37,164 nt of DNA from Bacteroidota bacterium. GTDB lineage: Bacteria > Bacteroidota > Bacteroidia > Chitinophagales > Chitinophagaceae. The number at the start of each line of letters is the position of its first letter. The stretch's first letter is position 1. The notes under the pieces were generated by a model that searched no databases, had not been told where the DNA came from, and saw only the letters and a list, made by a program, of their open reading frames with translations. Positions 1 through 37,164 of this stretch are shown here, one piece after another. Where the stretch lies: the NCBI GenBank assembly GCA_014190475.1, contig BJGL01000015.1, positions 1 through 37,164 on the forward strand. Direction: 5' to 3'. The position numbers and the translations under genes were made by a program.

Positions 1-198
1 ATCGTAAATGAGCTTCCCATTTCACAAAGCACCGTTTCTCAACATCTAAAAGAATTGAAAGAAGCGGATTTGATAAAAGGGGAAATAGAAGGAACATCCA
101 TTTGCTACTGTATTAATGAAAAGGAATGGGAAAGTGCACGTACATTAATTATAAGCCTATTTGATAATGGTTTAACGATCAAATCTAAATGCTGCTGA
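1..198 (+). CDS. arsR: ArsR-family arsenic repressor, C-terminal part
   Basis: Open from base 1 to a TGA at 196-198, so the N-terminus lies outside the window and 65 residues are visible. They hold the recognition helix and wing of an ArsR/SmtB winged-helix repressor: [16 protein letters not shown], followed by a beta-hairpin around GEIEGTS. The tail carries a CYC motif and ends in a vicinal CC pair, which could contribute to As(III) sensing; the usual alpha-3 cysteine site would lie in the missing part. arsM starts 43 nt downstream, so this is probably the autoregulated first gene of the ars operon. The family call is firm; the arsenic specificity rests mainly on the neighbours. Confidence 0.85.
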
Positions 199-241
199 AT
201 TGTATAAATCAATCAGCCTTTACTAACTAAAAAAGAAAAGC

Positions 242-1093
242 ATGAAAACAACAGAAGAACTTAAACAAATTGTAAAAGATAAATACAGTGAGATTGCCCT
301 GCAAGACAAAGCGATAAATATGTCTTCGTGCTGCGGAGCAGGTGGTTGTTCTACAGAGATTTATAATATCATGAGTGATGACTATTCTTCATTGGAGGGG
401 TATAATTCCGATGCAGACTTAGGATTAGGCTGTGGATTACCTACACAATTTGCCAAGATCAAAAAAGGTGATGTTGTAGTAGATTTAGGAAGTGGGGCGG
501 GGAACGACTGCTTCATAGCCAGGCATGAGGTTGGTGAAACTGGTAAAGTAATTGGTATCGACTTTACGCCAAAAATGATTGAAAAGGCAAGAATGAATGC
601 AGAAGCCAGGGGTTATAATAATGTGGAATTCCGAGAGGGAGACATTGAGCGCATACCTATTACATCGAATGTTGCTGATGTAATTGTCAGCAATTGCGTA
701 CTCAATCTCGTTCCAAATAAGGATGGAGTCTTTAAAGAGATTTTAAGAGTCTTAAAACCAGGAGGGCATTTTAGTATCAGTGATGTAGTAGTAGAGGGTT
801 CGCTGCCAGAAGGCTTAAGAAAAGATGCAGAAATGTACGCAGGTTGTGTATCGGGCGCAATTCAGAAAGAAGTCTATTTAGAACTAATACATACAAATGG
901 GTTTGAAAATATTAGCATTCAAAAACAAAAGGCAATCAATATCCCAGAAGACATACTGAAAAACTACTTGAATGAAAAGGAAATAAATTCCTTCAAAAAC
1001 GGATCTGCCGGTATTTTCAGTATCACAGTATTTGCCCGCAAACCAATACTGAATAAAAATTCAGCTTGTACCCCTGGCGGCGGGTGTTGCTAA
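242..1093 (+). CDS. arsM: Arsenite S-adenosylmethionine methyltransferase ArsM
   Basis: A 283-residue class I methyltransferase that converts As(III) to methylated arsenicals in the cytoplasm. Motif I is VVDLGSGAGNDC (79-90), the acidic strand end is GIDFTPKMI (105-113), and SNCVLNLVP (150-158) is the arsenite-methyltransferase signature. The three cysteines essential in characterised ArsM enzymes have counterparts at C64 (GLGCG), C152 (SNCV) and C202 (AGCVSG). Two further cysteine clusters sit at the ends: CCGAGGC (30-36) and a C-terminal CTPGGGCC (276-283). The gene follows arsR and precedes arsC by 10 nt. Methylation gives detoxification or volatilisation of the arsenite that ArsC would produce. 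Family assignment is strong. Confidence 0.93.
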   Translation: MKTTEELKQIVKDKYSEIALQDKAINMSSCCGAGGCSTEIYNIMSDDYSSLEGYNSDADLGLGCGLPTQFAKIKKGDVVVDLGSGAGNDCFIARHEVGETGKVIGIDFTPKMIEKARMNAEARGYNNVEFREGDIERIPITSNVADVIVSNCVLNLVPNKDGVFKEILRVLKPGGHFSISDVVVEGSLPEGLRKDAEMYAGCVSGAIQKEVYLELIHTNGFENISIQKQKAINIPEDILKNYLNEKEINSFKNGSAGIFSITVFARKPILNKNSACTPGGGCC

Positions 1094-1103
1094 ATCATAT
1101 CGT

Positions 1104-1520
1104 ATGAAAAAAATATTAGTACTTTGTACAGGAAACTCTTGCCGGAGTCAAATTGCGCATGGCTATTTACAACATATTGGACTTGATAAGGTAGAAGTAT
1201 ATAGTGCCGGTATTGAAACACATGGAGTTAATCCGATGGCAATCGCAACTATGAAGAATGATGGTGTTGATATTTCTAACCATACATCAAATAATATAGC
1301 AGAGTATCAACACATAGAATTTGACTACGTCATTTCTGTCTGTGACAATGCAAAGGAAAGATGTCCAATTTTCCCAGGTAAGGCTATCAAACTACATCAT
1401 AATTTTCCAGATCCCGCCAAAGCAAAAGGAAATGAGCAAGAAATAGAAAATGAATTCAAACGTGTTAGAGAAATGATTAAAGATTACTGCCGCCATTTCA
1501 TAAAGGAAAATATAGAATAA
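1104..1520 (+). CDS. arsC: Thioredoxin-coupled arsenate reductase ArsC
   Basis: A 138-residue low-molecular-weight tyrosine-phosphatase fold protein. The P-loop CTGNSCRS gives nucleophile C8 and R14. The redox relay cysteines are C80 and C87 (VCDNAKERC), and the general acid is D103 in the FPDP loop. These spacings equal those of the thioredoxin-dependent pI258-type ArsC (C10, C82, C89, D105) shifted by two, so it should reduce arsenate to arsenite using thioredoxin and not act as a plain phosphatase. It is the last ars gene visible; no ACR3 or ArsB efflux pump follows it, so an exporter must be upstream or elsewhere. Confidence 0.93.
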   Translation: MKKILVLCTGNSCRSQIAHGYLQHIGLDKVEVYSAGIETHGVNPMAIATMKNDGVDISNHTSNNIAEYQHIEFDYVISVCDNAKERCPIFPGKAIKLHHNFPDPAKAKGNEQEIENEFKRVREMIKDYCRHFIKENIE

Positions 1521-1530
1521 ACCGAATCCA

Positions 1531-1538
1531 TATCTTTG
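1531..1538 (+). promoter_or_regulatory. TAnnTTTG -7 box before small ORF
   Basis: TATCTTTG matches the Bacteroidota -7 consensus TAnnTTTG exactly. It ends 20 nt before the ATG at 1559, a spacing shared by other box/start pairs in this window. No clear -33 TTG was found at the expected distance. Confidence 0.4.
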
Positions 1539-1558
1539 ATCCAAGTAATTTACGACGC

Positions 1559-1666
1559 ATGAATTCGGTTCGTCACTTTTTTAATAAATACAGAAAAGAA
1601 ATATTTGTAGGATTAATTGTTTTTTTATTCCTTCTCTTCAGAGATTTATTTAGATCGCTTCGTTAG
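1559..1666 (+). CDS. Possible 35-aa single-helix membrane peptide
   Basis: An ATG at 1559 opens 35 codons ending in TAG at 1664-1666. The product has a basic N-terminus (NKYRKE), a hydrophobic segment (IFVGLIVFLFLLF, residues 15-27) and a basic tail (RDLFRSLR), which is the layout of a small single-pass inner-membrane peptide. A promoter-like box lies 20 nt upstream. Its last 21 bases overlap the 3' end of the dihydroorotase gene on the other strand. No family was recognised. It could be a chance ORF in an AT-rich gap between two operons; the box and the topology are the only positive signs. Confidence 0.3.
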   Translation: MNSVRHFFNKYRKEIFVGLIVFLFLLFRDLFRSLR

Positions 1667-2992
1667 TGGCAATCCTTTTATAGACTCATCAATTTGTCCA
1701 TTGTTATAGACTAAATGTCCATTTACAAAAGTATGCGTAACCTTTGCGTGAAATGTGGTTCCTAGTAAAGGAGTCCAAGCACATTTAGACAAAACACATT
1801 CGTTAGTAACCGTCCACGCGGCGTTCAAATCAACGATTACTAAATCGGCGTAATATCCCTCACGAATAAAGCCCCTATTCTGTATCCCATAAAGTATAGC
1901 TGGATTATGAGACATTTTCTGAATAATCTTTTCAAGCGTAATCAGACCTCTCCGATAAAATTCAAGCATAATATTCAATGAAAACTGAATAATGGGCGCA
2001 CCTGACATGGCTTTAAAATAAGACTGCTGTTTTTCCGCTAGTGTATGCGGCGCATGATCTGTTGTAACAATATCAATCCTGTCATCTACTAAAGCTTGCA
2101 GCAAACCAATTTTATCTTTCTCAGTTTTAATGGCGGGATTCCATTTAATTAAAGTGCCTAAACGCGCATAATCCTTATCTGAAAACCATAAATGGTGTAC
2201 GGACACTTCCGTTGTAATATTTTTTTCTTCAAGCGGAATATCATTTCTAAACAAATGCGTCTCTGCCTCCGTAGTCAAATGTAAAATATGAAGTCGAGCA
2301 TTATACTTATTGGCAATGGCAATAGCATTTTTAGTAGCCTCATAACAGGCCTTCTCGCTACGAATCAAAGGATGAAACTCTACTGGCACATCTTCCCCAT
2401 ATTTCTCTCGATAAATACTTTCGTTTGCTTCAACTAGTTGCTCTTTCTCAGAATGAATTGCCACAATTGATTTACAATTTGCAAGAAGTCTTTCTAAGAT
2501 CGCTGGATTATCAGCAAGTAGATTACCCTTTTTGGTAAAATAAAGACCATCATCTGAAACGGCTAATAAACTAGAGGTATCCAGCTTTAATATTTCTTCC
2601 AGGTTATCGCCATTAACCCCTAAAAAAAAGCCATAGTTTGCAATTGACTTAGCGCTAGCTAATTTATTCTTTTCCTCAAGCGTTGTCAGGTTCAAGACAT
2701 TTGGAACAGTATTTGGCATGTCGATAAAAGAGGTGATGCCACCTGCCACTGCGGCTCTGCTTTCACTTGTGAAATCAGCTTTATGCGTAAGGCCCGGCTC
2801 ACGAAAATGCACCTGGCCATCAATAATACCCGGAATCAAATACTTTCCTGTTCCGTCGATTACTGTAGCTAAATCAGCAGGAATTTGCTGGCCAATCGAT
2901 AAAATATATGAGTCCTCAATTAATACATCGCCACAAGTAATAGTCCCTTCGTTTACAATTTGGATATTTTTAATTAATGTTCTTCTTGCCAT
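1646..2992 (-). CDS. pyrC: Dihydroorotase (amidohydrolase superfamily)
   Basis: A 448-residue cytoplasmic enzyme that interconverts carbamoyl-aspartate and dihydroorotate in pyrimidine synthesis. Visible motifs are DGQVHFREPGLTHKADF (58-74) with the substrate arginine R64, the MPNT loop (92-95), H180 in AIHSE, H238 in HILHLTT, and the late metal/catalytic motif TDHAPH with D312. The usual DxHxH metal motif has Gln at the first His position (D58, Q60, H62). I recall the same Gln in other Bacteroidota dihydroorotases such as that of Porphyromonas, so it is not evidence of inactivity. It is the last gene of a minus-strand run, 47 nt after the NTF2-like gene. Allantoinase or hydantoinase is a less likely alternative. 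Confidence 0.88.
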   Translation of the reverse strand: MARRTLIKNIQIVNEGTITCGDVLIEDSYILSIGQQIPADLATVIDGTGKYLIPGIIDGQVHFREPGLTHKADFTSESRAAVAGGITSFIDMPNTVPNVLNLTTLEEKNKLASAKSIANYGFFLGVNGDNLEEILKLDTSSLLAVSDDGLYFTKKGNLLADNPAILERLLANCKSIVAIHSEKEQLVEANESIYREKYGEDVPVEFHPLIRSEKACYEATKNAIAIANKYNARLHILHLTTEAETHLFRNDIPLEEKNITTEVSVHHLWFSDKDYARLGTLIKWNPAIKTEKDKIGLLQALVDDRIDIVTTDHAPHTLAEKQQSYFKAMSGAPIIQFSLNIMLEFYRRGLITLEKIIQKMSHNPAILYGIQNRGFIREGYYADLVIVDLNAAWTVTNECVLSKCAWTPLLGTTFHAKVTHTFVNGHLVYNNGQIDESIKGLPLTKRSK

Positions 2993-3039
2993 AAATGTTG
3001 ATACAAAATATTAAATATCATATGCAGGACTAATCCAGA

Positions 3040-3486
3040 CTAGCGTTTTCGGGTGTCAATGATGTATTGGATTTTCCATCCCCTGGATGACTTTACCAAA
3101 CAAAACGCATTTACACCACTGTGGCTAAAAGTACCATTATAATAAAATCGATACGGAGTCCAAACAAATGCTAACGGCGAATCGATTTTAATATCCCCAT
3201 ACTCGATTATCTCATTTAATGCACCCTTTTTTTGTTTGCCTACTAAGGATGCAAAATTGCTGACCGCCTCCTGTCGTACACTCGTTTGATTCTCTTTGTT
3301 ATTAATAATAGTTTGCATGATTGCCTCTTCCATAAACACTGCTGCAACAGCTATAGAATCAGCCTCCTGCATTCCCTTAAATAATTGATTAATCACCCCC
3401 TTAATTTCCTCCTGCGGATCTTGTGCAATTATCGGACTCATAATGAAGAAAAAGAGAAAAAATAAATTACTCTTCATAGTTAACAT
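3040..3486 (-). CDS. Secreted NTF2-like (SnoaL/DUF4440-type) protein
   Basis: 148 residues with a signal peptide: a hydrophobic core FFLFFFIMSPIIA followed by Gln-Asp, a cleavage pattern common in Bacteroidota. The mature part has the NTF2/SnoaL cone-fold pattern: an N-terminal helix (EEIKGVINQLFKGMQEADSI), a middle strand region, and a late beta hairpin with WTPYRFYYNG and GWKIQYIIDTRKR. Such proteins are scaffolds for small-molecule binding or isomerase-like reactions, and nothing here identifies a substrate. It begins 2 nt after the desaturase stop; a second ATG at 3477 (MKSN) is equally likely as the start and gives a cleaner signal peptide. Confidence 0.65.
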   Translation of the reverse strand: MLTMKSNLFFLFFFIMSPIIAQDPQEEIKGVINQLFKGMQEADSIAVAAVFMEEAIMQTIINNKENQTSVRQEAVSNFASLVGKQKKGALNEIIEYGDIKIDSPLAFVWTPYRFYYNGTFSHSGVNAFCLVKSSRGWKIQYIIDTRKR

Positions 3487-3488
3487 GA

Positions 3489-4595
3489 TTAATAAGGGCG
3501 GCTTAGATCGCGCAAATGAGAAACGTGCGAAGCTATTGCTAATCGAACTTTAGGGTATTCGATATATGGGATTTGAAATTGAGCGCAGGTATCACGTATT
3601 ATTTTACTAATAGCAGGATAATGTATATGAGAAATTCGAGGGAAAAGATGATGTTCAATTTGAAAATTCAAACCTCCTAACCACCAAGAAATAAATCGAT
3701 TATGGGTAGCAAAATTTGCTGTCGTCTTCAATTGATGTATAGCCCACTCTTCCTCAACTGGCATTGTTTTCTTATCAGAGGAAATAAATGAAGTGTCTTC
3801 TACCGTATGGGCCAATTGAAATACAATACTTAATATAAAGCCTGTAAATAAACCAAACGCTAAAAAACCAAACAACCACGCTTTGAACCCTAAAATAGAG
3901 ATCGGAATAATTATAAAAAAGAGAAAGTGCGTTGACTTAAAAAACCAAAAAGAGAGATGATCCTGTATTTTCATGGGTTTTAAAGGAACTTCTCCAATCT
4001 TCTTTGTAAAGTATTTTTTATAGTCAGTGAAAAATATCCACCATAAGTAAAGTAAAGAATAGGCGGCCCAAAAATACCAATGCTGAAAACGATGTATTTT
4101 ATAATGGGTTTGTGAATCGCACAAGCGCAAGAGCGGCCTTGCTTCAATATCATCATCCACGCCATCAATATTTGTATAGGTATGGTGGATAATGTTATGC
4201 TTGGTCTTCCACATAAAATTATTAGCCCCCAACATATTTAAGGTGAGCCCAGCTAACTTATTGACCCAATTCCGGCTACTGAATGAACCGTGAATACCAT
4301 CATGCATAATATTAAAGCCAACAGCAGCCGTAAGTCCTCCGAGCACTAAACACTCTACGATTGCCCAAAATGCCGGGGGTGTGAAAAAAACCAGATGAAT
4401 ATATACTGTCACATAGCTGGCTAATAGAAGTAATGCCTTACTATACAGCTTCCAATTACCGGTGCTTTTCAATTGATGAGATTCAAAATAGTCGGTAATA
4501 CGCTTTTTAAGCTCCGCATGAAAAGACTGCGCCACATTATCGTTTAAACCGGACGCTTGTATTGTTTTACTGCCCTTGAACTTGGGTAGTTGCAT
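3489..4595 (-). CDS. Membrane fatty acid / acyl-lipid desaturase
   Basis: A 368-residue integral membrane di-iron desaturase of the FADS/linoleoyl-CoA desaturase group. All three histidine boxes are present: HDGIH (98-102), HNIIHH (133-138) and QIEHH (312-316); Gln replacing His at the start of the third box is typical of front-end (delta-5/delta-6-like) desaturases. Hydrophobic segments lie near 52-72, 76-96, 173-190 and 221-262. No cytochrome b5 domain is fused, so electrons must come from a separate carrier. The regiospecificity cannot be told from sequence. It is first in a minus-strand run with the NTF2-like gene and dihydroorotase, and diverges from the gene at 4772. It probably adjusts membrane lipid unsaturation. 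Confidence 0.88.
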   Translation of the reverse strand: MQLPKFKGSKTIQASGLNDNVAQSFHAELKKRITDYFESHQLKSTGNWKLYSKALLLLASYVTVYIHLVFFTPPAFWAIVECLVLGGLTAAVGFNIMHDGIHGSFSSRNWVNKLAGLTLNMLGANNFMWKTKHNIIHHTYTNIDGVDDDIEARPLLRLCDSQTHYKIHRFQHWYFWAAYSLLYLWWIFFTDYKKYFTKKIGEVPLKPMKIQDHLSFWFFKSTHFLFFIIIPISILGFKAWLFGFLAFGLFTGFILSIVFQLAHTVEDTSFISSDKKTMPVEEEWAIHQLKTTANFATHNRFISWWLGGLNFQIEHHLFPRISHIHYPAISKIIRDTCAQFQIPYIEYPKVRLAIASHVSHLRDLSRPY

Positions 4596-4617
4596 AGTAG
4601 GTTTTATTAATAGGCAC

Positions 4618-4625
4618 TAAAGATA
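4618..4625 (-). promoter_or_regulatory. TAnnTTTG-like box before desaturase
   Basis: Read on the minus strand this is TATCTTTA, one mismatch from TAnnTTTG, ending 22 nt before the desaturase ATG. The spacing agrees with exact boxes elsewhere in the window. Confidence 0.3.
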
Positions 4626-4744
4626 GTAATTCAAAAACATAAAAGCTATGATTTAACTTTTTGATATGTACTCACGAAAATGAATTTCCATAACTAATAA
4701 CTTAAATCATTAACAAGCGGGCAATGAAAGTTAATTAGTTTTTG

Positions 4745-4752
4745 TAAATTTC
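4745..4752 (+). promoter_or_regulatory. TAnnTTTG-like box before tryptophan-rich protein
   Basis: TAAATTTC has one mismatch from TAnnTTTG and ends 19 nt before the ATG at 4772. It is the plus-strand candidate in the 176-nt divergent region that holds the desaturase box. Confidence 0.25.
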
Positions 4753-4771
4753 AAGTTACGAAACCCCTTCT

Positions 4772-5500
4772 ATGATAAGATTTTTTCAAGTTCGATATTT
4801 TAATGTACTATTTCTTTTTCTGACACTCTACATTAATTATGCATCAGTAACTGGGGGATTAGGAGGAAAGTCCATCCGGGAATTATCAGACAAATACGAT
4901 AATTTATTTACGCCTGCCCCACAGACGTTTGGAATATGGAGTATTATTTATACGCTGCTATTAATTACTACAATTCGTCCACTTTTTACCCAGCAATTAG
5001 CCGCGAATAAAATTTCATACTATTTCATTATCAGTTGTATTTTGAATGGGGCATGGATAGTGACATGGCAATTGGAATTCATCTCCCTTTCACTTGTTAT
5101 TATGTTGGGTCTACTATTTATACTTTCCAAAATAACTCAGAATCAGCACTCACAAACACCGCTTATTGAAAAAATCACCTTTGGAATTTATTTGGGGTGG
5201 ATCTGTATAGCAACCATTGCTAATACCACAACACAGTTAGTTGCGTTGGATTTATCGATATCGCCTGAATTACAGCGACAAATAACACAAGTCATCATTG
5301 TAATAGGCATGGGAATAACTTTATGGGTTGCCTCCACGCTAAAAAATTGGGCTATCCTGTTGCCTGTAGTCTGGGCCTTCTATGGAATTTATACAAAGAG
5401 GAGTACAGATCACCCAACCATTGCAATTGTTGCTGCTGGCAGTGGTATTTTTATATTTCTTACAATTGTGATACTATTTTTAAAAAAACAAGTTAAATAG
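4772..5500 (+). CDS. Tryptophan-rich multi-pass membrane protein (TspO-related type)
   Basis: 242 residues and about seven hydrophobic segments. The first loop after helix 1 contains the pattern DKYDNLFTPAPQTFGIWSIIY (from about residue 41 on), followed by a conserved-looking NGAWIVTW near 91-98 and IYLGWICIATIANTT near 138-152. This matches bacterial proteins annotated as tryptophan-rich sensory proteins, distant relatives of TspO/MBR that have extra helices. Their ligand and role are not established. The downstream gene starts 14 nt after the stop, so the two are probably cotranscribed. Assignment rests on the NLFTPAxxTFxIW-like motif and topology. Confidence 0.62.
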   Translation: MIRFFQVRYFNVLFLFLTLYINYASVTGGLGGKSIRELSDKYDNLFTPAPQTFGIWSIIYTLLLITTIRPLFTQQLAANKISYYFIISCILNGAWIVTWQLEFISLSLVIMLGLLFILSKITQNQHSQTPLIEKITFGIYLGWICIATIANTTTQLVALDLSISPELQRQITQVIIVIGMGITLWVASTLKNWAILLPVVWAFYGIYTKRSTDHPTIAIVAAGSGIFIFLTIVILFLKKQVK

Positions 5501-5514
5501 CCATTATATCTACT

Positions 5515-6312
5515 ATGGAAGTCCATCACTCCAACCACCCCACACACAAAAAGAAAGCCAAAGAATATCTAGTTGAATTCTTTATGTTGTTCACCGCAGT
5601 AACGCTGGGCTTTTTTGCCGAAAACGTGAGAGAAGTTTATGTTGAAAAAGAAAGAGCACATGAATATGTAACACGCCTCGAAGAAGATATTAAAAGTAAT
5701 GTCTACTTTATTGACTCGCTGCTAGCATTCAATTACGGTATAGAATATCAAATGGATTCCGTATTAGTTGAGTTAACAAGTAATAAAAGTAGTTTTGATC
5801 TCGCTTTTTTCTATAATCACGTGTACGGCAGCTTCCCCCGTTTTTTGAGTAAAAACGACACGTACGAACAAATGAAAAGTGCAGGTTTTTTGCGCTATAT
5901 AAAAGATCCAGCCTTATTAGCGCTGATTATCGACTATTCAAATGAAGCCGAAGCTGCAGAGTATAGAAGTCGAGAACAAGAAGCAAGCTACTTATTGGGA
6001 GAATATGCGTCACTTCTCATAAAGTGGCAACCGCCCTCTGTAAGTATCAAAAAATATCTTCAAAACTTTGAATCCAGCAGAAGTAGGCTGGGAATTCCTG
6101 ATAGTTTGGTTAAACAAAATGAAAAACTAAGTTTATTTAAAGAAGATAAACCTGTTCTAATAAGCGGGGCAGCATTAGAAGCTTTTAAAAAGGAGATGAT
6201 CCCAGCTATGGGTCGTCGATTGGGGCTTATGAAAACCACACTTAGCTTTTTACAAAGAACTAAATCAAAAGGTACACAGGTCCTTAATTACTTAGAAAAC
6301 CACCATAACTAA
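5515..6312 (+). CDS. One-helix membrane protein of unknown function (DUF6090-like)
   Basis: 265 residues. A His/Lys-rich cytoplasmic start (HHSNHPTHKKKAKEY) is followed by one hydrophobic helix (VEFFMLFTAVTLGFFAENV, about 20-38), then an amphipathic, charged region that looks largely helical (ERAHEYVTRLEEDIKSN and later segments). The pattern of helix, GFFAE-N-xRE, then ERxxEYxxxLxxDI, resembles a common group of uncharacterised Bacteroidota membrane proteins, possibly DUF6090; that family label is from memory and uncertain. No catalytic motif was seen. It lies between the tryptophan-rich membrane protein (14-nt gap) and the DUF5916 protein, probably in the same transcript. Confidence 0.55.
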   Translation: MEVHHSNHPTHKKKAKEYLVEFFMLFTAVTLGFFAENVREVYVEKERAHEYVTRLEEDIKSNVYFIDSLLAFNYGIEYQMDSVLVELTSNKSSFDLAFFYNHVYGSFPRFLSKNDTYEQMKSAGFLRYIKDPALLALIIDYSNEAEAAEYRSREQEASYLLGEYASLLIKWQPPSVSIKKYLQNFESSRSRLGIPDSLVKQNEKLSLFKEDKPVLISGAALEAFKKEMIPAMGRRLGLMKTTLSFLQRTKSKGTQVLNYLENHHN

Positions 6313-6373
6313 TAGCCGACCACTTATCATTTTATTTTGCTGAAGCCGGGATAATAAAGGAGTTTTGCCCCGC

Positions 6374-8857
6374 ATGTACAAACTAATCTATCTCGCACTC
6401 CTTCTTGTATTAACTCCAGCAATTGCAAAAACGCAACAAGGGATAATTCTCCGTAAAGCTGCAGCGGTCCGTACTAGTCAGGCGCCAAAAATTGATGGTA
6501 AAATAGGAGATTCAGTATGGCAACAAGCCACTCCACTTACTGATTTTATTATCAATTCTCCAGACTTTGGAAAACCATCAAAACTTAATACTAAAGTTTG
6601 GGTTCTCTACGATGATGTTGCTTTGTACATCGCAGCTAAACTACAGGACGATCCCAAACTGATTCGAAAGCAACTAACGGCCCGGGATGGAGAACAACGA
6701 CAGGATGTAGACTATTTTGCAGCGTATATAGATACCTATAACGATAATCAAAATGGTTTTCAGTTTGCAGTAACCAGCCGAAATGTGCAATCAGATGGAA
6801 GACTCTCCCCCTCCATTCAAAGCCAATTTGGACCACCCAGTGATTATAGTTGGGATGCGGTGTGGGAAAGTAATGTTCAATTTACAGCGGATGGCTGGAC
6901 GCTAGAGATGCGGATTCCATATATCTCATTACGTTTTTCAAAAGCAGTAGAACAAGCATGGGGAATCAATTTTCAACGCTTTAGTAGAAGACTGAACGAA
7001 AGTAGTTATTGGAATTCGATAGATCCGAACGAAGCTGGTTTTGTAAACCAATTTGGAGATTTAACCGGAATCAGTGGCATTGAACCACCGCTTCGCCTCT
7101 CCGTGTTACCCTATGTAACGGCAGGTTTTAGAAATACACCTACTAATAAAGGAAATGTAAAAGAAACCCTACGAAATGGCGGTATGGACTTAAAATGGGG
7201 CGTAAATGAGAGCTTCACGCTTGATGCCACTCTTGTGCCAGATTTTGGACAAGTAATTTCCGATAATGTAATTCTGAATCTCTCCCCTTTTGAAGTTCGC
7301 TTTCAAGAAAACAGACCCTTTTTTACAGAAGGTACAGAGCTATTCAATAAAGCTGGACTATTTTATAGCAGACGAATCGGTCTTACACCACGTGGTTATT
7401 GGGGAATAAAAAATCAAGTAGCCAATGACCCCAACTTAAAAATTATCAATAACCCAGGTGTAACACAATTAATAAATGCTTCCAAGTTTTCTGGACGTAA
7501 TAAAAAGAATTTGGGCATCGCTGTTTTTAATGCAGTAAGCGCTCCCATGTTTGCAACCATAGAAAATACAGCAACTGGAAAAAGAGAGAATATCGAAACA
7601 GAGCCATTAACTAATTATAATCTCATCGTACTAGATCAGGCACTAAAGGGACGCTCATCCGTTACTTTCACAAATACCAATGTAGTGCGAAGTGGGATTT
7701 CCAGAGATGCAAATGTATCTGCCTTAGATTTTGCTTTGTTTGATAAAAATAATCGTTATTCATTAGCAGGAACTGCTCGATACAGCACCATTAAAAGCCA
7801 AGACCCTTATGACGGGTTTACCACTCGATTAAGTTTTAGAAAAGTGAGTGGAAAAGTACAGTTTAGCTTGGCACAAAGTGTTGAATCAGATCGTTACGAC
7901 CCCAATGATTTAGGATATCTGCAGGCTCCTAATGAATTCAATACAATTTTAAATGCCAGTTACAATCAGTTTACACCAACTAAAAGATTTTTAAGCTACA
8001 GATACACACTAAAAGCTTCTAACTCTTATTTATACAAGCCTTTTGCTTGGCGAGAAGTTGAAATTGGAGCTACTGCTTTTTATTTCCTGAAAAATTTCTG
8101 GGATGTCAATATCCAATATTTAGCTAAACCCATCTGGCAAAATGATTTTTTTGAGCTGCGTACTCCAGGCCGCTCTGTTCGATCAATGCCTTGGCACTAT
8201 GTAGGATTTACAGGAAGTACAGATAGCCGTAAAAGATTTTACTTAGGTGCAGAAGCCGGGTATGCAACAACGCCTGCCTTCAATAATGCAGAGTTTATTC
8301 GATACGAATTTTCATTTCGTTATCGATTCAATGATTGGTTTAGCCTCACGTTAAGTAGCGAGGGAAGTCGAGATATGGGTAATGTGGGTTATGCCTTTCG
8401 GAGAGAAGCAAATGGCGAGCCTATCATCGGATGGCGAGATGTATTCCAGCAAACCACTATACTCACAGGATTACTCAACTTTACACCCCGAATGTTTCTT
8501 ACACTTCGAGCCAGACATTACTGGAGTCGGGTTACTTATGAAAAGTTCTTTAATGTAGACGCAAAGGGATATTGGATTGACCGCCCCTTTATAGCAGGCG
8601 TTGATAATAATTACAATGCATACAACCTGGATGTTTTCTATACCTGGGACTTTATGTATGGCAGCAGATTGATTATTGGGTGGAAAAATTGGATGCCTTT
8701 GGATTATAGTATTGACGGAAGTCGCTTCCAATCCTATAGTAAAAACTTAAGGGAAGTACTCACTACACAACAAGGCAAAGAGTTAACAGCTAGACTTATA
8801 TATTTCTTGGATTACCAGAAATTAAAAAAAAGAAATAAGTCCCAATCCGCGCAATAG
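6374..8857 (+). CDS. CBM9-like / DUF5916 outer-membrane protein
   Basis: ATG at 6374 is preferred over the in-frame TTG at 6365 because an AAAGGAG ribosome-binding site (6356-6362) sits 11 nt before the ATG but only 2 nt before the TTG. The 827-residue product begins with a signal peptide (YKLIYLALLLVLTPAIAKTQ). Residues about 25-225 form a CBM9-like beta-sandwich, with APKIDGKIGDSVWQQA as the opening signature. The rest is a DUF5916 domain rich in alternating aromatic beta strands, probably an outer-membrane beta barrel, and it includes SPFEVRFQENRPFFTEG, a typical DUF5916 segment. The substrate is unknown; carbohydrate binding is inferred from the CBM9-like domain. Confidence 0.83.
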   Translation: MYKLIYLALLLVLTPAIAKTQQGIILRKAAAVRTSQAPKIDGKIGDSVWQQATPLTDFIINSPDFGKPSKLNTKVWVLYDDVALYIAAKLQDDPKLIRKQLTARDGEQRQDVDYFAAYIDTYNDNQNGFQFAVTSRNVQSDGRLSPSIQSQFGPPSDYSWDAVWESNVQFTADGWTLEMRIPYISLRFSKAVEQAWGINFQRFSRRLNESSYWNSIDPNEAGFVNQFGDLTGISGIEPPLRLSVLPYVTAGFRNTPTNKGNVKETLRNGGMDLKWGVNESFTLDATLVPDFGQVISDNVILNLSPFEVRFQENRPFFTEGTELFNKAGLFYSRRIGLTPRGYWGIKNQVANDPNLKIINNPGVTQLINASKFSGRNKKNLGIAVFNAVSAPMFATIENTATGKRENIETEPLTNYNLIVLDQALKGRSSVTFTNTNVVRSGISRDANVSALDFALFDKNNRYSLAGTARYSTIKSQDPYDGFTTRLSFRKVSGKVQFSLAQSVESDRYDPNDLGYLQAPNEFNTILNASYNQFTPTKRFLSYRYTLKASNSYLYKPFAWREVEIGATAFYFLKNFWDVNIQYLAKPIWQNDFFELRTPGRSVRSMPWHYVGFTGSTDSRKRFYLGAEAGYATTPAFNNAEFIRYEFSFRYRFNDWFSLTLSSEGSRDMGNVGYAFRREANGEPIIGWRDVFQQTTILTGLLNFTPRMFLTLRARHYWSRVTYEKFFNVDAKGYWIDRPFIAGVDNNYNAYNLDVFYTWDFMYGSRLIIGWKNWMPLDYSIDGSRFQSYSKNLREVLTTQQGKELTARLIYFLDYQKLKKRNKSQSAQ

Positions 8858-8860
8858 TCA

Positions 8861-10204
8861 TTAAAACTTTCGGTAGGCTCCGCTTAAATACATGTTTGCC
8901 TCTGTTTCTCTAAATGCAGATTGTTCTTTATCGTAATGCAATGTTTTACCTGGAAAACGTCCCGCAATAACACCTAACAATATTGTTTCAGTCAGTTTTG
9001 CAGCATAAGTAAATGGAGCAGAACAAGCGGCTTTCCCTAAACATGTATTGATGAACTCATGATAGTGTAAAGGGGATTCTTTTGCATAATCACGAATGGG
9101 TTCACCTAAACTACTTTGTGGATCAAACTGCTTAATAGAATACTCAGCAACTGAATTCCCAACCAACAAGCGAGGCAACTGCATAAAATGGGGCAACAGT
9201 AATCGCTTCCCATTTTCTCCAATGAAAATAGCACCCTGATCTGGAATTGAAACCCCGGGAGGTAGCTGTAATTCAGGCGAATCAGCAGGACCTTCTACCC
9301 CATCATACCAAACCCATTCAAAAACTGGTGTCGTGTAAGCTGTTCCTTCAAAAGTATAATGCACCACGTTTCGTTCTGGGTATCCAAATCCTGTGGCAGG
9401 ACGACAGTTATTTGTGATAGTACTAGGAACCCCCAGCTCTAAGGCATTATAAGGGGTGTCAAAAATATGAACGCCCATGTCACCCAGCGTAGCACAGCCA
9501 TAATCCACCAGCTTACGCCAATTACCAGGATGGTAATAGCCTTTTTTATAAGGCCTTTCTGGCGAAGTTCCCAACCATAAGTTCCAATCAAGCGTAGTCG
9601 GAATGGGATCATCGCCCAATGGAGCAGCACCGTTGTAGCCCCAGTTTTTATTGGACCAAGCAATCACTTTACTCACCTTACCAATCAATCCACCACGAAT
9701 CAATAATGTGGCCAACTTATAATCATAAAAAGAGTGAACCTGAATCCCCATTTGTGTTACAAGACCTTTTTTCTCGGCAACACGACGCATTTCTCTTGAT
9801 TCAGCCACATAATGAGTCAGCGGTTTTTGACAGTATACCGCTTTCCCGTGTTTCATGGCAAGTAAGGAAGCGGGTGCATGGGTATGGTCGGGAGTAGACA
9901 CCACTACAGCATCAATTTTCCGGTGAATCTTTTTAAAGAGTAATCTATAATCACTAAATACTTTGGCATTCGGGAAAAGCTTTTGTGCAGCAGCCAGGTA
10001 ATTTTGATCTACATCGCATAAGGCAACTACTTCAACCTGCGGATGAGAGGCAATTGCTTTCAAATCTTCCATCCCCATATTCCCCACACCAATATGTGCA
10101 GTACGAATAATAGATTTACCCGCTCCGCGTGACCAACTTGAAAACGGCAAAAAAGAGGCACCAAGCGCCATAGTAGAAAGTTTAATAAACTCGCGTTTTT
10201 CCAT
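8861..10204 (-). CDS. Exported Gfo/Idh/MocA-family oxidoreductase
   Basis: 447 residues from the ATG at 10204, which lies 1 nt after the upstream stop; a longer reading from 10318 would overlap the upstream gene by over 100 nt. The N-terminus MEKREFIKLSTMALGASFLPF is a Tat-like leader with KR in place of the twin Arg, though the RefxxK context remains. The Rossmann motif is GVGNMG (39-44), followed by ALCDVD (61-66), and the family catalytic lysine is K127 in CQKPL. Such proteins oxidise or reduce sugars with tightly bound NAD(P). Third in a cluster with two DUF1080 proteins, it likely makes or uses 3-keto sugars or glycosides in the periplasm. Its 3' end is 3 nt from the convergent DUF5916 gene. 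Confidence 0.87.
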   Translation of the reverse strand: MEKREFIKLSTMALGASFLPFSSWSRGAGKSIIRTAHIGVGNMGMEDLKAIASHPQVEVVALCDVDQNYLAAAQKLFPNAKVFSDYRLLFKKIHRKIDAVVVSTPDHTHAPASLLAMKHGKAVYCQKPLTHYVAESREMRRVAEKKGLVTQMGIQVHSFYDYKLATLLIRGGLIGKVSKVIAWSNKNWGYNGAAPLGDDPIPTTLDWNLWLGTSPERPYKKGYYHPGNWRKLVDYGCATLGDMGVHIFDTPYNALELGVPSTITNNCRPATGFGYPERNVVHYTFEGTAYTTPVFEWVWYDGVEGPADSPELQLPPGVSIPDQGAIFIGENGKRLLLPHFMQLPRLLVGNSVAEYSIKQFDPQSSLGEPIRDYAKESPLHYHEFINTCLGKAACSAPFTYAAKLTETILLGVIAGRFPGKTLHYDKEQSAFRETEANMYLSGAYRKF

Positions 10205-10205
10205 A

Positions 10206-10973
10206 TTAAAGAGGCTTAATTCGAATATTTCTAAACCACAAAGAACTTCCATGATCCTGAAACCCAATAAATCCTTTTTTGAACTTTCCATAATCAGGAG
10301 ACAATCCCCACTTTCCACTTGATTTCTTGGCTATCCAATCTTCTGACCAGGGAACAAATCGTACAATCAATTTTCCATTCAACCAATGCTGCACTTCCTT
10401 CTCTGTAAAAATGATACGTGTTTCATTCCACTCTCCTGCTGGGCGAGTGGCTTTTTGTGAGGCATCGGGTGGGTACATAGCATAATCAGCTCCCGTAGAC
10501 TGTAAGGGTTGAAGCTTGTGAGGATTCACGGTTACTCCAATGCTTTTATTATAGGAAGTGATATCATGAAAATCAGTGTAATGTTCGTCATCAATTAATT
10601 GGTACTCAGGTGCAACTTCAGGTATACCACGATAACCTTCCGCTATATGATAAAAGATTCCACTATTTCCTCCGGGAGGAATTTTCCATTCCACCGCTAA
10701 TTCAAAATTGTCGAACGCACGAGCCCCATAAATAATATCACGACTTCCTTTATAGTCATAGTCCTTTTCTAAAATCATTGTTGTGCTAAAAGTCATCTCT
10801 CCATTCACCACACCCCAACCCGGTGGAAGTGCCTTTCCGTTATAAGCGCGCCAACCTTCCAACGACTTGCCGTCAAATAATTGGATCCATTGATTAGTTG
10901 AAGCTATTTTTTTTGGCGCTTGACAACCTGCAAGAATTGAAAATGCAAGGATAAGCAAGGTTACATTTCGCAT
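10206..10973 (-). CDS. DUF1080 lipoprotein (3-keto-glycoside hydrolase/lyase family)
   Basis: 255 residues from ATG 10973, chosen because it lies 1 nt after the upstream stop and gives a clean lipoprotein signal, LLILAFSILAGC with lipid-attached C17. The domain is a DUF1080 (PF06439) concanavalin-like sandwich: LFDGKSLEGW near 32-41, GNSGIFYH, PEYQLIDDEH, and the closing strand GFIGFQDHGSSLWFRNIRI. DUF1080 members cleave 3-keto-disaccharides or 3-keto-glycosides; the exact chemistry of this protein is inferred. Lipidation suggests it is held at a membrane facing the periplasm or outside. It sits between the shorter DUF1080 gene and the Gfo/Idh/MocA gene, each 1 nt away. Confidence 0.84.
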   Translation of the reverse strand: MRNVTLLILAFSILAGCQAPKKIASTNQWIQLFDGKSLEGWRAYNGKALPPGWGVVNGEMTFSTTMILEKDYDYKGSRDIIYGARAFDNFELAVEWKIPPGGNSGIFYHIAEGYRGIPEVAPEYQLIDDEHYTDFHDITSYNKSIGVTVNPHKLQPLQSTGADYAMYPPDASQKATRPAGEWNETRIIFTEKEVQHWLNGKLIVRFVPWSEDWIAKKSSGKWGLSPDYGKFKKGFIGFQDHGSSLWFRNIRIKPL

Positions 10974-10974
10974 A

Positions 10975-11577
10975 TTATAATTCTCTAATTTTAAAATTAT
11001 TCCAACGAACTTTAATACCGCCTCCCGAATGAATCTGCAAGGCAATACTACCCTCTCCGGCACCAATTTTTTCATCTTGCAGTTGAATCATCTTGTGACC
11101 ATTTAAATACGTAGTAACCTGATCCCCCTTGACTTTAATTCTGAGTTGATTCCAATCTTCCATTTTTAAATACTTTTCATTTTTAGGGTTTGGCTTGATG
11201 AGCCAGCCACGACCATAGGACTCATAAATTCCTCCTGTATGTTGCCCCGGTGGCGCCACCTCTACCTGCCATCCTTTAATAATTACTCCTTTAACAGATG
11301 AACGGAAAAACACACCACTGTTTCCATTAGCCTCTTGCTTAAACGAAAGTTTTAATACAAAATTCTTGTACGCTTTTATGGTAGACAAATAACCATACTC
11401 CTTGTCCGGTCCGCTTTCACAAATCAAATCACCATGATCGACATACCACTTTTCAGTACCATGAACTTGCCAACCAGCTAGATCTTTACCATTAAATAGA
11501 GTGGATTGAGCGTTTATGGTGGAGAAGCCAATACACATGGTTAAAGCAAGAAATAGCTGAACTACTTTCGTTTTCAT
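10975..11577 (-). CDS. Secreted DUF1080 protein, short form
   Basis: 200 residues with a signal peptide (VVQLFLALTMCIGFSTINA followed by Gln) and a single DUF1080 domain: LFNGKDLAGWQVHG, then GDLICESG, LKLSFKQEANGNSGVFFRS, GWQVEVAPP and a final IRELR-like strand. It is a diverged partner of the next gene, not a recent duplicate: the shared motifs are LFxGKxLxGW and GNSGxF. It is the first gene of the minus-strand cluster, with a 96-nt divergent region before the di-haem peroxidase gene. Two DUF1080 proteins side by side suggest different substrates, or a split of cleavage and binding roles. Confidence 0.83.
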   Translation of the reverse strand: MKTKVVQLFLALTMCIGFSTINAQSTLFNGKDLAGWQVHGTEKWYVDHGDLICESGPDKEYGYLSTIKAYKNFVLKLSFKQEANGNSGVFFRSSVKGVIIKGWQVEVAPPGQHTGGIYESYGRGWLIKPNPKNEKYLKMEDWNQLRIKVKGDQVTTYLNGHKMIQLQDEKIGAGEGSIALQIHSGGGIKVRWNNFKIREL

Positions 11578-11673
11578 AAAAGAAAGTTAAGGAAAGATTT
11601 TCGAGTAAAAGTGTACCTTGTAGGCTTAAACCTAAGAATTAAAAAAAGGTCTGATTTGCTATAATACACAAGC

Positions 11674-12864
11674 ATGAAACCTACCACTACCCTGCCAATC
11701 CTCCTCCTGACATGTATCCTGATAATAAATGGGTTCGGCTGTAAAAAGAACAATAGCAGCCAAGATTCTTATCCTGCCATTCAGGCAAAGTTTGGTACCC
11801 GCATTGATCCTGCTAATCTTGCTAATTATGCTAACCAAGGCAAACCCGCCTATATACTAAAAGACAATACTGCCGGGAATAATATCAGTAATGCAAAAGC
11901 CACGTTAGGTCGTGTGCTATTTTATGATAAGCAGCTTAGTATTAACAACACTATTTCTTGTGGTAGCTGCCATATCCAAAAATTTGCATTTGGAGATACA
12001 GCGCTAGCCAGCTTAGGAGTAGAAAATGGAAGAACTGGACGTCATTCCATGCGACTCATCAACGCACGATTCGCGAACGAGGCAAAATTTTTCTGGGACG
12101 AACGAGCTGCCACCCTTGAACAGCAAACAACAAAACCTATACAAGATCATGCTGAGATGGGGTTTAGTGGTCAGAATGGACGCCCAGCACTAACAACTTT
12201 ACTAACTAAACTTCAAAATTTAGACTACTATAAAGAACTCTTTCAATTTGTATATGGTAACCAAACAGTAACAGAGTCTCGACTACAAGAATGCTTATCG
12301 CAATTTGTACGCAGTATTCAATCTTTTGATTCAAAGTATGATATAGGCAGAGCGCAGGTTACACAAGAGCAACAAGCATTTCCCAATTTTACACAGCAAG
12401 AAAATATGGGAAAAAATATGTTTTTGACGCCACCACAATTTAATGCTACGGGAGTTCGGACCGCTGGTGGTTTGGGTTGTGCTGGCTGTCATGCAGCGCC
12501 TGAATTTGATATAGACCCAAATACAGGTAACAATGGAATTATTGGAAACTTAAATGCTCCCGGCATTGATATTAATAATACCAGGGCTCCTTCACTTCGG
12601 GATTTAGTGGGAACAGATGGGCAGCCTAATGGACCAATGATGCATACAGGAGGAATCCGAACATTACAAGCAGCTATTGGTCATTATGGGCAAATTAATC
12701 TTGCTCCGGGTAATACAAGGTTAGATCAACGACTGCGCCCCAACGGATTTGGACAAAACCTAAATCTGAATCAACAAGAAGTAGATGCGGTGATTGCTTT
12801 CCTGAAAACACTCACCGGATCAGCCGTATATACAGATCAAAAATGGGCTGATCCATTTCAGTAA
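11674..12864 (+). CDS. Di-haem cytochrome c peroxidase (CCP/MauG family) lipoprotein
   Basis: 396 residues. The signal LLLTCILIINGFGC with C23 indicates a lipoprotein. Two CXXCH haem sites are present: CGSCH (96-100) and CAGCH (269-273), with the spacing expected for the two-domain CCP fold. FFWDERAATLEQQ near 139-151 and the EMGFS segment (161-165) match family landmarks around the haem interface. Enzymes of this family reduce hydrogen peroxide or, in MauG-like branches, oxidise protein or small substrates. First in a plus-strand operon with GH29 fucosidase, it diverges from the DUF1080 cluster, where it could serve redox steps of sugar oxidation; that link is inference from position only. 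Confidence 0.9.
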   Translation: MKPTTTLPILLLTCILIINGFGCKKNNSSQDSYPAIQAKFGTRIDPANLANYANQGKPAYILKDNTAGNNISNAKATLGRVLFYDKQLSINNTISCGSCHIQKFAFGDTALASLGVENGRTGRHSMRLINARFANEAKFFWDERAATLEQQTTKPIQDHAEMGFSGQNGRPALTTLLTKLQNLDYYKELFQFVYGNQTVTESRLQECLSQFVRSIQSFDSKYDIGRAQVTQEQQAFPNFTQQENMGKNMFLTPPQFNATGVRTAGGLGCAGCHAAPEFDIDPNTGNNGIIGNLNAPGIDINNTRAPSLRDLVGTDGQPNGPMMHTGGIRTLQAAIGHYGQINLAPGNTRLDQRLRPNGFGQNLNLNQQEVDAVIAFLKTLTGSAVYTDQKWADPFQ

Positions 12865-12872
12865 ATCGCTGT

Positions 12873-14225
12873 ATGATTAAAAGATTTTTGTGTTTACTCT
12901 GTGCAACGGGATGGGCAGTGTTTCTATTAGCTCAATCACAATCCCCCAAACCCTCGCCTGCACAACTTGCCTGGCATCAATTAGAATATTACTGGTTTGC
13001 ACATTTTGGACCGAACACCTTTTCCGGTGAAGAATGGGGAACAGGGAGCGAATCGGCTTCACTGTTTAATCCTACAAAGTTAGATACGCGTCAATGGTGT
13101 CGGTTAGCAAAGCAAGCGGGAGCAAAAGGCATTATCATTACAGCAAAACATCACGATGGCTTTTGCCTTTGGCCCAGTCAATACTCCACGCATACCGTCA
13201 GAGAAAGTAATTGGAAAGATGGAAAAGGAGATGTATTAAAAGAACTATCCGAGGCTTGCAAAGAGTATGGATTAAAATTTGGGGTGTATATATCGCCCTG
13301 GGATCGTAATCACCCTGATTATGGAACAGCCGAATACAATCAAATATTTGTGCGAATGTTGAAAGAACTCTTTACGCAATATGGACCCATCTGGGAATTA
13401 TGGTGGGATGGCGCTAATGGAGAAGGACCTAATGGGAAAAAGCAAGTATACGACTGGGAATTATACCGCAAAACAGTACAAGAGCTTTCACCCCAAACTT
13501 TAATTTTTAGCGATGTTGGTCCACATATCCGCTGGGTAGGAAATGAAAAAGGCATTGCAGGAACCACTAATTGGAATTTATTGAATACAGATGGATTTGA
13601 AGCAGGACTCAAGGGGCCTTCCACTGATACACTAAAAAATGGAAATAAATTTGGTAAAAACTGGATTCCAGCAGAATGCGATGTTAGTATCAGACCCGGG
13701 TGGTTTTGGAAAGAAACAGAAAATAAAAAAGTAAAATCAGCGGAACAATTATTTCAACTGTATTTAAAAAGTGTGGGAAGAGGCGCCAATTTGTTACTGA
13801 ATATACCTCCAGATGCTACCGGCAGGATTGCAGCAGAAGATTCAGTAGCATTAGTAGCATTAAAAAAACTGATTGATACAAACTTTAAAAAGGACTTGCT
13901 AACTACCAAAGGAACCAACCATACCCGATCTAATCAAGCCCTTGAAATAAAATTAAATAAGCCAACACAGGCAAATTGCATCGTCCTCATGGAGAATCTA
14001 AAAAATGGGCAATCCTGCAGTCAATTTAGTATAACTTTTTATGACAAGAATAATCTGGAGATTTCAACAATTAAGGGAACAACCATAGGAGCAAAGCGTA
14101 TTCTTACATTCCCAACAGCAGCAATTAGCAAAATTAAGTTGGCGATTACGGAGCAAAAAGCCTCTGTTGAACTTGAACGAATATCTTTATATCAAATTGA
14201 TGAAAATTTAATTGAAAAAGAATAA
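12873..14225 (+). CDS. GH29 alpha-L-fucosidase
   Basis: 450 residues with a signal peptide (FLCLLCATGWAVFLLAQ). The (beta/alpha)8 barrel opens with WFAHFGPNTFSGEEWG (41-56), then KHHDGFCLW (92-100), GVYISPWD (137-144) and the strand-end LWWDGANG, in which D179 is the expected retaining nucleophile of GH29. A C-terminal beta-sandwich region (about 350-440) follows, which is common in the family. The absence of a long extra domain and of a lipobox suggests a soluble periplasmic enzyme releasing terminal fucose. It starts 8 nt after the di-haem peroxidase gene and ends 8 nt before the VOC gene. Related GH29-like activities on other deoxysugars cannot be excluded. Confidence 0.88.
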   Translation: MIKRFLCLLCATGWAVFLLAQSQSPKPSPAQLAWHQLEYYWFAHFGPNTFSGEEWGTGSESASLFNPTKLDTRQWCRLAKQAGAKGIIITAKHHDGFCLWPSQYSTHTVRESNWKDGKGDVLKELSEACKEYGLKFGVYISPWDRNHPDYGTAEYNQIFVRMLKELFTQYGPIWELWWDGANGEGPNGKKQVYDWELYRKTVQELSPQTLIFSDVGPHIRWVGNEKGIAGTTNWNLLNTDGFEAGLKGPSTDTLKNGNKFGKNWIPAECDVSIRPGWFWKETENKKVKSAEQLFQLYLKSVGRGANLLLNIPPDATGRIAAEDSVALVALKKLIDTNFKKDLLTTKGTNHTRSNQALEIKLNKPTQANCIVLMENLKNGQSCSQFSITFYDKNNLEISTIKGTTIGAKRILTFPTAAISKIKLAITEQKASVELERISLYQIDENLIEKE

Positions 14226-14233
14226 TCGAGTGT

Positions 14234-14626
14234 ATGTCCAACGTACGTCTGTTTCAGTTAAGCTTACTTGTGCGTGATTACGACGAAGCTATTCAGTATT
14301 ATACAAACGTACTTGGATTTCAGTTGATAGAGAATACGATATTATCGGCAACAAAGCGTTGGGTTGTTGTTTCTCCAAATCCAGAACAGGCTTCGCTTTT
14401 ATTAGCCAAAGCCGCTACACCAAACCAGGAAAGAGCAATTGGAAACCAAACCGGAGGTCGTGTGTTTTTATTTTTACACACCGATAATTTTGAAATAACC
14501 TATAACAAGTATTTGAGTAAGGGTGTAGAATTCATGGAACAACCAAGAATAGAAATGTTTGGTAAAGTTTGTGTCTTTAAAGATTTATATGGAAACTTGT
14601 GGGATCTTATTGAACCCGTTCACTAA
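14234..14626 (+). CDS. VOC-superfamily (glyoxalase/dioxygenase-fold) protein
   Basis: 130 residues forming one vicinal-oxygen-chelate domain with paired beta-alpha-beta-beta-beta units: RLFQLSLLVRDYDEAIQYYTNVLGF at the start, GGRVFLFLHTDNFE in the middle, and FGKVCVFKDLYGNLWDLIEPV at the end. Candidate metal ligands include H82 in the FLHTDNF strand and E127 in the C-terminal strand. No signal peptide, so it is cytoplasmic, unlike its operon neighbours. It lies 8 nt after the fucosidase gene. Such proteins range from glyoxalases and epimerases to antibiotic-binding proteins, so the reaction is open. Confidence 0.8.
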   Translation: MSNVRLFQLSLLVRDYDEAIQYYTNVLGFQLIENTILSATKRWVVVSPNPEQASLLLAKAATPNQERAIGNQTGGRVFLFLHTDNFEITYNKYLSKGVEFMEQPRIEMFGKVCVFKDLYGNLWDLIEPVH

Positions 14627-14639
14627 TAAAATAATTTAT

Positions 14640-14987
14640 ATGAGAATCACGTTAACACTTTTGGGACTGTTTATTGGACTTTTTGCGCAAGCACAAGAAC
14701 AGCCAGTCAAACAAATAGATAAAAAGAAAAAAACGTATGAAGTACTTGCTAGTTGCGGTACTTGTAATTTTAAATTGAAAGCAGAAGGCTGTCCTCTTGC
14801 AATCAAGTGGAATGATAAAGTTTATTTAGTAGAAGGAACTTCAATAGATGATCATGGTGATGCCCACGCAGATGATGGATTTTGTAATGCAATTAAGAAA
14901 GCAAAAGTGCAGGGCACATTTGAGGGAGATCGTTTTAAATCTACATACTTTGAAATTGTAAAAGTGAGTAACTCAAAAAAACAATAA
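14640..14987 (+). CDS. Periplasmic Cys/His-rich small protein (DUF6370-like)
   Basis: 115 residues from ATG 14640; a longer in-frame reading overlaps the VOC gene and would bury the signal peptide. The leader is ITLTLLGLFIGLFAQA followed by Gln-Glu. The mature chain carries C39-GT-C42, C51, a DDHGDAHADDGFC segment with H72, H76 and C82, and little else, which points to metal binding or a structural disulfide pair. It resembles uncharacterised proteins with a CGxC, GC, DHGDAHxxDGFC layout, which I recall as DUF6370, though the number is uncertain. It is fourth in the peroxidase-fucosidase operon. A metal delivery or storage role is a guess. Confidence 0.6.
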   Translation: MRITLTLLGLFIGLFAQAQEQPVKQIDKKKKTYEVLASCGTCNFKLKAEGCPLAIKWNDKVYLVEGTSIDDHGDAHADDGFCNAIKKAKVQGTFEGDRFKSTYFEIVKVSNSKKQ

Positions 14988-14995
14988 CATAGTTA

Positions 14996-15469
14996 TTGAC
15001 AGTCCCGACGATTACAAATATTCCTGAAAATCTTTTGGTAGGGAAACATCTTGAAATGTCCCTACAACAAAACCGGACTTCCGAGCTTTGGGGATCATTT
15101 GGCCCTCTTATAAAAACAATATCCAATCGGCTTGATACCGGTCGGTATTCCTTACAAGAATACCCCGCTCACTATTTTGATCAATTCAACCCTGCGCTCA
15201 TTTTTAAAAAATGGGCATTGGTGGCTGTAAAGGATCATACAAATGTGCCAGAAGCATGTGAGAAATTTACTTTACCCGGTGGCAGCTATGCCGTATTTCA
15301 TCACAAAGGAAATGACATGCAAATTTTTCAATATATCTATAGCAGCTGGCTGCCTCGCTCTGGATACGCACTTGACCAGCGACCTCATTTTGAGTTGCTG
15401 GGCGATAAATATAAAAATGGAGACCCCTCATCAGAGGAACACATCTATATTCCAATTCGGAAATTATAA
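14996..15469 (+). CDS. GyrI-like / AraC effector-binding domain protein
   Basis: 157 residues as a stand-alone GyrI-like small-molecule-binding domain, with no DNA-binding region. Features: a first strand LLVGKHLEMSL, a helix after TSELWGSFGPL, a central YFDQFNPALIFKKWALVAV, then LPGGSYAVFHHKG and FELLGDKYKNGD, ending with EEHIYIPI; the G-Y-A-x-F, F-E-x-Y-like and IYIPI elements are usual for the fold. The start must be the TTG at 14996: an in-frame TAG lies at 14990-14992 and the next ATG would delete the first strand. It begins 8 nt after the DUF6370-like gene and meets the convergent aminotransferase gene after 5 nt. Confidence 0.72.
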   Translation: MTVPTITNIPENLLVGKHLEMSLQQNRTSELWGSFGPLIKTISNRLDTGRYSLQEYPAHYFDQFNPALIFKKWALVAVKDHTNVPEACEKFTLPGGSYAVFHHKGNDMQIFQYIYSSWLPRSGYALDQRPHFELLGDKYKNGDPSSEEHIYIPIRKL

Positions 15470-15474
15470 TTAGA

Positions 15475-16584
15475 CTAGCGGCCCGCCTTAAGGACTTCTA
15501 CTACACGTTTCATTTCCTCCGTTGTTCCTACGCTCAACCGAAGCCAGGTGCTCTTTTCCTCGAAAGAACGAGCTCCTACTATTTGATGAGACTGTAAAAA
15601 GTTTGGTATCGGTTTTGAATAAGCAGCACCATCAAAATAAACAAAGCTGGTAACAGAGGGAATAAATGGAATTTTTAATTCAGCTAATCCTTGACAGAAA
15701 ATTTCTTTCGCTTTATGATTTTCAGCTTTGCAGAAAACAACAAATGCGTGATCGTCCATAGCAGCTAGTGCACCACGCATAGAAACTGCAGAGGGACCCG
15801 CGTTTGCCCAAGCTTGTAACTCGTTCAAACTTCGAATGAGAGAAGGTTGAGCTAGTAAATAGCCAACACGAGCACCCGCCATCCCGTATACTTTTGAAAA
15901 TGTTTTTGCAATAATCAAATTAGGCTGCTGGTTGACCAGATGAGCCAAGGAAGCTGTATCATAATAATCAGTGTAGGCCTCATCCACTAATACTATACAA
16001 GACTTGCAGGCTTGCTCAACAAACTTTTCCAACGTTTTTTTATCATGCGCCGTACCTGTTGGATTATTAGGGTTACATAAATAAACCAGACGCGTTTCAC
16101 TATTAATACTAGCCAGCATTCGCTCCAGGTCATTGTGCTTTGTAGCAGTTAATGGAATCAACTGCGTGGCTAAACCCATTTTTCGTGCAGCGGGCATCCA
16201 TAATTTAAAAGTAGGCTCTGAAGCTATCACATGCCCTTTTTGATAAGAGGCCCATAGGCAAACCAACCCCAATAATTCAGAAGAACCCGCCCCCAAGGTA
16301 ATATGCTCACGCGTATGATTAGTAAGCAAACCTATTCGTTCGCGTAATAACCCATTCATGTCCCATTGATAGCGATTGGAAATAGCTACTGCCTCTTGCA
16401 TAGCTGTACGGGCCAGGGGCGAAGGACCATGTGGGTTTTCATTGGCACGTAAAATAATAGCTCCCGTGTTATCGGGTAATGACGCACTGGCAACCCTACT
16501 CAATGGAGCCCCCATCAAATCGCGAGCCATTGAAAAAGAAAGCATTGCAAATGCAGATTTCTTTAATAACTGTCTTCGTTGCAT
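15475..16584 (-). CDS. Exported HisC-like class I/II aminotransferase
   Basis: 369 residues from ATG 16584. The leader MQRRQLLKKSAFAMLSFSMA has twin arginines and a modest hydrophobic stretch, so Tat export of the folded PLP enzyme is likely. The fold-type I core shows RANENPHGPS (46-55), the NPNNPTG motif (171-177), D201-EAY for the PLP ring nitrogen, Schiff-base lysine K231 in TFSKVYGMAGARVGY, and R239. These are the features of the histidinol-phosphate aminotransferase group, but no his genes are near and export argues against histidine synthesis. It diverges, with 55 nt between starts, from the haem-copper fusion gene. Substrate unknown; a periplasmic amino acid or amine transaminase is the simplest inference. 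Confidence 0.83.
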   Translation of the reverse strand: MQRRQLLKKSAFAMLSFSMARDLMGAPLSRVASASLPDNTGAIILRANENPHGPSPLARTAMQEAVAISNRYQWDMNGLLRERIGLLTNHTREHITLGAGSSELLGLVCLWASYQKGHVIASEPTFKLWMPAARKMGLATQLIPLTATKHNDLERMLASINSETRLVYLCNPNNPTGTAHDKKTLEKFVEQACKSCIVLVDEAYTDYYDTASLAHLVNQQPNLIIAKTFSKVYGMAGARVGYLLAQPSLIRSLNELQAWANAGPSAVSMRGALAAMDDHAFVVFCKAENHKAKEIFCQGLAELKIPFIPSVTSFVYFDGAAYSKPIPNFLQSHQIVGARSFEEKSTWLRLSVGTTEEMKRVVEVLKAGR

Positions 16585-16604
16585 ATTCCCGGTATTAGTA
16601 GCCT

Positions 16605-16622
16605 TAAATTTAGTTAACTTTC
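16605..16622. promoter_or_regulatory. Paired TAnnTTTG-like boxes in 55-nt divergent region
   Basis: TAAATTTA (16605-16612), read on the minus strand, ends 20 nt before the aminotransferase ATG. TAACTTTC (16615-16622), on the plus strand, ends 17 nt before the ATG at 16640. Each has one mismatch from TAnnTTTG. If both work, the two genes share a very compact divergent promoter. Confidence 0.25.
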
Positions 16623-16639
16623 CAGAAGAAATTAAACCG

Positions 16640-17995
16640 ATGATTTTTGAAAAATTCAGAAACAGAATAAGCGCAGTATCAACCATACTAGTGGTAGTGA
16701 TAGGAGCAGGACTTTTGAGTAGTCCAGGATGTAAAAAAGCAGAGGGGCGTGCAGACTTCGAGTTGATCCAGGACGAGATTCTAACTCCTAATTGTGCATT
16801 TAGCGGATGTCATGCTTCAACCAACGACGCAACGTATGCGCAGCATAAATTAGTGCTTTCTGCAGGTAGCAGTTATGATGCCTTGATTAATAAATCACCT
16901 CAGCATCCCACCGCGCTAAGTAATGGGTGGCTATTGGTAAAACCGGGAGAAGTAGACAAGAGTTTTCTATTTCATAAAATAACCTGCGAATCAGGTCATC
17001 ATGCAGGCAATATTGGGGCTCCTATGCCTATGGGTGGCAAAGTACTCAGCCGAGGTCAAGTAGAATTTATCAAAAGATGGATCATTGCGGGCGCCAGCAA
17101 AACCAGTTCAGCAGTAGATGATGCAATTTTAAAAGACAGTGCCGCCTGCCAGTTGACAGTTGAACCACTTCCCCCTCCTGCACCCGGCACAGGATTTCAA
17201 ATGACCATCGACCCATTTGAAATTCCCAAAAATTTTGAACGCGAAATCTTTGTAAGAAAAAATACGCCGAATAGTGATACGTTGTTTGTAAATCGAATTC
17301 AACTTAGAGGAGCTTCAAATAGTCACCACTTTGTAGCTTATACATTTAGAAATGAAAATTTACTTCCGCCACTCAATACACTGAGAGATTTACGCGATCC
17401 AGTAACAGGTGTATTAAATCAATCAACGGTCCTACAAATGCAGAATCACATCTTTCTGGGAGGAGGCACCGATGTAAACACAGATGTTACATTACCTGCA
17501 GGAACTGCAATTAAGATCAAACCGAATCTTCCGATTGACCTGAACTCGCATTACTTCAACTTCACGAATTTGGTATTACAAGGTAGGAATTATGTGAACT
17601 TTTATACGGTTCCACGTTCGTCAGTACAATATGAAGTAAAGATGCTTGATTTAAATAATCTTGAAATTTATATCCCCCCTTTTACGCGGAGAACCATCTC
17701 CAAAAACTTTACATTCCCCACCCTTACCCGCGTTGTAATGCTGACTTCGCATTTTCATAAGTACGGGGAAAAATTTGTAATAAAGATTTTTGGTGGCGCT
17801 CGCAATGGTGAAATCATATATACCAATACTGACTGGGAGCACCCCCTCGTAAAATCGTTTACAACACCGATCGTACTACAACCAGGAGAAGGACTTACCT
17901 CAGAAGTAACTTACTATAATACCAGTTCAGTGGCCGTTGGATTTGGCCTGACCAGCCAGGACGAAATGAATATCATCTTTGGCTATTACTATTAA
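16640..17995 (+). CDS. CX4CH cytochrome fused to PHM/DBH-like type II copper monooxygenase domain
   Basis: 451 residues from ATG 16640. A hydrophobic leader ([18 protein letters not shown]) ends in a likely lipid-attached C31. Residues 40-150 form a cytochrome-c-like unit with the non-standard haem motif C52-AFSG-C57-H58, PMPMGG (129-133) offering an axial Met, and a closing [10 protein letters not shown] helix. Residues about 185-451 match copper type II ascorbate-dependent monooxygenases: SHHFVAY with H229/H230, H304 in LNSHYFN, H371/H373 in SHFHKYG, and M443 in [12 protein letters not shown]. These equal the PHM set (H107, H108, H172, H242, H244, M314), and the H373-M443 interval of 70 is the same as in PHM. 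It should hydroxylate an unknown exported substrate. The dehydratase gene follows after 4 nt. Confidence 0.8.
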
Positions 17996-17999
17996 TAGT

Positions 18000-18242
18000 A
18001 TGTGGACAGAAATCAATAATCAGCTATATCAAAAATTTGTCTTCCCCGATTTTAAGGAGGCGTTTGATTTTATGACTCGTGTTGCACTGGTAGCTGAAAA
18101 AATGGATCATCACCCTACATGGACCAATGTTTGGAATACCGTGGAGATATGGTTGAGTACGCATGATGCTGGGAATATAATCACGGAGAAAGACAAAGAG
18201 CTTGCTAGTGCAATTGACCGTCTATTGAAGAATAGTAATTAA
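18000..18242 (+). CDS. Pterin-4a-carbinolamine dehydratase (PCD/DCoH family)
   Basis: 80 residues from ATG 18000. The family signature is intact: E33-xxx-H37-H38-P39, W45, H55 and D65 ([10 protein letters not shown] ... [17 protein letters not shown]-like spacing). The enzyme dehydrates 4a-hydroxytetrahydrobiopterin, recycling the cofactor of aromatic amino acid hydroxylases, and some members have other roles. It is short for the family (about 95-105) because the N-terminal strand is reduced. An in-frame start at 17979 would overlap the previous gene. No pterin-dependent hydroxylase is visible in the window, so its place between a copper monooxygenase and an exported aminotransferase is unexplained. 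Confidence 0.88.
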
Positions 18243-18252
18243 AATCTCTTAT

Positions 18253-19560
18253 ATGGGAAATGCTCCCCGCCGTAAGTTTTTACAAGGGCTTAGTCTACTC
18301 TCCGCTTCCACGATGATGGGAGGTTTGGCATCCAAAATATGGGCTGCCGACCTAGAAACTACACTGAAAAATGTTCAATCACTCTCGCCAGACCAATTGG
18401 CTACAGAGGAAGACTTTTGGTATTTTATTCAGCAATCGTTTACCGTATCTCCAGGAATTATTAACCTCAATAATGGTGGCGTTTGTCCTGCTCCCCGCAC
18501 GGTGCAGGAAGCCATGAAGCGCTACTACGACTATTCGAATGAAGCGCCGAGCTATTACATGTGGCGTATTCTGGACCAGGGACGCGAACCCTTGAGAAAA
18601 AGACTAGCAGCGCTGTCTGGCTGTAGTAAAGAAGAGATCGCCATTAACAGAAATTCTTCAGAGGGCTTAGAGACTGTCATATTTGGCTTGACGCTTGAAA
18701 AAGGAGATGAAATTGTTGCAGCCAGACAGGATTATCCCAATATGGTCAATGCGTACAAACAGCGAGAAGAACGCGATGGGATAAAAATGGTCTGGATTAG
18801 TTTGGAATTACCCAGCGAAGACGAAGACTATCTGGTTAGGCAATATGTTAACGCATTTACCAGTCGTACTAAAGTAGTACATATAACGCATGTCATCAAC
18901 TGGAATGGCCAAATCATCCCCGTAAAAAAAATTGCAGAGGAAGCACATAAACGTGGCATAAAAGTAATTGTAGATGGAGCACACAGTTTTGCACATTTTG
19001 ATTTTAAAATCCCTGAATTAGGAGCCGACTATTTTGCCACAAGTTTACATAAATGGCTGTATGCCCCAATTGGTGCTGGAATGCTTTATGTGAAAAAAGA
19101 ACATATTGCTTCCCTCTATCCGCTTTTTGCTGCCAGCAATCCAAAAGAAGATAATATTCGAAAATTTGAAGCACTAGGTACCCGTCCATTTTTTATCGAA
19201 CAGGCAATAGGCAAAGCCATCGATTTTCATGATCTACTTGGAATAGAGCGAAAAATGAAGCGACTTCATTATTTAAAAAATTACTGGATGAACAAAGTCA
19301 AGGAGGTGCCAGGGGTTAAACTGAATACATCCTTGGACGCCCGATGGGGTTGTGCGATTGGTAATGTAATCGTTGAAGGAAAATCGCCGGCTTCACTAGA
19401 CAGTTTCCTACTTGATAAGTTTAAAATCCACACTGTAGCCATTGAATGGGAAAACATCAAGGGAATTCGTGTAACACCCAATGTGTATACTACCCTAAAA
19501 GATTTAGATGTATTAGTTGAGGGAATAACTCAATTTGCTAAGGAATCCAGAAAAGGCTGA
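18253..19560 (+). CDS. Tat-exported class V aminotransferase (isopenicillin-N-epimerase-like)
   Basis: 435 residues. The leader NAPRRKFLQGLSLLSASTMMGGLAS is a good Tat signal. The core is class V, fold type I: INLNNGGVCPAPRTVQEA near 70-87, NSSEGLE (134-140), HITHVINWNGQIIPV (210-224), D241-GAH for PLP, and the Schiff-base lysine K267 in TSLHKWLYAPIGAG. This subgroup includes isopenicillin-N epimerases and desulfurase- or lyase-like enzymes, so racemisation, C-S lysis and transamination all remain possible. Ten nt after the dehydratase gene and 1 nt before the hydrolase gene, it is plainly part of the operon with the haem-copper fusion. A cytoplasmic paralogue is encoded at 21393-22565. Confidence 0.86.
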   Translation: MGNAPRRKFLQGLSLLSASTMMGGLASKIWAADLETTLKNVQSLSPDQLATEEDFWYFIQQSFTVSPGIINLNNGGVCPAPRTVQEAMKRYYDYSNEAPSYYMWRILDQGREPLRKRLAALSGCSKEEIAINRNSSEGLETVIFGLTLEKGDEIVAARQDYPNMVNAYKQREERDGIKMVWISLELPSEDEDYLVRQYVNAFTSRTKVVHITHVINWNGQIIPVKKIAEEAHKRGIKVIVDGAHSFAHFDFKIPELGADYFATSLHKWLYAPIGAGMLYVKKEHIASLYPLFAASNPKEDNIRKFEALGTRPFFIEQAIGKAIDFHDLLGIERKMKRLHYLKNYWMNKVKEVPGVKLNTSLDARWGCAIGNVIVEGKSPASLDSFLLDKFKIHTVAIEWENIKGIRVTPNVYTTLKDLDVLVEGITQFAKESRKG

Positions 19561-19561
19561 T

Positions 19562-20698
19562 ATGCAAAAATTTATAACCCTGCTATTTATTGGCTTACTA
19601 TCGATACAGCTGATAGCGCAGCCACAAAATGCCGAAAAAAGACTACAGCAATTGGTAGAGAAAACCCCTGCAGTCGGTTTGGCGGTGGTAGTTGTCAAAA
19701 ACAACAAAATTATTTACAAGCAGTCCCTGGGCTATAAAAATCTAGAAAATAATCAACCCCTTACCGATCAATCATTATTTCGTATAGCATCCATTTCAAA
19801 ATCCTTTACAGCAACGGCCTTATTACAACTGGTAGAAGAAAAAAGAATTACACTAGAAGACGACGTAAGTAGTCTACTTGGTTTCCCGGTACGAAACCCC
19901 GCCTATCCCGATAAAATAATTACGCTTCGTCTTTTATTATCGCACCGTTCTTCACTGAATGATAGCCAAGGTTATTTCAACTTGGATGTGATCGATCCGG
20001 CAACCAATCCGGATTTTTCTAAATGCTTTAATAATTATGCGCCAGGAGCAGGGTATCAATATTGCAACCTCAATTTTAATATTGCAGGAACCATCTTAGA
20101 GCGATTAACAGGGGTTCGTTTTGATGCCTATATAAAACAAACCATACTCAATCCACTTGGAATTGAGGGTGGGTATTGTGTAGACTCGCTAGATAATCAA
20201 AAATTTGCAACACTGTACGAATACAAAACAGCAGATAATAAATTTCTACCCAGCGCGGGAGCATACGCTTCCCGAAGTAGCGAACTAAATAGCTACAAAA
20301 TGGGCAGAAGCACTCCTCTCTTTTCCCCTACCGGAGGATTAAAAATTTCAGCAACCGGACTTGCAACCTATATGATGATGCACTGCCAAATGGGTAAATA
20401 CAAAGGGGGTCGTTTACTAAAGAAAAAAACAGCTAAAGTCATGCAAACACCTCTCTCGGCAGATGGATCAGATCAATATGGTTTAGCCCTTTGGAAAACG
20501 GATAAACTAATACCTGGACGCACACTTACAGGACATACCGGTTCAGCATACGGACTAAACAGTGCTATGTTCTTTGATCAGCAAAGAAAAAATGGAATGA
20601 TCGTAATCTGTAATGGAAGCCGGGTAACCTACAAAGAGGGATACCCGATTATTATACGAGAAGCCTTACAAATTCTTTATGAGGAATTTTTGCAATAG
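19562..20698 (+). CDS. Serine beta-lactamase-like hydrolase (class C / esterase family)
   Basis: 378 residues from ATG 19562, 1 nt after the previous stop. Signal peptide: FITLLFIGLLSIQLIAQ. The three catalytic motifs of the PBP/beta-lactamase fold are present: S77-IS-K80, Y167-C-N169 and H325-TG in place of KTG. HTG is typical of esterase, D-aminopeptidase and penicillin-binding-protein-like members more than of true class C beta-lactamases. The likely site of action is the periplasm, on an ester, amide or D-amino acid peptide. As the last gene of the copper monooxygenase operon it may process the same compound. It ends 15 nt from the convergent nitroreductase gene. Confidence 0.87.
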   Translation: MQKFITLLFIGLLSIQLIAQPQNAEKRLQQLVEKTPAVGLAVVVVKNNKIIYKQSLGYKNLENNQPLTDQSLFRIASISKSFTATALLQLVEEKRITLEDDVSSLLGFPVRNPAYPDKIITLRLLLSHRSSLNDSQGYFNLDVIDPATNPDFSKCFNNYAPGAGYQYCNLNFNIAGTILERLTGVRFDAYIKQTILNPLGIEGGYCVDSLDNQKFATLYEYKTADNKFLPSAGAYASRSSELNSYKMGRSTPLFSPTGGLKISATGLATYMMMHCQMGKYKGGRLLKKKTAKVMQTPLSADGSDQYGLALWKTDKLIPGRTLTGHTGSAYGLNSAMFFDQQRKNGMIVICNGSRVTYKEGYPIIIREALQILYEEFLQ

Positions 20699-20713
20699 AT
20701 AAATTGCAAACAA

Positions 20714-21346
20714 CTATTCATAATGAATAAAAAACTGATCAGCGCTACGCCGCACTTTTGGAAGCTTTAGCAACCAATCATTGACGAGGTCTCTTTGTCC
20801 TAACGGTAGCATTAATACACTGCGAAGACCCTGCTTTTCCAATGTAAGAAGTTCATCTAATGCTGTTGGATTAAATCCCTCCATAGGAGTGGCATCCACC
20901 CCTTCTAAAGCAGCAGCGGCAATACCTACGCCAAAAGCCAAATAAGCTTGCTTAGCCGCCCATTCTTTATTTTCTTCGAGTGAACGATTAGCCAATAAAT
21001 TTTCCAACCCGCGTTTAAACCCACTTATGGATTCTGCCGTTACCCCGCGCGTATCCATTATTAATTGCATGTAAGCTTCTACTTGAGCAGGCGTAAATTG
21101 ATTCCAGGCACAAAAAACTAAAAGATGTGAGCAGTCCACAACCTGTGACTGATTATTGGCAATCGGCAAGATTTTTTTTCGTAATTCCAAATCTGTGATC
21201 ACCAAAACTGAAAGTGGCTGAAAACCCATAGAAGTAGGGGCTAATCGAATTGCTTCTAATACTTTCTCGACTTTTTCAGGTGCCACAGAAGCTCCACTCA
21301 TTTTCTTACAGGCATATCTCCATTGCAACGCATTAACTACATCCAT
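20714..21346 (-). CDS. Nitroreductase-family NAD(P)H oxidoreductase
   Basis: 210 residues of the FMN-dependent nitroreductase fold, close to the NfsB group in length. The N-terminal FMN-phosphate segment QWRYACKKMSG and APTSMGFQPLSVLV (about 36-49) match the family, and the late segment LEGVDATPMEGFNPTALDELL is the usual GxGxxPMxGF-like loop with P153-M-E-G. Members reduce nitro compounds, quinones or flavins in the cytoplasm; the true substrate is unknown. A perfect TAnnTTTG box upstream suggests its own promoter, in the 46-nt gap after the class V aminotransferase gene. A second, unrelated-looking nitroreductase gene lies at 32795. Confidence 0.87.
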   Translation of the reverse strand: MDVVNALQWRYACKKMSGASVAPEKVEKVLEAIRLAPTSMGFQPLSVLVITDLELRKKILPIANNQSQVVDCSHLLVFCAWNQFTPAQVEAYMQLIMDTRGVTAESISGFKRGLENLLANRSLEENKEWAAKQAYLAFGVGIAAAALEGVDATPMEGFNPTALDELLTLEKQGLRSVLMLPLGQRDLVNDWLLKLPKVRRSADQFFIHYE

Positions 21347-21371
21347 AGTTCACAATTTTTTAATAAGGCCG

Positions 21372-21379
21372 CAAAGGTA
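21372..21379 (-). promoter_or_regulatory. TAnnTTTG -7 box before nitroreductase
   Basis: Minus-strand TACCTTTG, an exact match to the Bacteroidota -7 consensus, ends 25 nt before the nitroreductase ATG and lies in the 46-nt gap after the aminotransferase stop. A T-rich stretch lies at the -33 region, without a clear TTG. Confidence 0.5.
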
Positions 21380-21392
21380 CGACTATCCTTAT

Positions 21393-22565
21393 CTAAAATT
21401 GATGCTTGATAGCTTTCAGTGCCTCGTATAGTTTATCGAGGTCTTCTTGCGAATTAAATGCTTGAATAGAATACCGTAAATAGACATCAGACCCATGACG
21501 CATCACTGGCACCTCAATATGATATTGTTTAAAAAGTATAGATTTAATTCGCTCTGCATCGTGCGTAGGTAGTTTAAAACTACATAGCTGAAGAATAAAC
21601 TGATCATTCAGCGGAGCCAGCGGTGAGGCACCTAATAAATCATAAAAACGCGGTGCATTTTCAAGAACGAGGGCTCTACAAGCTACTGATACCTGATCCC
21701 AATTAAACTTTTGCATGAATTCCAAAGCGGCAGGAATACATAAAAAGGCAGAAAAATCTCGGGTACCCTGTGTTTGATGATAGTCTAAAAAGGCAGAGTG
21801 AGAGGGATGATCACTTTTGTAACCCCAGCTAACTACTAGTGGATCCAACAAGGCCTGTCTTTCTCTTTTAGCATACAAAAAGCTACTACCCTTTGGTGTC
21901 ATCATCCACTTATGACAAGCACCCGTATAAAAATCAGCACCCAAGGTCTTTAGATCAAGTGGAAGTTGTCCTGGTGCATGTGCCCCGTCAACAAAAGTGA
22001 GCAGGCCTCTTTTTTGGGCTTCTTTCACAACCAACTCCACTGGAAAACGTAAAGCAGTACTACTGGTGATATGACTTAAAAAAACAAGTTTAGTTTTTGA
22101 AGTAACTCCTTTAAAAAACTGATCAACAAATTCCTCATGAGAAACGAGTGGCAACTGTATGGGCTGCTTCACATAGTGGGCCCCACTCTTACCACAATAA
22201 AACTCCCAGGTCCGATCACAAGCACCATACTCAAGTGATGTAGTAAGAATCTCATCACCAGGTTGTAAGGCTAAACTTTTTGCCACAATATTTACAGCAT
22301 GCGAAGGGTTAACCACATAAACCAAATCATCGGAATCGGCATTGACATAGGAAGCCAATGCTTTGCGAGAGGTATTCAGGTATTGCGGACCCGTCTCCAC
22401 AATAAATTGAACAGGCTCCTGTTCTAATTCTAACTGAAAACGCTGGTATTGTTCAAATACAGGACGAGGACAAGCGCCAAAAGAGCCAAAGTTCAAGTAG
22501 GTAATATCAGAACGAAGCAAAAATTGTTGGCGCAGGGCTTGCAGCATAGCTAGATTATTTCGCAT
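21393..22565 (-). CDS. Cytoplasmic class V aminotransferase (isopenicillin-N-epimerase-like)
   Basis: 390 residues without a signal peptide. Core motifs: TYLNFGSFGACPRPV (22-36), NPSHAVN (86-92), FLSHITSSTALRFPV (162-176), D193-GAH and Schiff-base lysine K219 in GACHKWMMTPKGSSF. It belongs to the same subgroup as the exported enzyme at 18253; both share the N-x-G-x-x-x-x-C-P-x-P start and DGAH/HKW motifs, but the sequences are well diverged. It begins 4 nt after the sterol-desaturase-family gene, so the two are translationally linked. The reaction could be epimerisation, desulfuration or transamination of an amino acid; nothing here decides which. Confidence 0.86.
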   Translation of the reverse strand: MRNNLAMLQALRQQFLLRSDITYLNFGSFGACPRPVFEQYQRFQLELEQEPVQFIVETGPQYLNTSRKALASYVNADSDDLVYVVNPSHAVNIVAKSLALQPGDEILTTSLEYGACDRTWEFYCGKSGAHYVKQPIQLPLVSHEEFVDQFFKGVTSKTKLVFLSHITSSTALRFPVELVVKEAQKRGLLTFVDGAHAPGQLPLDLKTLGADFYTGACHKWMMTPKGSSFLYAKRERQALLDPLVVSWGYKSDHPSHSAFLDYHQTQGTRDFSAFLCIPAALEFMQKFNWDQVSVACRALVLENAPRFYDLLGASPLAPLNDQFILQLCSFKLPTHDAERIKSILFKQYHIEVPVMRHGSDVYLRYSIQAFNSQEDLDKLYEALKAIKHQF

Positions 22566-22569
22566 TGTT

Positions 22570-23328
22570 TTAACGGGAGGTTACCTCATCAAATGATGTA
22601 TCATATTCGCTTCGAAGCGTTCCCATCCAGCGATCCCAAAACAAAAAATACAACCCATAGTTACCTGTAAAATATTTATGGTGCTGATTATGCGCAACTC
22701 CGGTATTGATCCAGCGCCCCACCCAAGTTTTGTTAAAGCCTTTGGGATAAAGCTCCCATCCTAAATGTCCATAAACATTATAGATAATAGAGAGTAGAAA
22801 AAATAACAGGAGATGCGTTCGGTGGATGGGAAATAAAAAAAGGAAAAGCGCAAAAATGCCTACTTCCAGGAAAGCTTCTAACGGATGAAAAGCGTAGGCA
22901 GCCCAGGGTGAGGGGTTAGTAGAGCGGTGATGAACCAGATGAAACCAGCGAAACAAAACAGGATGATGCATCAATCGATGGATCCAATAGAAATAGGCAT
23001 CATGAATAAAAAATAAAACAGGAAATAAAGCAAAGTAATAAAGCCACCCTCGCTCACTAATTTGCGAATAGAGTTGCGTATAAGGACGAACGGCAGGATT
23101 AAAAACCAGGAAATAAGGAATTAGTGCAAATAATAAAATAGTAAAGGAAGAATAGAATATTTCTCGCCAATAATCCCGATTGGAAGGAAACTTGATTTGG
23201 ATTTTACGATGTTGGATACGAGATCGAAAAAGTATGTAAAAGAATAAAAAAGCAATCCCTGCTACAAAATAATAGCGACTGCCCACCTGCTGTATCAAAT
23301 ATAAATAGCGCTCTACTTGGGCTGTCAT
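22570..23328 (-). CDS. Sterol-desaturase / fatty-acid-hydroxylase family membrane protein
   Basis: 252 residues with hydrophobic helices near 18-33, 57-76, 96-108 and 155-182. The di-iron histidine set is complete: H109-DAYFYWIH117, H121/H122, FHLVHH (H130, H133, H134), H148, H188 in YGHLGWE, and AHNQHH (H213, H216, H217). Family members hydroxylate or desaturate lipids, sterols or carotenoids using O2. The bacterial role here is unknown; an alkyl or lipid hydroxylase is the simplest reading. It sits between the small membrane protein (13-nt gap) and the class V aminotransferase (4-nt gap), in the transporter-led operon. Confidence 0.88.
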   Translation of the reverse strand: MTAQVERYLYLIQQVGSRYYFVAGIAFLFFYILFRSRIQHRKIQIKFPSNRDYWREIFYSSFTILLFALIPYFLVFNPAVRPYTQLYSQISERGWLYYFALFPVLFFIHDAYFYWIHRLMHHPVLFRWFHLVHHRSTNPSPWAAYAFHPLEAFLEVGIFALFLFLFPIHRTHLLLFFLLSIIYNVYGHLGWELYPKGFNKTWVGRWINTGVAHNQHHKYFTGNYGLYFLFWDRWMGTLRSEYDTSFDEVTSR

Positions 23329-23341
23329 GATACAAAATTAC

Positions 23342-23569
23342 TCATTCAGGCTGATCGTATTCACCTTTCAAAGCATAGAACCCAAATATTAAAAAACTAC
23401 CAACAATAAGAGGGGTCAAAATAAATGCATAAATAATAGCAGGAATCTTATCTGCAGCCTGACTGCTCTGAAACTTAGGAATAGCTTGGGACATCAACAA
23501 GTAATACCCACTAATGATCCCGATCGCCATCCATCCTATTCCCATAAATCTTCGTAAACGATTGAGCAT
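23342..23569 (-). CDS. Small two-helix membrane protein
   Basis: 75 residues from ATG 23569, which sits 1 nt after the transporter stop; the longer frame to 23635 would run into that gene. Two hydrophobic segments, MGIGWMAIGIISGYYLLM (about 9-26) and AIIYAFILTPLIVGSFLIFGFYAL (about 44-67), flank a polar loop, and the C-terminus is KGEYDQPE. The tight spacing and the FGFYALKGEYD ending resemble small Bacteroidota proteins that I recall next to MHS-type transporters, which would make it an accessory subunit; that link is from memory. No enzymatic motif. Confidence 0.7.
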   Translation of the reverse strand: MLNRLRRFMGIGWMAIGIISGYYLLMSQAIPKFQSSQAADKIPAIIYAFILTPLIVGSFLIFGFYALKGEYDQPE

Positions 23570-23570
23570 A

Positions 23571-24968
23571 TTAATTTTTTTGTTGAGGTGTAGCCTGAAT
23601 ATAAAGTGCCCCAATAATAAAACTGACAGAAGCAATTACAATTGGATACCAGAGTCCTTCTAAATAGGGTTGCTCATAGGGCAAAGGGAGGTTTTGCTGT
23701 AGAGCCGTTTCATTAGCAATTGTTGCCTTGGTTGAAAGATAGGTAGCAATAGCAGGAAGCAGACCACCAAAAATTCCATTTCCAACATGATAGGGTAACG
23801 ACATAGAAGTATAGCGGATAGCCGTCGGAAATAGTTCAACCAGAAAGGCAGCAATGGGACCATAGACCATGGTAACAAAAAATACTTGCACAAAAACCAA
23901 CCCTACCATTTTCCAAAAATTGGCAGTATCCAATACCAATGTAACAGGAAGGGTTCCTCCACCCGCAGCAAGACCTGTTTCATACATTGCCGTATAAAGT
24001 GGCCGATAACAAACTATTGCCATCAACATTCCAGTCAACATGATCCATTTGCGACCTACTTTATCGGATAACCAGCCGAAGAAAATAAAAAATGGAGTAG
24101 CAAATAATAACGCCCACATGATTAGTTCACTGGCCTGCGCTACTTCCACTCTCAACGTGTTTTGAATAAAGCTCAGTGCATAAAATTGCCCAGTATACCA
24201 AACTACTCCCTGCCCCATCGTAGCCCCCAATAATGCTACTAACACAAATTTGAAATTGTATTTTTTAGTGAAACTATCCCGGAGCGGGTTGGAAGAAACT
24301 TGTCCACTTTTTTTTGCAGCTAAAAAAAGTGGGGACTCCTGCATGCGCAAACGAATCAATATAGAAATCCCAACCATTATAATAGAAAGCCAAAACGGAA
24401 TACGCCAACCCCAATCAGCAAATGAAGCAGCAGACATATTTCCTTTCACAGTGATAATTACCAGCAAGGATAAAAACAATCCAACTGTTGCAGTAGTCTG
24501 GATCCAAGCAGTCCAAAATCCTCGTTCTCCTTCAGGTGCATGTTCCGCCACATAGGTGGCTGCCCCTCCATACTCACCCCCTAACGCCAAGCCTTGCAAT
24601 AAACGCAACAACAAAACTAGTATAGGTGCTGCGTAACCAATGGTAGAAAAATCAGGAACACAGCCAATCAAAAAAGTAGAGAGCCCCATGAGTACTAGTG
24701 TAAGCAAGAAGGTATACTTACGACCCACTAAATCTCCAAGTCTTCCAAAAAAAAGTGCACCAAATGGTCTAACTACAAATCCTGCTGCAAAAGTGGCTAG
24801 CGTTGATAAAAGCGCAAGGGTTGGATTGCCAGCAGGAAAAAACTTAGTTGCAATGATGGCAGCTAAACTTCCAAATATGTAAAAATCATACCACTCGATC
24901 AGTGTGCCCACCGAGGAGGCAGTGATTACTGAAACCAACCCTTTTCGACTTTTGGGAGTGGAAGACAT
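23571..24968 (-). CDS. MFS transporter, metabolite:H+ symporter (MHS) type
   Basis: 465 residues and 12 predicted transmembrane helices. MHS-family landmarks: SVGTLIEWYDFYIFG near 19-33, the loop 2-3 motif GRLGDLVGRKYTF, RLLQGLALGGEYGGAATYVAEHAPEGERG (starting about residue 121) and GWLSDKVGRKWIM between helices 8 and 9. The subfamily imports organic acids, osmolytes or aromatic acids with protons (ProP, KgtP, ShiA and others), and the substrate here cannot be told. It is the first gene of a minus-strand operon with a small membrane protein, a di-iron hydroxylase and an aminotransferase, so it may supply the substrate they modify. Confidence 0.9.
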   Translation of the reverse strand: MSSTPKSRKGLVSVITASSVGTLIEWYDFYIFGSLAAIIATKFFPAGNPTLALLSTLATFAAGFVVRPFGALFFGRLGDLVGRKYTFLLTLVLMGLSTFLIGCVPDFSTIGYAAPILVLLLRLLQGLALGGEYGGAATYVAEHAPEGERGFWTAWIQTTATVGLFLSLLVIITVKGNMSAASFADWGWRIPFWLSIIMVGISILIRLRMQESPLFLAAKKSGQVSSNPLRDSFTKKYNFKFVLVALLGATMGQGVVWYTGQFYALSFIQNTLRVEVAQASELIMWALLFATPFFIFFGWLSDKVGRKWIMLTGMLMAIVCYRPLYTAMYETGLAAGGGTLPVTLVLDTANFWKMVGLVFVQVFFVTMVYGPIAAFLVELFPTAIRYTSMSLPYHVGNGIFGGLLPAIATYLSTKATIANETALQQNLPLPYEQPYLEGLWYPIVIASVSFIIGALYIQATPQQKN

Positions 24969-25113
24969 GGTAAGTTTTGATCAAGATAAACAAAATATTG
25001 GTCAAGTGATACAACCTAAAGCACTGCTATTCATATTATTATAGCGCTAATCGGAAAATATTTGGTTTTTAAACCATTTTGTTTAATATTTACATATCAA
25101 TAGTTAAACAATC
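24969..25113. other. Divergent intergenic region with 14-nt palindrome
   Basis: AT-rich spacer between the transporter gene (minus) and the 51-codon ORF (plus). It contains a perfect palindrome TGGTTTTTAAACCA at 25063-25076 (6-bp arms, 2-nt centre), which could be a regulator site, and no exact TAnnTTTG box at the usual distance from either start. No other structure seen. Confidence 0.35.
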
Positions 25114-25269
25114 ATGGAATCACATAGCATTTCAATAAACGGACTGCACCTTACCCCTGATGTAAATCTTTTTATTCAGCACTTACAGGATCAGATGTCC
25201 GCGTACAGCGAATTGGAAAATTGCAGAGTAACCTGGGAGTTTTTTAATAACGAACTAGAATACGAATAA
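25114..25269 (+). CDS. Possible 51-aa small soluble protein
   Basis: ATG at 25114 opens 51 codons to a TAA at 25267-25269. The product starts MESHSISINGLHL, has a helix-like middle (PDVNLFIQHLQDQMSAYSEL), one Cys in NCRVTW, and an acidic end EFFNNELEYE. It is not a shadow of any gene: both strands are otherwise empty here. A strong terminator follows 22 nt downstream, as expected for a single-gene transcript. Codon choice looks like the neighbours and composition is that of a folded acidic small protein. No family recognised. Confidence 0.5.
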   Translation: MESHSISINGLHLTPDVNLFIQHLQDQMSAYSELENCRVTWEFFNNELEYE

Positions 25270-25291
25270 GATAAGGTTGGATTGGTTGGTT

Positions 25292-25323
25292 AAAAAAAGG
25301 CTGTCCGATTGGACAGCCTTTTT
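25292..25323. terminator. Bidirectional intrinsic terminator
   Basis: AAGGCTGTCC (25297-25306), GATT loop, GGACAGCCTT (25311-25320): a perfect 10-bp hairpin with an A-run before it and a T-run after it. It would stop both the 51-codon ORF transcript and the M16 peptidase gene, whose stop is 3 nt away. Confidence 0.92.
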
Positions 25324-25326
25324 ATG

Positions 25327-28167
25327 TTAGAAGCCTTTTGTTTCAGGTTTGCTTTCCGTTTTTAATTCGGCTGGCATTTGCACCGCAATCATTTTTCCTT
25401 TTGCATTTAATAAAAGGTTAGCTGCTTTTTTTACATCAGCGCCACTGAAAGCATTAAAATATTTCTCGGCATTCACCACTTGATCGGCATTTCGTTCTCC
25501 TAATCTTATTTCTTGCAAAGCAGATAGCCAATATTCATTCTTCTTACTATCCACTCGGTATTTTTCAATCCATGCTTTTTTTACTTTGGAAACATATCCC
25601 GTATCCACTCCGTTTTTAGCCAAGGCTTCAAGTTGGCTGCGGAATGTTTTTACCAGTGTATCCACCTTAGCGGGACCGCAAGGCAACTGGAGGATGAACT
25701 GGAAATTACCAACCGGCAATTTTGCTAACTGAACCTGCGTACCGCCGCCATAGATTCCTTGAATTTTTTCTCGCATTTCTTCTATGATAGAAATATTCAT
25801 CACTTCGCTCAGGCCTTCTAGCTGAAGTGCTGTGGTGGCATTGTAAGGAACTTCTCCATGAAAAACGCCCAGAATCAAACTCTTGTCGTCTTTCCCTTTC
25901 TTAAACTGGAAATCATTTTGTCCTTTGAAGGGACGCACTTTGTTGTCAACATAATTTTTCGGTTTTGTAGCAGGTAAACTGGCTACATATTTTTCCAGTA
26001 ACGATACAACCGTGTCTTCATTAAAACTTCCCACCATCGTTATGTGCATTCCTGCTGCATCACCCAATTGCTCTTTGTAAATAGCAACCACGCGGTCCAG
26101 ATTTATTTTATCGTAGTTGGCAGCGCGCGGAACTGCTGTGGGCGCCAGCGGATTGTTTTCGTACAACACTTGATAGAGCGTATCGATAAATGCAATTTGT
26201 GGATTAGCACTCAGCATCGCTACCTGCGCTTTACTTCGTTGCAAGAAAGACTTATATAATGCACTATCTCTTCTTGGTTCAGTAACCGACAGATGAAACA
26301 ACTGAAAGAAACTCTCCAGGTCCTTTTTACTACTACTTCCACTGAACCCAGCTGTATAGGGACCAATTACTGGATTGACTGCAATGGATTTACCTGCCAT
26401 AGCTTTTCGCATATCGGTAGGCGAAAACGCACCAAAGCCCATACTGCCTACTACGGCCGTTGCATTTTCAGCACTGTATTTATCTTCTAACGAATAGGTA
26501 GTTAGCCCTCCATATCGAGTAGTGGAGAATAAAATCTGATCATTTTTAAAATCAGTAGGCTTCAAGGTAACCGTCACTCCATTAGACAACGTAAGTTCTG
26601 TTGAACCCAATAACGCATTGCGAGTAGTGCGTGTTACTTTACCAGCCTGCGGAGTAGTAGTCAGCAAGTTGTTTGCAATTGCTTTTTCTTCATACGCTTT
26701 GATAGAGGCATCTTTTTCAACTGCCTGTAAAACCGAGTTAATAGTTGCTACGGCTGGGAGTTTATATTTTTCATCATTCTCCAGTCCAGTTACATAAGCA
26801 AACGTATTTTTCTCGTTTCTATATAAATCAGTGAGCGCATTAACCTCTGATAATTGAATACCTGGTAGCATTTCTTTTACATAGGTAAATTCAGCCTCGA
26901 TGCCGGGAATAGGCTCTTGCTCCGTAAAGTTTCTAATGTATTCATCTGCATAAACAGCCGACTCTGTTTTATCACGATTGTTCCATTGCCGTTCGTAGGT
27001 TGTTAGCATATTTTTCTTAGCACGCTCCAACTCTGCTGAGGTAAAACCAAAACGTTTCACTCTTTCCACTTCTGTCATTGCCGCCTGTAATCCCTTTTGC
27101 ACATCTTGTGTTCCGGTTGATCCAGCAATATTGAAGGACTCGTGAAAGCGCGCATAGCTTTGGAACCCCGCAGCTGCAAATACAAAAGGAGGATCCGCTT
27201 TTTGCGTTAACTCACGAAAACGATTATTGAGTAACGAAACATAAAGATTGCGAATCAGGTCTGCGCGATATTCCCCCAATGTAGAAGTGGGCTTAATAGC
27301 ACGAGCAGGGAAATTGACACTGAACTCAAAACCGGTTGCTTCTTTATCAGCCACTACCATGGCATGGGAGGAAGTATAGGGCGGTACGCTTGCATAATCA
27401 CGTACACGCGGTTGAGCAGGATTTTTAAGACCAGAGAAATGTTTTTGAATGTAGCGCATGGCTTCTTCTGAATCAATATCTCCCACTACCACAACTGCCA
27501 TCAGATTTGGGCGATACCAGTCTTTATAAAAACGACGAATTGCATCTGGCGGAAAATTTTTGATGATACTGTCAACACCAATTGGTAATCGACTGGCATA
27601 TTTGGATCCTTTAAAAAGTTCAGGGTAAACTTTTTTGAACATGCGTTCGTCCGCACTTTTTCCTAAACGACTTTCCTCCAAAATGATACCCCGCTCACTG
27701 TTGATATCCTCATCGAGATATGTAACCTGATGCGCCCAGTCTTCGAGGATTTGAAAACCTTTATCCAAATTGCCCGGCTGATCGGTTGGAATGGGAAGTA
27801 TGTACACAGTCTCGTCAAAGCCAGTGTAGGCATTCAAGTCTCCCCCAAACTCCACACCGATGCTTTGCAAATAAGAAACAATGTCATTTTTCTTAAAATT
27901 TTTGGTTCCGTTAAAGGCCATATGTTCTGCCATATGCGCCAGCCCCTGCTGGTCCTGATCCTCCATAATGGACCCGACATTTAAAACCAGGCGGAGCTCC
28001 ACCTTTTTCTCGGGCTTTTTATTGGAGCGGATATAATAGGTCAGCCCGTTTTCCAACTTGCCAACTTTTGCCTTGTTATCAATTGATAATGAACCACTTA
28101 GAGAATTTTGGCCATTTACACAATGGGCTGCAAAAAATAAGAAAAGTGTAAAAATGCTGAGTTTCAT
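25327..28167 (-). CDS. Secreted M16-family zinc metallopeptidase
   Basis: 946 residues, the two-half length of pitrilysin-type M16 enzymes. Signal peptide: LSIFTLFLFFAAHCVNG. The inverted zinc motif is H78-MA-E81-H82, preceded by VGSIMEDQDQQGLAHM and followed by the downstream glutamate in NSERGIILEESR (about 155-166). The second half repeats the fold without a zinc motif (from about residue 500), as usual. It degrades peptides in the periplasm or outside the cell. Divergent from the SusC gene with 148 nt between starts, so it may feed peptides to that importer. A perfect promoter-like box lies 17 nt before its ATG. Confidence 0.92.
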   Translation of the reverse strand: MKLSIFTLFLFFAAHCVNGQNSLSGSLSIDNKAKVGKLENGLTYYIRSNKKPEKKVELRLVLNVGSIMEDQDQQGLAHMAEHMAFNGTKNFKKNDIVSYLQSIGVEFGGDLNAYTGFDETVYILPIPTDQPGNLDKGFQILEDWAHQVTYLDEDINSERGIILEESRLGKSADERMFKKVYPELFKGSKYASRLPIGVDSIIKNFPPDAIRRFYKDWYRPNLMAVVVVGDIDSEEAMRYIQKHFSGLKNPAQPRVRDYASVPPYTSSHAMVVADKEATGFEFSVNFPARAIKPTSTLGEYRADLIRNLYVSLLNNRFRELTQKADPPFVFAAAGFQSYARFHESFNIAGSTGTQDVQKGLQAAMTEVERVKRFGFTSAELERAKKNMLTTYERQWNNRDKTESAVYADEYIRNFTEQEPIPGIEAEFTYVKEMLPGIQLSEVNALTDLYRNEKNTFAYVTGLENDEKYKLPAVATINSVLQAVEKDASIKAYEEKAIANNLLTTTPQAGKVTRTTRNALLGSTELTLSNGVTVTLKPTDFKNDQILFSTTRYGGLTTYSLEDKYSAENATAVVGSMGFGAFSPTDMRKAMAGKSIAVNPVIGPYTAGFSGSSSKKDLESFFQLFHLSVTEPRRDSALYKSFLQRSKAQVAMLSANPQIAFIDTLYQVLYENNPLAPTAVPRAANYDKINLDRVVAIYKEQLGDAAGMHITMVGSFNEDTVVSLLEKYVASLPATKPKNYVDNKVRPFKGQNDFQFKKGKDDKSLILGVFHGEVPYNATTALQLEGLSEVMNISIIEEMREKIQGIYGGGTQVQLAKLPVGNFQFILQLPCGPAKVDTLVKTFRSQLEALAKNGVDTGYVSKVKKAWIEKYRVDSKKNEYWLSALQEIRLGERNADQVVNAEKYFNAFSGADVKKAANLLLNAKGKMIAVQMPAELKTESKPETKGF

Positions 28168-28184
28168 GAATTTGACTGTTTTAT

Positions 28185-28192
28185 CAAAAATA
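28185..28192 (-). promoter_or_regulatory. TAnnTTTG -7 box before M16 peptidase
   Basis: Minus-strand TATTTTTG, an exact consensus match ending 17 nt before the ATG. A TTG read on the minus strand (CAA at 28214-28216) lies 21 nt upstream, an acceptable -33 partner. Confidence 0.45.
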
Positions 28193-28286
28193 AGCCCTCT
28201 GGACCAACAGAATCAATCAGTTGGGCTGTTTAACAAAATAATGGCGGGGCAGGGCACTCAAATGCAATGAGAAGCAAGATTTTAAT

Positions 28287-28294
28287 TACCTTTC
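28287..28294 (+). promoter_or_regulatory. TAnnTTTG-like box before susC
   Basis: TACCTTTC has one mismatch from TAnnTTTG and ends 21 nt before the SusC ATG at 28316, fitting the spacing seen at other starts in the window. Confidence 0.3.
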
Positions 28295-28315
28295 CACTCT
28301 CAAAAAACTAATCTA

Positions 28316-31315
28316 ATGAGAAAGTGCCTGATCGCATTCCTATGCGGATTATTGGTGAGTTTCCAGGTGTCCGCTCAGAACAAAGTAATTAAAGGACGTG
28401 TAACCGACGAAACCAGCAATCCAGTTCCTAACGCTTCTGTTGTTATCAAAGGAGCCAAAGCGGGTGCCGTTACTGATGCAAACGGTAATTACAGCATTTC
28501 AGTACCGGGTTCAACAACCACGCTTGTTTTCTCCTCTTTGAACTTCGCAAACCAAGAAGTGGTAATTGGCAACAAAACTGAAATTAACGTTCAGTTGAAA
28601 GCTTCTATCTCTACCCTACAAGATGTTGTGGTGGTGGGATATGGAACCACTAAAAAAGCAACATTGACTGGTTCAGTTTCAACAGTAAAATCTGCTGAAA
28701 TTGAAAACACGCCTTTTACCTCTGTAGATAAAGCATTACAAGGAAAGGTAGCCGGTCTGCAATCAGTTGCATCTTCCGGACAGCCCGGTGCAACACAAGA
28801 AATTGTGATTCGTGGGTTCAGTTCCATCAGTGCAAGTAATCAACCTCTTTGGATTGTAGATGGCATTATCTTAAATACTGGTGATATCTCTCGTTTACAA
28901 ACCACAGCTAATATTTTGAGTACACTAAACCCTAACGATATTGAATCGGTTTCTGTTCTAAAAGATGCAGCTGCTACTTCAATCTACGGAAGCCGTGGTG
29001 CCAATGGAGTTATCATTGTTACCACTAAAAAAGGTCGTAGCGGAAAAACAAGAGTTCGTTTTGATATGGAAGCAGGTAAAAGTGATATCGCATACGAGAA
29101 TAGCTTATACCGCCCCTTAAACGCACAAGAATATCTTGACCTGACTCGTGAAGGATTGGTAAACTTAGGCGCCTCTCCCGCTGCTACTGCTTCAACCCTG
29201 GCTTCATTGGGTCTTGGAAGTGGAGTTGACTTCAACTGGTATGATGCGGTAACCAGAATCGCAGGTCAACGTTTATACAATATCAGCTTAGATGGAGGAA
29301 ATGACAAAACAAGTTTCTTTATTTCTGCTGGTAATTTTTTCCAGGAAGGAACTTCTATCAATTCTCAGTTGAAAAGAAATTCTTTCAATGTAAAAATCAA
29401 CAACAAAACAACAGAGAAATTAACCATCGGGGTGAATATGAACGGGGGTGTGGTTAGTCAACGTGCTCCGCTTGCAGGTGGCGCATTTGGTAACCCAATA
29501 TTGAGCGCCTACTTCTTACTTCCAACCCGTTCTGCATACAATAAAGATGGCTCTTATAACCTCATTTCTTCTACATTGGGTGGCTTGCATAATACAATTG
29601 CACTTTCTGACATTGATCGTCGCTTTTTGCGTGAAGTGAGTTTGCGTGGTGCCGCTAATGCTGAATATAAATTTTCTGACAATTTGAAATTCCGCAGTAA
29701 CTACGGTGTTGATTATAACACAGCTGAGGAAGATCAATACAACAACCCCATCCATGGTGATGGACAGGCCACAAACGGTCGTGCATTTTCTTACTACACA
29801 CGTTATTTCAATTGGACCTTTACCAACACCTTGGATTACACAAAAGATTTAACTAGCAATGGTGATCTGTCATTATTTGTTCAGGCCGGTTTGGAAAGCC
29901 AAAAATCAGCTGGTTATTTTAGCTCTCTACGCGCTGACCAATTCCCACCTTCACTCACCCTTGTTTATCCCACATCCGGAGCAAGCCCTGTTTTATCTAG
30001 TGCCACTATAAGTGATTATACTTTTGACTCCAAGTTCATTAACGGAAATTTGAACTTCCAAGATCGTTTTGTGTTTTCTGGTAGCTTCCGTCGTGATGGA
30101 TCTTCCCGTTTCAGTGCCGCCAATCGTTATGGTAATTTCTGGTCTTTGGGTGCAACCTGGAACTTAGAGCGCGAGAAGTTCATGGAGAAGTTCACATTCA
30201 TCAATCAATTGAAATTGCGTTCTTCAATTGGAGTGAATGGTAACGCAGGTATTGGTAACTACGATTCTCCTCCTCTTTATGGATTCGGCTTTAACTATAA
30301 TCAAAGTCCGGGTAGTGCCCCTACTAACGTGGGTGACCCAAATCTTACATGGGAGTTGAACAAACCTTTTGACGCGGGTATCGATCTTTCGATCTTTAAG
30401 AGTCGCGTAAACATCACATTCGATTACTACGTACGCAAATCAGAAGGGTTGCTTTTGAATGTGCCCCTTTCTTTGACATCCGGCTTTGGTTCTGCAAGAC
30501 GTAATATCGGATCTATGGAAAATAGAGGTATTGAGTTTGAGGTTAATTTAATCCCCGTACAAACTAAAGATTTGCGTTGGGAAATTGACTTCAACTACGC
30601 TGCCAACAGAAATAAAATTACCAGTTTGCCTGATGGAAAAGATATCGGAAATGGCTCCTACATTCTTCGGGTTGGACAGGCAAGACTTACCTACTTCCAA
30701 CGGGTATATGCCGGCGTGGATCCAGCAAATGGGGATCCTCTTTGGTATGCTGATACAACACTTACTACAAAAACCAATACGTACCCAGGTGCAGGAGCAC
30801 GTGTGTTGGTAGGACAAGCTCTTCCTAAATTCTTTGGATCTTTCAGCAACACAATTACCTACAAAGGGTTCTCTGTAAGCGCACAGCTTTACTACAACTT
30901 TGGTAATTTGGTGTATGATTCTTGGAGTGGTTTCTATTTAGGATCAGGGAATGGTGCCGTTTACAATAAAGTGGCTCGCCAGTTGAACCGATGGACAAAG
31001 CCTGGTGATATCACTGATATCCCCCGTTATATATACAATGGTAATAGAAACTTTCAAAGTGCATCCACATTTAACTTAGCGCAAGGCGATTATATTCGTC
31101 TGCGTGACTTCCAGGTTGGGTACGACCTACCAAAGCAAGATTTAAGCAAACTGAAAATTGGAGCATTACGTGTGTATGTACGTGGTAGTAACCTCTTGAC
31201 ATGGGTAAAAGACAAGCGTCTTGCATTTGACCCAGAGCAAGGAACTTCGGCCACAACCAATCTAAACGTATTTATACCCAAAACAGTCACTTTTGGCTTA
31301 AACGTAACGCTCTAA
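28316..31315 (+). CDS. SusC/RagA-family TonB-dependent outer-membrane transporter
   Basis: 999 residues. Signal peptide MRKCLIAFLCGLLVSFQVSAQ, then a carboxypeptidase-regulatory-like domain (VIKGRVTDETSNPVPNASV from about 24), the SusC TonB-box region LQDVVVVGYGTTKKATLTGSV near 100-120, and the plug domain with LQGKVAGLQ, IVIRG and GANGVIIVTTKKG (about 140-240). The rest is the 22-strand barrel ending in TVTFGLNVTL. It forms the pore of a SusCD pair, with the SusD gene starting 25 nt later. Substrate is not evident; no glycosidase or sulfatase gene is adjacent, while a peptidase gene is divergent. Confidence 0.95.
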   Translation: MRKCLIAFLCGLLVSFQVSAQNKVIKGRVTDETSNPVPNASVVIKGAKAGAVTDANGNYSISVPGSTTTLVFSSLNFANQEVVIGNKTEINVQLKASISTLQDVVVVGYGTTKKATLTGSVSTVKSAEIENTPFTSVDKALQGKVAGLQSVASSGQPGATQEIVIRGFSSISASNQPLWIVDGIILNTGDISRLQTTANILSTLNPNDIESVSVLKDAAATSIYGSRGANGVIIVTTKKGRSGKTRVRFDMEAGKSDIAYENSLYRPLNAQEYLDLTREGLVNLGASPAATASTLASLGLGSGVDFNWYDAVTRIAGQRLYNISLDGGNDKTSFFISAGNFFQEGTSINSQLKRNSFNVKINNKTTEKLTIGVNMNGGVVSQRAPLAGGAFGNPILSAYFLLPTRSAYNKDGSYNLISSTLGGLHNTIALSDIDRRFLREVSLRGAANAEYKFSDNLKFRSNYGVDYNTAEEDQYNNPIHGDGQATNGRAFSYYTRYFNWTFTNTLDYTKDLTSNGDLSLFVQAGLESQKSAGYFSSLRADQFPPSLTLVYPTSGASPVLSSATISDYTFDSKFINGNLNFQDRFVFSGSFRRDGSSRFSAANRYGNFWSLGATWNLEREKFMEKFTFINQLKLRSSIGVNGNAGIGNYDSPPLYGFGFNYNQSPGSAPTNVGDPNLTWELNKPFDAGIDLSIFKSRVNITFDYYVRKSEGLLLNVPLSLTSGFGSARRNIGSMENRGIEFEVNLIPVQTKDLRWEIDFNYAANRNKITSLPDGKDIGNGSYILRVGQARLTYFQRVYAGVDPANGDPLWYADTTLTTKTNTYPGAGARVLVGQALPKFFGSFSNTITYKGFSVSAQLYYNFGNLVYDSWSGFYLGSGNGAVYNKVARQLNRWTKPGDITDIPRYIYNGNRNFQSASTFNLAQGDYIRLRDFQVGYDLPKQDLSKLKIGALRVYVRGSNLLTWVKDKRLAFDPEQGTSATTNLNVFIPKTVTFGLNVTL

Positions 31316-31340
31316 TTCAATAAACTTGAAACTACCTGTT

Positions 31341-32726
31341 ATGAAAAATATAACTGCAAAAATTCTTCTGGTTGCAATGGTGCTAACTACCTTTTCTTCC
31401 TGTAAGAAAAGCTTTCTGGAGCTAAACCCTCCAGCAAACCTGACTCCAGAACAAGCATTGAGAACTGAAGCTGATTTGTTAGTTGCTTTGCGTGGTGCCT
31501 ATGCTGGACTACGTTCTACAGCTATGTACGGTCGTTCATTAATGGTGATTGGAGATATGATGGCTGATAATACCTATCAGTCTGTTTTGAACACTAACCG
31601 TTATACCCTGTTCAATAACTACTCTTACAACTTGACTGATGGAGATGTTTCTGGTTTGTGGTCAACAGCCTATGGAATTATCTTGAGAACTAATAACATC
31701 ATCAATGCCAATGTAAGTGGCGCTACGGTAAATCAAATTAAAGGTGAGGCCCGTACTATTCGTGCGCTCTGCTATTTTAACTTGGTGCGTTATTTTGCAA
31801 GACCTTTCACAGACAATCCTGCCGGACTAGGTGTTCCTATCGTAACTGTGTATAATGCAGATTTGAAACCAGGTCGTAATACTGTAGCAGAAGTATACGC
31901 ACAAATTCATGCGGATCTGAATTCTGCCTACAATCTGATGACTACCTATTCTAACTCTTCACAGTTCAGCAAATTTGCAGCCCGTGCGTTACAAGCTCGC
32001 GTATTCTTAACGCAAAATGATAAGACAAATGCCAGAACTGCTGCATTAGATGTAATCAACAATGGTGGATTTACATTGATTACAGCAGCGGGTCACGGTG
32101 CTTATTGGGCTAACCCTGTTATTCGTACGGACAGAGTTGAAACAATTTTTGAGGTTTCTGCAGATGCCGTTGCGAACAACGCATTTGATGCTTTATCTTA
32201 CATCTATAGCCAAGCCGGTAACTACGGTGATATGCTTTGTGCAGATGACCTTTATGCTTCGCTTGAGGCTGCTGATGTTCGCCGTGCATTATATGCAACA
32301 GGTGTTCGTGGTGGATTGCCTTCTGTATTTGTAAACAAATACCCCAACTTTGTTGGAGATCATTCTGATACAAAAGTGCTACGTCTTTCAGAGATGTATC
32401 TAATTGTTGCAGAGGCTACCACAAATGAAACAGAGGCCAGAACCTACGTAAATGCAATCACTGCACAACGTGGTGCTACTGCAATAGCGTCTACTGGTAC
32501 AGCTCTATTTAATGATATTATGGCTGAGCGTAGAAAAGAGCTGGCTTTTGAAGGAGAGCGTTATATGGATATGCAACGCTTTAAGTTAGACATTAACCGC
32601 GGTGCCAATTACCCAGCTGCTGCTCGTGCTGTTCCTTATGCTAATTTCAGACGTGTATTCCCAATCCCACAAACTGAAATTGACGTAAACCCAACTATCA
32701 AAGCACAACAAAATCCTGGTTGGTAA
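31341..32726 (+). CDS. SusD/RagB-family nutrient-binding lipoprotein
   Basis: 461 residues from ATG 31341; the in-frame TTG at 31326 would add five residues before the natural signal. Lipoprotein signal KILLVAMVLTTFSSC with the lipid-attached Cys followed by KK. Typical SusD features: SFLELNPPANLTPEQAL after the Cys, tetratricopeptide-like helices, IKGEARTIRALCYFNLVRYFA near 135-155, and the C-terminal block with MAERRKELAFEGERYMDMQRF near 395-415 and FPIPQTEIDVNP near 440-455. It caps the SusC pore and binds substrate at the cell surface. Slightly short for the family (commonly 480-600). A strong terminator follows 21 nt after the stop. Confidence 0.94.
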   Translation: MKNITAKILLVAMVLTTFSSCKKSFLELNPPANLTPEQALRTEADLLVALRGAYAGLRSTAMYGRSLMVIGDMMADNTYQSVLNTNRYTLFNNYSYNLTDGDVSGLWSTAYGIILRTNNIINANVSGATVNQIKGEARTIRALCYFNLVRYFARPFTDNPAGLGVPIVTVYNADLKPGRNTVAEVYAQIHADLNSAYNLMTTYSNSSQFSKFAARALQARVFLTQNDKTNARTAALDVINNGGFTLITAAGHGAYWANPVIRTDRVETIFEVSADAVANNAFDALSYIYSQAGNYGDMLCADDLYASLEAADVRRALYATGVRGGLPSVFVNKYPNFVGDHSDTKVLRLSEMYLIVAEATTNETEARTYVNAITAQRGATAIASTGTALFNDIMAERRKELAFEGERYMDMQRFKLDINRGANYPAAARAVPYANFRRVFPIPQTEIDVNPTIKAQQNPGW

Positions 32727-32747
32727 TTCAGGTATTCAATAAATTAC

Positions 32748-32776
32748 AAGCCGTCCGGTTTCGGACGGCTTTTTTT
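32748..32776 (+). terminator. Intrinsic terminator after susD
   Basis: AAGCCGTCCG (32748-32757), GTTT loop, CGGACGGCTT (32762-32771), and a run of Ts to 32776. A GC-rich 10-bp stem and T-run make this a confident rho-independent terminator closing the SusC-SusD operon. Confidence 0.95.
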
Positions 32777-32794
32777 ATTCAACAATAAATAGCC

Positions 32795-33520
32795 ATGTTT
32801 CAAGAGAAAGAATTTGATACCATTATTAATAGACGTCGCTCCAACCGACGCTTTGCAGCAGATATTGCTGTGCCAGATGCCGTAATCGAAAAAGCATTAC
32901 AGCACGCAATACTAGCGCCTAATAGCAGCAACATGCAATGCTGGGAATTTTACTGGATTCGATCTGCTGAAGAAAAAGAACGATTTGCAGCATACTGCTT
33001 AGGACAAGGTGCAGGGAGAACCGCGCAGCAATTAGTGGTGTTTGTAACAAGAGGGGACCTCTGGAAAAAAAGAGCACGATGGAATAAAGAACGAATTCAA
33101 CAGAGTATTACTGGTGAGCCCACCAAATTGCAAAAAAGAGGATTGGATTACTATGGTAAGTTAATGCCACTGGCTTATGCAAACGATCCGTTTGGATTTT
33201 TAACCCTGATCCGAAGAGCCATCAGTTTTTTTGGAGGTCTTCGAAAACCCTTTATGCGGTTTGGGGGTAGAGCCGATCAACGTATCACTGTTCATAAATC
33301 CTGTGCATTAGCAGCAGAGAATTTTATGCTATCGATAGCGGCAGCAGATTTTGATTCATGCCCAATGGAGGGTTTTGATGCGAAGCGTGTCAAAAAAGCA
33401 TTGAACCTTCCCTGCGGAGCAGAGATCAATATGATTATTGGAGTGGGCAAAGGCACTGCTGAAGGAGTATGGGGGCCCCGCTTTAGAGTTCCTTATGAAG
33501 AAGTGGTTACCGTAATTTGA
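32795..33520 (+). CDS. Nitroreductase-family protein, second type
   Basis: 241 residues. FMN-binding start RRRSNRRFAAD (13-23) with the R-R-S-x-R pattern, HAILAPNSSNMQCWEFYWI (about 37-55) for the flavin and dimer interface, and the later AAADFDSCPMEGFDAKRVKKAL with the family PMEGF loop. The centre has an inserted segment (WKKRARWNKERIQQS to GGLRKPFMRFGG, about 90-165), longer than in the nitroreductase at 20714. It starts 18 nt after the SusD terminator, so it needs its own promoter; none is obvious. Its 3' end overlaps the convergent M3 peptidase gene by 28 nt. Confidence 0.86.
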   Translation: MFQEKEFDTIINRRRSNRRFAADIAVPDAVIEKALQHAILAPNSSNMQCWEFYWIRSAEEKERFAAYCLGQGAGRTAQQLVVFVTRGDLWKKRARWNKERIQQSITGEPTKLQKRGLDYYGKLMPLAYANDPFGFLTLIRRAISFFGGLRKPFMRFGGRADQRITVHKSCALAAENFMLSIAAADFDSCPMEGFDAKRVKKALNLPCGAEINMIIGVGKGTAEGVWGPRFRVPYEEVVTVI

Positions 33521-35226
33521 TCCAGCTCCGCTTTAACAAACTGCATTAGCTGCTTAATGCGCGGACCTGAGAAATCAAAGGAAAGTCCAGCCGCTTCAAA
33601 TAAGTTGGGCAGAGTTCTTGTACCCCCCAATGAAAGTGCTTGCAAATAATTTTCAAGTGCAGCAGTTGGGTTTTTCTTGTATTGCTGCCATAAACCTATG
33701 GCCCCTAATTGTGCAATACCATACTCGATATAATAAAAAGGAACTTCAAATAAATGAAGCTGGCGCTGCCAAAGGACGCGACGGTATTTTTCAAGCCCTG
33801 AAAAATCAATAAGGGGAGAAGTAAATTCTTCTACAATATTCATCCACTGTTCTTCACGCTCGGCATGGGTATGCCCAGGATGTGTATAGATCCAATGCTG
33901 AAATTTATCAATGGTAGCAATCCAAGGGAAGATGGTGATCACTCTTTCTAGCTGTTGCTCTTTTGCTCTTTGTAATTCAGTTGGATCTGAAAAGAATACT
34001 TTCCAATGATCCATGCTAAATAACTCCATGGTCATACTCGCTACTTCAGCAATTTCGGTAGGATATTCTTTAAATCCATTAAGCGGAAGTGAGTGACATA
34101 AGAAAGAATGAATGGCATGTCCGCCCTCATGTACCATGGTGGTAACATCATCGAGGGTACCCGCTGCATTCATAAATATAAATGGAGCCCCACTGACAGC
34201 CAGTGGACAATTATAACCACCAGGTGCTTTGCCTTTTCTACTCTCGAGATCTAAATGTCCCATCTCTTGCATACGAGTGAGGCAGGCAGCAAAAAATGGA
34301 TTCAAGTTCGTAAAACAGGCAATAGTTTTTTCGACTAACGCAGAGGGACTAGCAAATGGCCGAAGCGGTTTGGTTCCAGTAGGCTCTGCCTCTAAATCCC
34401 AGGGACGTAATTTGTCAACTCCTAATTTTTTTCTTTTCTGTTCGTATAACTGGTTCACCAAGGGCATCACATGATCACGAACTGCTTCATGAAACTGTTC
34501 ACAGGTAGTATGATCATAATCAAATCGACCTAACTCCATAAACCGATAAGCCCGATAATCTGTAAAACCGGCATGTGCTGCTATTAAATTTCTCTTTTCA
34601 AGTAATTGATCAAACAAATCATGTAAGGATACCTGATCCTGAAAACGACGTTCTGCAATTTTTAAATATACTTCTTCACGTACAGAGCGATCCTCGTCTT
34701 CTAAAAATAAAGCCGCTTGTTGCAACGTATATTCCTGTCCTTTTACCGTTACAGACATTTTACCGGCAATCACTCCAAATTGTTGCTGTAACACATTTAG
34801 TTCAGCAATTACTGGAATATTTGCCTCTCTAAAAAGATCAATTTGTTTACGAATACTACGTAGAAATGTAAAATAGGTATTGGCATTTAACGATGCAGTA
34901 AATGGACAGTCAATTAATTTTCGATTCAACCGATCAGACCAAGGCTGTATCATAGGTTGAATCTCCAACATAAAAAAGTTGAAAGACTCTTCCAGTGCTT
35001 TGTTCTCCGTATCACAGGTCATACGGATCTGACGCCAGCAAGCATCTTCACTGATAACAGACTCCAATTCGCTAACATCCCGAAGCCATTGCTCCAATTC
35101 AGCAAGCGAAGAAAGCGAACGACTTTCGAGTTCCTCAAAAAAAGGAGCTAAGCTATTCCAGTCTGTCAGCGTAAAATCAACTGGCAAATAATGACGGGGA
35201 AGTTTTTGTATATCCGCAGAATACAT
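33493..35226 (-). CDS. M3-family oligoendopeptidase (PepF-like)
   Basis: 577 residues with no signal peptide, so cytoplasmic. The zinc motif is H366-EGGH370, with the third ligand E394 in PTEIAEVASMTMELF 28 residues after H366, as in M3 enzymes. N-terminal helices (about 1-210) form the clam-shell half that restricts entry to oligopeptides. PFIFMNAAGTLDDVTTMVHEGGH, spanning about 348-370, is the usual approach to the site. It would finish hydrolysis of imported peptides. It starts 14 nt after the DUF5606 gene, forming a two-gene transcript, and its last 28 nt overlap the convergent nitroreductase gene. Confidence 0.92.
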   Translation of the reverse strand: MYSADIQKLPRHYLPVDFTLTDWNSLAPFFEELESRSLSSLAELEQWLRDVSELESVISEDACWRQIRMTCDTENKALEESFNFFMLEIQPMIQPWSDRLNRKLIDCPFTASLNANTYFTFLRSIRKQIDLFREANIPVIAELNVLQQQFGVIAGKMSVTVKGQEYTLQQAALFLEDEDRSVREEVYLKIAERRFQDQVSLHDLFDQLLEKRNLIAAHAGFTDYRAYRFMELGRFDYDHTTCEQFHEAVRDHVMPLVNQLYEQKRKKLGVDKLRPWDLEAEPTGTKPLRPFASPSALVEKTIACFTNLNPFFAACLTRMQEMGHLDLESRKGKAPGGYNCPLAVSGAPFIFMNAAGTLDDVTTMVHEGGHAIHSFLCHSLPLNGFKEYPTEIAEVASMTMELFSMDHWKVFFSDPTELQRAKEQQLERVITIFPWIATIDKFQHWIYTHPGHTHAEREEQWMNIVEEFTSPLIDFSGLEKYRRVLWQRQLHLFEVPFYYIEYGIAQLGAIGLWQQYKKNPTAALENYLQALSLGGTRTLPNLFEAAGLSFDFSGPRIKQLMQFVKAELDQITVTTSS

Positions 35227-35240
35227 AAATACGAAGCGAT

Positions 35241-35636
35241 CTACTCAGCTCCCTCAGAGAGCTTTAATTCAATTTTTGCATTCTTTAATTGCGTAAACCA
35301 CTTGACCATTTTACGACGATCGCTATCATAAACCCGATCAAAATCCATATCAGGAAAAACTTGTTTAAAGTAGTTCTTTACTGCTGCAGCATCTTTTTCT
35401 GCAGGTAAGGCAAGGGTTGCTTTTTCCATAGCCTTGAATACATCTACCAGATTTACGTTCTCCCGAATGGTATACACTTCGATACTTTCTAGGTGAGAAA
35501 ACTGGTGAACACGGGTAGATACGAAGCGTGTACTGCTATCTTCCATCGAACGAACAATACCGCCATCCGCTTTACTACTGACCAGCTCAAACAGACCTGG
35601 CAAACCACTAACGGCAACTAACTGATTATACTCCAT
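35241..35636 (-). CDS. DUF5606-family protein
   Basis: 131 residues, cytoplasmic. The start YNQLVAVSGLPGLFELVSS is the family pattern of a beta-rich N-terminal unit (xxAVSGxPGLFxLxS), followed by STRFVSTRVHQFSHLESIEVYT and a helical second half KAMEKATLALPAEKDAAAVKNYFKQVFPDMDFDRVYDSD. The ending MVKWFTQLKNAKIELKL is also as expected. The family is found across Bacteroidota and its function is not known to me. It is first in a transcript with the M3 peptidase gene and has an exact TAnnTTTG box 23 nt upstream. Confidence 0.82.
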   Translation of the reverse strand: MEYNQLVAVSGLPGLFELVSSKADGGIVRSMEDSSTRFVSTRVHQFSHLESIEVYTIRENVNLVDVFKAMEKATLALPAEKDAAAVKNYFKQVFPDMDFDRVYDSDRRKMVKWFTQLKNAKIELKLSEGAE

Positions 35637-35659
35637 TTCTTTATAAAATGATAAGGGGG

Positions 35660-35667
35660 CAAAGATA
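35660..35667 (-). promoter_or_regulatory. TAnnTTTG -7 box before DUF5606 gene
   Basis: Minus-strand TATCTTTG, an exact consensus match ending 23 nt before the ATG at 35636. A TTG upstream is only 12 nt away, closer than usual, so the -33 element is uncertain. Confidence 0.45.
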
Positions 35668-35755
35668 CTCGACTACCGTCAAATCCCTACCTTTAAGATC
35701 AATTGAAACGAAAGTAAATTTTCCCAACTTCGTCAAATTGCTTTAAAATTATAGT

Positions 35756-36205
35756 ATGAAAAAAATAGCCCTTTTTGCCATCCTGATCAGCTGCAGTGCC
35801 ATTTCCTTTGCACAACCTCCAGGTGGAGGCGGTGGTTTCCAACGTCGTACCCCTGCTGAGCGCGCAGCCGTTATTCATCAAAAATTGGATAGCGCATTTA
35901 AATTAGAGTCTGCTAAATTAACGATGATTGACACGGCATTAACGGTTCTATACAGAAAGCAAGATGCGCGTATGCAGGAAGTAAGAGATATGATGATGAA
36001 CGGAGGTGGAAATATGGACCGCGAAGCCATGCGTGAAGAAATGCAAAAATGGAGTGGTGCACAGGAAGAAATTTTAAAAGCTGTGCTCACCGCTGAACAA
36101 TTTACAATCTGGAAAGATCAAATATTACCATCCATGCGTCCAGCCCGTCCTGCCGGAGCAGGTGGAGGAGGTGGTGGAGGTAATTGGCGTGGTGGCGGAA
36201 ACTAA
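35756..36205 (+). CDS. Secreted glycine-rich helical protein (Spy/CpxP-like)
   Basis: 149 residues. Signal peptide KKIALFAILISCSAISFAQ. A glycine run after PPG precedes a helical core (about 32-122): TPAERAAVIHQKLDSAFKL, then LYRKQDARMQEVRDMMMN, EAMREEMQKWSGAQEEILKAVLTAEQF and WKDQILPSM. The tail is proline/glycine-rich (GGGGGGG, then NWRGGGN). A small helical exported protein with many Met and Glu, and an LTAEQ-type motif, resembles Spy/CpxP (LTXXQ) chaperone-like proteins, but this is a resemblance, not proof. It diverges from DUF5606 and converges with polA, 9 nt apart. Confidence 0.6.
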   Translation: MKKIALFAILISCSAISFAQPPGGGGGFQRRTPAERAAVIHQKLDSAFKLESAKLTMIDTALTVLYRKQDARMQEVRDMMMNGGGNMDREAMREEMQKWSGAQEEILKAVLTAEQFTIWKDQILPSMRPARPAGAGGGGGGGNWRGGGN

Positions 36206-36214
36206 TTTAAATTT

Positions 36215-37164
36215 TTAGTGTGCCTCAAGCCAGTTTTCACCTTGACCACACTCAGCAATTACAGGGACCCCATTGGGGAGTTCTAGTGCTTCTTGCATAG
36301 AAGCAATGATTAAAGGCTTTAATGTAGCAGCTTCGGAACGTAATGCATCAAAGATTAATTCGTCATGGACCTGCAAGATCATTTTACTTTTTAAACCGGC
36401 CGCTAGTATAGCGTGATATACTTTTTGCATCGCTAATTTGATCATGTCAGCAGCCGTACCTTGAATAGGTGAATTAATGGCATTGCGCTCAGCAAAACCA
36501 CGCACCGTAAAATTAGAAGAGTGAATATCCCGCAGCCAACGTTTACGCCCTAACAAAGTTTCAACATACCCTTTTTCCTTAGCAAAACGAATAGTACTAT
36601 CCATGTACTCCTGAATACCAGGAAACTCGCGTTTGTAATTAGCAATAATTTCTTTAGCCTCCGTACGCGATATCCCTAAGTTATCTGCCAAACCAAAAGC
36701 ACCTTGCCCATAAATAATACCAAAGTTCACACTCTTGGCCTTGTAACGCATCTCTTTAGTTACTTCAGACTCAGGCACATTATAAACACGAGCAGCGGTA
36801 GCCGTATGAATATCTTTTCCTTCTTTGAAAGACGCACACATATTGGTGTCTCCGCTAATGGCAGCTACTATTCGTAATTCAATCTGAGAATAGTCCGCAG
36901 AGAGTAAAATATGATTTTTGTCCCTTGGGACGAACGCTTTTCTAATTTCTCGACCTCGTTCCGTACGCACAGGAATATTCTGAAGATTAGGATTATTACT
37001 GGCTAATCTACCTGTAACGGCAACTGCTTGTCCGTAAGTAGTATGTACACGCCCCGTTTTAGGATTGATCAATTCAGGCAGTGCATCAACATAGGTTGAT
37101 TTCAATTTAGTCAGCTGCCGATACGTTAAAATATCAGCAACTATTTCATGCCCCTTGGCTGCTA
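36215..37164 (-). CDS. polA: DNA polymerase I, C-terminal part
   Basis: The frame stays open to the window edge, so the N-terminus (5' nuclease, 3'-5' exonuclease domains) is outside; about 316 residues are visible. The TTG at 37103-37105 is an internal Leu in the family segment YRQLTKLKSTYVDALP, not a start. Polymerase motifs: RLASNNPNLQNIPVRTERGR, motif A DYSQIELRI with the catalytic Asp, the O-helix RYKAKSVNFGIIYG, and motif C QVHDELIF with the second catalytic Asp. The last residues are GENWLEAH, a normal end for PolA. The enzyme acts in DNA repair and Okazaki fragment processing. Confidence 0.95.
   Translation of the reverse strand, partial: AAKGHEIVADILTYRQLTKLKSTYVDALPELINPKTGRVHTTYGQAVAVTGRLASNNPNLQNIPVRTERGREIRKAFVPRDKNHILLSADYSQIELRIVAAISGDTNMCASFKEGKDIHTATAARVYNVPESEVTKEMRYKAKSVNFGIIYGQGAFGLADNLGISRTEAKEIIANYKREFPGIQEYMDSTIRFAKEKGYVETLLGRKRWLRDIHSSNFTVRGFAERNAINSPIQGTAADMIKLAMQKVYHAILAAGLKSKMILQVHDELIFDALRSEAATLKPLIIASMQEALELPNGVPVIAECGQGENWLEAH

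Follow-up and report, generated by a model that had tools for sequence, protein, structure and literature searches.

A single gene in a Bacteroidota genome joins a cytochrome c-like part to a copper part of the PHM/DBH type, and this cytochrome-copper fusion is a recurrent design in the sampled Bacteroidota, not peculiar to the stretch of DNA in which it was noticed. That stretch, called the window throughout, is 37,164 nucleotides long. The encoded protein is read here, with moderate confidence, as a self-sufficient, extracytoplasmic two-copper monooxygenase that would draw single electrons from its own cytochrome. The architecture, the fold of the copper part, and the conservation of its ligands are supported by computation; heme and copper loading, the direction of electron flow, and catalysis are what we infer.

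Animals make amidated hormones and noradrenaline with PHM and DBH, two textbook copper enzymes. Pfam contains bacterial Cu2_monoox_C members, some of them with cytochrome domains, and their presence in bacteria is therefore not claimed as new. A search of open-licence PMC papers found no paper on a cytochrome-PHM fusion, and a table in one metalloprotein review lists PHM and DBH under eukaryotes only (PMC7435645).

The Fused Gene

The open reading frame spans exactly positions 16640-17995 of the plus strand, starts with ATG, and encodes 451 amino acids followed by a stop codon. A longer reading in the same frame begins with TTG at 16376; the ATG is favored because the starts of relatives fall near it. 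Translation places C31, C52, C57, H58, H229, H230, H304, H371, H373, and M443 exactly where the initial annotation had put them. Its central observation, a heme motif fused to a full set of copper ligands in one chain, was confirmed, and conservation argues against chance.

A scan of genome contigs confirmed 416 relatives, of which the best 80 were analyzed as close relatives. They are mostly Bacteroidota, including Spirosoma, Fibrisoma, Flectobacillus, Telluribacter, and Pseudarcicella strains, with four labeled uncultured bacterium and one Sphingomonadales. A wider set of 46 relatives comprises matches with E < 1e-30 and more than 400 amino acids, leaving out weaker or shorter matches and the window's own copies. 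The features of the gene are listed below with their conservation in the best 80 of 416 (close) and the 46 wider relatives.

16640-17995, plus strand: whole gene, cytochrome c-like part and PHM/DBH-like copper part (open reading frame and conservation)
16640-16732, plus strand: hydrophobic N-terminus up to Cys31, lipoprotein-like (Cys31 in 77/77 covered close relatives)
16793-16813, plus strand: heme motif C52-AFSG-C57-H58, CX4CH (77/77 covered close relatives, spacing 4 in all)
16985-16987, plus strand: Cys116, proposed disulfide partner of Cys170 (co-occurrence in relatives)
17024-17026, plus strand: Met129 (MPMGG), probable second axial heme ligand (80/80 close, 42/46 wider)
17147-17149, plus strand: Cys170, proposed disulfide partner of Cys116 (co-occurrence in relatives)
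17192-17992, plus strand: PHM/DBH-like copper part, residues 185-451 (model strands from residue 185, Foldseek, and Cu2_monoox_C in relatives)
17324-17329, plus strand: H229-H230, CuH-type ligands (80/80 and 46/46; in register with alignment A3 and, via A3, with DBH)
17549-17551, plus strand: H304 (NSHY), third CuH-type ligand (80/80 and 46/46)
17750-17758, plus strand: H371-F-H373, CuM-type ligands (80/80 and 46/46)
17966-17968, plus strand: M443 (DEM), CuM-type ligand (79/79 and 46/46)

Three of the close relatives (L064, L081, and L139) have no letter at C31, C52, C57, and H58, which are otherwise kept in 77 of 77, and one (L062) is cut before M443. The frame of L139, from Flectobacillus sp. 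BAB-3569, is interrupted. The heme Cys/Cys/His and the six copper ligands occur together in all 46 wider relatives.

The dN/dS ratio is 0.029 between the gene and L060 (at a dS of 2.4, near saturation) and 0.055 for the pair L060/L061, with saturated dS in the other eight pairs; these values indicate that purifying selection acts on the fused gene. A search of a plasmid collection gave no match.

Fold and Ligands of the Copper Part

An AlphaFold2 model of the whole protein, built from 53 sequences, has a mean pLDDT of 82.5 and a pTM of 0.76. The pLDDT lies below 50 in residues 1-3, 22-35, and 51-56, the last of which is the heme loop, modeled without heme. In a Foldseek search of the PDB, hits 1-31 were all human DBH or PHM: DBH gave the best matches, at E = 2.6e-13 and 4.8e-13, and PHM followed at E = 1.9e-11 to 1.8e-8 with TM-scores of 0.57-0.62 by target length. 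The PHM/DBH-like copper core proposed from the letters of the gene is thus upheld at the level of fold. After hit 31 came a putative hydrolase and PNGase F-like and PRD1 capsid structures, among others, with TM-scores below 0.3. The PNGase F-like and capsid hits are consistent with a passage in PMC8812541 that assigns a double jelly-roll to PHM, PNGase F, and viral capsid proteins alike. A viral structure library returned low TM-scores only. A single-sequence PDB search with the protein found nothing relevant, and the PDB sequence matches obtained from the protein and from alignments A1, A2, and A4 (nicking endonucleases, FoxE, and a synthetase) were weak and were set aside as irrelevant.

A bridge to DBH at the sequence level runs through alignment A3, which holds 14 sequences of a second Bacteroidota type (type-B). 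A3, the only one of the alignments to reach DBH by sequence, matched human DBH at 1.5e-7 with VHH, VHY, HxH, and EM in register. Alignment A2 in turn matched A3 with 98.9% probability over residues 35-447 (hhalign), with the heme CH, HH, HY, HxH, and DEM in register. These two registers together join the window protein to DBH. At E <= 0.01, the A3 members match Cu2_monoox_C (14 of 14), Por_Secre_tail (11), and Cu2_monooxygen (8), and on the heme side Cytochrome_CBB3 (5), Haem_bd (5), and Cytochrom_C (1).

The profile search suggested in the initial annotation gave a mixed outcome. Of the relatives, 49 of 53 match Cu2_monoox_C at E <= 0.01. In the protein itself, Cu2_monoox_C is the only Pfam match, sub-threshold at 17.9 bits against a cut-off of 23 over residues 364-451, and the N-terminal domain Cu2_monooxygen is unmatched. 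In a six-frame search of the window's own genome, Cu2_monoox_C reaches 23.1 bits and has a single match, the fused gene.

The six-ligand set (HH and H; HxH and M) is complete, as first described, and is kept in all covered relatives. The gap of 70 residues between H373 and M443 also stands, but its equality with the gap in PHM is not diagnostic alone: a gap of 70 occurs in 79 of the 80 close relatives (one row has 44) and in 19/46 of the wider set. The copper part contains no cysteine in 80 of 81 sequences, the query included.

The residues R240, N316, and Y318 of PHM, which we take to be its anchors for the substrate carboxylate, have as counterparts T369 (79/80), I445 (79/79), and F447 (79/79), located by spacing from HxH and M; all three positions vary in the 46-member wider set. 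With these anchors absent, peptide amidation is unlikely, and the substrate is probably not a peptidyl-glycine.

N-Terminus and Heme Part

The chain begins with a hydrophobic stretch, predicted as a helix at residues 3-25 in the model, upstream of Cys31. The initial description of the chain as lipoprotein-like fits this arrangement and the conservation of the cysteine, but the protein's own residues before Cys31 (SSPGC) fit the usual lipobox poorly. The fused protein is probably membrane-anchored through a lipid on Cys31.

The CX4CH motif is present as described. CX4CH is a known heme spacing that occurs twice in cytochrome c3, according to an excerpt of PMC10454114, and both it and CX3CH are treated as heme motifs in a pangenome study (PMC10734462). 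Among the 46 wider relatives, the spacing is CX4CH in 24, CX2CH in 17, and CX3CH in 5. That one invariant Cys/Cys/His site shifts among three spacings argues for working heme sites. Met129 is probably the second axial ligand, a role assigned from its conservation. In four of the wider relatives (L013, L019, L020, and L025), this methionine is exchanged for Cys (three) or Ala (one), and these proteins possibly have an altered heme ligand.

Of the 80 close relatives, 51 have both Cys116 and Cys170, 28 have neither, and one (L124) is discordant, a count that kinship inflates. The pair is proposed to form a disulfide linking the cytochrome part and the linker.

Modeled alone, the cytochrome part is helical with a pLDDT of 85.6. 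This model has no significant match in the PDB, where the top hit is cytochrome c-551 at E = 5.5 and a probability of 0.01, and the cytochrome part of the window protein has no Pfam match at E = 0.1. Its relatives give scattered weak Pfam matches, most commonly to fatty acid cis/trans isomerase (4 of 53). In NCBIfam, residues 48-148 weakly match TIGR03806, the SO2930 family diheme c-type cytochrome, at E = 1e-5 and 24.9 bits against a cut-off of 313.3; 18 of the 53 alignment members match it at E <= 0.01. It is the sequence, through the motif, the conserved methionine, and the weak TIGR03806 match, that carries the cytochrome assignment.

Distribution and Recurrence of the Fusion

Within the window's taxonomic family, 195 genomes yielded three with a match at 1e-5: that of the window, that of a sister species (70% identity), and one whose match is weak and partial. 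Matches occur in 76 of 198 genomes of the order and 28 of 296 in the phylum sample, two samples that overlap and in which some matches cover the cytochrome part only.

Cu2_monoox_C was found at 32 places in 29 of the 296 sampled Bacteroidota genomes and in none of 14 control genomes. With frames read from stop to stop, an in-frame CX2-4CH motif lies upstream at 31 of these 32 places, the window included. The 31 comprise 28 of the 29 loci L140-L168 (all save L162), G538:C22 (L180), G621:C13 (L058), and the window; L162, the only other place, starts at a contig end, with its cytochrome side out of view.

At locus L007 (G338:C24, minus strand), the cytochrome and copper halves are adjacent genes on the same strand, with 29 bases from the stop codon of one to the likely ATG of the other. 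Both genes are lipoprotein-like, and the second has its own hydrophobic stretch and cysteine. This split, a single case, supports together with the fusions a working partnership of the two halves.

Other arrangements were also seen. Cytochrome-only frames exist (e.g., L050-L056 and L059), and L057:1339-2805 encodes a CX4CH cytochrome part followed by a repeat-rich stretch that looks beta-propeller-like by eye. The fused gene has tandem copies within a few kilobases in G214:C13, G227:C3, and G277:C65, near L008, L010, and L011.

Genomic Surroundings and Host Respiration

The window carries the following neighbors.

Further upstream in the window: two 3-keto-disaccharide hydrolases and a GFO/IDH/MocA protein
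11674: CCP_MauG diheme peroxidase
12873: alpha-fucosidase
Just upstream of the fused gene: Aminotran_1_2 aminotransferase
18000-18240, plus strand: Pterin_4a (pterin carbinolamine dehydratase), a few bases past the stop codon of the fused gene
18253: Aminotran_5

The upstream aminotransferase, in its longest reading (15475-16686, minus strand), overlaps the start of the fused gene; with an internal start the two would no longer overlap. Immediate neighbors vary between clades (80 loci compared, ten neighbor proteins domain-tested), and no neighbor, in these loci or in the window, identifies the substrate. A pterin-linked role, considered for the Pterin_4a gene at 18000, was dropped because the downstream neighbor varies among relatives. 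In 6 of the 80 loci, a lycopene-cyclase cluster is found nearby. L067, L069, L070, and L071 each have a same-strand, lipoprotein-like gene immediately upstream of the fused one. SprB repeats are matched in the L071 copy, and CVSCH is present in the copy of L003, whose contig equals that of L069 in length. This upstream gene possibly encodes a further electron carrier.

The window's own genome contains two Cytochrom_C_asm matches, one of them in an 839-amino-acid frame. COX1 was not found in this genome (98.7% complete, 1.9 Mb assembly), and cytochrome bd was not found in it or in the sister genome G155. COX1 is present in G155, for which reason its absence from the window's genome is probably an assembly gap.

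Proposed Mechanism and Alternative Readings

In the proposed mechanism, the chain would be exported and probably lipid-anchored at Cys31, and one c-type heme would be loaded via C52, C57, H58, and Met129. The C-terminal PHM/DBH-type module would hold two separate single-copper sites, CuH (H229, H230, and H304) and CuM (H371, H373, and M443). A cytochrome c pool or a membrane donor would reduce the heme, which would pass electrons to the coppers one at a time in place of ascorbate; CuM would then bind O2, and a C-H bond of the substrate would be hydroxylated. In PHM and DBH, each copper supplies one electron, and a one-electron heme donor therefore suits their chemistry.

Several lines of evidence favor this heme-fed monooxygenase: the Foldseek matches to DBH and PHM, the invariant copper ligands, the bridge to DBH, the invariant heme Cys/Cys/His, the weak TIGR03806 match, the Cytochrome_CBB3 and Haem_bd matches of A3, the 31 of 32 fusions, the split at L007, the Cytochrom_C_asm matches, and purifying selection. 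It is weakened by a cytochrome part that lacks a significant structural match or a Pfam match, by a protein score below the Cu2_monoox_C cut-off, by the replacement of the axial methionine in 4/46, by a genome in which neither COX1 nor cytochrome bd was found, and by the lack of a substrate-telling neighbor.

Electrons might instead flow in reverse, with the copper part oxidizing a substrate and the heme passing the electrons on into the respiratory chain, in the manner of cytochrome-linked dehydrogenases. A heme domain alone leaves the direction unfixed, and a chain of cytochromes is conceivable given the upstream lipoprotein-like gene in four neighbor sets, the SprB repeats of its L071 copy, and the CVSCH of the L003 copy. 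The ligands that are kept, however, are those of O2-activating, electron-consuming monooxygenases, which makes reversed flow unlikely.

It is quite unlikely that the copper part is non-catalytic and serves in copper storage, sensing, or buffering, with the heme as a redox switch. No activity is known for the fused protein, the copper part is free of cysteine in 80 of 81 sequences, unlike the disulfide-rich PHM and DBH, and the presumed PHM substrate anchors are replaced. Nevertheless, the invariance of all six ligands of both sites in the 80 close and 46 wider relatives goes beyond the needs of storage, and the window neighbors are not copper-resistance genes.

An LPMO-like oxygenase directed at polysaccharides or glycosides, with a built-in cytochrome, is very improbable. 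The 80 loci include an AXE1 esterase cluster (6), GH43 and GH3 (2), a sugar transporter cluster (8), and a xylose-isomerase-like gene (5), with one member of each cluster domain-tested, and the window holds the alpha-fucosidase and two 3-keto-disaccharide hydrolases, but such genes are common in Bacteroidota, the counts stand without a background rate, 11 loci adjoin genes that look housekeeping-like by eye, and LPMOs use a different, histidine-brace site.

Relation to Known Systems and Significance

The window protein, read as a heme-fed monooxygenase, resembles PHM (e.g., 1phm, 3mic, and 8dsl) in fold, at rounded E-values of 1e-8 to 2e-11 and the TM-scores by PHM length given above, and in its six-ligand pattern. 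It differs in its low identity of about 14-17%, in its fused heme part, in the exchanged anchor positions, and in a copper part that is cysteine-free in 80 of 81 sequences. Human DBH (4zel) is its best structure match and is reached by sequence through the type-B relatives, with HH, HY, HxH, and EM aligned, at an identity of 14-15%. DBH is not known to contain a c-type heme and carries a DOMON domain. The type-B proteins share the order of parts and have heme and copper ligands in register with those of the window protein, but they have CX2CH in 14 of 14, a longer chain, an HxH-to-Met gap of about 81, and Por_Secre_tail in 11 of 14. The SO2930 family (TIGR03806) resembles the cytochrome part weakly and is diheme, whereas the window protein has one heme motif and scores far below the curated cut-off.

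A broader reading, put forward tentatively and with considerable doubt, is that a large bacterial branch of the PHM/DBH family consists of self-sufficient heme-copper monooxygenases with cytochrome c as physiological reductant; the survey behind it covered Bacteroidota. This may be the older arrangement, with ascorbate an animal replacement. A bacterial form of this kind, recurrent and carrying its own electron donor, would enlarge the PHM/DBH family and would offer a bacterial model for how electrons reach two distant coppers. It would also raise the question of what such bacteria hydroxylate outside the cytoplasm.
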